Source: an uncultured Lachnospiraceae bacterium (GTDB lineage Bacteria; Bacillota; Clostridia; Lachnospirales; Lachnospiraceae). Taken from it: 64,000 nt of DNA. The notes under the pieces were generated by a model. That model did no database searches and had not been told where the DNA came from. It saw only the letters and a list, made by a program, of their open reading frames with translations. How positions within the stretch are numbered: the first letter of the stretch is position 1; each line of letters begins with the position of its first letter. Made by a program: the position numbers and the translations under genes. Shown one piece after another: positions 1-64,000 of this stretch. The stretch is taken from the NCBI GenBank assembly GCA_902786515.1, contig CADADA010000008.1, forward strand, positions 1 to 64,000, written 5' to 3'.

Positions 1-184
1 ACATATGAATAATCTAAAAGGAGAATTGTCACTTATGGACAATCTGGAAATCAAACCCAATTATGCTGCCCTTGGAAGAAAATATGGTATGGATTGGAGT
101 ACGGTAAAAAAATACCACAATGGTTACAAAGGGAAACCAAAAACAAGAAACAAATTATGCTCAAATTCATATAAATCATGTTGA
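1..184 (+). pseudogene. IS21-family transposase (IstA) N-terminal remnant, partial
   Basis: An open frame runs in from the window edge (first ATG at 5) and stops at 182-184. Residues such as NYAALGRKYGMDWSTVKKYH followed by GYKGKPKTRNK look like the N-terminal helix-turn-helix of an IS21-type IstA transposase, which is normally about 400-500 residues. Similarity appears to end after RNK, where the frame continues as unrelated residues to a stop, so only the DNA-binding start survives. It converges on the ATPase gene ending at 202. The family call is by recognition only. The fragment may extend left of the window. Confidence 0.5.
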
Positions 185-201
185 TTTTATATCCAGTTTT
201 C

Positions 202-1872
202 TTATCCCAGAAACTTTATTTTTGCCTGCTTACGGAAAAAAGCAACTCCATAGCATAATATCTGCTCATATCCATATAACCCTTCCGCATACTTCTCCGT
301 AATAATCTGGTTTATTGCTTCATCACAATCTTTATCCATATCAGATTCCTTTACGGACTTCTTCGCTTCTATAATGATTGCCCTTCGATTATCATCATCT
401 TTTAGCAAAATATCCGGTCTGCCGAGTCCTTTTTCCTTGTTAGATTCCACTTCATAGCCAATTCCTACCAATGCCCCTGCAAGAAATGCATGGTAATAAT
501 CCTCATGATAATCGTTGTAACTGATTGTCCTCCAAAGAAGTTCTGAAACAATTCTTCCAGCCTCTTGTGCATCCCTGTTCCAAAATGCCTCCATCATGTT
601 ATTCTGCAGATTCGTGTCAATCGTCTCCCTAAACATCTTAACCACAGTATCCTCAAAAATAGACATAATCTCTCTATTCGGTATCTTAAGACTTACCGTT
701 TCTCCCACATCATCCACATTTGATTTGGTAATATAGCCTGTCATCAACAGAACACTCCACAAGTTATCCTCTGAAGAATGAAGAGTATCGTAGGTCAGTT
801 CATCCGTTATTGCCTGCACTATCGTTCCACTGTTCATCAGTATTTCAAACTTTCCTTTTACCTTAAAGTCCGTCCTCTTGACAAAAGTCAGAAGAACTCC
901 GTTATGGCTTGTATTTTTCCAATAATTCTTAGGTCTCGCATTTTTGCGTTTCTTAAGGGCAGACATATAGTTAATTACATCCCATGGGCAATATAAATAG
1001 CTGTTACCGAAAATATAACCATCATACCATTCCTTGATCATATCCGACTTATCAGTCTGATTGGCAACCTCTAGTATTGTATCCACCTCTTTTCCTGTAA
1101 AGCCAAAATAATTCGAAAAATCTTCATCCAGAACTGAATATGATGCAAAGTTATTAGTGCCCGTAAATATGCTCTCTTTAGCTATACGGAGACACCCGGT
1201 AACAACCGCAAACTGCAAAAACTCATTGTCCTTAAGTGCACTGCTCATAATTCCCTTGATTACATCAAGCATCTTAGAATAGTACTGATTACTTGAAGTA
1301 TCTTTTTCACTTGCCTTTGCGAGTGGAACATCATACTCGTCAATCAAAAGAATAACTTTTTTTCCATAAACTGCATTCATCATTCTCATCAGCGTCTTTA
1401 AAGAATTTTGAACATCTGAATCCGACCCGGTCTGTGCCTGCAATTTGTTAAAAATGTCAGCATCAAAGGTATTCACATTTTTCTCCAAACCAATCTCAGA
1501 AATACCTTTACAAACATCAGCTATAACATTTTTAAGTTTAGCATAAGCTACATCAAATACATCAGCTTCTGCGTCTTTGAACGAAATACTTAGTACAGGA
1601 TATTTATTCATCCATGCTTCGCAAAACTCCTTATGTTCTGTTATGGCAAGTCCTTCAAAAATATTCTTGCTGTCTTTTCGAATATTAAAAAAGTTCTCTA
1701 TCATACTCATCATAAGCGTTTTCCCAAATCTACGCGGTCTGGTAAATAACGTTACCTCATTATCAGTATCATTTACAAGTTCATATATCATCTCTGTCTT
1801 GTCAACATAATAATTTCCAGATTCTCTTAAAGCAGCAAAATCTGATTTTCCAACGCCAACCTTAAAATCCAT
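202..1872 (-). CDS. AAA-ATPase-like protein with C-terminal PD-(D/E)XK nuclease domain
   Basis: This 556-residue protein belongs to the family pairing an AAA-ATPase-like domain (PF09820 type) with a C-terminal PD-(D/E)XK nuclease-like domain (PF08011 type). A P-loop RPRRFGKT lies at residues 45-52, a Walker B LLIDEYD near 175-181, and the nuclease signature GRPD...IIIEAKK at about 484-505 (D487, E502, K504). The cellular role of the family is not established; it is common and often multi-copy in gut anaerobes. The start chosen is the ATG at 1872, seven bases after GGGAGG; an in-frame upstream start at 1911 overlaps the lysS terminator. No neighbour suggests a function. A transposase remnant lies just past its 3' end. 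Confidence 0.85.
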   Translation of the reverse strand: MDFKVGVGKSDFAALRESGNYYVDKTEMIYELVNDTDNEVTLFTRPRRFGKTLMMSMIENFFNIRKDSKNIFEGLAITEHKEFCEAWMNKYPVLSISFKDAEADVFDVAYAKLKNVIADVCKGISEIGLEKNVNTFDADIFNKLQAQTGSDSDVQNSLKTLMRMMNAVYGKKVILLIDEYDVPLAKASEKDTSSNQYYSKMLDVIKGIMSSALKDNEFLQFAVVTGCLRIAKESIFTGTNNFASYSVLDEDFSNYFGFTGKEVDTILEVANQTDKSDMIKEWYDGYIFGNSYLYCPWDVINYMSALKKRKNARPKNYWKNTSHNGVLLTFVKRTDFKVKGKFEILMNSGTIVQAITDELTYDTLHSSEDNLWSVLLMTGYITKSNVDDVGETVSLKIPNREIMSIFEDTVVKMFRETIDTNLQNNMMEAFWNRDAQEAGRIVSELLWRTISYNDYHEDYYHAFLAGALVGIGYEVESNKEKGLGRPDILLKDDDNRRAIIIEAKKSVKESDMDKDCDEAINQIITEKYAEGLYGYEQILCYGVAFFRKQAKIKFLG

Positions 1873-1903
1873 ATGGATGCCTCCCTTAAAAATCCTACAA
1901 AAC

Positions 1904-1932
1904 AACCCCACTAGATAAATCTCCGTGGGGTT
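1904..1932 (-). terminator. Terminator of greA-lysS
   Basis: An 8-bp stem AACCCCAC/GTGGGGTT with a 13-base loop lies 30 bp past the lysS stop and is followed on the minus strand by GTTTTG. It leaves only about 30 bp before the ATPase start codon. Confidence 0.75.
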
Positions 1933-1962
1933 ATTATTCTATAATTACTACTATAAGGGATG

Positions 1963-3453
1963 TTATTTTTCTAAACTTTTCATTGTCGGGAACAACAACA
2001 CATCCCTTATCGCTGCCGAATCCGTAAGCAACATACAGAGTCTGTCGATTCCATAACCGATACCTCCGGTAGGTGGCATACCGATTTCAAGCGCATTTAA
2101 GAAATCCTCGTCAGTGTGATTAGCCTCTTCGTCGCCGGCATCTGCAAGTGCATCCTGAGCCTTGAAACGTTCTCTCTGGTCGATAGGGTCATTAAGCTCA
2201 GAGTATGCGTTACACATCTCCCATCCGTTGATGAACATCTCAAAACGCTCAACATATTCCGGATTATCCGGTTTCTTCTTCGTAAGAGGTGAGATTTCGA
2301 TAGGATGATCCATAACAAAAGTAGGCTGGATAAGGTGTTCCTCAACAAACTCTTCGAAGAAGAGATTCAGGATATCACCCTTCTTATGTCTTTCCTCATA
2401 TTCAACATGCTTCTCATCAGCAATCGCTCTTGCCTCTTCAAGTGTGTGAATCTCATTCCAGTCAACACCTGCATACTTCTTGACAGCATCAACCATAGTG
2501 ATTCTCTCAAACGGTTTGCCCCAGTCCATCTCAATGCCATTGTAGACAACCTTAGTTGTTCCCAAAACCTCCTGGGCAACATAACGGTACAGATTCTCTG
2601 TCAAATCCATCATTCCGTTATAATCCGTGTATGCCTGATAAAGCTCCATAAGAGTAAACTCAGGATTATGTCTTGTGTCAAGACCTTCATTTCTAAACAC
2701 ACGTCCAATCTCGTAAACTCTCTCAAGACCGCCTACGATTAATCTCTTTAAATAAAGTTCAAGAGAAATTCTGAGTTTCAAATCCTCATCTAATGCGTTG
2801 AAATGAGTCTCAAACGGTCTCGCAGCAGCGCCACCGGCGTTTGATACAAGCATAGGAGTCTCTACTTCCATAAATCCCTGTCCGTCAAGATATTTACGAA
2901 TACAACTGATAATCTTAGAACGCTTGATGAACGTATCCTTCGTGTCTGCATTCATAATCAAATCCACGTATCTCTGACGATATCTGATATCCGTGTTAGT
3001 AAGGCCGTGGAACTTTTCAGGTAAAATCTGTAAACTCTTTGTAAGCAAAGTAACCTCTGCCGCATGAATGGAAATCTCACCAGTCTTTGTCTTAAATACT
3101 TCGCCGCTGATACCTACAATATCACCGATATCATACTTCTTAAAATCAGCGTAAGACTCCTCGCCTATGCTGTCACGTGCCACGTAAGACTGAATATTAC
3201 CCTGCAAATCCTGAATATTGCAGAAAGAAGCCTTTCCCATAACACGCTTAGACATAATACGTCCGGCAACCGTCACGGTCTTTCCTTCCATCTCTTCAAA
3301 ATTATCTTTTATTTCCATGCTGTGGTGTGTCACATCAAACTTTGTGATTTCAAACGGATTCTTACCGTTATCCTGTAATGTCTTTAATTTTTCTCTTCTT
3401 ACCTTTAAAAGAGCATTAATATCCTGCTCCTGCTGATTCTGCTGATTTGCCAC
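1963..3453 (-). CDS. lysS: Lysyl-tRNA synthetase (class II)
   Basis: LysS charges tRNA-Lys with lysine in an ATP-dependent reaction. The 496 residues match the usual length of bacterial class II enzymes. An N-terminal OB-fold anticodon-binding domain (about 55-145) is followed by the catalytic core with motif 1 ([12 protein letters not shown]), motif 2 ([16 protein letters not shown]) and motif 3 near the C terminus ([13 protein letters not shown]). The start is GTG at 3453 behind GGAGAG; there is no better ATG. It lies 12 bp after greA and ends at a terminator, so the two form a bicistronic unit from the promoter at 4000-4028. Confidence 0.97.
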
Positions 3454-3465
3454 TTTTTTCTCTCC

Positions 3466-3951
3466 TTATTTTGATCTCTGTATATCAAGTATCTCGTACT
3501 TCATAACACCTGCCGGTGTCTCAACCTCAACTACATCTCCAACTCTTCCGCCGATAAGAGCCTGACCAACCGGTGATTCATTAGAAATCTTGTTATCAAG
3601 ACTGTTAGCCTCTGTCGAACCAACCAGACGAAATTCCAATTCATCATCAAATTCCAGATCCTTAACTTTAACCTTACATCCTACATTGATTTTCTCAAGG
3701 TCAACTTCATCCTCGTCAACAACCTCTGCGTTTTTAAGAATCTTCTCAACCTCTTCAATTCTTGCCTCTATATCTCTCTGTTCATCTTTTGCTGCATCGT
3801 ACTCGGCATTTTCAGACAAATCTCCCTGCTCACGTGCTTCCTTGATTTTCTGAGCAACTTCTTTTCTCCTAACGAGCTTTAAATCCTCTAATTCCTGCTC
3901 AAGATTTTTTAATCCTTCATACGTCAGTATGTTTTTCTTTGCTTCTGCCAT
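3466..3951 (-). CDS. greA: Transcription elongation factor GreA
   Basis: GreA enters the RNA polymerase secondary channel and stimulates cleavage of the transcript 3' end so that backtracked complexes can restart. At 161 residues it is full length. The N-terminal half (about 1-80) is a charged antiparallel coiled coil with the family stretch REQGDLSENAEYDAAKDEQ at its tip, which carries the two acidic residues that coordinate catalytic magnesium. The C-terminal half is the FKBP-like domain (SPVGQALIGGRVGDVVEVETP). It is the first gene of the greA-lysS unit. Confidence 0.97.
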   Translation of the reverse strand: MAEAKKNILTYEGLKNLEQELEDLKLVRRKEVAQKIKEAREQGDLSENAEYDAAKDEQRDIEARIEEVEKILKNAEVVDEDEVDLEKINVGCKVKVKDLEFDDELEFRLVGSTEANSLDNKISNESPVGQALIGGRVGDVVEVETPAGVMKYEILDIQRSK

Positions 3952-3999
3952 TACAATCCTCCATATCCGTGGTCCTCTGCCACACTACAAATATTACAA

Positions 4000-4028
4000 A
4001 TTATATCCTAAAGGATAAACATTGTCAA
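4000..4028 (-). promoter_or_regulatory. Consensus sigma-A promoter of greA-lysS
   Basis: The minus strand reads TTGACA, a 17-base spacer, then TATAAT: a perfect match to the vegetative consensus. The -35 box (4023-4028) overlaps the dusB stop codon, so greA-lysS can be expressed independently of the upstream operon. Confidence 0.88.
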
Positions 4029-5002
4029 GATTTTAGAGCTTCGTGTACCAGCTCCTCAAGCTGACAATATGTTTCTACAAAATTTACCCTGTTACGTATT
4101 GCCGCGGCATGCGGTACACCATACACATACCACGCAACATGCTTGCGCATCTCTCTGATGCCTGTATACTCACCTTTCAGCTCAACAGCCATTCTTGCAT
4201 GACGCAGAATCATATCTGCAATCTCACGGTGAGTTGGCTTTTCAGGTACAGTTCCATCCTTCACAAATTTTAGAATCTGTGAAAAAATCCATGGATTTCC
4301 TCTCACGGCACGGCCTATCATGACAGCATCACAACCTGTCTGTTCTACCATATTGATAGCATCCGTGCAGGAGGTCACATCCCCATTTCCGATTACCGGA
4401 ATCGACACCGCTTCCTTTACCTTTCTTATGATGTCCCAGTCTGCTTTTCCGGAATAATACTGTTCTCTGGTTCTGCCGTGCACTGCAACTGCAGCCACTC
4501 CACATGCTTCAGCAATCTTTGCAATCTCGACTGCATTTACTTCCTGATCGTTAAAGCCCTTACGAATCTTTATGGTTACGGGCTTTGGTATCTTCTTAAC
4601 CATGTTCGTGAGAATATTTTCCACCAGTTTGGGATTTCTCATAAGCGCCGAACCTTCGCCGTTGCTTACAACCTTAGGTACGGGACATCCCATATTTACG
4701 TCGATGATGTCAAACGGATAATCCGTGGCAAGACGCAAACCAATCTCTGCCATAATATCCGGGTCAGAGCCAAACATCTGCAGTGCACTTGGATGTTCCT
4801 GCGGAAATGTTTCCAAAAGCACATCCGTATTTTTGTTGCGGTACAATACCGCCTTTGCACTGACCATCTCCGTGTAAGTCATGCCTGCGCCTTCCTCTAT
4901 ACAAAGTTTTCTAAACGGCATATCCGTAACGCCGGCCATCGGTGCCAGTATTAATCTGTTTTTCAATTCAACATTTCTAATTTTCTTTTTTGTATTTTCC
5001 AT
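4025..5002 (-). CDS. dusB: tRNA-dihydrouridine synthase (DusB type)
   Basis: Dus enzymes reduce uridines in tRNA D-loops using FMN and NADPH. The protein has the family length (325 residues) and motifs: [13 protein letters not shown] near residue 19, the NMGCPVPKV loop with the catalytic Cys at about 104, the conserved KIRKG and [11 protein letters not shown] stretches, and the FMN-binding GNGDV and [12 protein letters not shown] segments. The start overlaps the end of coaX by 26 bp, which points to translational coupling. It is the last gene of the argF-birA-coaX-dusB run. Confidence 0.93.
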
Positions 5003-5771
5003 ATATTATCTTGAGACCTTTTAATGTTAAATTCGCATCGTAATAATCAATCCTGTCTGTCGACTCCGAAATAAGTTTTCCCAGACCACCGGTTGCCACA
5101 ACTTTCATATCGGCAATTCCTGTTTCCTCTTTAAATTTCCGGATAATATATTCCGTCTGTCCGATATAGCCATAGAATAAACCAGCCTGCATACTTCTTA
5201 TCGTATCCCTTGCCAAGATAGTATCCGGTGTAGTAATTTCAATCTCAGGCAATTTTGCCGCATCCTGTGACAATGCCTTTGCACTGCTTCGGATTCCCGT
5301 TGTTGTAACACCCGCTGCAAATGCTCCATCTGCAGTAACGTAATCGTATGTAGTCGCAGTTCCGTAGTCAATCACAAGTATCGGACCACCGTATATATAA
5401 TACGCTCCTACAGCATCCACGATTCTGTCTGCTCCGACCTCTCTAGGGTTGCTCGTGGTGATTTTGATTCCGGTTTTTGTTCCCGGCTCCACTACAATCG
5501 GTTTCTTATTCAGATATTTGATTACACCACTCTGGAACGAATGCATCACATTCGGAACTACGGAAGAAATGATGATATCCTGAATTTTAGTCTGGTCAAT
5601 TCCTTTCTTCTGAAGCAAATCACATATCATCATTCCGTATTCATCCGAAGTACGTGGAATCTTTGTAGTCAGTCGAAACGTTGACATCAGTTCCTGCAAA
5701 ACATCTGAATCCGGATTTTCAAATACCCCAAGCGTGATATTCGTATTTCCGATATCAATAACTAATAACAT
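4977..5771 (-). CDS. coaX: Type III pantothenate kinase
   Basis: CoaX phosphorylates pantothenate, the first step of coenzyme A synthesis. The 264-residue protein has the ASKHA-fold signatures: phosphate loop [12 protein letters not shown] at residues 5-16, the PGTKTGI stretch, [11 protein letters not shown] with its catalytic Asp, and adenosine loop [11 protein letters not shown]. Type III enzymes are insensitive to feedback by CoA and use a monovalent cation. Its ATG overlaps the stop of the upstream small gene (TAATG). Confidence 0.95.
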
Positions 5772-6112
5772 TAATCTTCTACCTCCATTCCCAAAAACAT
5801 TACTCTATAATACATCTCCAGTGCTTCAAACAGTTCTCTCTTTTCCTGCTGAATCTGCTTAATCTTCAATCCGCATCCAATCTCGTCAAACAGATAATCT
5901 GTCTCATCAGCCTGAACGTCTATGTTCAGATTTCCATCTTCATCATACTGAAGAACAAATATCCCGCCAATATCTTCCGTGAACAGGACACACATAATCT
6001 GCAATTCATTCTTGATTGTCTCCGGTAATCTGTCAAATTCTTCGTTGAGATAATACTTTTGCAGATAAGAATTGGCTCCGCACAATATTTTATTATCATT
6101 AGACATATCCAT
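5771..6112 (-). CDS. Small acidic protein, probably DUF6145 family
   Basis: A 113-residue acidic soluble protein with no signal peptide, membrane segment or catalytic motif that I can see. I believe it is the small clostridial family annotated as DUF6145, usually found between birA and coaX, but this is from memory. The start is set at ATG 6112, five bases after GAGAGG; a GTG at 6118 abuts that site and ATG 6106 is also possible. It overlaps the birA 3' end by 14 bp and coaX by one base, so it is co-translated with vitamin/cofactor genes. Function unknown. Confidence 0.8.
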
Positions 6113-6893
6113 AAACACCTCTCACTGACACTTCTCCGGAAACGACCGTGTGGATCTCACCGGTATCTTTTTTTCTCACAATCAGGGCTCCGCTGTCATC
6201 AATTCCCAGCGCAGCAGCTCTATAAGAATCTTCTCCGGAAATAATTTCCACCTCATTGTTCCTGTTCACAAGATTATCGTTGTAGATTTCCTTTATAAAT
6301 GATAAATCTCCGGTTTTTAAAAATTCATCATAATATTTCTCAAAGTATTTCATAACATTTGCTATCAGGATACTTCTGTCAAAATCTCTTCCCGCCTCTA
6401 TCTTCATTGATGTGGCATTCGCCGCAATCTCAGGTGCAAATTCCTCATTATTGACATTAATTCCAATTCCCGGGACTATATATTCTGTCTCCTGCGAATC
6501 AGACTTCATCTCCGTCAATATACCTGTAATCTTCTTTCCACCCACAACAATGTCATTAGGCCATTTTATCTTTACGTCTGACAGTTTCTCTCTCACGGCA
6601 TCAAACACAGCCATGGCTGCAATAAGAGTAACCATTGGAGATTTGTGCGGTTCTATCCGTTCCTTGAGAATAAGTGACATATAAATGCACGTTCCTGCGG
6701 GAGAATTCCAATTTCTTCCAAGTCTCCCTTTACCCTTTTTCTGGCAGTCCGCAACCACCAGAGTTCCACTCTCTGACGTGGCTGCAATTTTTTTTGCATA
6801 TTCATTTGTGGAATCCGTCTCATCAAGATATATGAGATTTTTTCCACAATATGCCGTATTCATTTGTTTTAAAATAAGTTCTTTTGATAACAT
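6099..6893 (-). CDS. birA: Biotin-[acetyl-CoA-carboxylase] ligase, no DNA-binding domain
   Basis: Biotin protein ligase activates biotin with ATP and attaches it to carrier lysines of biotin enzymes. The catalytic domain starts almost at once: DETDSTNEYAKK near residue 25, the biotinyl-AMP loop GKGRLGRNWNSPAG at about 54-67, then KWPNDIVV and GGKKITGILTE, followed by the small C-terminal SH3-like domain. At 264 residues it lacks the roughly 60-residue N-terminal winged helix of repressor-type BirA, so it should be a monofunctional ligase. An ATG behind GGAG at 6893 supports the start. Confidence 0.93.
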   Translation of the reverse strand: MLSKELILKQMNTAYCGKNLIYLDETDSTNEYAKKIAATSESGTLVVADCQKKGKGRLGRNWNSPAGTCIYMSLILKERIEPHKSPMVTLIAAMAVFDAVREKLSDVKIKWPNDIVVGGKKITGILTEMKSDSQETEYIVPGIGINVNNEEFAPEIAANATSMKIEAGRDFDRSILIANVMKYFEKYYDEFLKTGDLSFIKEIYNDNLVNRNNEVEIISGEDSYRAAALGIDDSGALIVRKKDTGEIHTVVSGEVSVRGVYGYV

Positions 6894-6918
6894 ATATCTT
6901 CTCCATTCGCCTATAACA

Positions 6919-7200
6919 TTACAGCCAGACAGATATAAAGCTTATCACCGAAAGTGCAAGCAATACTACAGCAAATACAATCAAAGCGATTACTCTCGGA
7001 ACATCCGAACGCTGATAATATTTTACAGACATGGATATGTTTAATATCATTCCTAATAAAAAGATGATTGTAAATAATTTTTCATGTCCCGATATGTCCA
7101 CCAGCAAAAAAACAGTAAGCACCACAAGCACTACGCCAATAATGATATTGGCTATATCAAGCGCATAGATAAGTCTGTTTCCTCTTTTTCCAAAACTCAT
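6919..7200 (-). CDS. Small three-helix membrane protein, unknown function
   Basis: 93 residues with a short basic N terminus (SFGKRGNR) and three predicted hydrophobic helices at about 10-32, 40-55 and 68-92. I do not recognise a family with a known role. It sits between argF (25 bp upstream) and birA (25 bp downstream) in the same orientation, so it is expressed with them, but neither neighbour suggests a function. Confidence 0.75.
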   Translation of the reverse strand: MSFGKRGNRLIYALDIANIIIGVVLVVLTVFLLVDISGHEKLFTIIFLLGMILNISMSVKYYQRSDVPRVIALIVFAVVLLALSVISFISVWL

Positions 7201-7225
7201 GATTACCGACCCTTTCTCTCACGGA

Positions 7226-8227
7226 TTAACGTTCTCCCAAAGTTGCAACCATTACTGCCTTAATCGTGTGCATACGGTTTTCTGCCTCGTCAAATACTAC
7301 AGACTGATTTGATTCAAATACCTCATCGGTTACTTCAAGAGCATCCAGACCAAATTTTTCTCCTACCTGTTTTCCGATTACAGTGTCATGGTCATGGAAT
7401 GCCGGAAGACAATGCATAAAGATGGCAGTATCCTTAGCATTATCCATAACTTTTTTATTCACCTGATACGGAAGCAATGATTCTATACGATTTTTCCACA
7501 CTTCCTCAGGCTCACCCATTGATACCCATACATCCGTGTAAATGATATCCGCATCCTTCGTTCCTTCCTGTACGTCCTCTGTAAGTGTAATCGTCGCTCC
7601 GGATTCCTTTGCATACTCCTTGCACTGCTGCACTAAAGCTTCATTTGGAAAATATTCTTTTGATGAACATGCAACGAAATGCAGACCCAGTTTTGCACAG
7701 ACAATCATAAGGGAATTTCCCATATTGTATCTTGCATCTCCCATATATACAAGTTTTAATCCCTTGAACTCTCCTAAATGCTCTCTGATTGTAAGCATGT
7801 CAGCAAGCATCTGTGTAGGATGATACTCGTTGGTAAGGCCATTCCATACCGGAACTCCTGCATATTTTGCGAGTTCTTCTACTATAGACTGCTCAAATCC
7901 GCGGTATTCAATTCCGTCGTACATTCTTCCAAGCACCCTCGCAGTATCTGCAATGCTTTCTTTCTTACCAATCTGCGAGCCTGACGGATCAAGATAAGTT
8001 GAACCCATTCCTAAATCATGTGCTGCAACTTCAAAAGAACATCTTGTTCTTGTACTTGTCTTTTCAAATATCAGTGCTATGTTTTTTTCACGGTATTTGT
8101 CTACCGGAATTCCTTTTTTCTTCTTTTCCTTTAGTTCCTGTGCCAAATCTATCATGTAAATAATTTCTTCCGGCGTAAAATCTTTGAGCGTCAAAAAATT
8201 GCGTCCTGTTAAATCAACTTTACTCAT
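7226..8227 (-). CDS. argF: Ornithine carbamoyltransferase
   Basis: OTC transfers carbamoyl from carbamoyl phosphate to ornithine, giving citrulline. The 333 residues carry the carbamoyl-phosphate loop STRTR at 58-62, the [15 protein letters not shown] segment and the ornithine/catalytic motif HCLPAF. Length and the C-terminal stretch [21 protein letters not shown] resemble the ArcB-like group, but no arginine deiminase or carbamate kinase gene is nearby, so anabolic (argF) and catabolic (arcB) roles cannot be separated here. It opens the minus-strand operon down to dusB. Confidence 0.93.
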
Positions 8228-8251
8228 ATCTGTATCCTTGTCCTTTCTATC

Positions 8252-8279
8252 AAAAATCCGGACAGGTTTCCCCGTCCGG
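8252..8279 (-). terminator. Terminator of nfeD-SPFH
   Basis: Stem CCGGACGGG/CCTGTCCGG with a short A-rich loop is followed on the minus strand by ATTTTTG. It lies between the SPFH stop and the argF start codon. Confidence 0.85.
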
Positions 8280-8281
8280 CA

Positions 8282-8310
8282 ATTATAAGTCTTTACTTAT
8301 CCTTAACAAC
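8282..8310 (-). promoter_or_regulatory. Candidate argF promoter inside the SPFH gene end
   Basis: TTGTTA, 16 bases, TATAAT on the minus strand. Transcription would start within the left arm of the upstream terminator, so the hairpin would stop SPFH transcripts but could not fully form in argF mRNA. The -35 match is only partial. Confidence 0.4.
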
Positions 8311-9207
8311 CTCTGCAACTGCTTTTACACTTCCGGCAAACCCCTGAATATCAGAAGGTATAATGATCTTCGTAGCCTGACCGTCTGCCGCCTTTTCAAA
8401 TGCTTCAAGACTCTTCAACTGAATCACTGCGTCATCTGCTCCTGCTTCTCTGATAAATTTAATTCCCTCTGCCTTCGCCTGCTGCACCGCACGAATCGCC
8501 TGTGCCTGACCTTCTGCTTCACGAATCATCGCTTCTTTTTTAGCTTCAGCTCTCAATATAGCTGCTTCTTTTTCAGCCTCCGCATCAAGAATCGCTGATG
8601 CCTTGTTACCTTCTGCAACAAGAATCGTTGACTTCTTTTCACCTTCCGCCTTAAGGATTGCCTCACGTCTCTCACGCTCAGCTTTCATCTGCTTCTCCAT
8701 GGCATCTCTGATGGCTGCCGGTGGAATAATATTCTTAACCTCCACACGCTTAACCTTGATTCCCCATGGGTCAGTAGCTACATCCAGCAAATCTCTCATG
8801 CTTCCGTTAATGGTCTCTCTTGATGTAAGTGTCTCATCCAGCTCAAGATCACCGATGATGTTTCTCAACGTAGTAGCTGTAAGATTCTCGATTGCCATAA
8901 CCGGATTCTCAACACCGTAAGTGTATAACTTTGGATCTGTTATCTGAAAATAAATAACTGTATCAATCTGCATCGTAACATTATCTTTTGTTATAACCGA
9001 CTGTGGCGGGAAATCAACCACCTGTTCCTTACATGTCACTCTGCTTGCAACTCTGTCTATAAACGGCACCTTAAAATGAAGTCCAACCGTCCATGTGGTA
9101 AGGTATCCTCCAAGTCTCTCTACTACAACAGCCTCGGACTGTCTTACCATCTTAATACAAGGCACGATAACTAATATTAATATAACAAAAAATACTATGA
9201 ATCCCAT
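8293..9207 (-). CDS. SPFH/band-7 (stomatin/QmcA-like) membrane scaffold protein
   Basis: 304 residues: one N-terminal transmembrane helix (about 2-20), the band-7/SPFH domain (roughly 20-180, starting [13 protein letters not shown]) and a long Ala/Glu-rich coiled coil (about 185-250). Paraslipin/QmcA-type proteins oligomerise in lipid microdomains and often influence membrane proteases such as FtsH. Its ATG directly follows the nfeD stop, the classic NfeD-SPFH pair. A terminator follows. Confidence 0.93.
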
Positions 9208-9651
9208 CTAGCCTTCCTCCTTAATCTTCACAATAATCTTTGCACCTTTAATCTCTAATATCTCAACAAGTGTTCCCTCAGGTATACGGATGTCGTCAGC
9301 CTCTGCTCTCGCCATCCACTCTTCCCCATCGACAACAGCCTTTCCTGTAGACTGCACGTTGTCAATCTCTCTGGTAACTCTCGCCGTCTTTCCTACCAGC
9401 GCAGATGCATTCGTTCTGGTACTGTTAGTATTGATATATTTTTGTGCAAAAGGTCTGGTAAAAACCAGCAACAGAATGGATACGGCAAAAAATGCCACAA
9501 TCTGGACTACCTCACTACAGCCTGCCACATTGAGAATATACGCAACCAGCGAGCCGCCGGCAAACCATATAGTTGTAAGTCCCAATGATATCAGCTCTAT
9601 AATCACAAAAATAATCAGCGCAATCAACCAAAATAATGACTTTATTACCAT
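9208..9651 (-). CDS. Short NfeD-family membrane protein
   Basis: 147 residues with hydrophobic helices at about 4-25, 28-48 and 50-65, then a C-terminal OB-fold-like NfeD domain (VGKTARVTREIDNVQSTG...VDGEEWMARA). This is the short form that lacks the ClpP-class serine protease domain of long NfeD. It is translated immediately ahead of the SPFH partner and is thought to assist it in membrane organisation. The promoter is at 9691-9719. Confidence 0.88.
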   Translation of the reverse strand: MVIKSLFWLIALIIFVIIELISLGLTTIWFAGGSLVAYILNVAGCSEVVQIVAFFAVSILLLVFTRPFAQKYINTNSTRTNASALVGKTARVTREIDNVQSTGKAVVDGEEWMARAEADDIRIPEGTLVEILEIKGAKIIVKIKEEG

Positions 9652-9690
9652 TATAACCTCCTGTCTCTTTATCTATTTACATTCCCATCA

Positions 9691-9719
9691 ATAATAACTC
9701 ATTATCTTACGTTTTGCAA
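9691..9719 (-). promoter_or_regulatory. Promoter of nfeD-SPFH
   Basis: TTGCAA, 17 bases, TATTAT on the minus strand, about 40 bp ahead of the nfeD start codon. Confidence 0.7.
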
Positions 9720-9754
9720 GCGTTTTATCATAATAAGCGAGAGTATCGAAATAT

Positions 9755-9786
9755 AAAAAAGAGATGCAGAACCTGCATCTCTCTTA
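9755..9786 (-). terminator. Terminator of the SH3/wall hydrolase gene
   Basis: Perfect stem AGAGATGCAG/CTGCATCTCT with a three-base loop, followed on the minus strand by a run of T. Confidence 0.9.
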
Positions 9787-9795
9787 GAAAAATCA

Positions 9796-11040
9796 TTAAT
9801 TATAATAAACCTGACTTCCAATCACAACATATGAGTTATATGCATCATAATTTGCAACTGATACACTACAGAAGCTTCTGTATCCCGGAACGTTATTAAC
9901 ACCTGCAAGTGCCTCATTTGCAGCACTTACACAATCAGATGACGGTCCGTTTGATAATGCTGACTGGAATGTTCCGATTCTTACAACCGAAAACTGTCCC
10001 GGTGCATAGATAACATCACTGATGCTTCCTCCATATGCCCCACTGTTCAATCTGTTAATAACAATATTAGCTGTTGCCAGTTTTCCATCATATGGCTCGC
10101 CGCCTGCTTCTGCCTGAACAAGACATGCAAGCATGTATGCATCGTCATAGGAAACATCATAGCTGTCTGTATATACTGTCTCAGGAGCAGCTTCCTGATA
10201 ATCCGCTTCATCATCTTCTTCATCATCGTAAGCTTCCTGTGCCTGTTCTCTGGCAGCTTCTTCCTGTGCTCTTGCTTCTTCCAGCGCAGCTTCTCTTTCC
10301 TCTTCTATAGAAACAGCCTTCTTAACTCTCACTTCAACATCTACAAAATCTGAAGCGATATACGCTGAACCATCGTCATACTCAATCTGTACCCAGCCAT
10401 CAAGCTGTGCCTGACAGACATATGCATCACCGATTCCGCAAAGTGTGTAAATTTTTCCATTCTCGTCTGCTGTCTCTCTTATACGGATACTTTCTTCTTT
10501 TACAATCGCCATCGTTGTACCGACTTCTTTTGCCTTTGCTTCTGCCTGCTCTCCGGTAACAATGAAATCGTTCTTAACATAGCCTTCAACTCCGCCTGAA
10601 CTTACACGTGTCCAAGCATCGCCTTTTTCTAATATGTCACCGCCGGCTCCTTCATATAACTTGCCGACTATCTCTGCGTCTTCATTTGCTTCTGCCCTGA
10701 TATTCAGATACTCGCCTTCACCGCTTACTGTAACCATAAACTTGTTCTCATATGGTGACGGCTCTGCCTGCGTAACCTGTTCTGTCTGTGGCTCAGTCAC
10801 GCTTTCTGTCACTGCCGGCTCTTCTTCAGCCCCCACGAGCACGGCATCATTAGCTTTAATATCAGCTACTGCAGCTTCTGTCTCTTCTTCAATGTAATTT
10901 TCTATACTCTTTCCTTTGGCAACCTCTGAATTGTGCTTCGTAGCGTTTGCACTTATCGCTATACCGGCTGCACAGCTGACAGATATAATTCCTGCCGAGG
11001 CAACTGCTATAAATGCCACCTTCCTACTCTGTAAATTCAT
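9796..11040 (-). CDS. Secreted SH3-domain cell wall hydrolase (SleB-like)
   Basis: A 414-residue exported wall enzyme. It starts with an N-terminal signal/anchor helix (about 9-30), then a Glu-rich linker, two bacterial SH3 domains (about 97-162, starting NKFMVTVSGEGEYLNIRAEA, and about 170-230), a Glu/Ala-rich charged linker (about 240-285) and a C-terminal cell wall hydrolase domain of the SleB/CwlJ type (about 295-414, AYMLACLVQAEAGGEP, NIVINRL, PGQFSV). SleB-type domains cleave peptidoglycan; here a vegetative remodelling or spore role cannot be distinguished. The gene stands alone between its own consensus promoter and a strong terminator. Confidence 0.9.
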   Translation of the reverse strand: MNLQSRKVAFIAVASAGIISVSCAAGIAISANATKHNSEVAKGKSIENYIEEETEAAVADIKANDAVLVGAEEEPAVTESVTEPQTEQVTQAEPSPYENKFMVTVSGEGEYLNIRAEANEDAEIVGKLYEGAGGDILEKGDAWTRVSSGGVEGYVKNDFIVTGEQAEAKAKEVGTTMAIVKEESIRIRETADENGKIYTLCGIGDAYVCQAQLDGWVQIEYDDGSAYIASDFVDVEVRVKKAVSIEEEREAALEEARAQEEAAREQAQEAYDDEEDDEADYQEAAPETVYTDSYDVSYDDAYMLACLVQAEAGGEPYDGKLATANIVINRLNSGAYGGSISDVIYAPGQFSVVRIGTFQSALSNGPSSDCVSAANEALAGVNNVPGYRSFCSVSVANYDAYNSYVVIGSQVYYN

Positions 11041-11116
11041 TAATATGACCTCCTAATTCATAAGCATTACTAATTTGTTTAGAGTTGTTACATTTATTTT
11101 ACATTTGTTGTGTTGT

Positions 11117-11145
11117 ATTCTAACAGATTAGATTTCTTTTGTCAA
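11117..11145 (-). promoter_or_regulatory. Promoter of the SH3/wall hydrolase gene
   Basis: TTGACA, 17 bases, TAGAAT on the minus strand, giving a leader of roughly 70 bases. It lies in the 311-bp divergent gap 11041-11351, which holds this promoter, the opposing one at 11279-11307, and nothing else that I can identify. Confidence 0.82.
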
Positions 11146-11278
11146 GTGTTTGAAATTTTTTCAACACACTTCTTGCTATTTTCACAAGCATTCTCAGAAA
11201 GTCTTGTAACAAATATACATATTTTGTTATAAAATTAAGCACATATTTATAAATTTTACAAAAAAATCCATTATAAAC

Positions 11279-11307
11279 TTGCAAAATTCTTACTATCGTT
11301 ATATTAT
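11279..11307 (+). promoter_or_regulatory. Promoter of the DUF6465-like gene
   Basis: TTGCAA, 17 bases, TATTAT on the plus strand, about 45 bp before the start codon; a strong AAGGAGGA site follows at about 11335. Confidence 0.72.
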
Positions 11308-11351
11308 CTATACAGAAGCTATCTTCTAAAAATTAAGGAGGAATAAAAGAT

Positions 11352-11756
11352 ATGAGCACAACGAGCAAAGAGACAAAGACTACTACAGCAAAAGCTGCTG
11401 AAGCTAAGGCTGAGGTTAAGGCTGATACAAAGACAACTGCTAAAAAAGCTGAGACCAAGACAACTGCTAAAAAGGCAACTACTACTAAAAAGGCTGCTAC
11501 GAAGTCTACTACCACTAAAAAAGCAACTACAGCTAAAAGCAATATTGACATAAAGACATCTGTTGCAGTTCAGTTCTTCGGCAAGGAAGTATTTGCAGAT
11601 TCTATATTAGAAGAAGTAAAGAAAGCCTGGGTTGAGCAGTTAGAAGGCAAATTAGAGGATATCAAGACAATTGACCTTTATATTAAACCTGAAGAGCATA
11701 AGGCTTATTTTGTAGTAAATGGTTTATCAAACGGAAACTACTTCATCAGCCTTTAA
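11352..11756 (+). CDS. Lys/Ala/Thr-rich protein with DUF6465-like C-terminal domain
   Basis: 134 residues in two parts. Residues 1-64 are a low-complexity basic tail made of KTTAKKAE/TTTKKA-like units, similar in composition to histone H1-like or nucleic-acid-binding tails. Residues 68-134 (VAVQFFGKEVFADSILEEVK...KTIDLYIKPEEHKAYFVVNG) form a small alpha/beta domain that I believe is the clostridial DUF6465 family. The basic tail could bind nucleic acid or acidic surfaces; this is inference. It has its own promoter and terminator. Confidence 0.82.
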   Translation: MSTTSKETKTTTAKAAEAKAEVKADTKTTAKKAETKTTAKKATTTKKAATKSTTTKKATTAKSNIDIKTSVAVQFFGKEVFADSILEEVKKAWVEQLEGKLEDIKTIDLYIKPEEHKAYFVVNGLSNGNYFISL

Positions 11757-11762
11757 TAGTTA

Positions 11763-11806
11763 AAAAAAAGATGCCGCAGTACGATGTACCGGAGCATCTT
11801 TTTTTA
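11763..11806. terminator. Bidirectional terminator
   Basis: AAAAAAGATGC...GCATCTTTTTT hairpin, with CCG/CGG extending the stem, between the convergent DUF6465-like gene and the TrmH-type methylase. It has A/T runs on both sides. Confidence 0.88.
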
Positions 11807-11822
11807 TACCCTTTAATCTGTT

Positions 11823-12614
11823 TTAAATTAAATCCCGGTGGTGTCGCTGTCTTACAGCCTCATACATCAGAATTGATGCTGCCACCGAGGCATTAAGAGA
11901 CTCCACCTTTCCCTCCATCGGAATCCTGACCAGCAAATCTGCTTTCTTACTAATCTCATCAGAAATTCCATTCGCTTCATTTCCTATGATAAATGCAGTA
12001 TTCCTGCGCCAGTCTTCTTCAAAGTATTCATTTTCACCTGCAAGGTGTGCTGCCGCAACTGCAACTCCTCTTTGTTTTAATTCATCAAGCGAATCTGACA
12101 AATTCTCCACATAAGTAAACGGAACCCGGTAGATTGCCCCCATAGTTGAACGAATCACTTTGGGATTATATATATCTACAGTGTTCTTTGACATAATCAC
12201 ACCGCTTACCCCTGCACCCTCCGCAGTTCTTATAATCGTTCCGAGATTTCCCGGGTCCTGTAAATCTTCCAATACGATGAATAAATTATTCCTTTCATTT
12301 GAAAACATATTTTTTAAGCATGTTTCAGATTTTTTCACAATAGTCATAACCCCCTGAGGCGTAACTGTATCTGAAATTCGCCTGAACACTTCATCTTTAA
12401 CTGTCTCATAGGAAAATCCATCCAACTTTTCCAAATTGGATGGATTTGATATAAATTTCTCAGATACATATATCTTCTCAATCCGGTTTGCAGGCGTCTC
12501 AATAAACATCTTTATTCCTTCTACAATGAAAACTCCCTGCTCTCTGCGTGCCTTAGGTTTTCGAATAAGCTGCATCAGATTCTTTATCTGAGCATTTGAT
12601 GCAGATGCTATCAT
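11823..12614 (-). CDS. TrmH/SpoU-family RNA 2'-O-methyltransferase
   Basis: 263 residues of the SPOUT superfamily that methylate ribose 2'-OH of rRNA or tRNA with S-adenosylmethionine. An N-terminal substrate-binding domain (KNLMQLIRKPKARREQGVFIVEG) precedes the knotted SpoU domain with its three motifs: LEDLQDPGNLGTIIRTAEG near 113-131, FIIGNEANGIS near 198-208, and the C-terminal IPMEGKVESLNASVAASI near 222-239. The target nucleotide cannot be told from sequence. The start has a strong AAGGAGG site. Confidence 0.92.
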   Translation of the reverse strand: MIASASNAQIKNLMQLIRKPKARREQGVFIVEGIKMFIETPANRIEKIYVSEKFISNPSNLEKLDGFSYETVKDEVFRRISDTVTPQGVMTIVKKSETCLKNMFSNERNNLFIVLEDLQDPGNLGTIIRTAEGAGVSGVIMSKNTVDIYNPKVIRSTMGAIYRVPFTYVENLSDSLDELKQRGVAVAAAHLAGENEYFEEDWRRNTAFIIGNEANGISDEISKKADLLVRIPMEGKVESLNASVAASILMYEAVRQRHHRDLI

Positions 12615-12636
12615 CTCTTTCCTCCTTAATATAAAA

Positions 12637-12677
12637 TGTACTCTCGGAATCCTTTATGAAAAGATTCCGGGAGCACA
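12637..12677 (-). terminator. Terminator of dnaE-pfkA
   Basis: A long stem TGTGCTCCCGGAATC/GATTCCGAGAGTACA with an 11-base loop follows the pfkA stop and is followed by ATTTTATATT on the minus strand. It lies 22 bp before the downstream methylase start. Confidence 0.72.
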
Positions 12678-12693
12678 TCAAAATATCTCCTGA

Positions 12694-13686
<993 letters not shown>

Positions 13687-13715
13687 TTATTCTTTTTTTC
13701 CTCAAAATAATACTC

Positions 13716-16700
13716 CTAATTATTGTAATTCATTTTTCTGATGTTTTCAATACTCTTTTCAATAACTTTTACATTATCACTGCCATATTTTTCTGTCACA
13801 TTCTGTATTTCTTCATGTTTTTCAGAAAGCTCACAAGTGTTATATACAATTTTTTTCTTTCTTTCAGATTTTATATATACAACAAGGTCATCATGCCCTT
13901 TCGCTGATGAAAATACAGTCAGGCTATTCACATCCTGCAAATATTGCTCCATGCTTTCATATTGAATCCACAGCTGCTTTGGAACAGAATCAAAAGCCAC
14001 TATCATATCGCTCATGATTTTTCCCTTGCTCTCATCCGTTTCATCAACTCTTCCCGTAATAAATACCTTGTTATCCTCCTTTAATATATGCCTGTATTTT
14101 TCGTATGTATTTGGAAATACAACCACTTCAACTGTTCCATATAAATCTTCCAGAACCAGAAATGCCATCTGCTGACCTTTTTTAGTTATCTTCACGCTGA
14201 CTTCCGTCAGAATTCCACCGATTACCGCACTCTGTCCGTCCTTTACCACCGCATTTCCTTCTTCGTCTTTTACAAAATCCTTCGAAAATGCTGTAACCTG
14301 TTTTTTGATTGATTCCGTGTATTCTTCAAGGGGATGTCCACTGACATAAACGCCTATTACCTCCTTTTCAAATGCCAACAGAGTCTCCCTGTCATATTCC
14401 TCTACATCCGGCATTTTGATTTCAAAGTCAGCTTTCTCTTCTTCAGACATCATATCAAACAACGACATCTGTCCATCTATGGACTGTTTTCTTTCGCCGG
14501 CAACTTCTTCCATAATAGAGTTATATACTATCATCATCTGTTTTCGGTTTGCCCCGAAGCTGTCAAACGCTCCTGCTTTAATAAAATTCTCAATCGTACG
14601 TTTATTCACTTCTTTTCCCGACAGTCTCTCCACAAAATCTTTCAGATTGTTATATTTTCCATTTCTTTCACGCTCTGCAACGATGCTGTCTATCACATTT
14701 TTTCCAACACTCTTTATAGCCGAAAGACTATATCTTATGGAATTTCCGGATACTGAAAATCCGCTGTCTCCTTCATTAATATCAGGCGGAAGAATTTCTA
14801 TTCCCATACTCTTACAGGTATATATGTATGACGTAACTTTTCCCGGATTATCAATGACAGATGTCATGATAGCCGCCATAAATTCAACCGGATAATAATA
14901 TTTTAAATACGCGGTCTGATATGACACTACCGCATAGGCTGCCGCATGCGATTTGTTAAATGCATATTTTGCAAAATCCATCATCTCATCATAGATTTTT
15001 CCTGCAATATGCTCATCAACTCCGTTATTTACACAGCCTTTTACGCCTTCCGCTTCATTTCCATAGATGAAGTTTTTCCGCTCCTGCTCCATAACATACT
15101 GCTTTTTCTTCGACATGGCACGGCGCACCAGATCACTCCGTCCCCAGGTATATCCCGCAAGGTCTCTTACAATCTGCATAACCTGCTCCTGATATACTAT
15201 ACAGCCGTAAGTTGGTTTTAATATAGGCTCAAGCTGCGGACAATCGTATGTTATGTTATCAGAATTATTTTTTCCCGCAAGATATTTCGGAATAAAATCC
15301 ATCGGTCCCGGACGATACAGTGAAATACCTGCAATCAAATCTTCTATGCTCTCCGGTTTTAGTTCTGTCATGAAGTTTTTCATACCGCCGCTTTCAAGCT
15401 GGAAAATACCTTCCGTCCTGCCGGTTCCGATGTAGTCCAATACTTCTTTATCATCAAACTTAATCTTATCTATATCTATCTTTTTGCCCGTGTTTTTCTC
15501 CACGAGTGAAATCGCATCTCTTATCACAGTAAGTGTACGAAGGCCTAAGAAGTCCATTTTTAACAGACCCAGTTCCTCTAAGGTAGTCATTATATACTGC
15601 GTAACAATAGGGCCATCCATCGATTTTGAAAGCGGCACATATTCATCAACCGGCTTGCTGCTGATAACCACACCTGCGGCATGCATTGATGTATGTCTTG
15701 GCAGTCCCTCAAGCCTTTTTGCCATATCTATCAGATTGTGAATATTCTCATCATTTTCATAAACGCTCCTCAAATCTTTATTGACTTTCATCGCACCGTC
15801 AATTGTCATTCCAAGGTCATTTGGTATCATTTTTGCAATAGAATCCGGCACGGCGTATGGCATGTCAAGAACACGCCCGACATCTCTTATGACACCCTTT
15901 GCCTTGAGCGTTCCAAAGGTTACAATCTGCACTACCTGCTCTTTACCGTATTTTTCCACCACATAGTCGATTACTTCCTGTCGCCTTTCGTAGCAGAAAT
16001 CTACGTCTATATCCGGCATGGATACTCGCTCCGGATTAAGGAATCTTTCAAAAATAAGGCTGTAGTGTATAGGGTCGATATCTGTAATTTCCAGACAATA
16101 AGCGACAATACTTCCTGCTGCCGAACCTCTTCCGGGACCAACCATGATTCCATTCCTTTTCGCATAATTGATAAAATCCCACACGATAAGAAAATAATCA
16201 ACATACCCCATGTTACGTATGGTTGTCAGCTCATAGTCCAGTCTCTCTTTTAACTCCGGACCACCCTCAGGATATCGCTTTTCAAATCCACGGTCACATA
16301 AATATTTAAGATAACCATAGGAATCATATCCCTCCGGTACGTCATATTTTGGAAGCTTCGGAACTCCAAATTCTATCTCAACATTGCAACGCTCTGCTAT
16401 CCTGTGAGTGTTTTCAAGTGCTTCCAATGCGTACGGAAATACTGCTTTCATCTCTTCTTCGGATTTGAGATAAAACTGTCCTCCCTCATATCTCATCCTG
16501 TCTTCATCCTGAACCTTTTTTCCGGTCTGGATACATAATAGGATATCATGTGCCACACTGTCTTCCTCTCTGATGTAGTGAACATCGTTTGTGGCGATAA
16601 GAGGTATTCCGGTTTCCTTACTCATCCTTAGAAGCTGCTGATTAACAATCTGCTGGTCTGCTATCCCATGATCCTGCAGCTCAAGAAAATAATTTCCCTC

Positions 16701-17201
16701 ACCGAATATCTCGAGGTGTCTGAGTGCCGCCGCTTTTCCTTCTTCATACATTCCGTCTTTTAAGTATCTCTGCACTTCGCCCGCCAGGCATGCACTTGAA
16801 GCAATTATCCCCGAATGATATTCCTTAAGAACCTCATAATCAACTCTCGGTTTGTAATAGAATCCTTCCGTAAATCCTTTGGAAACGATTTTTACAAGAT
16901 TGCTGTATCCTTCGTTATTTTCTGCAAGAAGAACCAGATGGTTGTATCTGTTATCATACGTTCCCGTTTCTCTTTCAAATCTTGATCCGGGTGCAACATA
17001 TACTTCACATCCTATAATAGGCTTGATTCCTTCTGCTTTCATAGCTCTGTAAAAATCAATTACCCCATACATGACTCCATGATCCGTCACGGCAATGCTG
17101 TCCATTCCAAGTTCTTTTACCCTTGCCGCCAGTTCTTTTATCTTACAGGAGCCATCTAAAAGACTGTATTCCGTATGTACATGTAAATGTGTAAATGCCA
17201 T
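13716..17201 (-). CDS. dnaE: DNA polymerase III subunit alpha
   Basis: The replicative polymerase catalytic subunit DnaE, 1161 residues. Domains in order: N-terminal PHP (FTHLHVHTEYSLLDGSC from residue 3, and DHGVMYG), polymerase core with the catalytic carboxylates in MPDIDVDFCYERR near 403, the PGPMDFIPKY and KSHAAAYA stretches, a helix-hairpin-helix region, and a C-terminal OB-fold (VIGGILTEVSVKITKKGQQM near 1005). In bacteria that also carry PolC, DnaE extends primers. It shares an operon with pfkA and lies after the whiA-Crh terminator. Confidence 0.96.
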   Translation of the reverse strand: MAFTHLHVHTEYSLLDGSCKIKELAARVKELGMDSIAVTDHGVMYGVIDFYRAMKAEGIKPIIGCEVYVAPGSRFERETGTYDNRYNHLVLLAENNEGYSNLVKIVSKGFTEGFYYKPRVDYEVLKEYHSGIIASSACLAGEVQRYLKDGMYEEGKAAALRHLEIFGEGNYFLELQDHGIADQQIVNQQLLRMSKETGIPLIATNDVHYIREEDSVAHDILLCIQTGKKVQDEDRMRYEGGQFYLKSEEEMKAVFPYALEALENTHRIAERCNVEIEFGVPKLPKYDVPEGYDSYGYLKYLCDRGFEKRYPEGGPELKERLDYELTTIRNMGYVDYFLIVWDFINYAKRNGIMVGPGRGSAAGSIVAYCLEITDIDPIHYSLIFERFLNPERVSMPDIDVDFCYERRQEVIDYVVEKYGKEQVVQIVTFGTLKAKGVIRDVGRVLDMPYAVPDSIAKMIPNDLGMTIDGAMKVNKDLRSVYENDENIHNLIDMAKRLEGLPRHTSMHAAGVVISSKPVDEYVPLSKSMDGPIVTQYIMTTLEELGLLKMDFLGLRTLTVIRDAISLVEKNTGKKIDIDKIKFDDKEVLDYIGTGRTEGIFQLESGGMKNFMTELKPESIEDLIAGISLYRPGPMDFIPKYLAGKNNSDNITYDCPQLEPILKPTYGCIVYQEQVMQIVRDLAGYTWGRSDLVRRAMSKKKQYVMEQERKNFIYGNEAEGVKGCVNNGVDEHIAGKIYDEMMDFAKYAFNKSHAAAYAVVSYQTAYLKYYYPVEFMAAIMTSVIDNPGKVTSYIYTCKSMGIEILPPDINEGDSGFSVSGNSIRYSLSAIKSVGKNVIDSIVAERERNGKYNNLKDFVERLSGKEVNKRTIENFIKAGAFDSFGANRKQMMIVYNSIMEEVAGERKQSIDGQMSLFDMMSEEEKADFEIKMPDVEEYDRETLLAFEKEVIGVYVSGHPLEEYTESIKKQVTAFSKDFVKDEEGNAVVKDGQSAVIGGILTEVSVKITKKGQQMAFLVLEDLYGTVEVVVFPNTYEKYRHILKEDNKVFITGRVDETDESKGKIMSDMIVAFDSVPKQLWIQYESMEQYLQDVNSLTVFSSAKGHDDLVVYIKSERKKKIVYNTCELSEKHEEIQNVTEKYGSDNVKVIEKSIENIRKMNYNN

Positions 17202-17250
17202 CTGACCTTCCCTTCCTTTCCTTCTACGTCACGCAATAATTATATCACGC

Positions 17251-17297
17251 AAAAAGGCGACGGTCCGTCACGAAAATGACGTACTGTCACCTTTTTA
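17251..17297 (-). terminator. Terminator after the Crh-like gene
   Basis: Hairpin with arms AAAAAGGTGACagtac and gGACCGTCGCCTTTTT plus an inner GTCA/TGAC stem, ending in a T-run on the minus strand. It separates the murB-rapZ-whiA-HPr/Crh unit from dnaE-pfkA. Confidence 0.82.
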
Positions 17298-17310
17298 TTA
17301 TTTACTATAT

Positions 17311-17571
17311 TTACTGTCCTTTACTACTTAAATAATGCTCAATGCTGTCAATTGCTTCCTGCTCATCTTCACCCTCTGCCGATACAATAACATGTTCTCC
17401 TGTTGCCAGTCCCAATGTCATCATTCCCATAATACTTTTCGCATTTACCTTCTTGTTATCATGCTCAACATAAATAGAACTCTCGAATTTACTTGCCACC
17501 TGTACAAATACTGCCACAGGTCTTGCCTCCAGCCCCGTCTGAATCTCGATTGTCATATTCTTGGTTACCAT
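17311..17571 (-). CDS. crh: HPr-family protein lacking the catalytic His15 (Crh-like)
   Basis: 86 residues with the HPr fold and length. HPr receives phosphate from enzyme I on His15 in GLHARP; here the motif reads TGLEARPVAVF, with Glu at residue 15 (codon GAG), so PTS phosphotransfer on that residue is not possible. The regulatory Ser46 in NAKSIMGMM is kept. Bacillus subtilis Crh shows the same pattern (Gln15, Ser46) and sits directly downstream of whiA, as here. The inferred role is a Ser46-phosphorylated partner of a CcpA-type regulator, modified by HprK encoded at 21382-22314. The symbol rests on this analogy. Confidence 0.85.
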   Translation of the reverse strand: MVTKNMTIEIQTGLEARPVAVFVQVASKFESSIYVEHDNKKVNAKSIMGMMTLGLATGEHVIVSAEGEDEQEAIDSIEHYLSSKGQ

Positions 17572-17585
17572 AATAATGTTCCTCC

Positions 17586-18530
17586 TTAATTTCTTAAACC
17601 ATCCGCTATTTCACTGATTTTCCTTAATCTGTGATTAACACCTGACTTACCAACTGGTGGACTGAGCATTTCCCCAAGTTCCTTCAGCGACGCATCCGGA
17701 TTATCAAGCCTCGCTCTGGCTATCATTTCCAGTCCTTCTGACAGTTTAGATAATCCTACCGTATCTCTTATGTAAGTAATATCTTCCATCTGTTTTACAG
17801 ACGCCGATATGGTTTTTTTTAAATTTGCAGTTTCGCAATTAACTTTTCGGTTCACGGAATTACGCATTTCTTTTAAGATTCTTACATTCTCCAGCTGCAT
17901 CAAAGCCACATGCGCTTCCATAACATTTAATATGTCCACGATTCCGGAGCCTTCTTTGATATATACCACATAATGCCTCTTCCTTTCAACTATTTTCGCA
18001 TCGATTTTAAAATAATTTATCATCTCCTGCAGTTGAACAGCCTTTTCCATGGTGGCACACACTATCTCAAAGTGGTAAAATTTTTCCGGGTCGCTTATGG
18101 AACCTGCCGACAAAAAAGCACCTCTGATAAATGCTCTCTTGCAACATTCCTGCATGACAACAACATTATTTACAATGGAAAGATTCTCTGCAATCTCATT
18201 ATCGTCATTGATAAGCTTCGTAGCCAAAAGAACTTTTTTTGCATCTTCATGTTCTTTCACAATCACCGAATATACCTTTGAATTTCTGACCAGACGATTC
18301 TGTCTGATAGAAATTTCAGTATTTATATTAAATGTTTTTCTCAATAATGTAAAGCACTTTCTTGCAACAGATAAATTTTCTGTATGAATTTTTATCATAT
18401 ACATATCATTTACTGAGATGGTAATACGTCCGCAAAGGCTGATAATTGCAGTCAATTCCGCTATCATACAATGCCTTGCCCCGGAGCTCTGTCTGGAAAG
18501 TTCTTCCTTGACCTGTCCTGAAAACGACAT
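17586..18530 (-). CDS. whiA: DNA-binding regulator WhiA
   Basis: WhiA combines a degenerate LAGLIDADG homing-endonuclease fold (about 1-210) with a C-terminal helix-turn-helix (about 225-310, including LKELGEMLSPPVGKSGVNHRLRKI). It is known in Firmicutes for effects on cell division and chromosome segregation and in actinomycetes for sporulation. The start is ATG 18530, nine bases after AAAGG; the ATG at 18539 abuts that site. It follows rapZ by 16 bp and is followed by the Crh-like gene after 14 bp. No yvcK gene lies between rapZ and whiA. Confidence 0.94.
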   Translation of the reverse strand: MSFSGQVKEELSRQSSGARHCMIAELTAIISLCGRITISVNDMYMIKIHTENLSVARKCFTLLRKTFNINTEISIRQNRLVRNSKVYSVIVKEHEDAKKVLLATKLINDDNEIAENLSIVNNVVVMQECCKRAFIRGAFLSAGSISDPEKFYHFEIVCATMEKAVQLQEMINYFKIDAKIVERKRHYVVYIKEGSGIVDILNVMEAHVALMQLENVRILKEMRNSVNRKVNCETANLKKTISASVKQMEDITYIRDTVGLSKLSEGLEMIARARLDNPDASLKELGEMLSPPVGKSGVNHRLRKISEIADGLRN

Positions 18531-18546
18531 AAAAAACATCCTTTCG

Positions 18547-19413
18547 TTAACGTTTTATATCTCTATGTTCAATATTTACACCAATGGAATCTATTTTTTT
18601 AAGCCTGTCATACAATGCGTTTGCTGTAGTAACCGACCTGTGTTTCCCTCCGGTGCAGCCTACGGCTATCACAAGCTGTGTCTTTCCTTCTTTGATATAA
18701 TTTGGAATCAGGAAATCCATCATATCCACTAATTTATCTATAAATACGGCATAAACGGGTGAACTCATAACATATTCCTGAACTTCTTTTTCGTTTCCCG
18801 TCTTATTCCGCAGTTCCTCTTCATAATAAGGATTTGGCATAAATCTCACATCAAACACAAGGTCCGCATCTGTGGGAATCCCATATTTAAATCCAAATGA
18901 CAACACTGTCACAAAAAGATTCCTGAAATTTTTATCTTCTACTATAATTCTTTCTACCTGATGCTTGAGTTCCCGTGTCAATGTTCTACTCGTATCTATG
19001 ATGTAATCAGCACGATTTTTTAAAAACTCAATAGCCTGTCTTTCCCTCGCAATTCCCTCATCCACTCTTCCCTCTGCGGCCAACGGATGACTTCTTCTGG
19101 TTTCCTTGTATCTCTTTATGAGTGTCTCATCACTTGCATCTAAAAAAATCATTTCAAAATCAAACTTTCTTTTTATCCCATCAAGTATCTCGGATAAATC
19201 GTCCAGCGCCTGTCCACTTCTAATGTCAATCCCCAATGCAATCTTACGGCTTTCATCGTCACTTGAAAATGATAATTCAGCAAATTTAGATATGAGCTGA
19301 ACCGGTAAATTATCTACACAGAAGTACTGTGCATCCTCCAAAAATTTTAATGTTGTACTTTTTCCTGCTCCCGACATTCCTGTCACAATAACGAATCTTT
19401 TGTCCAATTTCAT
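18547..19413 (-). CDS. rapZ: RapZ/YvcJ-family nucleotide-binding protein
   Basis: A P-loop protein of 288 residues. In Escherichia coli RapZ steers RNase E to the GlmZ small RNA; the Firmicutes homologue YvcJ binds and hydrolyses nucleotides and its target is less clear. Walker A GMSGAGKST is at about 12-20, and the C-terminal RapZ domain includes FKYGIPTDADLVFDVRF and VGCTGGKHRSV. The start is ATG 19413, seven bases after AAAGG; ATG 19419 is too close. It lies between murB and whiA. Confidence 0.93.
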   Translation of the reverse strand: MKLDKRFVIVTGMSGAGKSTTLKFLEDAQYFCVDNLPVQLISKFAELSFSSDDESRKIALGIDIRSGQALDDLSEILDGIKRKFDFEMIFLDASDETLIKRYKETRRSHPLAAEGRVDEGIARERQAIEFLKNRADYIIDTSRTLTRELKHQVERIIVEDKNFRNLFVTVLSFGFKYGIPTDADLVFDVRFMPNPYYEEELRNKTGNEKEVQEYVMSSPVYAVFIDKLVDMMDFLIPNYIKEGKTQLVIAVGCTGGKHRSVTTANALYDRLKKIDSIGVNIEHRDIKR

Positions 19414-19435
19414 TCCCATGCCTTTCGTTATTTTA

Positions 19436-20332
19436 TTATCCCAGTATCTTTACTTCCGGGTCTAATCTTATGTTATATTTTTCAAACACTTTATCAGATA
19501 CATACTCCATCAGTTCTAATATGTCTGTTGCCGATGCATTATCCTTATTCACGATAAATCCGCAATGCTTTTCCGACACCTGTGCTCCGCCAATCATTTT
19601 TCCTTTAAGACCTGCATCCATTATCAGTTTGCCTGCATAATATCCCTCCGGCCGTTTAAAAGTACTTCCGGCACTCGGGTATTCTAACGGCTGTTTGTCT
19701 TTTCTTCTGCCGGCAAAATCGTCCATTTTAGCTTTTATCTCTTCTTTGTCTCCAAGATTTAACTTCATCACTGCCTCAAGCACAATGTATTGTTTTTCCA
19801 TTACTATACTATGCCTGTATCCTAATTTCAATTCACTATTATTTAAATTTAAAATATTTCCATTTTCATCGATTACTTTTACGCTCTCTAATACCTGTGA
19901 CATTTCGCCGCCATACGCGCCCGCATTCATAGTAACAGCCCCACCTAATGAGCCGGGAATTCCTGATGCAAATTCAAGTCCGGTAAGTCCTTCTTTGTAT
20001 GCTATTGATGCAATCTTTGATAATTTTGTCCCCGCAAGAGCCCTGATTTTATTACCCGATACTTCGCATTTATCAAATTTTGAACCTATGTATATGACTG
20101 CACCATCATATCCTGTATCTTTTACCAAAAGATTACTTCCATTTCCAACTATGTAATACTTTGCGTCAACTTTTTTCAGATAATTTATTAAGCCGATTAT
20201 ATTATTTTCATCCGGTATCAGAAAGTATTTCGCACATCCACCTGCCCTAAAGGTGGTATGTCTGCTCATATCTTCATTCTCAAAAACATTTTCCGGTCCA
20301 ATTATTTTTTTGATTTCTTCTATATTTATCAT
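19436..20332 (-). CDS. murB: UDP-N-acetylenolpyruvoylglucosamine reductase
   Basis: MurB reduces UDP-GlcNAc-enolpyruvate to UDP-MurNAc with NADPH and FAD in peptidoglycan synthesis. The 298 residues match type II MurB: FAD-binding region with HTTFRAGG, YIVGNGSNLLV and GIPGSLGGAVTMNAGAYGGEM, then the active-site PSAGSTFKRP with the catalytic Ser, and C-terminal HCGFIVN. There is no recognisable ribosome binding site; TATAGT ends six bases before the ATG, so a leaderless start is possible. It opens murB-rapZ-whiA-Crh after the glcK terminator. Confidence 0.95.
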   Translation of the reverse strand: MINIEEIKKIIGPENVFENEDMSRHTTFRAGGCAKYFLIPDENNIIGLINYLKKVDAKYYIVGNGSNLLVKDTGYDGAVIYIGSKFDKCEVSGNKIRALAGTKLSKIASIAYKEGLTGLEFASGIPGSLGGAVTMNAGAYGGEMSQVLESVKVIDENGNILNLNNSELKLGYRHSIVMEKQYIVLEAVMKLNLGDKEEIKAKMDDFAGRRKDKQPLEYPSAGSTFKRPEGYYAGKLIMDAGLKGKMIGGAQVSEKHCGFIVNKDNASATDILELMEYVSDKVFEKYNIRLDPEVKILG

Positions 20333-20350
20333 ACCATAACTATACCGCTC

Positions 20351-20380
20351 AAAAGCGCTGCCTTATGGCAACGCTTTTTT
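20351..20380 (-). terminator. Terminator of ftsH-uvrC-hprK-glcK
   Basis: Stem AAAAGCGtTGCC/GGCAgCGCTTTT with an ATAA loop lies 26 bp past the glcK stop and is followed by TTTTGAG on the minus strand. The arm ends about 18 bp before the murB ATG. Confidence 0.75.
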
Positions 20381-20405
20381 CTACAGTATTCTACCTTTCA
20401 AATAT

Positions 20406-21350
20406 TTAACACAATATTAATGCTGCTGCACCATACATACCCGCGTCATTTCCTAATGTTGCCAATGCAAATTTTGCATTTCTGCATGCCTTAAATGCCT
20501 TTTCCATATATTTTTCTTCTATCTTATCAAGAAGGAATTTACCTGCTTTACTTACCCCTCCTCCTATAACAATTACCTGCGGATTTGTTACTGCAGCTAT
20601 ATGCGCTGCAGCAATTCCAAGGTACTCTGCAAGCTTATCAACTACTATCATCGCTGCTTTATCGCCTTCTTTTGCCGCATCAAATATATCTTTGCAGGTG
20701 AAATCACTGTTATCTCTTAACGGTGTCGGAATATCGGTGTTTGCAAGGAGTTTTTTTGCTTCTCTTACGATTCCCGTAGCAGAACCTACAGTCTCAAGAC
20801 ATCCTTTTTTTCCACATCCGCATACCTCAGCATCTTCATCATACACAACAGGCATATGTCCGATTTCTCCTGCTGCACCGTTTGAACCCGTGATAATCTT
20901 ATCACCTATAATAACTCCTCCACCTACTCCTGTACCGAGTGTGATTAGAATCAGGTCTTCAAAGCCGATTCCGCCTCCCTGCCAGTTTTCTCCAAGTGCC
21001 GCTACATTTGCATCATTTCCTGCTTTTACTTTAACGCCACCAAGCATCTGCGAGAATTTTTCTTCAACATTGAACACGCCCCATCCAAGGTTTACGCAGT
21101 TCAATACGGTTCCGTCTTTTGTAATAGGTCCCGGTATTCCGATTCCTACTCCAAGCAAATCTTCTCTGCTAATCTTTTTCTCAACAAGCTTTTTATCTAT
21201 CTCATTACAGATATCTTCAAGAATGTGACTTCCTTCATCTTCTTTTCTTGTAGGAATCTCCCAGCTGTCCACAAGCTTTGCTTCTGTCGTGAATATTCCC
21301 ATCTTAACTGTCGTTCCGCCAACGTCTATCCCAAAACATATTTTTTCCAT
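20406..21350 (-). CDS. glcK: ROK-family glucokinase
   Basis: Phosphorylates glucose with ATP to glucose 6-phosphate. The 314 residues show the ROK layout: ATP loop GIDVGGTTVKMGIF at 7-20, sugar-binding NDANVAALGE near 112-121, ITLGTGVGGGVI, the ROK zinc motif EIGHMPV with CGCGKKGCLET, and the C-terminal adenosine segment VIGGGVSKAG. It has no HTH, so it is a kinase, not a repressor. It lies 31 bp after hprK, consistent with PTS-independent sugar use. Confidence 0.93.
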   Translation of the reverse strand: MEKICFGIDVGGTTVKMGIFTTEAKLVDSWEIPTRKEDEGSHILEDICNEIDKKLVEKKISREDLLGVGIGIPGPITKDGTVLNCVNLGWGVFNVEEKFSQMLGGVKVKAGNDANVAALGENWQGGGIGFEDLILITLGTGVGGGVIIGDKIITGSNGAAGEIGHMPVVYDEDAEVCGCGKKGCLETVGSATGIVREAKKLLANTDIPTPLRDNSDFTCKDIFDAAKEGDKAAMIVVDKLAEYLGIAAAHIAAVTNPQVIVIGGGVSKAGKFLLDKIEEKYMEKAFKACRNAKFALATLGNDAGMYGAAALILC

Positions 21351-21381
21351 CTCTTATCCTCCATGTAGTAATGTATATTAC

Positions 21382-22314
21382 TTAATTATCTTTTTTGCTT
21401 CCGAGGTTTGCCTGCACACGGTTATATAATTCGAGTGCTGCATTATACCCCATCTTTTTCTGTCTGTGATTAACTGCTGCTGATTCTACTATAACTGCAA
21501 GATTTCGTCCCGGTCTGATTGGAATCGAATTACATACAACTTTATTTCCCAAAAATTCTATATACTGTTCTTCCAGTCCCAGTCGGTCATACTCTTTCTC
21601 GCGGTTCCATTCTTCAAGTTTTATCACCATGTCAATGTTTCCGGTCTCTTTTACACTTTGCACACCGAATAATGTCTTCACATCGACTATTCCGATACCT
21701 CTCAGTTCAATAAAATGTCTTGTGATATCAGGTGCAGTTCCCACAAGTGACACGTCACTTACTTTTCTAATCTCCACCACATCATCGCTCACAAGTCTGT
21801 GTCCGCGCTTAATCAGCTCCAATGCGGCTTCACTCTTTCCAATACCGCTTTCACCCATAATAAGAACACCTTCACCATACACGTCAACCAGTACGCCATG
21901 TATGGAAATGCACGGTGCAAGTTCCACATTCAGCCATCTTATAATCTCAGCCATAAATGCCGATGTGGTGTTTGAAGTATTGAGAATAGGCACTCCGTAT
22001 TCATTTGCCATCTCCAAAAGTTCTTCTCCCGGTTTCAAATCCCTGCAAAAAATCAGACATGGTATCTTCGCAAGCAGAATCTCTTTGTATACTTCTTTTC
22101 TCTTCTCGATATCCAACTGCTCCAGATATGTATATTCAACAAATCCTATTACCTGAACTCTGTCATTGGGAAAATGTTCGTAAAATCCCGTAAGCTGCAG
22201 GGCAGGTCTGTTGATATCTGTCTGGGTAACTCTTATTGAATCCGTATCTATATCAGGTGTAAGGTTATTCAGACACATTTTCTCTATAATCTTACTTAAA
22301 CTAACTGATTGCAT
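21382..22314 (-). CDS. hprK: HPr kinase/phosphorylase
   Basis: HprK phosphorylates and dephosphorylates Ser46 of HPr and Crh according to ATP, fructose bisphosphate and phosphate levels, the main sensor of carbon catabolite control in Firmicutes. From ATG 22314 (behind GGAAGG) the protein has 310 residues. The N-terminal domain (1-130) is followed by the kinase domain with His139, Walker A GESGIGKS at 154-161, the HRLVSDDVVEI segment with the catalytic Asp pair, and the HprK signature LRGIGIVDVKTLFGV. An upstream ATG at 22347 has no binding site. Its likely substrate is encoded 4 kb downstream. Confidence 0.95.
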   Translation of the reverse strand: MQSVSLSKIIEKMCLNNLTPDIDTDSIRVTQTDINRPALQLTGFYEHFPNDRVQVIGFVEYTYLEQLDIEKRKEVYKEILLAKIPCLIFCRDLKPGEELLEMANEYGVPILNTSNTTSAFMAEIIRWLNVELAPCISIHGVLVDVYGEGVLIMGESGIGKSEAALELIKRGHRLVSDDVVEIRKVSDVSLVGTAPDITRHFIELRGIGIVDVKTLFGVQSVKETGNIDMVIKLEEWNREKEYDRLGLEEQYIEFLGNKVVCNSIPIRPGRNLAVIVESAAVNHRQKKMGYNAALELYNRVQANLGSKKDN

Positions 22315-22375
22315 TCTTATTATTCCTTCCTTTCTTGTTTTTATCACAGTTACAACATGGTATTATTTTATCACA

Positions 22376-24229
22376 TTAATGGAAAAAATCATAGACTTTT
22401 TGTGCCGCAGAACGGTTCATTGAAGGAACATTTTTCAGCTCTTCCACTTCTGCATTTTTGATTCCATCTATCGACTTATAGTATTTCATTAATGCTTTTT
22501 TTCTGGACGGACCGATTTCTTCTATATCGTCCAGAACTGAGTGTATCTGTGCCTTTCCTCTGAGGCTCTTATGATATTCTATCGCAAATCTGTGCGTTTC
22601 ATCCTGAATTCTTGTTATCAGCCGGAATTCTTCAGAATGTGTGTCTATTGGTATCTCCTGATTGTCGAAATACAGTCCCCTTGTCCGGTGGTGATCATCT
22701 TTTACCATACCGCACACTGCAATGTTTAAGTTGTATTTTTCAAGCACTTTTAATGCGATGTTTACCTGTCCTTTACCTCCATCCATCATTATCAAATCCG
22801 GAAATCTGGTAAATTTTCCTTCGTCTATCTTTTTTTCTTCCAATGCAGCTATCTCTTTGAGTCCATGCTCAAATCTTCTTGTCAGTACTTCTTCCATGCT
22901 GGCGTAATCATCAGGCCCCTTTACTGATTTTATTTTGAATTTCCTGTAATCATTCCTTTTTGGTTTTCCATTTTCATATACTACCATTGAACCTACTGAT
23001 TCAAATCCGTTTGTATTTGAGATATCGTATGATTCCACTCTAACGATTTTTTCCATGCCAAGCAGACTGCTGATACGGGCCATTGCACCTGTCGTACGTA
23101 TTTCTTCACGTTTTATCTTCTCTCTGTCCTGAGTAAGTACCATTGTCGCATTTTTGATTGCCAGCTCTACCAGTTTTTCTTTTTCTCCTTTTTTAGGCAC
23201 CTTTATTTCTACTTTATTTCCTTTTTTGACGGTCAGCCACTGTTCTAATAGTTGTAAGTCGTCTATCTCACATTGAACCAGTAATTCTTTCGGGATATAC
23301 GGCGTGCCTGCATAGTATTGTTTGATGAAACTCGAAAGTAGTTCTCCACCGCTGTGCTGCATGGCTGTAGTCAGATGGAAATGTTCTCTTCCAAGTAATT
23401 TTCCCTGTCTTATGAAAAATACCTGCACAACCGCATCCGGTCCGTCAGCCGAATATGCAAGTACGTCTCTGTCCATCAGTTCACTGCTTGTAATCTTCTG
23501 TTTCTGGGCTATGTTTTTGACGCTTTGCAACAGGTCTCTGTACCCGGCCGCTTCTTCATACTCCATTTTTTCTGATGCATCGTACATTTTTGTCTCTAAC
23601 ATTTTTATAACTTCATCATAATTGCCATTCAGAAAATCCTGTACTTTTTTAAATCTTTCTCTGTATTCTTCCTGCGATACATAACCCATGCACGGAGCAT
23701 CGCATTGATGTATGTGATAGTTCAGACACGGTCTTCCTTTTCCGATGTCTCCCGGCAGTGATTTTCTGCATGTCCGTACTTTATAGATTTTTGATAATAA
23801 TTCTATTGTATCCTTTACCGCGCCCGCACTTGTATACGGTCCGTAGTACTTTGAGTTGTCTTTCTTCATTTTTCTTGCAAACATTACTCTTGGATAAGGT
23901 TCATTTACTGTAAGTCTTATGAATGGATATGCCTTATCATCTTTGAGCATCGTATTGTACTTTGGCCGGTGTTCTTTTATAAGGTTACATTCGAGTATCA
24001 ATGCTTCCATTTCTGAATCTGTAACAATGTACTCAAACCTCTTGATTCTTGATACCATCTGTTCTATTTTGGGCGAACGAACACGGCTTTCCTGAAAATA
24101 CTGTCTGACTCTGTTTTTTAAGCTGATTGCTTTTCCTATGTAAATTATCTCATCTTTTTCATCATGCATAATATAAACTCCCGGTTGTCCCGGGAGTTTT
24201 TTCAGTTCTTCTCTGATATCGAAATACAT
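22376..24229 (-). CDS. uvrC: Excinuclease ABC subunit C
   Basis: UvrC makes both incisions around a UvrB-bound lesion in nucleotide excision repair. The 617 residues contain the N-terminal GIY-YIG nuclease ([18 protein letters not shown], about 17-34), a Cys-rich region ([16 protein letters not shown]), the UVR segment near 205-240, the RNase H-like C-terminal nuclease ([33 protein letters not shown]) and tandem helix-hairpin-helix motifs at the end ([16 protein letters not shown]). The start overlaps the ftsH end by 28 bp. Confidence 0.96.
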
Positions 24230-26115
24230 TCTTTTTCCTCTTCGTTTTCTTCTTCTATTCCATTTACGGAATTGAAAATCCTCATAAATTCTTTTCCTGT
24301 AATTGTCTCTTTTTCGTATAAAAATTCGGCAATTGCATCCAATGCTTTCCTGTTATCACTAAGAAGTTTCTTTGCTCTTTCGTAGCAGTCTTTCAGAAGA
24401 TTTTTTACTTCCTCATCTACTTCGGCTGCCGTGGCATCACTGCAATTTAATGTAGCCCGTCCGTCTAAGTATCTGTTCTCCACCACCTCTAGTGACATAA
24501 GACCAAACTTTTCTGACATTCCGTATTGTGTAATCATGGCTCTTGCAAGTTCTGTGGCTTTTTCCATATCGTTTGAGGCTCCGGTAGTCACTGATGAAAA
24601 TACAATTTCTTCTGATGCCCGTCCTCCTAAAAGTGTAACGATTCTCGCCATCATTTCTTCCTTTGACATAAGGAATTTTTCTTCTTCCGGAACCTGCATC
24701 ACGTATCCCAGAGCTCCCATCGTTCTCGGTACTATCGTTATCTTTTGTACCGGTTCTGCCTGCTTTTCGAGCGCTGTAATCAATGCGTGCCCCACCTCGT
24801 GATATGCAACTGTCTTTTTCTCTTTCGGACTTAATATTCTGTCTTTTTTCTCTTTTCCTGCGATAACTACTTCTACCGACTCGAGCAGGTCTTTTTGTGA
24901 TATCGCTTTTCTTCCTGCTTTTACTGCGGTAATCGCTGCCTCATTTATCATATTTGCCAAATCAGAACCTACTGCTCCTGATGTCGATAGTGCTATCTCT
25001 TCAAGGTCAACTGTCTCGTCCATCGATACTCCTTTTGAGTGTACTTTGAGCACATCGATTCTTCCTTTTAAATCCGGCTTATCGACTATGATTCTTCTGT
25101 CAAATCGTCCCGGTCTTAGTAATGCCTTATCAAGCACATTTGGTCTGTTAGTGGCCGCAAGTATGAATAATCCCTTTGAGGTGTCAAATCCATCCATCTC
25201 TGAGAGTAACTGATTCAATGTCTGTTCACGTTCAGAATCTACTCCTCCACGTCCATTGTCTCTGCTCTTTCCTATGGCATCTATCTCATCTATGAAGATG
25301 ATACATGGTGCAGACTGCTGTGCCTGTCTGAACAGGTCTCTTACTCTTGATGCTCCAACTCCTACATACATTTCTACAAAGTCTGAACCTGCAAGTGAGA
25401 AGAACGGTACGTTTGCTTCTCCCGCTACTGCCTTCGCGAGTAATGTCTTTCCCGTACCCGGCGGTCCTACCAGTAACGCACCCTTTGGAAGCTTAGCACC
25501 TATCTTGGAATATTTTCCCGGAGAATGTAAAAAGTCCACAATCTCCACAAGGGATTCTTTCGCTTCTTCCTGACCTGCCACGTCCTGAAATGTAACTCCG
25601 GTTTCTTTTTCCACATATACTTTTGCGTTTGAGCGTCCCACGCCCATGATTCCGCCTCCGCCGCCGGACATTTTTCTGAATATCATCATCCCAAAGATAT
25701 AGATAATAGCAAACGGAAGAAGATACTCTAACAGAATAATTGCAATATTTGAACTTGAATTTTCAAGTTTTCCCTTGAAGCTGATATCATCTGATTTTTT
25801 CAATTCATCTATTATGTCAGGGTCATTTAATTCTGTTGTCCAGTATGTGTATTTAATGTATGACTTTTCAGCCTCCTTCGGTACTATCGTAATCTTCCCT
25901 GACGATGTAAATTCCACTGAATCAATTTCATCATTTTTTATCATATCCAGAAATTCGTTGTACGTTATCTCCTTTGTCGTGGCACTGCTCATCACTGTCG
26001 ACATAATCGCACTTCCAAACAGCGTAATCAAAGCCGCTATTACCAATATAATAACTGTCTGCTTTGTCTTCGGAGATTTCTGTGACGAATCATTTTTCTT
26101 ATCATTATCTTCCAT
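24202..26115 (-). CDS. ftsH: ATP-dependent zinc metalloprotease FtsH
   Basis: A membrane-anchored hexameric AAA protease that removes damaged and regulatory proteins. The 637 residues include two transmembrane helices (about 20-42 and 124-146) flanking an extracytoplasmic domain, the AAA module with Walker A GPPGTGKT at 217-224, Walker [10 protein letters not shown] near 272-280, the second-region-of-homology arginines (RPGRFDRR) and the zinc site HEVGH at 439-443. Only a weak binding site precedes the ATG. It heads ftsH-uvrC-hprK-glcK from the promoter at 26149-26177. Confidence 0.96.
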
Positions 26116-26148
26116 TCATCATAACCATGCCTTTCATAATAATAAACA

Positions 26149-26177
26149 ATTATATGATTAGTTTAACCATAAATCAA
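26149..26177 (-). promoter_or_regulatory. Promoter of ftsH operon
   Basis: TTGATT, 17 bases, TATAAT on the minus strand, 34 bp ahead of the ftsH start codon. Confidence 0.78.
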
Positions 26178-26277
26178 TATTCTTATTGAGAAATTAACAA
26201 ACTTATCACATTTTTTGTTATTATTTGCTTCGATGTTTTGTCGGCGGCCGGCGCTTTGGGAGGTTTTGGGAGTTTTT

Positions 26278-26447
26278 TTGTGGCGACAAATCTTGCTTTC
26301 TATGTTTTCTCACCTATTTTCTCTTTTTTGCGTTTTTAGGTGAGTTTTTTCTTGTGACAACACGTCTTGCTTCTCTTGTTTTCTCACCTATTTTCTCTTT
26401 TTTGCATTTTTAGGTGAGTTTTATCTTGTGACACCATATCTTACTTT
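26278..26447. repeat. 74-bp tandem repeat, two full copies and a partial third
   Basis: Units begin at 26278, 26352 and 26426 with TTGTG(G/A)C. Each full unit holds an inverted repeat CTCACCTA...TAGGTGAG around a T-rich loop, followed on the plus strand by a T-run, so each resembles a plus-strand terminator although no plus-strand gene lies upstream. The two full copies differ at several positions. They sit in the 581-bp gap 26116-26696, whose other contents are the ftsH promoter, the terminator at 26633, and AT-rich DNA in which I see no gene. Confidence 0.75.
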
Positions 26448-26632
26448 TTTATCCTGTGTCTGCCATGACAGACATTCTTCCCACGCTCTACTTTTCCACA
26501 GTTTTTTCATTTCTCCACCTCTATCAAAAGACACATCGGTTTGAGTTCCATTTCTTCCATTCCGCTTTCTAAAAATTACTATTCACCGCTGATTACAGAA
26601 ATGCAAAAGAATTGTATTTCCGTAATTTAACA

Positions 26633-26668
26633 ACCGCCCGAACCGATTTCATAATCAATCCGGGCGGC
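26633..26668 (-). terminator. Terminator of the Fn3/carbohydrate-binding protein gene
   Basis: CCGCCCGgATT/AATCGGttCGGGCGG hairpin, followed on the minus strand by TTGTTAAATT. It is GC-rich against an AT-rich background. Confidence 0.78.
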
Positions 26669-26696
26669 CGTCCTTCTTTATTGCCACATTTTTATG

Positions 26697-29609
26697 CTAT
26701 TTTACTTTTACTTTCACTATCTTACTGTAAGCTCCGCTGTTGCTTATTTTTTTACTGTAAGCACATACTCTCACATAGTAAGTTTTACCTGATTTTAATT
26801 TACTTATCTTTACGCTCTTTTTACCAGAAGCGACTTTTACTTTTTTACTATTTTTAGTAAATGTCTTGTTTGTTGCATATTGAACAATATATCCACTTCC
26901 TGATACTGCCTGCCATTTTACCGTAAGTGATTTTTTTGCAGATACAGCTTTCACACCGGTTACTTTTTTAGGCAATGTGGTCATTGTGACTGCTTTACTG
27001 AACGAACTCTTCTTTGTAGCATTATTAACTTTAGCATACGCTCTTACCTTATATGTATAAACAGTTCCAGCCGTTAATTTTTTGTTTGTGTAAGAAGTCT
27101 TTTTCGTAGTTGCTACCTTCTTGTATTTGCCATTTGCTTCTTTTCTGTAAATCTGATATCCGTCTGCGCCATCAAAAGCTGTCCATTTAAGTTGAATCGC
27201 ACTCTTTGAATTCTTTGCCTGACGAACTCCTGTCACTTTACCTGTCAATGCTGTTGCTTCCTGTGACTCTGTAGATTGTTCTTCTGTAACTGTTGTCTCT
27301 GTCTGCGCATCTGTTGTCGTCTCTATCTCTCCTGAAGTTGTTGTCTCTTCTATTGCTGCAGTTGTTGTCTCTTCTGATAATGTCGTCTCATCCTGTTTTG
27401 TTGTCTGTGACTGCGTTGTTGTCTCGCCCTGTTTTGTTGTCTGCGACTGTGTTGTTGTCTCGCCCTGTTTTGTTGTCTGTGACTGTGTTGTCGTCTCGCC
27501 CTGTTTTGTTGTCTGTGACTGCGTTGTTGTCTCGCCCTGTTTTGTTGTCTGTGACTGCGTTGTCGTCTCGCCCTGTTTTGTTGTCTGTGACTGTGTTGTT
27601 GTCTCGCCCTGCTTCGTTGTCTGTGACTGCGTTGTCGTCTCGCCCTGTTTTGTTGTCTGCGACTGCATTGTCGTCTCACTCTGCTTTGTTGTGGTCTGCT
27701 TCTCTGTCGTAGTCTGCGACTGCGTTGTCGTCTCACCCTGCTTTGTTGTGGTCTGCTTTTCTGTCGTAGTCTGGGACTGTGTTGTTGTCTCACCCTGTTT
27801 TGTTGTGGTCTGCTTTTCTGTCGTAGTCTGAGACTGCGTCGTCGTCTCCTCAGGTTCTGACGTCTTTACCGTATATGTAGCTGATGAATTAATATTTGCA
27901 TCGGAATAAATGTAATAATTAATATCCTTAGGCAGTACTGTTGTAAATACTACATTAGAACTGCTGTCTAATATACTAAATTGCTTTCCGGCACTATATG
28001 TAGTTCCTGATGAGCTTCCTCCACCGAAGCCGCCGAAACCGCCACCGCCAGGGCCGCCTGACCCACCGGATGAACTGCTTTTACTTGAAATGTATGACTG
28101 CTTTCCTGAAGAAGACGGTGTAGTAGCCATTGCTCCGGAACCTGCTCCAAAAATAGTTCCTCCATTGATGGTGACTGTTCCATCTGCATCTATCGGCTCA
28201 TTATCTCCGCCGGCTTTCTGTCCAAATACCACTATATTTCCACCGTTAAAATTAATTGTGTTATTAGAATCAATTCCGTCTCCATCTACATTAATATATA
28301 TATCGCCTCCATATATATCGATAGAATATGATGAATTATTCTCCTGCTGCTGCATGCCCGGACCACCTCCGCCCGGATTAAACTGATTATCATTACCAGA
28401 GCCGGAATCACTTCCATTAGAAGAACCGCCCGCAGCATTGATACCGTCATCAGATGCTGCTATATTAATGTCACCGCTGTATATGTAAACTGTTCCTGCT
28501 TCCAGTCCTTCATATGCTGACTCAATCGTAATCTCAGGACCGCTTGAAGAATTCTCAGTACCAACAATCAATGATGTGTCACCGTGCATACCATCATCAG
28601 ATGTTTTTATGTTAAATGTTCCGCCTGTCACCGTTACATACTGGTTTGAATGAAATGCATCATCAGCACTGTTCACAACAAATGTACCATCTGAAACCAC
28701 AATACTATTCGTTCCTTTAAATGCCTTGCAGCTCGCAGAAGTACTTGTAAGTTTTGTAGTATAACCTCCATTAGTAGTTACATTAAATGTTCCGCCTGAT
28801 ATCGTAAGCTCATTGTCTGCCTGAACACCATCCTCAGTCGCATTAATTGTAATGTCACCACCTGTTATCGCAACATCACCTAAAGATGCTGTGTCACCTT
28901 CATCCGGTGATGCTTTTATTCCATCTCCACCAGCCGTAAGATTTAATGTTCCTCCCGTAACTACTACTTTGCTGTCTGATGCAATCGCATTATTGACTGC
29001 GTCTACTGTAAGATTCTCTTCTGAAATGGTTATAACAGCCTCGCTTGCACCCTTGATTCCATTCTTTGCATTTGCATCAATGTCAAGAGCACCTGTTCCC
29101 GATAAAGTAAGCACCGAACCGGACTTTGCTTTGATAACGGCATCATCCGCTTCCACCTCCTCTGTTCCTGTAGTTGTATCGGCTGCTACTGACAGATTCG
29201 CCTGAGTATCAGCGAGGTGGTTTAACGTACCCTCATTCGCAATGATTTCTACCTCTGTGGATTTATTACATGAAATAGGTGCCGAAATTCCTGTTGAAGT
29301 CAAATCAAGACCGTCCAGAACAATAGTTACCCCCGTCGTTCCTTTCTTCACAGTAACCGTTCCATTTGAACAACTTCCTTTTAATACATAAGTACCTGAC
29401 CCTGTAATCTTCACATCAGTGCCGGTTATCTCAATGCTGCTATATAATCCTTCGGATGAAACACTCTCATTAGTAAAATTTACCAGAGTAGCATTTGATG
29501 TAGTATAGGACTGAGCCGCATTTACAAATGTACTCTGTCCTAAAACTTCACCCAAAATCATGGTCGCTGTTAAAACAGAAGATGCAAAATTTTTAATCTT
29601 TCTCTTCAT
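26697..29609 (-). CDS. Secreted carbohydrate-binding-like protein with Thr/Gln repeats and two Fn3 domains
   Basis: 970 residues from ATG 29609, which follows GGAGGT; longer in-frame starts lack a site and would bury the signal peptide. Residues 1-32 form a signal peptide (basic start, hydrophobic core, VNAAQ). Residues about 35-560 are repeated beta-helix-like units (VVVTGGTLNLTAGGDGI, DVAITGGDITINATEDGV) typical of the Cthe_2159/DUF4353 polysaccharide-binding family, with Gly/Ser-rich inserts near 410-430 and 525-545. Residues about 586-742 are Thr/Gln repeats, and two fibronectin type III domains follow (about 780-970). No LPXTG anchor is visible. Binding of plant or wall polysaccharide at the cell surface is inferred. 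Confidence 0.88.
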   Translation of the reverse strand: MKRKIKNFASSVLTATMILGEVLGQSTFVNAAQSYTTSNATLVNFTNESVSSEGLYSSIEITGTDVKITGSGTYVLKGSCSNGTVTVKKGTTGVTIVLDGLDLTSTGISAPISCNKSTEVEIIANEGTLNHLADTQANLSVAADTTTGTEEVEADDAVIKAKSGSVLTLSGTGALDIDANAKNGIKGASEAVITISEENLTVDAVNNAIASDSKVVVTGGTLNLTAGGDGIKASPDEGDTASLGDVAITGGDITINATEDGVQADNELTISGGTFNVTTNGGYTTKLTSTSASCKAFKGTNSIVVSDGTFVVNSADDAFHSNQYVTVTGGTFNIKTSDDGMHGDTSLIVGTENSSSGPEITIESAYEGLEAGTVYIYSGDINIAASDDGINAAGGSSNGSDSGSGNDNQFNPGGGGPGMQQQENNSSYSIDIYGGDIYINVDGDGIDSNNTINFNGGNIVVFGQKAGGDNEPIDADGTVTINGGTIFGAGSGAMATTPSSSGKQSYISSKSSSSGGSGGPGGGGFGGFGGGSSSGTTYSAGKQFSILDSSSNVVFTTVLPKDINYYIYSDANINSSATYTVKTSEPEETTTQSQTTTEKQTTTKQGETTTQSQTTTEKQTTTKQGETTTQSQTTTEKQTTTKQSETTMQSQTTKQGETTTQSQTTKQGETTTQSQTTKQGETTTQSQTTKQGETTTQSQTTKQGETTTQSQTTKQGETTTQSQTTKQGETTTQSQTTKQDETTLSEETTTAAIEETTTSGEIETTTDAQTETTVTEEQSTESQEATALTGKVTGVRQAKNSKSAIQLKWTAFDGADGYQIYRKEANGKYKKVATTKKTSYTNKKLTAGTVYTYKVRAYAKVNNATKKSSFSKAVTMTTLPKKVTGVKAVSAKKSLTVKWQAVSGSGYIVQYATNKTFTKNSKKVKVASGKKSVKISKLKSGKTYYVRVCAYSKKISNSGAYSKIVKVKVK
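27385..27855 (-). repeat. In-frame coding repeats: eight 36-bp units and three 57-bp units
   Basis: Unit boundaries (GTCTC on the plus strand) fall at 27385, 27421, 27457, 27493, 27529, 27565, 27601, 27637 and 27673 (36-bp steps) and then 27730, 27787 and 27844 (57-bp steps). The short unit encodes ETTTQSQTTKQG; the long one adds TTTEKQT. All are multiples of three, so gain or loss of copies keeps the frame. The units are contiguous with no spacers. Confidence 0.95.
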
Positions 29610-29645
29610 ATATCCTACCTCCATTTTTACTTTAGGGATGTCTTC

Positions 29646-29674
29646 ATTATATCTTCTTACATTATTTTCCACAA
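29646..29674 (-). promoter_or_regulatory. Promoter of the Fn3/carbohydrate-binding protein gene
   Basis: TTGTGG, 17 bases, TATAAT on the minus strand, 36 bp before the start codon. It also argues against the longer reading frame starting at 29726, which lies upstream of the promoter. Confidence 0.72.
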
Positions 29675-29806
29675 TATTTATGTCCATTATTTCACTAAGA
29701 TTACACACTTTGGACACACTTTCCAAATTTTTGTATTTTGATATAGAATTATTTTTTGATTCGAGTTATAATAAAATTTGTATTTATTTTTTAGGAGGAT
29801 TTTTAT

Positions 29807-31408
29807 ATGCCAGTAAAATATGTATTTGTAACAGGTGGTGTTGTATCCGGTCTCGGTAAAGGTATAACCGCTGCGTCTTTAGGCAGACTTTTAAAAGCCA
29901 GAGGCTATTCTGTAACAATGCAGAAGTTTGACCCATATATTAATATAGATCCGGGAACCATGAATCCTATCCAGCACGGTGAAGTATTTGTCACAGATGA
30001 CGGTGCTGAGACGGATCTCGACCTCGGTCATTATGAGAGATTTATCGATGAAAGTCTCACGAAGAACTCTAATGTAACCACAGGAAAGATTTATTGGTCT
30101 GTTCTTTCAAAAGAACGTCGTGGTGATTTCGGTGGAGGCACAGTACAGGTTATTCCACATATTACGAACGAAATCAAGAGCCGTTTTCATAGAAATTTTA
30201 CTACAAAGGATACGGAAATCTGTATTATCGAGGTAGGCGGTACAGTCGGTGATATCGAGAGCCAGCCTTTCCTTGAAGCCATAAGACAGTTCCAGCATGA
30301 TATAGGACATGAAAATGCTATACTGATTCACGTTACATTGATTCCTTATCTTAAGTCCTCAGGTGAAATGAAGACAAAGCCGACTCAGGCAAGTGTAAAG
30401 GAATTGCAGGGTATGGGTATCCAGCCGGATATTATCGTATGCCGTTCCGAGCATCCGCTTGATTCCGCACTTAAGGACAAGATTGCTTTGTTCTGTAATG
30501 TTCCTAAGAGCCATGTTATGCAGAATCTGGATGTTGAGTATTTGTACGAGCTTCCTTTAGTTATGGAAGAGGAACACCTTGCACAGGTTGCATGTGAATG
30601 TCTCCAGCTTGACTGCCCTGAACCTGATTTAAAGGAATGGGCTGCGATGGTTGATGCATGCAAGCACCTTGACAAGACGGTACGTGTTGCTCTTGTCGGA
30701 AAATATATATCTCTTCATGATGCTTACATCAGTGTTGTAGAATCTTTGAAACATGCCGGCATCGCAAACGGAGCAGCAGTAGATATTAAATGGGTGGATT
30801 CCGAAAAGGTAACTGCTGAAAATGCTGCCGAGATATTCAGTGACGTATCAGGAATTCTTGTTCCGGGCGGATTCGGTGACAGAGGAATTGACGGTAAGAT
30901 TGAAGCAATTCATTATGCAAGAGTGAATAAGATTCCATTTCTCGGACTTTGTCTTGGAATGCAGCTTTCAATCGTAGAGTTTGCAAGAAATGTTGTAGGT
31001 TATGATGACGCTCACAGTGTGGAGCTTAATCCTTCTACTACTCATCCTGTTATTCATCTTATGCCTGAACAGGACGGTGTTGAAAACATAGGTGGAACTT
31101 TAAGACTCGGTTCTTATCCTTGCGTACTTGATAAAAATTCAAAAGCGTACGAAGTATATGGCGAGGAAACTATCCATGAGAGGCACAGACACCGCTATGA
31201 AGTAAATAATGATTACAGAAATGTTCTTATTGAAAATGGAATGAAGCTTTCAGGTATTTCGCCTGACGGACGTATAGTTGAAATGGTCGAGATAACTGAT
31301 CATCCTTGGTTTATTGGTACTCAGGCACACCCTGAATTAAAGTCAAGACCTAACAGACCTCATCCATTATTCAACGGATTTATTAAAGCTTCTTTAGAAA
31401 ATAAATAA
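29807..31408 (+). CDS. pyrG: CTP synthase (glutamine hydrolysing)
   Basis: Makes CTP from UTP, ATP and glutamine, the last step of pyrimidine nucleotide synthesis. The 533 residues show the amidoligase domain ([19 protein letters not shown] at 6-24, and [14 protein letters not shown]) and the class I glutamine amidotransferase domain with nucleophile Cys in LGLCLGMQ near residue 380 and the His/Glu pair near the C terminus (AHPEL). A strong TTAGGAGG site precedes the ATG. A TATAAT at 29767-29772 could be its -10 box, but no good -35 is visible. It is one of few plus-strand genes here and stands alone. Confidence 0.97.
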
Positions 31409-31440
31409 TTTGTAGCTATTCAGAGCCAAATAAAAATCTT

Positions 31441-31490
31441 AAAAAAGGGCTGTGCCTTATGATATCATATCATAGGCAACAGCCCTAATT
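31441..31490. terminator. Bidirectional terminator between pyrG and the LRR gene
   Basis: GGGCTGTGCCT...AGGCAACAGCCC with an inner ATGATATCATAT palindrome. A T-run follows on the minus strand and AATTTTAG on the plus strand. Confidence 0.88.
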
Positions 31491-31501
31491 TTAGGTTTTC
31501 T

Positions 31502-32782
31502 TTAATAGTTTACATCAACTGCTATTCCATGATCTATTGCATATTTATACGCAACTGAATCTTTATTACATTGGATTTTCAGATCAGATGAACAATCCTC
31601 AAATACTTGATTTCCCATAATCTTCACACTGTCAGGTATTCTTATACTCTGCAATGCACTACAAGAACTAAATGCTTCGCTACGTATTTTTACTGTGCCA
31701 TCAGGAATTTCTATACTCTTTAAACCAGAGCAACTAGAAAATGCATTTTTTTCTATTATCTTAATGCTATCCGACATTTTTACACTTTTTAAGTTTCTAC
31801 AACAACCAAATGCAGTTTTTCCTATTTTTTGAACACTATTAGGGATTTCTACACTCTGTATTATAATATTAAATATAAAAGCTCCGTCTCCTATCTGTTT
31901 TACTTCATAACCATCAATCTTACCCGGAATTACTACATCTTTTTTCTCTCCTACGTATCCTGTAATTTTGACATACGAATTCTTAATAATCTTATATAAA
32001 AAATCTCCATAAGCCCATTCTTCCGGAAGTGCATTTTTTTCTATTTTTTTCACACTTGCAGGAATTTCTAAATTATGTAAATTATAACATTTTTCAAAAG
32101 CATATTCTTCTATCTTTTTCATACTATCCGGAATTTTTACACTCTGTAAACTAGTACATTTAAAGAATGCTAATCCTCCTATAATCTTAACACCACCAGA
32201 AATTTCTACAGTCTGTAAATTAGAACAAAATCCAAATGTATAATAAGGTATTTTTTTAATTCCTCCGGGTATCTTAACACTCTTTAACTTAACACAAAAT
32301 TCAAACACTCTTGTTCCCATTTTCGTGACACTTTCCGGAATTTCTACAGTCCTTAAGTTTTCACAGGCTCTAAATGCCTTTGTTCCTATACTTGTAATGC
32401 TATTAGGTAATTTTATGCTTTGTAACTTCGAACATCCTGAAAACGCTTCAATTCCTATACTTGTAACGCTGTCAGGGATTTCTACGCTCTCCACGTTACA
32501 ATCATGGCGAAACGCATACTTTCCTATCTGTTTTACTTTATGTCCGTCAATCTCACTTGGAATCACTACATTTTTTCCATTTCCCGTATACTTTCTAATT
32601 CGGACATATGAATTACCTACAACCGTATATTTAAAATCTCCATATGTCTTAGAAGCATCTCCATATGCGACTATTCCTGTAATATTTTCAGGTACAATAT
32701 TTCTTTTTGCCGGGATTAAAATGATTCCAACTAACAAAGCAATAAATGCCACTGTTTTAAATATTTTGTTTTTCTTCTTCAT
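31502..32782 (-). CDS. Secreted BspA-type leucine-rich-repeat protein
   Basis: 426 residues. A basic start and hydrophobic helix (FKTVAFIALLVGIILI) form a signal peptide or N-anchor. The rest is two blocks of 23-residue BspA/TpLRR repeats of the type SVEIPDSVTSIGIEAFSGCS, each block preceded by a YGDF(K/L)Y...IRKYTG-like segment (about 43-80 and 255-295). Such proteins are surface adhesins or of unknown function in gut bacteria. No sortase motif or wall-binding domain is present. The start is placed at ATG 32782; an ATG four codons upstream abuts GGGA and is less likely. Confidence 0.87.
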   Translation of the reverse strand: MKKKNKIFKTVAFIALLVGIILIPAKRNIVPENITGIVAYGDASKTYGDFKYTVVGNSYVRIRKYTGNGKNVVIPSEIDGHKVKQIGKYAFRHDCNVESVEIPDSVTSIGIEAFSGCSKLQSIKLPNSITSIGTKAFRACENLRTVEIPESVTKMGTRVFEFCVKLKSVKIPGGIKKIPYYTFGFCSNLQTVEISGGVKIIGGLAFFKCTSLQSVKIPDSMKKIEEYAFEKCYNLHNLEIPASVKKIEKNALPEEWAYGDFLYKIIKNSYVKITGYVGEKKDVVIPGKIDGYEVKQIGDGAFIFNIIIQSVEIPNSVQKIGKTAFGCCRNLKSVKMSDSIKIIEKNAFSSCSGLKSIEIPDGTVKIRSEAFSSCSALQSIRIPDSVKIMGNQVFEDCSSDLKIQCNKDSVAYKYAIDHGIAVDVNY

Positions 32783-32831
32783 ATTTTTTACCATTCCCTT
32801 TCATAAAATTTCTCCGCTACTTTATACCTTT

Positions 32832-32860
32832 ATAATATAATATTTTTGTAATATTTTCAA
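32832..32860 (-). promoter_or_regulatory. Promoter of the LRR protein gene
   Basis: TTGAAA, 17 bases, TATTAT on the minus strand, about 50 bp before the start codon. Confidence 0.68.
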
Positions 32861-33239
32861 GTATTTTGTAACTTTTTGACAGCTGATTGCTTATTTTTAC
32901 GTTTTTTTTGCTTTTTGTGCATCCTGCATCAATTTTCTTTCATAAAAAGCTATAATAACTTTCGAGAAGTCGTTGGTGCGGTAACAATTGATTTCTCAAA
33001 GTGAATAATTCTTAGGGATTTCTGGCATTAAATTCCAGATTTTCTATGACATCTATAATGCCATGCCCACAATTCATTATCATTCCGCGATATAAGAATG
33101 TATTCACAAAGATTCTTTAAAAGGGTTGGGTAGAAGTTTTAGAATTTGTGTAGAATTACATTCCTCCTCTACACAGCATTCGGGGCGAAAGCCCCGAATG
33201 TAAAACAATTTGTATTTCCAGACTTAGTTACAATATTTT
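32861..33239. other. Intergenic stretch with inverted repeats, no gene seen
   Basis: No frame here looks coding. Visible structure: TGGCATTA/TAATGCCA inverted repeats at about 33022-33055, and a perfect 10-bp hairpin CATTCGGGGC-GAAA-GCCCCGAATG at 33177-33200 just past the ABC gene's 3' end. That hairpin has no T-run on either side, so it is not a typical intrinsic terminator. Confidence 0.6.
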
Positions 33240-34970
33240 TTACCTGAACTGGCTTTCGTATAATCTTTTATAAAATCCGTTTTCTTTCAACAATGATTCA
33301 TGTGTTCCCTGTTCTATTACATTTCCGTCCTTCATGACAAGTATTATGTCCGCTGATTGAATCGTTGAGAGTCTGTGTGCTACTATAAAGCTTGTTCTTC
33401 CCTTCATCATTTTTGCAAATGCACTCTGTATTTTTAACTCGGTTCTAGTATCTATCGAAGATGTTGCCTCATCTAATATAAGCATTGGAGGAAGGCAAAG
33501 CATTATTCTCGCTATACATAATAACTGTTTTTGTCCCTGTGAAAGACTTCCGCCATCTTCGCCGATTACGGTATCATACCCATTCTCCAGCCTTTTGATA
33601 AAACTGTGTGCATGTGCTGCCCTGGCTGCCTCTATTGCTTCTTCTTTTGTCGCATCGGGTTTACCATATGCAATGTTTTCAAATATTGTTCCTGATTTTA
33701 ACCACGTTTCCTGCAAAACCATGCCATAAGATTTTCTTAAGTTTTCTCTTTTAATATTCCTTATGTCAACACCATCAACACGGATACTTCCTTCATTTAT
33801 CTCATAAAATCTCATCAACAGATTAATAAGCGTCGTTTTCCCGCATCCGGTCGGACCCACTATCGCCACCCTCTGTCCCGGTTTGATATTAAGCGAAAAG
33901 TCCTGTATTAATTTTTGTTCCGGCGTATACGAAAAATAAACATTTTTAAGGCTGACATTTCCTCTCACATTTTCAATACTTATCGCACTTTCATCTTCAG
34001 GAACCTCCGGCTCTTCTTCGATAAATTCAAAAATTCCTGCTGCACAGGCCAACGCATTTTGTAATTCCGTTACAACACCTGATATTTCGTTAAATGGCTT
34101 TGTGTATTGATTGGCATAACTTAAGAGACATGATAATTGTCCAACCGATATATTCCCGGTGATAACGGAAAATGCTCCTACAAGTCCTACACCGGTGTAA
34201 ACCAGACTGTTTACAAAACGTGTTGACGGATTTACAAGTGATGAAAAAAACACGGCGTCAAGTGAACATTTTTCAAGTCTTGCATTTATTTCATCAAATT
34301 TTTTAAGTGCTTCCTCTTCATGACAATATGCCTGAACAACCTTCTGATTTCCAATCATTTCGTCTATTAATGCTGTCTGCTCACCTCTGGTTGCAGCCTG
34401 TAGTTTGAACATTTTATAGGTTCTGCCAGCTATGAAATTTGCCACAAACAATGAAACCGGAGTAATCAAAACTACTACAAGTGTTATTTTTATATTGACT
34501 GTCAACATAAACGCAAGTGTTCCAAATATTGTTAATACTCCTGTAAATAATTGGGTGAATCCCATAAGCAGACCTTCTGACAGCTGCTCTACATCCGCAA
34601 CTATTTTGCTGACAATATCCCCCGTCTGCCTTCCATCTATATATTTAAGCGGGAGGGTTTTTATTTTTGCAAAGGCTTCTTTTCTAATATCCTGAACCAT
34701 TCCATATGTCATTTTGTTATTGCATATGTTCATTCCCCATTGCGAGAGTGCTGTAATGGCTATTACTATGCCGGCTTTTTTAAACACTTCAAACATTGCC
34801 TTAAAATCAACGTTACCGGCGCCTATAATCAAGTCAATTGCTTTTCCCGTAAGTATTGGAAGGTATAATGTAAGTGCAACACTTATCGCCGCACATACCA
34901 GGGACAGCACCAGATATACCGTGTATTTTTTTGCGTATTTTAATACTTTGATCAATATTTTGTAATTCAT
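33240..34970 (-). CDS. ABC exporter subunit B (transmembrane plus ATPase, canonical Walker B)
   Basis: A 576-residue half-transporter: six transmembrane helices in the first 300 residues, then an ATPase domain with Walker A GPTGCGKTT, signature LSQGQ (non-canonical), Walker B MLILDEATSS with the catalytic Glu, and switch His in VAHRLST. Its start overlaps the end of the upstream half-transporter by four bases (ATGA), so the two form one complex. Substrate unknown; drug or lipid export is typical of the family. The two genes supply complementary halves of one active and one degenerate ATP site. Confidence 0.93.
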   Translation of the reverse strand: MNYKILIKVLKYAKKYTVYLVLSLVCAAISVALTLYLPILTGKAIDLIIGAGNVDFKAMFEVFKKAGIVIAITALSQWGMNICNNKMTYGMVQDIRKEAFAKIKTLPLKYIDGRQTGDIVSKIVADVEQLSEGLLMGFTQLFTGVLTIFGTLAFMLTVNIKITLVVVLITPVSLFVANFIAGRTYKMFKLQAATRGEQTALIDEMIGNQKVVQAYCHEEEALKKFDEINARLEKCSLDAVFFSSLVNPSTRFVNSLVYTGVGLVGAFSVITGNISVGQLSCLLSYANQYTKPFNEISGVVTELQNALACAAGIFEFIEEEPEVPEDESAISIENVRGNVSLKNVYFSYTPEQKLIQDFSLNIKPGQRVAIVGPTGCGKTTLINLLMRFYEINEGSIRVDGVDIRNIKRENLRKSYGMVLQETWLKSGTIFENIAYGKPDATKEEAIEAARAAHAHSFIKRLENGYDTVIGEDGGSLSQGQKQLLCIARIMLCLPPMLILDEATSSIDTRTELKIQSAFAKMMKGRTSFIVAHRLSTIQSADIILVMKDGNVIEQGTHESLLKENGFYKRLYESQFR

Positions 34971-36685
34971 CTTTTTTCCCCCTGCTGTGATTCGTGTATT
35001 TCTCTATATATCTCACAGGTATCGATGAGTTTTTCATGATTACCCATTCCAACTAATTTTCCATCATCTAATACTATTATTCTATCCACTGCCCTAATGG
35101 ATGAGGTTCTCTGGGATACGATAAATACTGTCGTATCTTTCCCAATTGTTTTTATTGCTTTTCTCAGCGCACTGTCTGTTGCGTAATCGAGTGCTGATGA
35201 ACTGTCATCCAATATTAATATTTCGGGTTTTTTCACAACCGCTCTCGCTATGGCAAGTCGCTGTCTCTGTCCACCTGACAGATTCTTTCCCCCCTGCGCA
35301 ATCATGTAATCAAGTCTTCCCTCTTTGTTGTCTATAAATTCTTTTGATTGCGATATCTCCAATGCTTTTTCGATATCATCATCAGTAGCATTTTTATTTC
35401 CCCATAAAATATTTTCCCTGACAGTCCCCTTAAACAGTACTGTTTTTTGTAAAACTATTCCTATCTTTTCACGCAATTCTTTTATGTCGTGCTCTTTTAC
35501 ATCTGTTCCGTCTACTTTTACCTTTCCGGATGAAGCATCATAAAATCTTGGAATCATATTTACGACAGAGGATTTTCCGGAACCTGTTCCGCCTATTATT
35601 CCAATTGTTTCTCCTTTTTTAACTTTAAAATTTATATCGGTAAGTGCCTCCGCTTCAGCGTTATATTTAAGGCACACATTTTCAAATTCAACTGCATATT
35701 CCGTATTACATGCTTTCGCAGGTGATGCAGGATTTTCCATCGACGGCTCTATCTCAAGCACTGTTGCTATTCTGTTTCCGCATGCAACCGCCTTTGTAAC
35801 GCTTACAATTAAATTTGCCAGTTTTATAAGTTCCACCAGTATCTGTGACATGTAATTTACCAGTGCAACGACCTCTCCCTGACGGATTATTCCACTATCA
35901 ACCTTAAGTGCTCCAACGTAGATTAACACCAGAATACCAGCATTTATGATGATATACGTACCCGGATTCATCAATGCCGTTATCCGTCCGACAAGTATCT
36001 GCAGTTTCATCAATGCATTGTGTGCTTCTCCAAATCTGTCTATCTCATCATTTTCTTTATTAAATGCACGGATTACCCTGATACCTGTTAAGTTCTCCCT
36101 TGTAATACCTAAAACGTTATCAAGTGCATCCTGTACTTTTTTATACAACGGAATACTTACCGCCATTATTATAAACACTACCAACGACAAGAGTACGATT
36201 ACTACTGCAAATACTATCGCCGCCTGTCTGTCTATGGTGAATGCCATTACCATCGCACCGATTACGATAAACGGCGAACGAAGGAATAATCTTAACACCA
36301 TATTTACTCCGTTTTGTACCTGATTAATGTCACTTGTCATTCTTGTTATCAGTGTCGAAGTTCCCACAGAATCCATATCTGAAAACGACATTTTTTCTAT
36401 ATGCATAAAAAGTGCATGTCTGAGTTTTGCCGCAAAGCCTACAGCTGCTTTTGCAGCAAAATACTGTGCCGTTATTGAACATGTAAGTCCTATAATTCCA
36501 AGTGCCACCATTATAACGCACATTTTTATGATGTATGGCTTATCATTACCTGCTATTCCTGTATCTATTATCGCCGCCACTACCAATGGTATAAACAGTT
36601 CAAATGATGCTTCTAACAATTTAAACAGCGGGCTTAATATACTTTCTTTTTTGTATCCGCTCAGATATTTTAATATACTTAACAT
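34967..36685 (-). CDS. ABC exporter subunit A (degenerate Walker B)
   Basis: 572 residues: six membrane helices, then an ATPase domain with Walker A GGTGSGKSS, canonical signature LSGGQ, Walker B ILILDDSSSALD in which the catalytic Glu is Asp, and VSQRTSS where the switch His is replaced by Gln. Together with subunit B this is the layout of asymmetric heterodimeric exporters such as BmrCD, LmrCD and TM287/288. The start is ATG 36685 behind GGAG. A longer frame to 36847 reads through tRNA-Leu and is false. Confidence 0.93.
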   Translation of the reverse strand: MLSILKYLSGYKKESILSPLFKLLEASFELFIPLVVAAIIDTGIAGNDKPYIIKMCVIMVALGIIGLTCSITAQYFAAKAAVGFAAKLRHALFMHIEKMSFSDMDSVGTSTLITRMTSDINQVQNGVNMVLRLFLRSPFIVIGAMVMAFTIDRQAAIVFAVVIVLLSLVVFIIMAVSIPLYKKVQDALDNVLGITRENLTGIRVIRAFNKENDEIDRFGEAHNALMKLQILVGRITALMNPGTYIIINAGILVLIYVGALKVDSGIIRQGEVVALVNYMSQILVELIKLANLIVSVTKAVACGNRIATVLEIEPSMENPASPAKACNTEYAVEFENVCLKYNAEAEALTDINFKVKKGETIGIIGGTGSGKSSVVNMIPRFYDASSGKVKVDGTDVKEHDIKELREKIGIVLQKTVLFKGTVRENILWGNKNATDDDIEKALEISQSKEFIDNKEGRLDYMIAQGGKNLSGGQRQRLAIARAVVKKPEILILDDSSSALDYATDSALRKAIKTIGKDTTVFIVSQRTSSIRAVDRIIVLDDGKLVGMGNHEKLIDTCEIYREIHESQQGEKR

Positions 36686-36731
36686 ACTTTCTCCATTCCT
36701 AATATTTATATCTTTTTTATTGTATATAGCA

Positions 36732-36763
36732 AAGGCATCCCATCTTAAAAGATGAGATGCCTT
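36732..36763 (-). terminator. Hairpin downstream of tRNA-Leu
   Basis: Stem AAGGCATCTCATC/GATGGGATGCCTT with a six-base loop lies nine bases past the tRNA 3' end. There is no long T-run, so it may be a weak terminator or a processing signal between the tRNA and the ABC genes. Confidence 0.55.
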
Positions 36764-36772
36764 CAATGGTAA

Positions 36773-36853
36773 TGCGGATGACAGGACTTGAACCTGCACG
36801 TCGTGGACACTAGAACCTAAATCTAGCGCGTCTGCCAATTCCGCCACATCCGC
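36773..36853 (-). tRNA. tRNA-Leu (anticodon UAG)
   Basis: Minus strand begins GCGGATG and ends CATCCGC plus discriminator A, giving a perfect 7-bp acceptor stem. Anticodon arm CTAGA-TTTAGGT-TCTAG gives anticodon TAG. A long variable arm and the T-loop GGTTCAAGTCC are present, as expected for tRNA-Leu. CCA is not encoded. Confidence 0.97.
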
Positions 36854-36884
36854 TTATGTCGTGGTCTTTTTAACCACGTAGGAC

Positions 36885-36913
36885 ATATTAACATAAATGC
36901 ATCTAAAAATCAA
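36885..36913 (-). promoter_or_regulatory. Promoter of tRNA-Leu
   Basis: TTGATT, 17 bases, TAATAT on the minus strand. A small CGTGGT/ACCACG hairpin (36860-36878) lies between the expected start of transcription and the tRNA. Confidence 0.6.
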
Positions 36914-36931
36914 CCTTGGATTTAAAATTTA

Positions 36932-37828
36932 TCATAATTTTTTTGGTTTAATCTGAATATTTATTACCAGAATTATTGACTCAAAAAATGCGAATAATAC
37001 AAGTACCGGCTGTAAATCAAGTTCTGTGGGTATTCCCTTTGCAATGCGGTGAAGTGCTCCGCTGTACATAAACAGGCTGACCCACAGTAACAATGCCACT
37101 AATACTACCGTCTGTCTCAACACTTTCTCAATATATCCGGCTTTTTTCGGCATAAGCTGCTCTGCCTTTGTCTTTTTGATGTACTCAAATTTTCCTTTTT
37201 CGCCATCTGACAGATAGCGGCAATAATGAAACAGGTTATCACTATCTTCATAAACTTTTCTTATGGTAATTTCTCTGTTACTTTTCACAATCATATTGTC
37301 TAAATCTGCCGATATCACCATGATTTCACTGCCATCTTTTATAACTTTTACATTGTCGAGCCGGCAAAGATAACCATTCGAAAACATTTCCGTAATCTGT
37401 TCTTCACTACTAAGGTTCTCTATCGTATTCTTAATCTCGTACATTAACTCAAATAAGCTTACTGTCCTATTCCTGCCCTTTGCGGCAATCTCACTTACTT
37501 TACTTCCGAATCCGAGATAATGCATGGCAAAAGCTATCATCCTGAATCTGTATAATTTTTTGTCTTTTCCTATGGCATACACTGTAAATAACTCTGTCAT
37601 CCACTTTCTGATGCTTCTAAACAGCACAATAACAAATATTATTGCCACTGCATAATAAACTATTTTATATACCAGTGCGGAAACATATAAAACATACGCT
37701 GATATAATTCCCATCAATAAACCTACAACAGGAAAAAGGAATAGGAGCATTTTTATAACGCTTCCTACTCCTGATATTTTATTTTCTTTTTTTTCCAACG
37801 TTGAATACGTAAATATTTTATCAAACAT
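36932..37828 (-). CDS. Membrane protein of unknown function
   Basis: 298 residues with hydrophobic helices at about 25-48, 52-72, 240-260 and 270-292 and a long cytoplasmic-looking middle section (about 75-235) that is charged and has no recognisable motif. I do not recognise the family. It follows the PAP2 gene by 29 bp in the same direction, with a GGAGG site, so the two are probably co-transcribed; a link to lipid phosphate metabolism is only a guess from that. Confidence 0.75.
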   Translation of the reverse strand: MFDKIFTYSTLEKKENKISGVGSVIKMLLFLFPVVGLLMGIISAYVLYVSALVYKIVYYAVAIIFVIVLFRSIRKWMTELFTVYAIGKDKKLYRFRMIAFAMHYLGFGSKVSEIAAKGRNRTVSLFELMYEIKNTIENLSSEEQITEMFSNGYLCRLDNVKVIKDGSEIMVISADLDNMIVKSNREITIRKVYEDSDNLFHYCRYLSDGEKGKFEYIKKTKAEQLMPKKAGYIEKVLRQTVVLVALLLWVSLFMYSGALHRIAKGIPTELDLQPVLVLFAFFESIILVINIQIKPKKL

Positions 37829-37857
37829 TTTTTCCTCCGGATAAAACTGCGTAATAT

Positions 37858-38337
37858 TTACACAAAAAATGCCATAACACCTACCACTACGCTAATAACA
37901 AATCCTGCGATGACGTCTTCTTTATGATGTACGCCGGCAATCACTCTCATTACACCCATAAGAATACTTATTAATAATAACATTACACCCGTTGCAATAT
38001 TTACCTCCAATGCAACCATGGCGATTATTGTTGCCGAAGCAACATGTCTGCTCGGAAATGATTCTCCTTCTTTTGCCTTCTCTATCATAGGCTCGAATCC
38101 GTCTTCTTCATATGGTCTCTTTGCATTCACTATCTTCCGGAGTATGGTTACTCCAACCACCAAAAACAGTGGCACCTCCAACGCCCTTGCAAACCGATAG
38201 TCCTGATATCCCCATAATGTGAATAGTATAATAAGGTATGCAGCCGCTACTATCACAGGTAAAAACTTATACAAATACATAAATATTTTTTTCTTTTGTT
38301 CATCCTCTTCTATATATTTTCTTGCTTCATCAAACAT
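37858..38337 (-). CDS. PAP2-family membrane phosphatase
   Basis: 159 residues with about five hydrophobic helices. The three phosphatase motifs are present in modified form: RKIVNAKRP for motif 1 (Arg in place of the first Lys), FPSRHVAS for motif 2 (with the catalytic His) and RVIAGVHHKEDV for motif 3. Such enzymes remove phosphate from phosphatidate, undecaprenyl pyrophosphate or phosphatidylglycerol phosphate; the substrate cannot be told. The length is short but complete for the core domain. Confidence 0.85.
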   Translation of the reverse strand: MFDEARKYIEEDEQKKKIFMYLYKFLPVIVAAAYLIILFTLWGYQDYRFARALEVPLFLVVGVTILRKIVNAKRPYEEDGFEPMIEKAKEGESFPSRHVASATIIAMVALEVNIATGVMLLLISILMGVMRVIAGVHHKEDVIAGFVISVVVGVMAFFV

Positions 38338-38369
38338 ACATTATACCCTGACCTTTCCATAATGAAATA

Positions 38370-38399
38370 ATTATATCATACATTTAATTTACATGGCAA
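38370..38399 (-). promoter_or_regulatory. Promoter of the PAP2 gene pair
   Basis: TTGCCA, 18 bases, TATAAT on the minus strand, about 33 bp ahead of the PAP2 start codon. Confidence 0.65.
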
Positions 38400-38423
38400 G
38401 AGCTGTAAATAGTAACGGTATAT

Positions 38424-38455
38424 AAAAAAGCAGATATTTTCATACCTGCCTTTTT
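38424..38455 (-). terminator. Terminator of the hemolysin III-like gene
   Basis: AAAAAGGCAGgTAT...ATAtCTGCTTTTTT hairpin shortly after the stop codon, with a T-run on the minus strand. Confidence 0.82.
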
Positions 38456-38470
38456 ACAATCTAAAATACA

Positions 38471-39154
38471 CTATACTATAACATAACTATAAATAACAAA
38501 GAAATGCAATATACTTCCCGCAAGAACGAAGAAATGCCAGATTGAGTGCATATATTTTACCTTACTTCCTATTCCGTAAATCACTGCACCTACCGTGTAC
38601 GCAATTCCTCCTGCTACCAGTAGTCTGATTCCTCCGGATGCAACTGCATGCATCAATGGTTTTATGGTAATAACTATAGCCCATCCCATTGCCAGATAGC
38701 ATATCATCGAGAATACCTTAAATCGCTCCATATCAATCGCATTGAGCACAATACCTAGCACTGCTGCTCCCCAGATTGAATAGAACAATATCCATCCTGT
38801 CTTACCATGCAATGAAACCAGTGTAAACGGAGTATATGAACCTGCAATCAACAAAAATATTGTACAATGATCAAATATTCTTAAAACACGCTTTGCATTA
38901 TTCGGTTTTAATCCGTGATAAATGCATGACATACTGTATAACAATATAAGTGAAAATCCAAATATCCAACTGCTGACAACAGCATATACATTGCCCCCCA
39001 CTGTTGACCTCGCAACGCATAAGCACAACGCAACTATTCCAAGTGCAGCCCCTATCCCATGAGATATTGATGATACCAGTTCTTCTCCCAAAGTATACTT
39101 AGGAAGCGGTATTCTGCTTAACCCTGATTTTTTTTCATTTATCGGACAATCCAT
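38471..39154 (-). CDS. PAQR/hemolysin III family membrane protein
   Basis: 227 residues with seven predicted transmembrane helices and the family motifs: EELVSSISHGIGAALG near 25-40, SCIYHGL, FDHCTIFLLIAGSYTPF, and the C-terminal IWHFFVLAGSILHFF. The conserved His and Asp residues fit the zinc-dependent CREST/PAQR superfamily; the bacterial role is uncertain (membrane homeostasis or lipid hydrolysis). Single gene with a consensus promoter, GGAGG site and own terminator. A palindrome overlaps its -10 box. Confidence 0.9.
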   Translation of the reverse strand: MDCPINEKKSGLSRIPLPKYTLGEELVSSISHGIGAALGIVALCLCVARSTVGGNVYAVVSSWIFGFSLILLYSMSCIYHGLKPNNAKRVLRIFDHCTIFLLIAGSYTPFTLVSLHGKTGWILFYSIWGAAVLGIVLNAIDMERFKVFSMICYLAMGWAIVITIKPLMHAVASGGIRLLVAGGIAYTVGAVIYGIGSKVKYMHSIWHFFVLAGSILHFFVIYSYVIV

Positions 39155-39195
39155 AATTTTTCCTCCTTTTTTCTATATTATCTATATACTATACT

Positions 39196-39216
39196 ATGTA
39201 GTTTTCATAACTACAT
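39196..39216. promoter_or_regulatory. Candidate operator: perfect 8-5-8 palindrome
   Basis: ATGTAGTT-TTCAT-AACTACAT overlaps the end of the -10 box and the expected start of transcription of the hemolysin III-like gene, a typical repressor position. It could also form an RNA hairpin at the 5' end. Confidence 0.55.
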
Positions 39217-39242
39217 TATACGTCTTTTATTTCTTTTGTCAA
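39215..39242 (-). promoter_or_regulatory. Promoter of the hemolysin III-like gene
   Basis: TTGACA, 16 bases, TATAAT on the minus strand: both boxes match consensus. Confidence 0.82.
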
Positions 39243-39252
39243 CGTTTTTTAA

Positions 39253-39298
39253 CTGGTATGGTCAATTTTATCATTTTTGGCATTTTACACACTACCAG
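39253..39298 (+). promoter_or_regulatory. Candidate operator region ahead of the ECF S gene
   Basis: CTGGTA (39253-39258) and TACCAG (39293-39298) form a spaced inverted repeat flanking TTGGCA (39277-39282), a possible -35 box, with TATTAT at 39302-39307 as a possible -10 (19-base spacer). I cannot assign a regulator. Confidence 0.35.
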
Positions 39299-39367
39299 AA
39301 TTATTATATCATATGTGTAATGTTTCCTGAATTCGGAGAAATTATCACAAAAAAATGGAGGTTTATT

Positions 39368-39883
39368 ATGAAACATGAAAATATATTAAATTTGTGCATC
39401 ACTGCATTATTCGTCGGAATTGTTTATATCACCACGGCTTTTATTAAAATTCCTATTCCTTTGGGATATGCCAACCTCGGTGAAGCATTTATACTTTTTG
39501 CGGCTTTTGTTACAAATAAAAAAACCGCCTGCATAGCCGGTGGATTTGGTTCCGCACTGGCTGATATTTTGTCAGGTTTTCCTCTATGGGCATTGCCAAC
39601 ACTTGTCATCAAAGCTGTTTTTGCTCTGATAGCTTTTCAATTTTTTTCAAAAAATAAAAAGCTGACCTCACCTTATGTATTGGCTGGTACCTGTCTTGCA
39701 GCTGTTTTTGCAGCCGTCAGTTATACTTTGGCGGGAATGTTGTTATATGGTTCTTTTGCCGCAGGATTATCTTCATTTCCCGGACTTTTTTCTGAAAGTC
39801 TTGTAAATGCCGTTTGTTTTTTTCTTTTGGCAAAAATATGTCCTAAGAATTTGTTACTGTTCACAGCTGATAACAAAAAATAA
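39368..39883 (+). CDS. ECF transporter S component (substrate unknown)
   Basis: 171 residues from ATG 39368 (behind GGAGGT), with six hydrophobic segments. The pattern KIPIPLGYANLGEAFILFAAF, then GFGSALADILSGFP and a late conserved Pro/Lys, is that of vitamin-binding S components (PF07155-like). These bind a vitamin or precursor and dock on a shared EcfT-EcfA-EcfA module. No such module is nearby, so it is an orphan group II S component. Pyridoxine, hydroxymethylpyrimidine or another vitamin are all possible. Confidence 0.8.
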   Translation: MKHENILNLCITALFVGIVYITTAFIKIPIPLGYANLGEAFILFAAFVTNKKTACIAGGFGSALADILSGFPLWALPTLVIKAVFALIAFQFFSKNKKLTSPYVLAGTCLAAVFAAVSYTLAGMLLYGSFAAGLSSFPGLFSESLVNAVCFFLLAKICPKNLLLFTADNKK

Positions 39884-39893
39884 GCAGATTCGT

Positions 39894-40026
39894 CGTGCTT
39901 GCACGTAAGAAGCTGTTTATTTTCTGTTATCTTCCTGCTGCGAAGCAGGAACCTTTCCCGTCATAAGGATTTCAGGTGCGTAGCACCGGGAGAGCTGCGA
40001 AGCAGCGGGAAATCCGAATGTCGGGA
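39894..40026. repeat. Branched multi-hairpin palindromic element
   Basis: Hairpins in order: CGTGC-TT-GCACG (39894-39905), CCTGCT-GCGA-AGCAGG (39934-39949), then an imperfect outer stem CCCG..CAT..GGATTTC (39957-39973) pairing with GAAATCC..ATG..CGGG (40009-40026), enclosing GGTGC-GTA-GCACC (39975-39987) and GCTGC-GAA-GCAGC (39994-40006). The whole can fold as a cloverleaf-like branched structure. The element is more GC-rich than its surroundings and has no coding frame. Confidence 0.7.
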
Positions 40027-40065
40027 TAGGGGCTGTGAATATAACAATAATTTTTATTAGAGAAA

Positions 40066-40092
40066 ATCGGGCAGGATTCATTCCTGCCCGAT
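40066..40092 (-). terminator. Terminator of fapA-EAL operon
   Basis: Perfect 11-bp stem ATCGGGCAGGA/TCCTGCCCGAT with a five-base loop, followed by TTTTCTC on the minus strand, 9 bp past the stop codon. Confidence 0.88.
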
Positions 40093-40101
40093 ATCATTCT
40101 T

Positions 40102-42543
40102 TTATTCATTGTCCAGCATCATTTCGAATTCTCTTTCCGAAATAGGTCTCGAAAAGTAGTAACCTTGTATATAATCACAATTATGTGATACTAAAAAATC
40201 AACCTGTTCATCTGTCTCCGCACCTTCTGCCACAACTTTCGCATCCATATGATGTGCCATGCTGATTAACGAGTCTATAACTCCGTCTATCTTCTTGTTC
40301 TTTCCGATTTTCTTAACAAATTCCATATCAAGTTTTATGATGTCAAAATCATAATCCGTAATCGCATTGAAAGATGAATATCCGCTTCCAAAATCGTCTA
40401 TAAGAATCATCGCTCCAAGATTTCTCATATCTGAAATTGTCTTCATGTTGTTGCCGGCTATTGAAACATATGAAGATTCAGTTATCTCAAATCTGTATAA
40501 TCCTTTCAAATCATCCGCATTTTCCACATCAAAACGAATCTTTTCCATCATATCAACATCGAAAAAGTCCATACGTGACAGATTTACTGAAACAGGCACA
40601 ATGTGTTTACCTGAATCAATCCTTCGCTGAATAAATTCCTTCACGCTTCTCTCTATAAGAAGGTCAATCTGTGATATGTATCCATTTTCTTCCAATACAG
40701 GAATGAACAATCCCGGTGAAACAACTCCTCTTGACGGATGTATCCACCTTACCAGCGCCTCAGCCGATGCTATCTTTCTGGTCTTTGCATCATATATCGG
40801 CTGGTAATAAGCCTTAAATTCGTTATTGGCTATCGCTTCGTCAAGGACGCTCAAAATCTCGTTCTTATCAATATAAGTATCATGCATATATTTCTCATAA
40901 AATGCATAAGGTTTTACATACTCATTTTCAATGTATGTGGCGGCGAGCTGCGCCCTGTCACACATCTTGCTCACATTCATGCCTTTATCGTGTATGTTGT
41001 AGATTCCGCACCTTTGAAGAATCATAACTGTCTTTCCACTCTCAACATACATCACTCTGCATAATTCGTTGAGAACATCATAATCTATATATTTGCTCTC
41101 CACAAGACATACAAAATGGTCTGCGGTCGCCCTTGCGGTTACGATAGGATTCAGACTTGATTTCTTAATCTCATTATAAACATACTTGATAATATCGTCT
41201 CCGCTATCATTTCCGAAGATATCATTTATGGCCTTAAATCCCTTGATATTAAAAAATATAATCGCATATTCTTTATCTTTGTTCTTTTCAAGTATCTTTG
41301 CCGTATGTCTTATAAAACCAAGCCTGTTATATCCTCCCACAACTATGTCATGTTCAGATGTCTCAGTAATATCCTCAACTGTCGCCAGAATCAGATTTGC
41401 CCTTTGAGAAAAATAAATATATTTATACTTTTTCAGTCTTTTTTCGCCATTTTCCAAAATATGGTGTATATAGAACTGATAGTCATTCGACTCTTCCAGT
41501 TGCTCTACTATATAGGTTAAATCCGTCTGTATGGTAAATGTGCCTCTCTCATAATCCGGAACTATAGTCTCTGTTATCTTGTCCACCGAAACGTCATAAT
41601 CAAGTATCGTGTCCGTCTCTAATTGATCCTTATCGTCCTCAGAATTTTTCTTAAGAAGAAACAGTCTCCTCTCAACATCTATAATTCCAACCGACTCATA
41701 TTCGTTTTCGTACAAGAGTCCCGGCAGTGTCTCAGCGATGTAATTTTCAGATACATCAGTCACATAAATAGTACCCATCACATCACCGGTCTCATCTTCT
41801 TTTAACATTCTTAAAACCGTATTCACGAGACAAATCTCATTATCCTCAACATTGTAAATATGACGATATGAAACCTCTCTCGTACCGGAATCAAATAATT
41901 GCAAGAGTTTTTTTACATCAAATATTTTGAGAAAGCCCATTTTATGTTCTTCAATTTTTATATTATCTGCAACAGATTTAATAAATCCATTTACAGTCTT
42001 TTCATGCATGGCGTCCGACAGATTTATGTAATCTCCGGCACCCCATTTCATTTCGTCATCAGACAGATTTACGTAGCATATGCCAATCGCATTATTTCTT
42101 AAAGTAACATTTTCTTCAGCCCGTTCTGCCGAATCACCATAAATATCTTTCACACTCAGCAAAACAATTTGATTTTCGTCACTGTACTCCACACTTCGTG
42201 ACACTTCCATCTGAACCCAGCGGAATTCATCTCCGAATTTTCTTCTGTATCTGTATACAATAACAGATTTTCCCTGTAAAAATTGATTTTTTAATTCTTC
42301 AATGTCTGTTACTTTTTTGAATCCATCTTCATCAGCATTAAACACATTTTCATTTTTCAAATAGCCATTAACAAGAACCGAAAATGTTCTGTTCAGACCA
42401 AATTCAGTATTACCTTTCTCCGACGAACTTACAACGCTATACAAGTCATTAGTCAAATCAATTCTTAATATTTTGCAATATTCTCTTGCAAGAATCTCTA
42501 CTGCATCCTCATATTTTATATTGACAACATCTGACATTTCCAC
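40102..42543 (-). CDS. PAS-like/degenerate GGDEF/EAL c-di-GMP phosphodiesterase
   Basis: 813 residues, no membrane segment. N-terminal PAS-like sensory regions (about 1-395) lead to a GGDEF domain (about 400-550) whose active site reads RATADHF in place of RxGGDEF, so it should not make c-di-GMP. The EAL domain (about 560-810) keeps its ligands: EALVRW at 595, NLSR, FEITES, DDFGSGYSS, IKLD, VAEGAET and YIQGYYFSRP, so cleavage of c-di-GMP to pGpG is expected, perhaps under GTP control by the GGDEF relic. The start is GTG 42543, seven bases after AAGG; ATG 42537 is the alternative. It follows the FapA-like gene by 15 bp and shares its promoter. Confidence 0.9.
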   Translation of the reverse strand: MEMSDVVNIKYEDAVEILAREYCKILRIDLTNDLYSVVSSSEKGNTEFGLNRTFSVLVNGYLKNENVFNADEDGFKKVTDIEELKNQFLQGKSVIVYRYRRKFGDEFRWVQMEVSRSVEYSDENQIVLLSVKDIYGDSAERAEENVTLRNNAIGICYVNLSDDEMKWGAGDYINLSDAMHEKTVNGFIKSVADNIKIEEHKMGFLKIFDVKKLLQLFDSGTREVSYRHIYNVEDNEICLVNTVLRMLKEDETGDVMGTIYVTDVSENYIAETLPGLLYENEYESVGIIDVERRLFLLKKNSEDDKDQLETDTILDYDVSVDKITETIVPDYERGTFTIQTDLTYIVEQLEESNDYQFYIHHILENGEKRLKKYKYIYFSQRANLILATVEDITETSEHDIVVGGYNRLGFIRHTAKILEKNKDKEYAIIFFNIKGFKAINDIFGNDSGDDIIKYVYNEIKKSSLNPIVTARATADHFVCLVESKYIDYDVLNELCRVMYVESGKTVMILQRCGIYNIHDKGMNVSKMCDRAQLAATYIENEYVKPYAFYEKYMHDTYIDKNEILSVLDEAIANNEFKAYYQPIYDAKTRKIASAEALVRWIHPSRGVVSPGLFIPVLEENGYISQIDLLIERSVKEFIQRRIDSGKHIVPVSVNLSRMDFFDVDMMEKIRFDVENADDLKGLYRFEITESSYVSIAGNNMKTISDMRNLGAMILIDDFGSGYSSFNAITDYDFDIIKLDMEFVKKIGKNKKIDGVIDSLISMAHHMDAKVVAEGAETDEQVDFLVSHNCDYIQGYYFSRPISEREFEMMLDNE

Positions 42544-42558
42544 ATCTTCACCTTCTCC

Positions 42559-43962
42559 CTATTTTTTGTTATCCTCTTCGTCTCCGGACATCATCTCTAT
42601 TTTGCCATACTTAAGCTTAAATACAACATCCTTGTATGCCTCTTTCTGTATCCATTTGTCTCCTTCTGACATTATTACGACACCGGGATACACTACTCCT
42701 GTCACCCTGACATCCGCTTCCATCTTTGCCACCGCAATTTCCTCGCTGATTTTATCAATCTGCTCATTTAACTGATTGCGTTCTGCGACCCTGATTACCT
42801 TGGCACGTATAATCTTCATCCTGATACTTTCAGTTTCCCTTGTATGTCTGCTTCCATCCAGATGGTCATATACAAAAAGATTTTTTTCTAGTAATGTTAT
42901 ATCATCGCGTACTTTTTTTAACTTATCCTGATTCACCCTCAGCTGCTGCTGAAACCGTGTTACTTCACCAAAATGTATCCTTGTAGAAACACCCACTTCA
43001 TTTCCCAGACACTTTGCAGTCACCCCCTGCATTCCCGTAACAGTGCCTCCGATAATGCTTCCTTTCCGGGATGTCACGATTACTCTCTGCCTCGCATACA
43101 CGTCACAGTCTAACATAGAGTTGGCATATACGTTTCCATCTGCCTTGATATGGCACCTCTCCATGAAACTTCCTGCTACATCTGACTTTGATATAATCTC
43201 ACACCCGTTTTTCCCCTGAATACCTTTTTGTATTGTAATATTTTTACCGGCAACAAGTCTGCAATTACCCACATGTCCATGAATAAAAATACTTCCATCA
43301 GTAGTTATCTCAAGTCCGCTCCTTACATCGCCCTGTACTTCCACATCACCGTTAAAGTGAACATTTCCCTGTTCAATATCCAAATCCCCATTCACAACAT
43401 ACACTTTATCAACAATAATCTTTGAACCCTCTTTGTATACTCTTCCGGCGTACTGTGCTCTAAATTCCCTGTTATTCTCATCAGCAACAAATCCTTTTCC
43501 CCTGAGCGGTCTTTGTTCTTTGCCGGGCACAGGTTTTAGTATCTCGGAAAAAACCGTGTAACCAAATTCTCCTCTGGTAGCAGGTTCATACACTGCAAGT
43601 AAATCATCTTTTTTTACCATCGCAAGTTTCAGTGAATTAACATAATCCACCGAACCATCCGGATTAACCACAGGCTTAGACTTTGCATCTTCTAACGGAA
43701 CAAGGTATCTGTAATATCCGTCCCTTCCATTTACCGGTGGCTTTCCCTCAGCTACAATCACATCTTTCTCATATGCAACATAAGTAGTCAAAGCCTCTAT
43801 CGCTTCTTTCTTAATACCTGCCACTATCCCATTTTCTTTTAAATAATCTTCTACAAATTTTGTTGTAAAAACCGGTTCTTCTTCGCCTTCGCACTTTTTA
43901 ATGGCAAGGCTGACCCACATACGTTCATCATCAATTTTCAGAATGACCCAATCTTTTTCCAT
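42559..43962 (-). CDS. FapA (DUF342) family protein
   Basis: 467 residues from ATG 43962, six bases after GGAGGTG. Middle section GKPPVNGRDGYYRYLVP and the later beta-helix-like repeats (GNVHFNGDVEVQGDVRSG, GSIFIHGHVGNC, GNVYANSMLDCDVYARQ) are characteristic of DUF342/FapA, followed by a charged coiled-coil region (about 335-415). Family members influence polar placement of proteins and flagella in Vibrio and are widespread without flagella. Coupling to the EAL gene suggests a c-di-GMP-linked surface or motility role, which is inference. Confidence 0.88.
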   Translation of the reverse strand: MEKDWVILKIDDERMWVSLAIKKCEGEEEPVFTTKFVEDYLKENGIVAGIKKEAIEALTTYVAYEKDVIVAEGKPPVNGRDGYYRYLVPLEDAKSKPVVNPDGSVDYVNSLKLAMVKKDDLLAVYEPATRGEFGYTVFSEILKPVPGKEQRPLRGKGFVADENNREFRAQYAGRVYKEGSKIIVDKVYVVNGDLDIEQGNVHFNGDVEVQGDVRSGLEITTDGSIFIHGHVGNCRLVAGKNITIQKGIQGKNGCEIISKSDVAGSFMERCHIKADGNVYANSMLDCDVYARQRVIVTSRKGSIIGGTVTGMQGVTAKCLGNEVGVSTRIHFGEVTRFQQQLRVNQDKLKKVRDDITLLEKNLFVYDHLDGSRHTRETESIRMKIIRAKVIRVAERNQLNEQIDKISEEIAVAKMEADVRVTGVVYPGVVIMSEGDKWIQKEAYKDVVFKLKYGKIEMMSGDEEDNKK

Positions 43963-44015
43963 ACAGCACACCTCCTCCCACAGCGGTGTATTACATTTCA
44001 TCTACATATAACTCT

Positions 44016-44044
44016 ATTTTACAGTATTTTCCGCCATAACGCAA
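44016..44044 (-). promoter_or_regulatory. Promoter of fapA-EAL
   Basis: TTGCGT, 17 bases, TAAAAT on the minus strand, overlapping the tail of the upstream aminotransferase terminator. Confidence 0.6.
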
Positions 44045-44072
44045 CAAAAGTGTCACAAATTAGTGACACTTT
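44044..44072 (-). terminator. Terminator of the aspartate aminotransferase gene
   Basis: Perfect stem AAAGTGTCAC/GTGACACTTT with a six-base loop followed by TTG on the minus strand. Confidence 0.75.
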
Positions 44073-44109
44073 CATTTAATATTCATGCTCTATATATAAT
44101 CTGCAATTT

Positions 44110-45399
44110 TTACATCTCTGACAATAATTTTTCTACACTTGCAAGCTTTACGCAAAGTACAAATACTTTTGCTGCGGCTGCCATATCTTCTGCACTAGGG
44201 AAAGAAGGTGCAATACGAATATTACTATCCTTAGGGTCTTTTCCGTATGGGAATGTAGCGCCTGCGCCCGTAAGCACAACTCCACATTCTTTACACTTTG
44301 CAACAATAGCTTTCGCACAGCCCTCCATTGCATTAAATGAAATAAAATATCCGCCTCTTGGCTCTATCCATTCACCTATCTCCAGACCGGTAAGTTCTTC
44401 ATCTAATTCCTTTAAAACTGCCTCGAACTTAGGTCTTAATATATCCGCATGTTTTGCCATATGAGCCTTTAATCCGTCAAGGTCTCCAAAGAATCTTGAG
44501 TGACGAAGCTGATTAATCTTGTCATGACCTATAGTCTGAACAGTAAGCTGCTTCATTATAAACTCTACATTTTTCAAAGATGTGGCTATTGCTGAAACAC
44601 CTGAACCCGGAAAACTGATTTTAGATGTAGAAGCAAACATATATACCATATCAGGATTTCCCGCTTTCTCACATTCATCAAGAATATTGAGAATCTTATC
44701 CTGCTTATCTTTATAAATGTGATGTATGCAATATGCATTATCCCAGAATATTCTAAAATCTTCTGCTGCCGGTTTCAATGCAGCAAATCTTTTTACTACC
44801 TCATCTGAATATGATATTCCCGTAGGATTTGAATACTTTGGCACACACCAGATTCCCTTTACGGATGCATCATTATTCACATACTGTTCAACCATATCCA
44901 TATCCGGACCATCTGAATTCAAAGGGATGTTAATCATTTCAATTCCGAAAAATTCTGTAATCTTGAAATGTCTGTCATATCCCGGCACAGGGCATAAAAA
45001 CTTCACCTTATCAAGTTTGCACCACGGTGTTGATCCATTCACTCCATGTGTAACTGAACGTGAAACAGTATCATACATAATGTTAAGACTGGAATTTCCG
45101 TATACAATAACATTATCCTTTTCTACTTCCATCATGGCAGCCATAAGTCTTCTGCATTCTCCGATACCGTCAAGGTCACCATAGTTACGTGTATCATTTC
45201 CAAGAACCGTGTTCATGTCACACGAGCTGTTTATCACATCAAGCATAGGCATTGCAAGTGCGAGCTGCTCTGCTCCCGGCTTTCCTCTCGCCATATTGAG
45301 CTGTAATCCCTTAGCCTGCTCCTCTTTATATTTCTCTTCAAGAGCAGCCTTAATTGTAAGAAGTTCGTTTTTGTCCATCTGTCTGTATGACTTTTTCAT
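44110..45399 (-). CDS. Aspartate aminotransferase, type Ic
   Basis: 429 residues of the PLP-dependent fold I family, subgroup Ic (PF12897), which moves the amino group of aspartate to 2-oxoglutarate. Recognisable stretches are LQLNMARGKPGAEQL near 33, the cofactor-binding NSSLNIMYDTV near 102, WCVPKYSNPTGISYSDE near 184, WDNAYCIHHIY near 220, and the PLP lysine in FASTSKISFPGSGVSA near 254. It stands alone between its own terminator and an upstream region with TTGCAA-18-TATTAT as a possible promoter. Confidence 0.9.
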   Translation of the reverse strand: MKKSYRQMDKNELLTIKAALEEKYKEEQAKGLQLNMARGKPGAEQLALAMPMLDVINSSCDMNTVLGNDTRNYGDLDGIGECRRLMAAMMEVEKDNVIVYGNSSLNIMYDTVSRSVTHGVNGSTPWCKLDKVKFLCPVPGYDRHFKITEFFGIEMINIPLNSDGPDMDMVEQYVNNDASVKGIWCVPKYSNPTGISYSDEVVKRFAALKPAAEDFRIFWDNAYCIHHIYKDKQDKILNILDECEKAGNPDMVYMFASTSKISFPGSGVSAIATSLKNVEFIMKQLTVQTIGHDKINQLRHSRFFGDLDGLKAHMAKHADILRPKFEAVLKELDEELTGLEIGEWIEPRGGYFISFNAMEGCAKAIVAKCKECGVVLTGAGATFPYGKDPKDSNIRIAPSFPSAEDMAAAAKVFVLCVKLASVEKLLSEM

Positions 45400-45508
45400 A
45401 TATATTCTATCCTTTCATCGTACATTTAAAATCTCATACTATAATAACTCTGCAATGCAAATTCTTGCAACATTTTTTTTTAAATTATTGCATTTTATTC
45501 AAGACAAA

Positions 45509-45700
45509 TTATAAAAAATCTTTTTCGTTAAATTTCTTCTCCGTCAATTTTGAAGTTTCTTCTATGGCATCTTCAAGACCTGTCAATGCAGCAAATGGTG
45601 AAAATTGAGCTGCCCTGTCATACACAGACATATGTGGTCTTGTCGCCGATATGTGATGCGGCAGGTTAATTATATCATCATACTTATGTTCCGTATTCAC
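45509..45700 (-). CDS. Short YolD-like protein downstream of Y-family polymerase
   Basis: 63 residues. The start (YDDIINLPHHISATRPHMSVYDRAAQFSPFAALTG) is the conserved N-terminal half of the YolD-like family that accompanies UmuC-type polymerases in Firmicutes. Relatives are usually 100 or more residues with a beta-rich C-terminal half; here the frame stops after TEKKFNEKDFL, so it is a short or truncated form. It overlaps the polymerase gene by four bases (ATGA). A UmuD-like partner role is a common suggestion but unproven. Confidence 0.82.
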   Translation of the reverse strand: MNTEHKYDDIINLPHHISATRPHMSVYDRAAQFSPFAALTGLEDAIEETSKLTEKKFNEKDFL

Positions 45701-47103
45701 GCTTTATGACCTCCAATCTGTCCATTTCTTTGTATGGCTGTGGCTCCTTCTAAAAGATTCATTCCTTTTATGACAGCATTCTTTCCATATTTGTGTTTTA
45801 TATCAATAACCGCATCCTGAACAGCTTTTTCTTTTTTTAAATCATTTTCCTCTTTTTCATAATCCGTGAAAAGGCTCATCTGCCTGTAACCCGTATCTTC
45901 TTTTACGTCATCTTCATTAACCACATGATTAACTGTTATTGTAAGACGTCTTATCAGAAGATTCTTATCTGTTATTTCATTATACAATTCTACCACTGCT
46001 TTTATAATAGCCTGCGTAGAGGATGTGTACTTATCAAGGTTCTTCGTTCCATGTGCATGCTTTGGAGTCTTCCTTCCATACCTGTCTACAGTGACTTCTC
46101 CACTGTACTTTTTCATTGCCGACTCTTTAAGATTTGAAATATCATAACCAACAGTCAGCACAACCTGATTTGTGACAAGTCGTTTTTCCACCAGTTCAAG
46201 TACCAGTAAATCGGTCATTTCTTTTACGATAAGTTCACCTTTTTTTATTTCGTAAGGACAACTTAGTACCTGTCCGGAGCTTAAGCTGTTCTGACTCGGC
46301 TTATATTGCTTTATGTCCTTAATCGTACAAGGTTCCCATCCCCATGCATGGTCAATCAGAAGTTCAGCATTAACCCCGAATAATTTGTATAATAAATCCT
46401 CACTATAAAATTCTCCCGTTTTTCCCAGTGAACACCTCGCAACATCTCCCATCGTCTCAATTCCATATGATGCGAGTTTTTTTGAATAACCGGTTCCAAC
46501 ACGCCAAAAATCAGTTATGGGCGTGTGTCCCCACAACTTTTCCCTGTAAGTCATTTCATTCAATTCTGCAATGCGGACTCCATTTTCATCTGCTGGAATA
46601 TGCTTTGCCATAACATCCATGGCAACCTTACACAGATACAGATTCGTGCCTATCCCCGCCGTAGCCGTAATACCTGTTTCGTTCAAAACATCAAGTACTA
46701 TCTTTTTAGCCAGTTCTTTTGGAGTCATATTGTAATTATTCAGATAAGCCGTTACATCCATAAATACTTCATCCACTGAATAAACATGCATATCCTCCGG
46801 AGCAATATATTTAAGATAAATGCTGTATATTCGTGTGCTATACTGCATGTATAAAGCCATTCTCGGTTTTGCAGTTATAAATGTCTGATTAACTTCACGT
46901 GCCTTCTGCTCTACTTCAAACAGCCTTGCTCTGCCGGGTATACCATATTTTTTTAAAGAAGGAGACACCGCAAGACATATAGTCTTGGATGTCCTTTCAG
47001 AATCTGCCACAACAAGATTCGTTGTCAGTGGGTCAAGTTTTCGTTCAACACATTCTACTGAAGCATAAAATGATTTTAAATCAATTGCTATATACACTCT
47101 CAT
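45697..47103 (-). CDS. Y-family (DinB/UmuC-type) translesion DNA polymerase
   Basis: 468 residues. Catalytic carboxylates lie in AIDLKSFYASVE (residues 6-17) and YSVDEVFMDVT (near 108-118); the finger region, helix-hairpin-helix zone (YGIETMGDVARC) and little-finger domain follow. A clamp-binding motif RQMSLF sits near residue 413. The finger region SERTSKTICLAVSPSLKKYGI resembles the UvrX/UmuC-like group of Firmicutes. It overlaps the YolD-like gene by four bases and follows the MalY-type gene by 11 bp. No LexA/DinR box was recognised nearby. Confidence 0.93.
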   Translation of the reverse strand: MRVYIAIDLKSFYASVECVERKLDPLTTNLVVADSERTSKTICLAVSPSLKKYGIPGRARLFEVEQKAREVNQTFITAKPRMALYMQYSTRIYSIYLKYIAPEDMHVYSVDEVFMDVTAYLNNYNMTPKELAKKIVLDVLNETGITATAGIGTNLYLCKVAMDVMAKHIPADENGVRIAELNEMTYREKLWGHTPITDFWRVGTGYSKKLASYGIETMGDVARCSLGKTGEFYSEDLLYKLFGVNAELLIDHAWGWEPCTIKDIKQYKPSQNSLSSGQVLSCPYEIKKGELIVKEMTDLLVLELVEKRLVTNQVVLTVGYDISNLKESAMKKYSGEVTVDRYGRKTPKHAHGTKNLDKYTSSTQAIIKAVVELYNEITDKNLLIRRLTITVNHVVNEDDVKEDTGYRQMSLFTDYEKEENDLKKEKAVQDAVIDIKHKYGKNAVIKGMNLLEGATAIQRNGQIGGHKA

Positions 47104-47114
47104 TTTTCAAACTA

Positions 47115-48272
47115 TCACTCCCGAAGCATTTTTACTCCTTCATATAACCTTTTCATTCCCTCTCTGACTGTTTCCATCGGGCAGGCAACATTTATACGTA
47201 TAAAGTTGTCACTTTCTCCTCCATACTGCTTTCCTCCTGACACATAGAGTCCGGTCGCCTTTCGCAGTCTCACATGAAAATCTCCTGTATCACACAGTCC
47301 GCTTACATCCATCCACATAAGATATGTCGCCTCTGAATCCGTGACATGAATCTCAGGAATATTTTCTTCTATAAACTTACGTACGTAACATTTATTATCA
47401 TAAATATAAATTCTAAGTTCATCCAGCCATTCTTCACCCTTATTGAAAGCTGCAATTGCCGCATCTATTGCAAACGCATTCGGCTCTGCCACCTCATCTG
47501 TATTAATCGCTCTGTTCACCTTGTGTCTTAAGTTTTCGTCCGGCACTATAACTGCCGACGTCTGCAATCCTGCAATATTAAATGCCTTTGTAGGTGCCAC
47601 ACAGGTTATGCTTATTTCTCTGCATACATCAGATACTGACGCAAAAGGCACATATGATTTTCCCGGGTCAGTTAGGTCACAGTGTATTTCATCTGAAATA
47701 ACCGTAACATGATATTTTTTACAGAGATTTCCTATTTTACTTAAAGTCTCACTGTCCCAAATCTTTCCTATCGGATTATGAGGATTACACAAAATCATCA
47801 ATGTTGTCTGCGGATCCGACAATTTCTTCTCCAAATCTTCAAAATCAATTCTGTACTCACCATTTTCATATATAAGCCTGTTCTCCAAAGGACGGCATCC
47901 GTTGTTTATAATCGAATTGAAAAAGATATTGTATACCGGTGTCTGTATAAGAACATTTTCATTTGGAGTGGTCAGTTTGCGAACAGCACTCGATATTGTT
48001 GGAATAACACCCGTACTGAATATTATAGAGTTCTCGTCCGGTCTGTAGCCATGCCTTCTCTCCCACCATCCTGCAACTGCTTCATTCCACTCACGGGGAA
48101 CTACTGAATATCCGAACACTCCGTTTTCGGTCCTTTTCTTTATCGCCTCAATTACGCAGGGAGCAGTCTTAAAATCCATATCTGCTACCCACATAGGAAG
48201 TTCATCTTTACCGACATCCCATTTTAAAGAAGAAGTATTTCTCCTGTCTGTTATCTCATCAAAATAATACAT
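47115..48272 (-). CDS. MalY/PatB-type PLP aminotransferase (cystathionine beta-lyase-like)
   Basis: 385 residues from ATG 48272 behind GGAGGT; a longer frame to 48398 runs through the palindromic array and is unlikely. Recognisable stretches are LPMWVADMDFKTAP near 25, YSVVPREW, FSTGVIPTISSAV, LCNPHNPIGKIW, ISDEIHCDL and the PLP lysine in APTKAFNIAGLQ. MalY/PatB enzymes split cystathionine or cysteine conjugates; some also act as regulators. Its position between repair-type genes is unexplained. Confidence 0.9.
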   Translation of the reverse strand: MYYFDEITDRRNTSSLKWDVGKDELPMWVADMDFKTAPCVIEAIKKRTENGVFGYSVVPREWNEAVAGWWERRHGYRPDENSIIFSTGVIPTISSAVRKLTTPNENVLIQTPVYNIFFNSIINNGCRPLENRLIYENGEYRIDFEDLEKKLSDPQTTLMILCNPHNPIGKIWDSETLSKIGNLCKKYHVTVISDEIHCDLTDPGKSYVPFASVSDVCREISITCVAPTKAFNIAGLQTSAVIVPDENLRHKVNRAINTDEVAEPNAFAIDAAIAAFNKGEEWLDELRIYIYDNKCYVRKFIEENIPEIHVTDSEATYLMWMDVSGLCDTGDFHVRLRKATGLYVSGGKQYGGESDNFIRINVACPMETVREGMKRLYEGVKMLRE

Positions 48273-48296
48273 ACTATACCTCCATTCTGAGCACTT

Positions 48297-48413
48297 TGTG
48301 CGAGGAAGCGCACGAGAAATTCGCGAAGGCGATTTCTCGTGTCGCATAGGAGCTATTTGGGCTCTGCACAAATAGCCGTGTGAAAAATCATATATCAATA
48401 TGATTTTTCACAC
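48297..48413. repeat. Array of consecutive hairpins between DUF3737 and malY-like genes
   Basis: Four stems in a row: GTGCG-AGGAAG-CGCAC (48297-48312), CACGAGAAAT-TCGCGAAGGCG-ATTTCTCGTG (48311-48341, with an inner CGC/GCG pair), GCTATTTG...CAAATAGC (48352-48376) and a perfect 16-bp stem GTGTGAAAAATCATAT/ATATGATTTTTCACAC with a four-base loop (48378-48413) ending at the DUF3737 stop codon. None has a normal terminator T-run. Confidence 0.75.
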
Positions 48414-49249
48414 TATTCCTCCGTTATGATACGAACTTTAGAAACATCTATCTTATCATCCTGTAATATTATCTCTCCTATGCTGCCTGCACGGATTGTC
48501 GATTCATAAGGATTCTTGATACTTGCAATTTCTCCCTTTACCACAGCATCAACCGTGGAATACTCAAATCCCAGTGTCGTATCTATAAGTTCACAATCTA
48601 TAAGTTTCAAATTCTTTATGTAGCAGAATCCCTGCAGACTCTCAACAGTACAATTCTTAAGTGTAATATTCTCTGAATTCCAGCCAAAATACTCACCCGC
48701 AATGTAGCTGTCCTCAATTGTAATATTTTTACAATTCCAGAATGCATCCTTTGACATGAGCCTCGAATTTCTGACTAAAATATTTTCCGCACCATCAAAC
48801 GGATAATTACCATCGAGTGAAAGTTTTTCTATCTTTGCATTTTTTAGTCCCATTGCAAAGTATGGTCCTCTTGCATTAACATTATACATCTCTACATCAG
48901 AGCAATTCCACAAGGTTTCCTCGGCGTTAGAAATATATACATTATCAAGCACCACATTGCAGCATTTCCTAAAGTTCTTAGGTGCCTCAATCATGGTATC
49001 TGTGACTTTAAGATGATTGGTATACCAAATGCCCGCCCTTGCGGTGTCATAAAACATGCAATCCTTAACTTCCACATTGTCACAATACCACAGCGGATAC
49101 TTCCATTTAAAAACATCCTTTTCAAGATATAAATCTCTGCTCTCCTTCAAAGGTGACTCTCCATCTTCAAATACTGAATGATATATCTCCAGATCATTCA
49201 CATTAAATAACGCTCTCTCCCCCGTAAATTTTTCCTGCGTATATTTCAT
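48413..49249 (-). CDS. DUF3737 family protein (beta-helix-like)
   Basis: 278 residues. Strong similarity to the DUF3737 family: KYTQEKFTGERALFNVNDLEIYHSVFEDGESPLKESRD at the start and many repeats of the type WNCKNITIEDSYIAGEYFGWN, each with an aromatic/Asn/Cys pattern suggesting a right-handed beta-helix like pentapeptide or pectate-lyase folds. No catalytic residues are recognisable and the function is unknown. The start is ATG 49249; a GTG at 49258 is nearer the AAAGGG site and also possible. It lies 29 bp after the YhaN-like gene. Confidence 0.88.
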   Translation of the reverse strand: MKYTQEKFTGERALFNVNDLEIYHSVFEDGESPLKESRDLYLEKDVFKWKYPLWYCDNVEVKDCMFYDTARAGIWYTNHLKVTDTMIEAPKNFRKCCNVVLDNVYISNAEETLWNCSDVEMYNVNARGPYFAMGLKNAKIEKLSLDGNYPFDGAENILVRNSRLMSKDAFWNCKNITIEDSYIAGEYFGWNSENITLKNCTVESLQGFCYIKNLKLIDCELIDTTLGFEYSTVDAVVKGEIASIKNPYESTIRAGSIGEIILQDDKIDVSKVRIITEE

Positions 49250-49278
49250 ACTCGTCACACATCCCTTTCCACAAATTC

Positions 49279-50787
49279 CTACTGTATCAGAAACTTATTA
49301 TTCGCTCTAGCGGCTGTAAAATATATTATTTGATACCTTTCTGACAGCTTTTCTAAAAATCTTCCTGCTTCCATGAGTCTTTTGTCATCCAGATGAACAA
49401 ACACATCATCCATTATGATAAACGGAACTTCACTCTCATACATTGCACTGATCAAAGCCATTCTTAAACATATATTCACAATATCATGATAACCGTTACT
49501 TAAAAATGCGGCATCTCTTTGCATGCCATTCTCACGAAATATAATGTTCATGTTAATATCAATTTGAAAGTCCATACCTTCAAACAGACTTAAATATTTT
49601 TTGAAATATTTAAGTACCGGTACCAGATATCCTGATGTCAGATTTTCTTTTGCCTGTATAATGTAATGTCTCGTTTTCTCTGCAACACGGTACTCCCTTT
49701 CATATATCTCATATTCTTCCTTCAGCTCTTTAAGTCTTCGTGAGACATCATCCATATCCGATAAATAATTTTTAAGTTCTTTTATATCCGACCTGCACAG
49801 TATCATGTCAGACCTTACTCTCTGAAGTTCTTCGCTTACTGCATCTGTCTCATCATCCAATTCTTCTATTCTTGAAAAATATACGGCCTTATTATTATTA
49901 TTTGAACTCATAAACCATACTATAGCCGAAATCACCAATAAGATAGTTCCCGGAATATAATTATGAATAAAAATAAAAAATGCCGCCGGTATGATAAACA
50001 CAACACTTTTTATTATACCACTAAATCCGCCACTTTTTAAATCATTATTCGCATTTATCTTTTCTTTCTTCAATGCTTTCAGTCTAATTAACAAATCATT
50101 CTCTTCTTCCTTAAGGCGGTTTAACTTTTTTCCTGTCAATTCTATCCGGTGTTCAATATCCTCACCTGTGAGCAGCTCTTTTTCCAGATTCATCTTTTCT
50201 TCTTTCATCTTGTATAAATATCCGGTCTTTCTTGACGGACTCATTTTATTAAGATAATCCTGAAGTGTTCTGCATATATTTTCATACCGGTTCACATCCT
50301 CAGTGTCATTTACCAGATTACCGAGTTTTGCGTTAATATCATCTGATTCCCCTGTCCCGGTGTCTGATGAGGTTATAAATGCGGTTCTTCTAAATGACTC
50401 CTCATCTATCTCAAGCAGCCATTTCCCAATATTCTCCCGGAAATCATCCAGTTTTCTTCCCGTCTTTATATCTATAATCTGTATCTCATCATCTTTTTCT
50501 TTTTCACCAAATATTTTTGTAATAACATACTCTCCTTTGCCTGTGGATATGTGTATACTTCCTCCATATACGCCATGATTCCACGGCCTGTATCTTTTTC
50601 TCTCATTTTCCTGTTCATTCCTTGATCTTTCGTGTGCAAATCCATAGAGCATTACCTTAATAAATACAGAGAAAGTACTTTTACCCCATCCGTTCTCTCT
50701 TTCGATGACTCCTAATTTTTTATCAAAATCCATCTCTATATCGCTCAGCCTGCCAAAGTTATATATTTTACAGCTTATAATCCTCAC
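49279..50787 (-). CDS. YhaN/SbcC-like ATPase with central transmembrane hairpin
   Basis: 502 residues, much shorter than typical YhaN or SbcC (about 950-1050). N-terminal ATPase half with RIISCKIYNFGRLSDIE and P-loop ENGWGKST at 31-38, coiled coils at about 195-250 and 300-385, and between them two hydrophobic helices (about 258-292, VVFIIPAAFFIFI and ILLVISAIVWFM), then the C-terminal ATPase half with signature LSNGYHDIVNICLRMAL and Walker B FIIMDDVFVHLDD, where the usual Asp-Glu is Asp-Asp. It overlaps the nuclease gene by four bases, so the two probably form an SbcDC-type complex, here possibly membrane-attached. Confidence 0.85.
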   Translation of the reverse strand: MRIISCKIYNFGRLSDIEMDFDKKLGVIERENGWGKSTFSVFIKVMLYGFAHERSRNEQENERKRYRPWNHGVYGGSIHISTGKGEYVITKIFGEKEKDDEIQIIDIKTGRKLDDFRENIGKWLLEIDEESFRRTAFITSSDTGTGESDDINAKLGNLVNDTEDVNRYENICRTLQDYLNKMSPSRKTGYLYKMKEEKMNLEKELLTGEDIEHRIELTGKKLNRLKEEENDLLIRLKALKKEKINANNDLKSGGFSGIIKSVVFIIPAAFFIFIHNYIPGTILLVISAIVWFMSSNNNNKAVYFSRIEELDDETDAVSEELQRVRSDMILCRSDIKELKNYLSDMDDVSRRLKELKEEYEIYEREYRVAEKTRHYIIQAKENLTSGYLVPVLKYFKKYLSLFEGMDFQIDINMNIIFRENGMQRDAAFLSNGYHDIVNICLRMALISAMYESEVPFIIMDDVFVHLDDKRLMEAGRFLEKLSERYQIIYFTAARANNKFLIQ

Positions 50788-51857
50788 CGTGATATCACAC
50801 CTTTCGTAATAACGGAAATACCCATTTTAAGAATTGCCGCTTTGTCTTCTTCCGTCTCGTCAGAATTTTTGACAAGTCTCACGAATTCACCCTTTAAGGA
50901 AATACTTTCATCATATGCATAATCATCATGCAAAGTGTCCGTCTCATCATATACTTTTGCATATTCGTACTTTTCCTGAAGGTAATCCGTGATATATAAT
51001 GTGTTAATACTTCTGTCAGATGAAATATTTCCTTTTAGTACAACTTTTATATAATCGTTAAATCCGGCACCACAGTCAGCAAGTTCTCTGTCTAACAGGT
51101 GCAGTATTTCATTGTCGGAAGTACATTCTGAAACGTCAGGCGACACCTGATACATCCGTCTCTTAGCTACAGGGATAAACTCCATACTGAAGGTTCGCCT
51201 TTCTTCATCTATATCAATCAGGACAAATCCGTGCTCCCCACATTCATCAAATCCTCTCCCCTCAAGGCAGCCCGGATAGCAATACACGCCTCTGTCATCT
51301 ATAATTCCTTTCTTAAAGGCATGAATATGTCCAAGGGCCATATAATCAATATTCTTTTCCCTGTAATCGTCCATCTTAATATGATTATAATTCTCATCCC
51401 CATGGAGCATAAGTATATTGAACTTTTCTTTATCAAGTACCAGATAATGGCTTGCTATATTATCATTCTTTTCATTAAGCTCCAGTCCCGTTATAACTAC
51501 ATCACCCATACTGTACGAGCGCCATTTGTCATTAAACATTTTTAAATTCACGGGAATATCCCCTGGAAATACATTGTCTTCATCATGATTACCTTTCAGG
51601 TAAAAAAATAGTATATCCGGATGTTCTCTGACTCCGTCAAGTACTGTATCCCTTATAAATTCGGCAGGAACCGGTGTGTCAAATAAATCGCCGGATATCA
51701 ATATAGCTTCTACATCATTTGAATCAGCATACTCAACCATCCTGTTGAATGTTTGCAGAAGCTCTATATTTCTCTCATATGCTCTTTTTTTATCAAGATG
51801 TGCCGTCATTCTCGAATCGAGATGTAAATCTGCACAGTGTATTATCCTCACAGTCAT
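50784..51857 (-). CDS. YhaO/SbcD-like DNA repair metallophosphoesterase
   Basis: 357 residues. Metal-binding motifs of the Mre11/SbcD class are intact: CADLHLDS near 8, ISGDLFD near 57, KGNHDE near 92, LHGDE near 153 and ALGHIH near 176, with a C-terminal capping domain. Such nucleases process DNA ends together with an SbcC/Rad50-type ATPase, encoded immediately downstream. The start at ATG 51857 is provisional; GTG at 51848 also has a plausible site. It heads a run of same-strand genes down to 45509. Confidence 0.88.
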   Translation of the reverse strand: MTVRIIHCADLHLDSRMTAHLDKKRAYERNIELLQTFNRMVEYADSNDVEAILISGDLFDTPVPAEFIRDTVLDGVREHPDILFFYLKGNHDEDNVFPGDIPVNLKMFNDKWRSYSMGDVVITGLELNEKNDNIASHYLVLDKEKFNILMLHGDENYNHIKMDDYREKNIDYMALGHIHAFKKGIIDDRGVYCYPGCLEGRGFDECGEHGFVLIDIDEERRTFSMEFIPVAKRRMYQVSPDVSECTSDNEILHLLDRELADCGAGFNDYIKVVLKGNISSDRSINTLYITDYLQEKYEYAKVYDETDTLHDDYAYDESISLKGEFVRLVKNSDETEEDKAAILKMGISVITKGVISR

Positions 51858-51895
51858 CACCTATCTCTGTATCTTTGTATTGCATGATATTAATC

Positions 51896-51924
51896 ATTTT
51901 ATCAAACATTTGTTTGTATTGCAA
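51896..51924 (-). promoter_or_regulatory. Promoter of the yhaO/yhaN-like operon
   Basis: TTGCAA, 17 bases, TAAAAT on the minus strand, 38 bp ahead of the start codon. Its -35 box lies seven bases from that of the divergent symporter promoter. Confidence 0.65.
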
Positions 51925-51931
51925 TTTTTTC

Positions 51932-51960
51932 TTGAAAATATTTTGTGTATATGATATAGT
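51932..51960 (+). promoter_or_regulatory. Promoter of the sodium:solute symporter gene
   Basis: TTGAAA, 17 bases, TATAGT on the plus strand, 57 bp ahead of the start codon. Confidence 0.75.
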
Positions 51961-51966
51961 TGCTTT

Positions 51967-51982
51967 AATGCTTTAAAGCATT
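51967..51982. promoter_or_regulatory. Candidate operator: perfect 16-bp palindrome at the symporter start site
   Basis: AATGCTTTAAAGCATT begins at the expected transcription start of the symporter gene, seven bases past the -10 box. A regulator bound here would block initiation. Confidence 0.6.
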
Positions 51983-52017
51983 GGTGTTACAAAACTAGAA
52001 AAGAGGGTACTTATATT

Positions 52018-53604
52018 ATGAGAGAAGTATTATGTATCATCATGCTTGTGATTTTTTTCGCCGTGATGATAGGAGTAGGGTTTTACTCCAGAAAACATGC
52101 AACTGATGTGAACGGATTTGTATTAGGCGGGCGGGGTGTCGGTCCATGGCTTACCGCATTTGCTTTTGGAACTTCCTATTTTTCAGCCGTTATTTTTGTA
52201 GGTTATGCAGGACAGTTCGGCTGGAATTTCGGACTTGCATCTACATGGGCAGGACTTGGTAATGCATTTATCGGTTCTCTTCTGGCATGGAATGTATTAG
52301 GAAGAAGAACCCGTGTTATGACTCAGCATCTTGATGCAAAAACTATGCCGGATTTTTTTGGAAAACGATTCAATTCAACCAAACTTAAAGTTATTGCTGC
52401 TATTATCGTTTTCATTTTCCTGATTCCGTACACAGCATCACTTTACAACGGACTTTCAAGTCTTTTCGGTCTTGTATTTGACATTCCGTATTGGGTTGTC
52501 ATCCTTGTAATGGCCGTTCTTACCGGATTTTACGTTATCTTTGGCGGATATATGGCTACAGCGATTAATGATTTTATACAGGGAATAATTATGTTATTCG
52601 GTATATGTGCTGTTATACTGTCTGTTTTAAATGATAACGGCGGACTTTTAAATGCGACAAAAGAACTCGCAGCCATTGAAGGGGATGCCGGCTGGACAGG
52701 TGCCTATTCTTCATTTTTAGGTCCTGACCCATTAGCATTACTATTCGTGGTTATTCTTACATCTCTTGGTACTTGGGGACTTCCTCAGATGGTCGGCAAA
52801 TTTTATGCAATCAAGAGTGAAAAGGATATTCATAAGGGAACGCTTATATCCACGGTATTTGCCATCATCGTTGCAGGTGGCTGCTATTTTCTCGGTGGAT
52901 TCGGAAGATTATACGAAGATTTTATTACTTACAATGAAGTAACGGGCAAACCGCTTTTTGACACAATTATTCCTTCCATGCTTGCTACTCTGCCTGACGT
53001 GGTTGTTGCTATAGTGATTGTTCTTGTCCTTTCAGCATCGATGTCAACACTGTCTTCGCTTGTACTTACATCCAGCTCAACATTTACACTTGATGTTATC
53101 AAAACCGGAAGTAAGAAAGAAATGGATGACAAAAAGCAGGTATTTATTATGCGTATTTTTATCGTGTTCTTTATAATTGTGTCTGCTGTCATTGCAGTTA
53201 TAAAAGATTCACATCCTGAGGTAACATTTATTGCCCAGATGATGGGTGTGTCGTGGGGTGCTTTGGCCGGTGCTTTTCTTGCTCCATTCTTCTATGGGCT
53301 GTATTGGAAAGGTGTTACTAAAGTCTCTGCTGCCATATGTTTTGCATGGGGATGCGGTATAGCACTCGTCCAATTATACATTACACTCTGTAATGTTGAC
53401 GTGACAAAATTTGGAGTTATACTTGGATATATTTTCAAATCATCAATCAACTCAGGAGTTGTGGCAATGGTTGGCGGTCTTGTTATCGTACCGGTTGTCA
53501 GTTTATTTACCAAAAAACCTGATGAAAACGTTATGAATGATGTATTTAAATGCTATACGGAACATGTATCGGTAGAGAAAAAATACTCATTGGAAGAAGA
53601 TTAA
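52018..53604 (+). CDS. Sodium:solute symporter (SSS family)
   Basis: 528 residues with about 13 transmembrane helices, the normal size for SSS transporters, which drive uptake of sugars, amino acids, vitamins or osmolytes with sodium. Family stretches include FVLGGRGVGPWLTAFAFGTSYFSA near 36-59, GGYMATAINDFIQGIIM near 178, and LSASMSTLSSLVLTSSSTFTLDV near 340 with the Ser/Thr pair of the sodium site. The substrate cannot be read from sequence. It is monocistronic with its own promoter, an operator-like palindrome and a shared terminator. Confidence 0.92.
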   Translation: MREVLCIIMLVIFFAVMIGVGFYSRKHATDVNGFVLGGRGVGPWLTAFAFGTSYFSAVIFVGYAGQFGWNFGLASTWAGLGNAFIGSLLAWNVLGRRTRVMTQHLDAKTMPDFFGKRFNSTKLKVIAAIIVFIFLIPYTASLYNGLSSLFGLVFDIPYWVVILVMAVLTGFYVIFGGYMATAINDFIQGIIMLFGICAVILSVLNDNGGLLNATKELAAIEGDAGWTGAYSSFLGPDPLALLFVVILTSLGTWGLPQMVGKFYAIKSEKDIHKGTLISTVFAIIVAGGCYFLGGFGRLYEDFITYNEVTGKPLFDTIIPSMLATLPDVVVAIVIVLVLSASMSTLSSLVLTSSSTFTLDVIKTGSKKEMDDKKQVFIMRIFIVFFIIVSAVIAVIKDSHPEVTFIAQMMGVSWGALAGAFLAPFFYGLYWKGVTKVSAAICFAWGCGIALVQLYITLCNVDVTKFGVILGYIFKSSINSGVVAMVGGLVIVPVVSLFTKKPDENVMNDVFKCYTEHVSVEKKYSLEED

Positions 53605-53616
53605 TTTATAAAATAC

Positions 53617-53662
53617 AATCCCCCGGGTAAGCTTTGAGGAGCTCACCCGGGGGATTCTTTTA
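53617..53662. terminator. Bidirectional terminator between symporter and pckA
   Basis: AATCCCCCGGGTaAGC...GCTcACCCGGGGGATT stem followed by CTTTTATTT on the plus strand and by GTATTTTAT on the minus strand. Confidence 0.92.
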
Positions 53663-53680
53663 TTTGAACTTATATATATC

Positions 53681-55285
53681 TTATAACTGTGGTCCTGCTG
53701 CAACTAATGCCTTACCTGCATCATTTCCTTCATACTTAACAAAGTTCTTTGTAAATCTTGAAGCAAGATCTTTTGCCTTTGTCTCCCATTCAGAAGCATC
53801 CGCATAAGTATCACGTGGATCAAGAATTGCAGGATCAACTCCTGGAAGCTCTGTAGGAACCTCAAAGTTGAACATAGGAATTGTCTTAGTAGGAGCTTTA
53901 TTGATATCTCCACTTAAGATAGCATCGATGATTCCACGAGTATCTTTGATAGAGATTCTCTTACCTGTTCCATTCCATCCTGTGTTTACTAAGTATGCCT
54001 TAGCTCCACTCTTCTCCATCTTCTTTACAAGTTCTTCACCGTATTTTGTAGGATGAAGTTCAAGGAATGCCTGACCAAAGCATGCTGAGAATGTAGGTGT
54101 AGGCTCTGTGATTCCTCTCTCTGTACCTGCAAGTTTTGCTGTAAATCCTGACAGGAAGTAGTACTGTGTCTGCTCCGGTGTAAGGATTGATACAGGTGGA
54201 AGTACTCCAAACGCATCAGCTGATAAGAAGATTACATTCTTAGCTGCAGGTGCTGAAGAAATCGGACGTACAATGTTCTTAATGTGGTTGATTGGATAAG
54301 AAACACGTGTATTCTCAGTAACACTCTTGTCTGAGAAATCAATCTTTCCATCATCTGCTACAGTAACGTTCTCAAGAAGAGCATCTCTCTTGATAGCATT
54401 GTAGATATCCGGCTCTGAATCCTTATCAAGGTCAATAACTTTTGCGTAGCATCCGCCCTCAAAGTTAAATACACCATTGTCATCCCATCCGTGCTCGTCA
54501 TCACCGATAAGAAGACGCTTTGGATCTGTAGATAATGTTGTCTTACCTGTTCCTGAAAGTCCGAAGAATATTGCTGTATTTTCACCATTCATATCTGTAT
54601 TTGCTGAACAGTGCATTGAAGCGATTCCCTTTAATGGGAGGTAGTAGTTCATCATAGAGAACATACCCTTCTTCATCTCTCCACCGTACCATGTATTAAT
54701 GATTACCTGCTCACGGCTTGTGATGTTGAATGCAACACATGTCTCTGAATTAAGGCCTAACTCTTTGAAGTTCTCAACCTTAGCTTTTGAAGCGTTATAT
54801 ACAACGAAATCAGGCTCAAAATCTTTAAGTTCATCCTCTGTAGGCTGAATAAACATATTCTTGATGAAGTGTGCCTGCCATGCTACTTCTACGATAAAAC
54901 GTACAGCCATACGTGTATCTTTATTTGCTCCACAGAATGCATCAACTACAAAAAGTCTCTTGTTTGAAAGCTCTTTCTTAGCTATCTCCTTAACTGCAGC
55001 CCATGCTTCCTGTGTCATAGGATGATTGTCATTCTTATACTCATCAGATGTCCACCATACTGTATCTTTAGAATTCTCATCCATAACGATGAACTTATCT
55101 TTTGGTGAACGTCCTGTGTAAATACCGGTCATAACATTGACAGCGTCAAGTTCTGTAACCTGTCCTTTCTCATATCCTTCGAGTTCAGGCTTTGTCTCCT
55201 CCTCGAATAATAATTCATAAGAAGGGTTGTAAACAATCTCTGTCGCTCCGGTAATGCCATATTTGCTTAAATCGATCTCTGCCAT
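53681..55285 (-). CDS. pckA: Phosphoenolpyruvate carboxykinase (ATP)
   Basis: Interconverts oxaloacetate plus ATP with phosphoenolpyruvate plus CO2 and ADP. In many fermenting Clostridia it runs toward oxaloacetate and conserves energy. The 534 residues carry the ATP-type motifs: [13 protein letters not shown] near 52, the P-loop [11 protein letters not shown] near 244, the metal site [17 protein letters not shown], and the C-terminal [11 protein letters not shown]. It has a long leader (about 97 bases) from the promoter at 55389-55417. Confidence 0.97.
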
Positions 55286-55388
55286 TTTGATTTTACCTCT
55301 TTTCTTAATATTTGTATAATATATGATAACCTATTGGTATCTTTCCATAAATGTGAAACTACAACTAGTTCCCCACTTTCACTTTAGT

Positions 55389-55417
55389 AGTATACAAAAA
55401 TCAAAGAAATAAATCAA
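55389..55417 (-). promoter_or_regulatory. Promoter of pckA
   Basis: TTGATT, 17 bases, TATACT on the minus strand. Just downstream, around 55350-55384, lies an imperfect inverted repeat GTGAAA...AACTAGTT...TTTCAC, a possible operator or leader hairpin. Confidence 0.68.
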
Positions 55418-55435
55418 TATTAAAAATAAATTTTA

Positions 55436-55464
55436 TTAGTAAATGATATTTTTTATGGTATAAT
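55436..55464 (+). promoter_or_regulatory. Promoter of the small membrane protein gene at 55499
   Basis: TTAGTA, 17 bases, TATAAT on the plus strand, 34 bp before the start codon. Confidence 0.65.
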
Positions 55465-55498
55465 ATACCGCAGAACATATGAAAGGAATATATAAAGA

Positions 55499-55885
55499 AT
55501 GAAAGAAAAAAATCCAATAATATTGTTTTTTGCAGGAATTGTACTGCTTGGTGCCGGTCTTTACTGGCTTTTCAATTCAGTCGACGTATCTACCATAGGT
55601 TTCGGTTTTGGATATTCATTACATCTCGGTGGCGCATCGATACCTTCCGGTCTTACCGTGGTTCCGCTTATTATTGCAATTTTCTGGTGGGTCATAAAAC
55701 CGGATTCATTCGGACCTAAGGTACTCTTTGTATTAGGACTGGTGATAATCGTAGCCGCTATCATTATGAGCGTCACACTACATTTCAGAACAAGAACGCT
55801 GTACGAATATATTTTAATGCTTGCCATGATAGTATCCGGAGCCGGACTTTTAGCAAGAGTATTACTTTCAGGAAATTCAAAATAG
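55499..55885 (+). CDS. Small four-helix membrane protein, unknown function
   Basis: 128 residues with hydrophobic helices at about 7-25, 50-67, 73-92 and 104-123, and a Gly/Ser/Phe-rich loop (IGFGFGYSLHLGGASIP) between the first two. I recognise no family. It is a single gene with its own promoter and a shared terminator, between pckA and the large signalling protein, both of which point the other way. An AAAGGA site about 12 bases upstream is the best ribosome binding site. Confidence 0.75.
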   Translation: MKEKNPIILFFAGIVLLGAGLYWLFNSVDVSTIGFGFGYSLHLGGASIPSGLTVVPLIIAIFWWVIKPDSFGPKVLFVLGLVIIVAAIIMSVTLHFRTRTLYEYILMLAMIVSGAGLLARVLLSGNSK

Positions 55886-55894
55886 GAAAAATGT

Positions 55895-55955
55895 AAACCG
55901 GAGCCTGTGCAAAGGCGATAAAATGCCACTAATGCACAAACTCCGGTTTAATTTT
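55895..55955. terminator. Bidirectional terminator
   Basis: AAACCGGAG..TGTGCA...TGCACA..CTCCGGTTT stem between convergent genes, followed by AATTTTA on the plus strand and by CATTTTTCC on the minus strand. Confidence 0.82.
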
Positions 55956-55958
55956 ATA

Positions 55959-58900
55959 CTATTTTAAATATTTACTCAGTCCACTAATTATATCATCCCA
56001 CTCAAGCTTCATACTTAACGAAACCATCTGTTTCTTAAATTCCTGCTGTTCATCACTCAATTCATACTCATCAAGAGACTCGAGAACCATTATTATACCG
56101 TCCATGTCCATGTTATCTGCAAATTCCTTTAATGTCATGCAAGCATCTATCCATGATTCTTCATCCAGGATTTTTTTCTGCAAACCGAACCGGACTTCCT
56201 TCACACCTCCGGCATCTCCTTCTTTAAAAGCTGTATACATTTCTAGAAGTTCATCATTTTTTTCTTTTATAATGCCGGTGTCATTCTCATCTGCTGCCAT
56301 CTCCAGTGTCTCTGCAAGTTTTGATAAATTCATTGCACCTATCATTCTCGCAGAACTCTTAATTGAATGTACCTCAGTACCATAGAGTTTCCAGTCACCT
56401 TCTTCATATGCTTTCTTAATCTTAGACGTCTTATCATCGATATCCTCTTTAAAGGCATCAAATACAATTTCAAACACCTCTTCAGAACCACAGTTTTTAA
56501 CTCCAACGTCAATATCGATATCAAGTCCGACAAATTCGTTTTCTATTTCAGGTTTCTCATCTGCATCAATTGTCTCATCTCCAAATTTGTAAATCTTGTC
56601 GTTTGGAAGATATGATAACAGAATTTCTTCAAGTCTTTCTCCATCTACCGGCTTTGTCACATAATTATCAAAGCCTTCTTTTATAAACCTTTCTCTTGCA
56701 CCTGAAATAGCATTTGCAGTAAGGGCTACAACAGGCGTATCTTTGTTAGGATTATCCTCAAGCGCTTTTAATTTTTTCAGTGTTTCAATTCCGTCCATAA
56801 TCGGCATTCTGTAATCTAAGAATATGATATCATATTTTTTATCCTGAGCCTTTTCAATACATTCCTGTCCGCTTGTCGCCTCGTCAATACACACTTTTGT
56901 TTTTTTAAGAAGTTCTCTGAATACAACAAGATTTAGTGTAGTATCATCCACTACCAGCACATTTGCCTGTGGAGCCTGAAAACTCTCCTTATACTTCTTA
57001 TATGACTCCTTTTTACTGTTAAATTTTAGATTAATGTCTCCAATACGCATCTTCGAAACGACTCTCTGCGGAATAGTAATTGTAAACTTAGTGCCCTTTC
57101 CATATTGGCTTTCAACTTCAATTTTTCCATCCATAAGTTCCAATAATCTGTTTACAATTGCCAGTCCCAGACCGCTTCCTTCTATGGTGTTGTTTTTGTT
57201 CTGGTCAAGTCTCTGGAACTTTCTATATAGTTTTCCTAAATCCTCTTCCTTGATGCCTATTCCGGTATCTCTTACCGCTATAACAAGGTTTATGCGTTCA
57301 TTGTCAATTTTTTCAAATAGAACCTGAAGCGTAACCGAACCGCTTTCTGTATACTTTATGGCATTATTAAGTATGTTGAGCATAACCTGTCTGAGTCTCA
57401 TCTCGTCTCCATAAAGCTTTTCAGGAATGGATGACTCTACATTCAAAAGCAGTTTTAAGCCTTTTTCTGTCGCCTTTAACTGAACCATATTTATAACATC
57501 CACTATTACAGTCGAAAGGTCATACTCACCTTCCACGATATCCATATTTCCTGCTTCTATCTTTGAGAAATCGAGTATGTCATTTATAAGCGATAAAAGA
57601 GTCTTGCCCGCACCTGCAATAGTTTTTGCATATTCTATAATTCTTTCATCTTCGCTTTCTCTCAATATCATTTCATCCATACCCAGTACCGCGTTAATTG
57701 GTGTTCTGATTTCGTGAGACATATTTGCAAGGAAACTACTCATCGCCTCATTTGCAGCGAGTACTTTCTGCTCCTCCATTTTTGCCAGCTGGGTTACCCT
57801 CAAAATTCCGATAAATTCATTCTGTGATACAGGATTTGAGAAGAAGAAGCCCTGCAGATAATCTACACCGAATTCATTTGCAATATCAATCTGTGCAGTG
57901 CTCTCAACTCCGGAAATCAATATTTTCTTGCCCATTTTCTTTATCATGCTGACATTGCTTTCCAATATGATACGTCCGATTTCTGAGTTTTCAGTATCCC
58001 ATAAAATGGTTTTATCTATTTTAACTATATCAAGGTTCAACGCAAGAATTGAATAAATATTGGAATATCCGACACCATAATCATCCACGGAAAAGCGGAA
58101 ACCGTACTCACTCAGCTTTCTTACAAATTCTTTAAGTCCCGCTAAATCAGTTATGGCCGAAGCTTCCATAATCTCAAAAGTAATCCTGCTTGGTTCTATG
58201 GCATATCTTGATACAATCTGTATGATTCTGTCCGCATAACTCGGCTGGATACACTGTATAACAGACAGGTTAATATTAAGCGTTTCGACGCCCATCTCAA
58301 CCGGAATTCCACTGTTAAGGAATTTACATACCTCATCAAGAACAAAATCCCCGAGTTCAAATATCATTCCGTTTCTCTCTGCCATAACGAGAAATTCGTC
58401 CGGATATATTCTTCCTATCTTCGGGTCAGTCAGTCTTAATAATGCCTCACCAAACTTAATAGTCATATCTTTTGCATCATAAATAGGCTGATAATATACC
58501 TCAAACCTATGATTCTCAAGACCACTCATCAAAGCCTTTTCCACCTGGCTTCTTCTCAGGAAGAAATCAAGATCCTGACCGAACATCACATCATCTTTTT
58601 TCTGTATATCAGCAGCCGGAGTTACCTGAATAAGTGTCATTATTTCAGCGGCTGTTTTAAAATCTTTTGGAATCTCAGCACAAAATACAATCGCATGGAA
58701 AACACATTTTCTATCCTGAAAATCCCACTCCTGTTTAAATCTATCATTGATAGCTCTTGCAAGTTCAAGATGATCACGTCTCTCCTCCAGTCCATTTAAA
58801 ATGACAAAAGTTCCCGGGTTTGAATAATAAATATTGTATTCAGGCACCAGCGTCGACATGTAATCTGTCGTCATTTTCGTAAGACTGTCAATATTCATAG

Positions 58901-59726
58901 GACCTACAAGCTGCATCGTATTCTGAGGATTAACCATTTTGACGCATATAATGCTGAATTCCCTTTTTGTGGCGATATACGTTTCGACATCTATTCCAAG
59001 TGCAACGCTGTTATAAATGCCTGTTACAGAATTCTTTCGTCCTTCTTCATTTTCTATGGTAATCATAATTCCCGTGAGTGCAATCGCTTCCATAAATAAC
59101 TCGATATGAATTTCTTTAAAGAAAAATTGTATTAATATTCCAAAAAGTATCATTGTAAAAGAATACGAAAGTGCCCTTCTCCTTTTATGGTTAATCGCCC
59201 TCCAGAACCAGAATATCATAACAAGCGTCACAAAAAAATATAATCCCGCAATAACATATATAACCTCTTCTCCCCAATTTCTCATAAAGTTATTGTTATC
59301 GTCAAAATAATACACAAAATGCCATACAGGATTTGTTAATACAAGAAATTCTGATAGGAAGATAGGAAATTCATACAGCAAATGGTGTTTTTTATTCAAC
59401 CTGTATTTTGCACCTGTAACCTCAGCAATATAAAGGCAGAACATCGGCGATAGTAATGTATGTGTGACAAAATATACATACTGTGCAACAGCTCTTGTAT
59501 AGACAAGAAAACTTGAGGCTACTCCTGCATATGTAAGTCCCATTATAATTATATCTGCCGTTGCACTTATTAATATATTGCACAAAACAGCCACAAACAT
59601 CTTATTCTGAAACTTGCGTATCTGGCCACGGATTGAAACAAAATAAATACAAGAAATGCAAATAACCATAGCAGAAAATTGAAATCCCAATTTTGTCATG
59701 TCATCAATTCCGAAATAATAATTCAT
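55959..59726 (-). CDS. Membrane EAL-histidine kinase-receiver-HPt hybrid protein
   Basis: 1255 residues. Seven or so transmembrane helices (1-225) are followed by a degenerate GGDEF-like region (about 235-385) with no active-site motif, an EAL domain (about 395-640: EAL 427-429, N486, E518, DD 548-549, K569, Q625, but Ser605 where AEGVET has its first Glu), a histidine kinase (H671 in NMSHEIRTP, N box near 787, DTGIG 820-824, GSGLGL 850-855), a receiver (DD 927-928, phosphoacceptor D971) and an HPt domain (H1120 in VHSIKSSAR). This holds a whole phosphorelay plus an EAL domain that probably senses c-di-GMP without cleaving it. No partner response regulator is adjacent. A GGGAGG site precedes the ATG. 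Confidence 0.93.
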   Translation of the reverse strand: MNYYFGIDDMTKLGFQFSAMVICISCIYFVSIRGQIRKFQNKMFVAVLCNILISATADIIIMGLTYAGVASSFLVYTRAVAQYVYFVTHTLLSPMFCLYIAEVTGAKYRLNKKHHLLYEFPIFLSEFLVLTNPVWHFVYYFDDNNNFMRNWGEEVIYVIAGLYFFVTLVMIFWFWRAINHKRRRALSYSFTMILFGILIQFFFKEIHIELFMEAIALTGIMITIENEEGRKNSVTGIYNSVALGIDVETYIATKREFSIICVKMVNPQNTMQLVGPMNIDSLTKMTTDYMSTLVPEYNIYYSNPGTFVILNGLEERRDHLELARAINDRFKQEWDFQDRKCVFHAIVFCAEIPKDFKTAAEIMTLIQVTPAADIQKKDDVMFGQDLDFFLRRSQVEKALMSGLENHRFEVYYQPIYDAKDMTIKFGEALLRLTDPKIGRIYPDEFLVMAERNGMIFELGDFVLDEVCKFLNSGIPVEMGVETLNINLSVIQCIQPSYADRIIQIVSRYAIEPSRITFEIMEASAITDLAGLKEFVRKLSEYGFRFSVDDYGVGYSNIYSILALNLDIVKIDKTILWDTENSEIGRIILESNVSMIKKMGKKILISGVESTAQIDIANEFGVDYLQGFFFSNPVSQNEFIGILRVTQLAKMEEQKVLAANEAMSSFLANMSHEIRTPINAVLGMDEMILRESEDERIIEYAKTIAGAGKTLLSLINDILDFSKIEAGNMDIVEGEYDLSTVIVDVINMVQLKATEKGLKLLLNVESSIPEKLYGDEMRLRQVMLNILNNAIKYTESGSVTLQVLFEKIDNERINLVIAVRDTGIGIKEEDLGKLYRKFQRLDQNKNNTIEGSGLGLAIVNRLLELMDGKIEVESQYGKGTKFTITIPQRVVSKMRIGDINLKFNSKKESYKKYKESFQAPQANVLVVDDTTLNLVVFRELLKKTKVCIDEATSGQECIEKAQDKKYDIIFLDYRMPIMDGIETLKKLKALEDNPNKDTPVVALTANAISGARERFIKEGFDNYVTKPVDGERLEEILLSYLPNDKIYKFGDETIDADEKPEIENEFVGLDIDIDVGVKNCGSEEVFEIVFDAFKEDIDDKTSKIKKAYEEGDWKLYGTEVHSIKSSARMIGAMNLSKLAETLEMAADENDTGIIKEKNDELLEMYTAFKEGDAGGVKEVRFGLQKKILDEESWIDACMTLKEFADNMDMDGIIMVLESLDEYELSDEQQEFKKQMVSLSMKLEWDDIISGLSKYLK

Positions 59727-59805
59727 ATTTTTCCTCCCTGTACATTACTTTAACTCTTCTATTGTTATTTTCCGTCTTCCCACTTAAGACATTTATTTTA
59801 AACCA

Positions 59806-60690
59806 TCAGAAATCTGATATAATTCCATACATCTCAGGTCTTCTGTCCCTGAATAATCCCCATGATAAACGATTTTTTTCTATCTCCGAAAGATTGTACT
59901 CTTCTATAAGTATTTCCTCCTGATTTCTTGATGCCTGACTGATTATATCCCCGGTCTCGTCAGTACAAAAAGATGAACCGTAAAATACAAGTCTTGAACT
60001 TTGTTTTGCATTTTCTTCACATGGTTCCACAACTTCTTCTCCCACTCTGTTTGCCGCAATAACCGGTACAAGGTTTGCTGCAGAGTGCCCCTGCATACAT
60101 CTCCTCCAGTGAGGCATGCTGTCACATTCCAATATAGGTTCTGAACCTATCGCAGTAGGATATAATAAAATCTCTGCTCCCATAATTGCCATACTTCTTG
60201 CAGTTTCAGGAAACCACTGGTCCCAGCAGATTCCTGCTCCTATTTTAGCGTACTTTGTATCAAACACCATAAATCCTGTATCACCGGGTGTAAAATAGAA
60301 TTTTTCCTGATAAAAATGATCATCCGGTATATGTGTCTTTCTATAGACCCCAAGTATCTTTCCACCTGCATCTATCATTGCAACAGAATTATATAATACA
60401 TTTACATCTTTTTCATAAAAACTGATTGGAAGTACGACATCCAATTCTTCAGCCAGTCTCTGTCCCATCTTCACAGCCGGATTTTCCTCTGTACAAACTG
60501 CGTAATCATAGAAATCATATCTTCTCTGCTGGCAGAAATATTCCCTCTCAAACAACTCCGGAAGCAAAATCACTTCAGCTCCCCTGTCTGCTGCCTCTCT
60601 AATCATATGTTCTGCCTTTTTCAGATTTTCTTCTATTTCTCTACTGCATTTCATCTGAATTGCAGCCACTTTCACCTTTCTCATGGTCAT
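59806..60690 (-). CDS. aguB: N-carbamoylputrescine amidase
   Basis: Hydrolyses N-carbamoylputrescine to putrescine, CO2 and ammonia. A nitrilase-superfamily enzyme of 294 residues with the catalytic triad E45 (LLPELFE), K118 (YRKTHIPD) and C155 (GICWDQWFPE), and the AguB-type stretch MPHWRRCMQGHSAANLVPV. The ATG at 60690 overlaps the aguA stop by one base (TGATG), so the pair is translationally coupled; ATG 60684 is an alternative. It is the last gene of the polyamine operon. Confidence 0.94.
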   Translation of the reverse strand: MTMRKVKVAAIQMKCSREIEENLKKAEHMIREAADRGAEVILLPELFEREYFCQQRRYDFYDYAVCTEENPAVKMGQRLAEELDVVLPISFYEKDVNVLYNSVAMIDAGGKILGVYRKTHIPDDHFYQEKFYFTPGDTGFMVFDTKYAKIGAGICWDQWFPETARSMAIMGAEILLYPTAIGSEPILECDSMPHWRRCMQGHSAANLVPVIAANRVGEEVVEPCEENAKQSSRLVFYGSSFCTDETGDIISQASRNQEEILIEEYNLSEIEKNRLSWGLFRDRRPEMYGIISDF

Positions 60691-61811
60691 CAATTCCTTT
60701 CATTACTGCCTGAACAAATCTGCTGTGTGATACAGTGGATATTACCTCCGCCTGCCAAAATAGCTCCCGCTTCCACCTGAATAACTTCCCTGTCAGGACA
60801 CAGGCTTTCAAGTATACTCTTTGCAAGCCTGTCACTTTCACGGTTTCTGCCTCCAAATGCCGGCAAAATCACGGCACCATTTGAAATATAAAAATTCACG
60901 TAGGAAGCTGCAAGACGCTCTCCAATCTCTCTCGTATCTTCCCCCTCTTCAAATTCGTATCCCTGCAAATCCTCCTCACTAACGCATACAGGATAATCCG
61001 GTATCGGGAGTTTATGAACAATAATTTTCTCTTCTTCAAGCACTTTAAGGCATGAAGCTGACAAATCATATTGAGGGTCGTCCTTGTCATCTGTCCACGC
61101 AAGCAGGACATGCCCCGGTTTTATAAATGCACAAATGTTATCCACATGTTCATCAGTCTCATCATTATAAATTCCTCTCGGAAGCCATATAACCTTATGT
61201 GCTCCCAGATAAGATTTTAGTTTTTCTTCTATTTCACTCTTTGAAAGTCCCGGATTTCTTCCTTTGCTTAACAGACATGATTCAGTAACCATAACTGTTC
61301 CCTGTCCGTCGCTGTGAATCGCCCCTCCTTCTAACACAAAAGGCGATGCATCATAAGAATCAATACCAAGATATTCCGCCATTTTTATTGCAAACACATT
61401 GTCATTTTCCCAATTAGCATATAGTCCGTTATATTCTCCGCCCCATGCATTAAACTCCCAGTTAATGGCTCTTACGCTTCCTGACTTATTTTTCACAAAT
61501 GTAGGCGCAATATCCCTTGCCCATGAATCATCTGTTTTTATCACAACTATCTCCACATCCGGCGTTTCTTTCAGATAATTCTGTGCACGACTATATATCT
61601 CCTCCGATTCAGCCACAACATATACATGTTCACTCCTGCTTATAGCCCTGATAACCTCAGCAAAAGCAATCTCTGCGGGGGTTTTGTCCTTTTTCCATGA
61701 CCCCGGCCTGAACGGCCATATAACTATACATCCGTCATGTGGTTCATATTCTGCCGGCATATAAAATCCGTCTCCGGCCGGCACTGTGTCCTTTATGATT
61801 TTTAAACTCAT
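60690..61811 (-). CDS. aguA: Agmatine deiminase
   Basis: Converts agmatine to N-carbamoylputrescine and ammonia. The 373 residues belong to the peptidyl-arginine-deiminase-like family: MPAEYEPHDGCIVIWP at the start, DDSWARDIAP near 95, the WEFNAWGG stretch, ETDEHVDN near 216 and the nucleophile C360 in GGGNIHCITQQ. The ATG directly follows the nspC stop. The product is the substrate of the next gene, aguB. Confidence 0.96.
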   Translation of the reverse strand: MSLKIIKDTVPAGDGFYMPAEYEPHDGCIVIWPFRPGSWKKDKTPAEIAFAEVIRAISRSEHVYVVAESEEIYSRAQNYLKETPDVEIVVIKTDDSWARDIAPTFVKNKSGSVRAINWEFNAWGGEYNGLYANWENDNVFAIKMAEYLGIDSYDASPFVLEGGAIHSDGQGTVMVTESCLLSKGRNPGLSKSEIEEKLKSYLGAHKVIWLPRGIYNDETDEHVDNICAFIKPGHVLLAWTDDKDDPQYDLSASCLKVLEEEKIIVHKLPIPDYPVCVSEEDLQGYEFEEGEDTREIGERLAASYVNFYISNGAVILPAFGGRNRESDRLAKSILESLCPDREVIQVEAGAILAGGGNIHCITQQICSGSNERN

Positions 61812-62930
61812 CTACGATAGCCTTTCTTTAAAATCCTTATATTCAAATCTTTTAATTAATTCGGTGCTTCCGTCTTCTTTCAGCAAAACAATATCCGGCA
61901 ACGGTATTCCATTAAATGTGTTATTTTTAACCATTGAATAAATAGCCATATCCTCAAACACCAGTCTGTCACCAATCTGTACCGGATTTTCAAAGCTGTA
62001 ATCCCCAATCACATCACCTGCAAGACATGTAACAGATGAAAGTCTGTAAGTATATGGCTTTTCACCCGCTGCAAATCCATTTCTTAATGGCGGACGGTAA
62101 GGCATTTCCAAAACATCCGGCATATGGCAGGCTGCAGATGCATCAAGTATAAGTATATTCATGTCATTTTTTACGATATCCATCACTTCAGTCACCAGAT
62201 ATCCTGCGTTAAGCGCTATAGCTTCTCCCGGTTCTAAATATACTTCAACATCATATTTTTCTTTGATATAATGAATTAATTTCACCAGCCTGTCTATGTC
62301 ATAATCTTCTCTGGTTATGTGGTGTCCTCCACCCATATTAAGCCATTTCACTTTATTTAAATAATCACCAAACTGTGCCTCAAACGCCTCAAACGTAGTC
62401 ACAAGATCATCAGAATTCTGTTCACAAAGAGTGTGAAAATGAAGTCCTTCAATGCCTCCTTCGCCAAACAGCAGGTCTTTCGGAAGCTCATCTGCAACCA
62501 CGCCAAGTCTTGAGCCTTTTCCGCATGGGTCATATATTTCGTGTCCCTCCTGCGTGGAACACATGGGATTCAATCTCAGGCCTGCGCTTACACCTGCACA
62601 CTTATCTTTATATTTTTTGTACTGTGCTACAGAGTTGAATATTATATGGTCGCATATATTTACAAGCTCGTCCATGTCTTTTTCTTTGTAAGCCGGTGCA
62701 AATACATGATTTTCCTTTCCCATCTCTTCATAACCCAGCCTTGCTTCATATAGTCCGCTTGCTGTTGTTCCACTTATATACCTGCCGATAAGCGGATAAA
62801 GCCTGTATGCAGAAAATGCTTTTTGTGCCAGCAAAATCTTTGAACCTGAAATACGTTCTACTTCTGCAAGTATCTTTAAATTTTCTGTCAGCTTTTTTTC
62901 ATCTATAACATAACAGGGTGTATTAAGCAT
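61812..62930 (-). CDS. nspC: Carboxynorspermidine/carboxyspermidine decarboxylase
   Basis: A PLP enzyme of the alanine racemase fold III type that decarboxylates carboxyspermidine to spermidine (or the nor-forms). 372 residues from ATG 62930 behind AAAGGAG. The PLP lysine lies in LLAQKAFS near residue 35; HFHTLCEQN, NMGGGHHITREDYD and LEPGEAIA are family stretches, and the conserved GDYSFENP and FEDMAIYSMVKNNTFNG lie near the C terminus. It sits 10 bp after the dehydrogenase gene that makes its substrate. Confidence 0.94.
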   Translation of the reverse strand: MLNTPCYVIDEKKLTENLKILAEVERISGSKILLAQKAFSAYRLYPLIGRYISGTTASGLYEARLGYEEMGKENHVFAPAYKEKDMDELVNICDHIIFNSVAQYKKYKDKCAGVSAGLRLNPMCSTQEGHEIYDPCGKGSRLGVVADELPKDLLFGEGGIEGLHFHTLCEQNSDDLVTTFEAFEAQFGDYLNKVKWLNMGGGHHITREDYDIDRLVKLIHYIKEKYDVEVYLEPGEAIALNAGYLVTEVMDIVKNDMNILILDASAACHMPDVLEMPYRPPLRNGFAAGEKPYTYRLSSVTCLAGDVIGDYSFENPVQIGDRLVFEDMAIYSMVKNNTFNGIPLPDIVLLKEDGSTELIKRFEYKDFKERLS

Positions 62931-62940
62931 TTTTTCTCCT

Positions 62941-64000
62941 TTAGTCAACTAATACCGGATTTTCCTCAACTACCCATGGAAGTCCGTACTTATTAAGCAT
63001 ATCCATGAACGGGTCCGGATCAAACTCTTCTATAGTAAATACGCCTTCACCGTCCCATTTTTTATCTGCAACCAATGCTGCTCCTATCATCGCCGGCACA
63101 CCAGTTGTATAAGAGATTGCCTGTGAGCCTACTTCCCTATAGCATTCCTGATGGTCACATACATTATAAATGTAAATACTCTTCTTTTTTCCATCCTTTA
63201 TTCCAGTAAAGATACAGCCTATATTTGTCTTTCCAACTGTTCTTTCGCCAAGTGTTGCAGGATCCGGCAGTAATTCTTTTAAGAACTGAATCGGAACTAT
63301 TTCCTGACCATTAAAATTAACCGGAGTTGTAGAAAGCATTCCAACATTTTCAAGACATTTCATATGTGTAAGATAACTTTGTCCGAATGTCATGAAGAAA
63401 CGTATTCTTTTAACTCCGGGTATATTTTTTGCAAGTGATTCTATCTCTTCATGATGTAGCAGATACATATCTTTTTTACCAACCTGTGCAAAATCATACT
63501 CCCTCTTTATTGACATAGGTTCTACTTCAACCCAATGTCCGTCTTCCCAATAAGAGCCCATTGCCGATACTTCTCTTAAATTTATCTCCGGATTGAAATT
63601 CGTGGCAAAAGGATAACCGTGGTCACCACCGTTGCAGTCCAGAATATCTATTGTCTCAATCACATCAAAATAATGTTTCAAGGCATATGCCGTAAATACG
63701 CTTGTTACACCCGGGTCAAATCCGCTTCCACACAATGCAAGAATTCCTGCTTCTTTGAATTTTTCATGATAAGCCCACTGCCATGAATAATCAAAATAAG
63801 CTGTAAAGCCTTTTTCTTTACAACGCTTTTCGTATATGGCTCTCCACTCTGCATCATCCGTATCTTCCGGTTCATAATTAGCCGTATCTATATAATCTAC
63901 CTTGCATTTTAAGCAGGCTTCCATAATAGTTAAATCCTGATAAGGTAAAGCGACATTAAGCACTGCTGCAGGTTTGTAATCTTCTATTAATTTTACAAGT
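62941..64000 (-). CDS. Carboxynorspermidine/carboxyspermidine synthase (saccharopine dehydrogenase-like), 5' end off window
   Basis: NADPH-dependent condensation of putrescine (or diaminopropane) with aspartate semialdehyde, making carboxyspermidine. The frame stays open to the window edge (KLIEDYKPAAVLNVALPYQ precedes the first Met at 63963), so the N-terminal Rossmann start is missing. Visible stretches, VDYIDTANYE, LCGSGFDPGVTSVFTAYA and DCNGGDHGYPFATNFNPE, are typical of the carboxynorspermidine synthase branch of the LYS1/saccharopine dehydrogenase family. It is the first visible gene of the operon; an arginine decarboxylase could lie upstream. Confidence 0.92.
   Translation of the reverse strand, partial: LVKLIEDYKPAAVLNVALPYQDLTIMEACLKCKVDYIDTANYEPEDTDDAEWRAIYEKRCKEKGFTAYFDYSWQWAYHEKFKEAGILALCGSGFDPGVTSVFTAYALKHYFDVIETIDILDCNGGDHGYPFATNFNPEINLREVSAMGSYWEDGHWVEVEPMSIKREYDFAQVGKKDMYLLHHEEIESLAKNIPGVKRIRFFMTFGQSYLTHMKCLENVGMLSTTPVNFNGQEIVPIQFLKELLPDPATLGERTVGKTNIGCIFTGIKDGKKKSIYIYNVCDHQECYREVGSQAISYTTGVPAMIGAALVADKKWDGEGVFTIEEFDPDPFMDMLNKYGLPWVVEENPVLVD

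Follow-up and report, generated by a model that had tools for sequence, protein, structure and literature searches.

The window, by which we mean the whole stretch of 64,000 nucleotides analysed here, contains on its reverse strand a gene for a protein of 1255 amino acids (55959–59726). It is a single unbroken reading frame, and its ATG start codon has a strong Shine-Dalgarno-like GGGAGG immediately 5' to it. Going from the N-terminus, the protein includes a membrane sensor region (residues 1–225; 59052–59726), a relic GGDEF region (residues 226–394; 58545–59051), an EAL domain (residues 398–632; 57831–58535, Pfam E 3.5e-55) and a linker (residues 641–661; 57744–57806), all on the same strand. 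These are followed by HisKA (57549–57743; Pfam residues 662–726, E 1.1e-18), HATPase_c with N, G1 and G2 boxes (57066–57410; residues 773–887, E 8.5e-29), a receiver domain (56622–56960; Response_reg, residues 923–1035, E 2.9e-24) and an HPt domain (56223–56459; residues 1090–1168, E 1.5e-9). This is the domain order of a tripartite hybrid kinase, with the acceptors H, D and H present. The open reading frame and the Pfam matches bear out the sequence-only reading, which had placed all these parts in one chain and had named H671, D971 and H1120 as the relay residues; they lie at these positions in HisKA, the receiver and HPt, respectively. BarA, TorS and ArcB share the order HisKA-HATPase-REC-HPt and differ in having another sensor, whereas here an EAL domain precedes HisKA. 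The score was 358 bits with the BarA model (NF008318, curated cut-off 890), below the level of an equivalog, and 336 bits with the TorS model (curated cut-off 676.5). A short way past the 3' end of the kinase gene, the other strand carries a gene for a small membrane protein (55499–55885), which is kept in a related genome, G004.

Based on hydropathy, several hydrophobic stretches occur in residues 14–224, and HisKA_7TM (PF16927) matched residues 19–219 weakly (20.2 bits, below the cut-off of 28.6). The corresponding region of a kinase-free relative of G334 reached 34.0 bits against the same cut-off. A multi-helix membrane region is supported by these data, and the exact count of seven helices proposed earlier is not proven. 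In the next region, NPGTF occupies the position of the diguanylate cyclase motif GG[DE]EF, and no Pfam match to the GGDEF profile was found in the protein. The motif was degenerate in all 44 aligned rows. Since related proteins gave GGDEF matches from weak to just significant (24.8 bits in G263, cut-off 23.8), the label "relic GGDEF" is a fair one. An AF2 model of residues 1–735, built on a two-sequence alignment, had a pLDDT of 37.5 and was set aside.

EAL domains normally degrade c-di-GMP. The domain found here belongs to this family (PF00563) by its profile match and by the EAL barrel fold of an AF2 model (residues 396–642, three-sequence alignment, pLDDT 80.5). The closest solved structures were 2r6o from Thiobacillus denitrificans, MorA, BifA and PdeA (Z 29.3–29.9, rmsd 2.0–2.2 Å), with Z about 30 to 2r6o and 4rnh. 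The metal ligands E427, N486, E521, D548, D549, E608 and Q625 and the lysine K569 are all present. The sequence-only reading had stated that most metal ligands are kept, which holds and understates the case, as every other pocket residue tested, R431 included, is retained. The exception is Ser605 (codon 57912–57914), which takes the place of the leading Glu of EGVE in an alignment with MorA and BifA, so that the earlier claim of a serine in place of the conserved catalytic Glu was confirmed. EAL domains without this Glu, the catalytic base, are classed as PDE-inactive (Cao et al. 2026, PMC12900916). Because the EGVE Glu is predicted to be essential for catalysis, the domain is probably without hydrolytic activity. 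The window encodes another EAL protein (40102–42543, 813 aa), which has a partial GGDEF match followed by an EAL domain with an intact EGAE motif and is likely to be an active phosphodiesterase.

To place the protein among its relatives, 60 related genomes, 397 of the family, 391 of the class and 398 of the phylum were searched (partly overlapping sets, more than 1000 genomes sampled). At least nine full-length EAL-kinase fusions were found, a number obtained by scoring the best few candidates per genome, so that divergent cases may be missed. All of them belong to the window's own family (Lachnospira-type group): the window's genome (G000), G004, G006, G139, G207, G263, G334, G1021 and G1141. 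A 75%-identical ortholog is present in an uncultured Lachnospira MAG (L060). Since nine genomes share the same fusion and the same junction, chance or misassembly is excluded. The order of an EAL domain followed by a hybrid kinase, noted earlier as unusual, is indeed rare and confined to one family in our sample, but it is not unique to the window's genome. No described case of an EAL domain fused to a kinase, or of a Lachnospiraceae hybrid kinase with an EAL domain, was found in the open-access literature searched. The relay residues are complete in eight of the nine fusions, and the ninth (G334) has no HPt. At the G334 locus (L092, 3142–8246), the gene immediately after the HPt-less fusion encodes a membrane-EAL protein without a kinase, in which the second Asp of the EAL domain is replaced by Gly and the EGVE Glu by Ile.

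Much commoner than the fusions are proteins of about 640–690 aa with the membrane, relic GGDEF and EAL regions, two of which are encoded in the window's genome. They are homologous to the fusion over its N-terminal 645 residues (about 26–40% identity) and differ from it in having no kinase. With operon partners left out, the EGVE Glu is present in 30 of 32 such relatives, and these 30 are, judging from their sequences, probably active phosphodiesterases; in the other two it is replaced. In the fusions, by contrast, this Glu is replaced in nine of nine, by S, S, S, T and S in the window's sub-clade and by K, R, S and A in its sister sub-clade. The loss is probably one ancestral event, and therefore the nine cases are not nine independent observations.

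In trees of 85–88 related cores of hybrid kinases, those of the fusions fall into one clade (support 97 with seven fusions and 81 with nine), and the EAL-to-HisKA linker aligns without gaps in the seven fusions compared. For these two reasons, one fusion is preferred as the simplest and probable history, and repeated independent fusions behind the nine-of-nine pattern are disfavoured. The EAL-side tree alone does not force one origin. In it, the window's sub-clade (G000, G004, G139, G006 and G207, from four genera) is fully supported. The other four fusions lie near it, inside a 19-row EAL clade which also holds seven intact kinase-free proteins.

The two sub-clades differ in the state of the pocket. 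Across the five members of the window's sub-clade, none of the remaining 11 pocket positions tested, which comprise nine residues and two glycines, shows any variation, compared with invariance at 117 of the 246 EAL columns (48%; hypergeometric P 2e-4). Identity to the window's protein is higher in the EAL domain (65–85%) than in the membrane part (40–64%) and HPt (41–65%), and a comparison of the window with G004 gave a dN/dS of 0.04 in the EAL domain and 0.19 in the membrane part, with dS near saturation. Judging from these comparisons, the pocket is under purifying selection in this sub-clade. In the sister sub-clade (G334, G263, G1021 and G1141), several metal and substrate ligands are lost and the kinase is intact; identity to the window's protein is 34–38% in the EAL domain and 74–82% in HisKA. 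Hydrolysis may have been lost at or soon after the fusion; one sub-clade would then have kept binding and the other would have given it up.

Based on the above results, we suggest that the pseudo-EAL domain is a non-hydrolytic c-di-GMP sensor, in the style of FimX and LapD, which tunes a BarA-like phosphorelay within one chain; we give this reading a probability of about 0.6. The membrane helices would sense a signal, and the EAL domain would bind c-di-GMP through its retained pocket. The resulting rearrangement would reach HisKA by way of the conserved helical linker and shift the balance between kinase and phosphatase. Phosphate would move from H671 to D971, then to H1120, and finally reach a response regulator, which in most relatives is probably the receiver protein encoded by the adjacent gene. 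We observe the architecture, the conserved relay residues, the loss of the Glu and the selection on the pocket, and infer c-di-GMP binding, the lack of hydrolysis, control of the kinase and the direction of this effect, phosphotransfer, and the partner or target. The window's genome has 15 GGDEF and 7 EAL matches, and c-di-GMP is therefore likely to be made. The idea that the EAL domain acts as an input to the phosphorelay, already put forward in the sequence-only reading, fits the pattern of Glu loss and the invariant pocket of the window's sub-clade. It does not extend as easily to the sister sub-clade, where the pocket has decayed beside an intact kinase, so that not every member requires an input from c-di-GMP.

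Non-catalytic EAL domains serve as c-di-GMP receptors in LapD (PMC3032553) and, according to a 2023 review of c-di-GMP receptors, in FimX (PMC10519070). The likeness to these proteins lies in the EAL fold (3hv8, Z 27.8; 3pjt, Z 26.3), in a relic GGDEF region before the EAL domain, and in a retained pocket with a predicted loss of catalysis. Their output, however, consists of protein contacts, whereas here it would be a kinase. In addition, LapD has lost the first Glu of the EAL motif (KVL; PMC3032553), and here only the EGVE Glu is lost.

Direct action of c-di-GMP on a histidine kinase, as proposed here, has parallels in ShkA, CckA, SgmT and PdtaS, but none of these uses an EAL domain. CckA binds c-di-GMP at its catalytic region. 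In the hybrid kinase ShkA, which is under direct c-di-GMP control, the ligand is bound at a pseudo-receiver (PMC7010744), and the 2023 review describes binding by GGDEF in SgmT and by GAF in PdtaS (PMC10519070). The kinases named in the passages considered here bind by a pseudo-receiver, GGDEF, GAF or an unstated site, none of them by EAL. Given that precedents are known for each half, a non-catalytic EAL receptor and a c-di-GMP-controlled hybrid kinase, the arrangement is not categorically new.

Other explanations of the same data must be weighed. The EAL domain may be only a structural or dimerisation module that binds no c-di-GMP, with the signal coming from the membrane region alone. Since four of the nine fusions lost metal and substrate ligands and yet kept both the domain and the kinase at the identities given above, the EAL fold may be retained for other reasons. 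A pure scaffold, however, does not require the pocket that is invariant, Glu aside, in the window's sub-clade, and we consider this explanation unlikely, though a serious one.

It is also conceivable that c-di-GMP hydrolysis persists in the domain, at a low rate or with a different residue as base, and that the protein is a phosphodiesterase tied to a relay. The presence of all metal ligands and of Lys569 would agree with this, but published work takes the loss of precisely this residue as the sign of an inactive phosphodiesterase (PMC12900916), and no fusion has Glu at that position; we find residual activity improbable. As for the ligand, the invariant residues are compatible with another nucleotide, and the kinase might be tuned by pGpG or another cyclic dinucleotide. 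The exact ligand is not readable from the sequence, and the EAL domain of FimX has been solved together with pGpG (4afy). Against this, all tested canonical EAL pocket residues except the Glu are kept and GGDEF proteins are present in the genome, which makes a different ligand, if anything, slightly more improbable still. Sensing of c-di-GMP by the pseudo-EAL domain is the reading that we prefer.

As for the genomic surroundings, the gene directly upstream of the kinase on the same strand is aguB-like (N-carbamoylputrescine amidase-like, 59806–60693), preceded by aguA-like (agmatine deiminase-like, 60690–61811), nspC-like decarboxylase (carboxy(nor)spermidine-type, 61812–62948) and CASDH-like dehydrogenase (62941 to past the window end) genes, all on the reverse strand. 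Outside the window, at 64217–67336 of the contig, there are speE-like (spermidine synthase) and speA-like (Orn/Lys/Arg decarboxylase) genes and a response regulator gene. In the window's genome and in G004, the run is co-directional from the regulator through the speA-, speE-, CASDH-, nspC-, aguA- and aguB-like genes to the kinase, which comes last. The gap between the aguB-like gene and the kinase is 79 bp in the window and 25 bp in G004, and no terminator-like site was found in the 79-bp gap. The polyamine genes and the kinase are perhaps on one transcript. The physical link is seen in these two species only, and in three further members of the genus the polyamine genes occur with no EAL-kinase next to them.

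A different regulator, of about 255 aa, directly follows the fused gene in six of the nine genomes (G006, G139, G207, G263, G1021 and G1141). It has a C-terminal receiver and no output domain; its N-terminal half has no recognised domain, and the name "pseudoREC" comes from length and pattern only. No such pseudoREC-REC regulator adjoins the kinase in the window's genome or G004. The regulator heading the polyamine run has no other full-length counterpart of its type elsewhere in the window's genome. Its orthology to the kinase-adjacent regulators was rejected by the tree (AU p 2.8e-5), and it groups with another G006 regulator (support 97/98). The fusion is also followed, in G1021, G1141 and G334, by a membrane-EAL gene that has no kinase part and is catalytically degenerate. 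Two loci (L228, 5168–11669; L229, 4571–11074) show a three-gene unit of fused EAL kinase, pseudoREC-REC regulator and kinase-free degenerate membrane-EAL, the last branching inside the fused clade as if its kinase had been lost. A Rosetta-stone arrangement, with a kinase-free EAL gene adjoining a hybrid kinase gene, gave no consistent pattern in 20 loci.

A link between polyamines and c-di-GMP is known from Vibrio, where it is made by NspS-MbaA (PMC8967002); it is offered here as an analogy only. A doubtful but more far-reaching scenario is that, after one fusion, the EAL domain was converted to an allosteric c-di-GMP input, and that in the Lachnospira-type lineage the relay was recruited to the end of a polyamine operon with a regulator at its head, linking c-di-GMP to polyamine supply.

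If the preferred reading is true, the protein would directly join c-di-GMP to two-component signalling at the protein level, by means of an EAL domain that is a pseudo-enzyme. Such a bridge would lie in gut Firmicutes, a group with few well-known outputs of c-di-GMP. In addition, the family offers a natural experiment, with probably active kinase-free relatives, fusions with a dead but preserved pocket and fusions with a decayed one.
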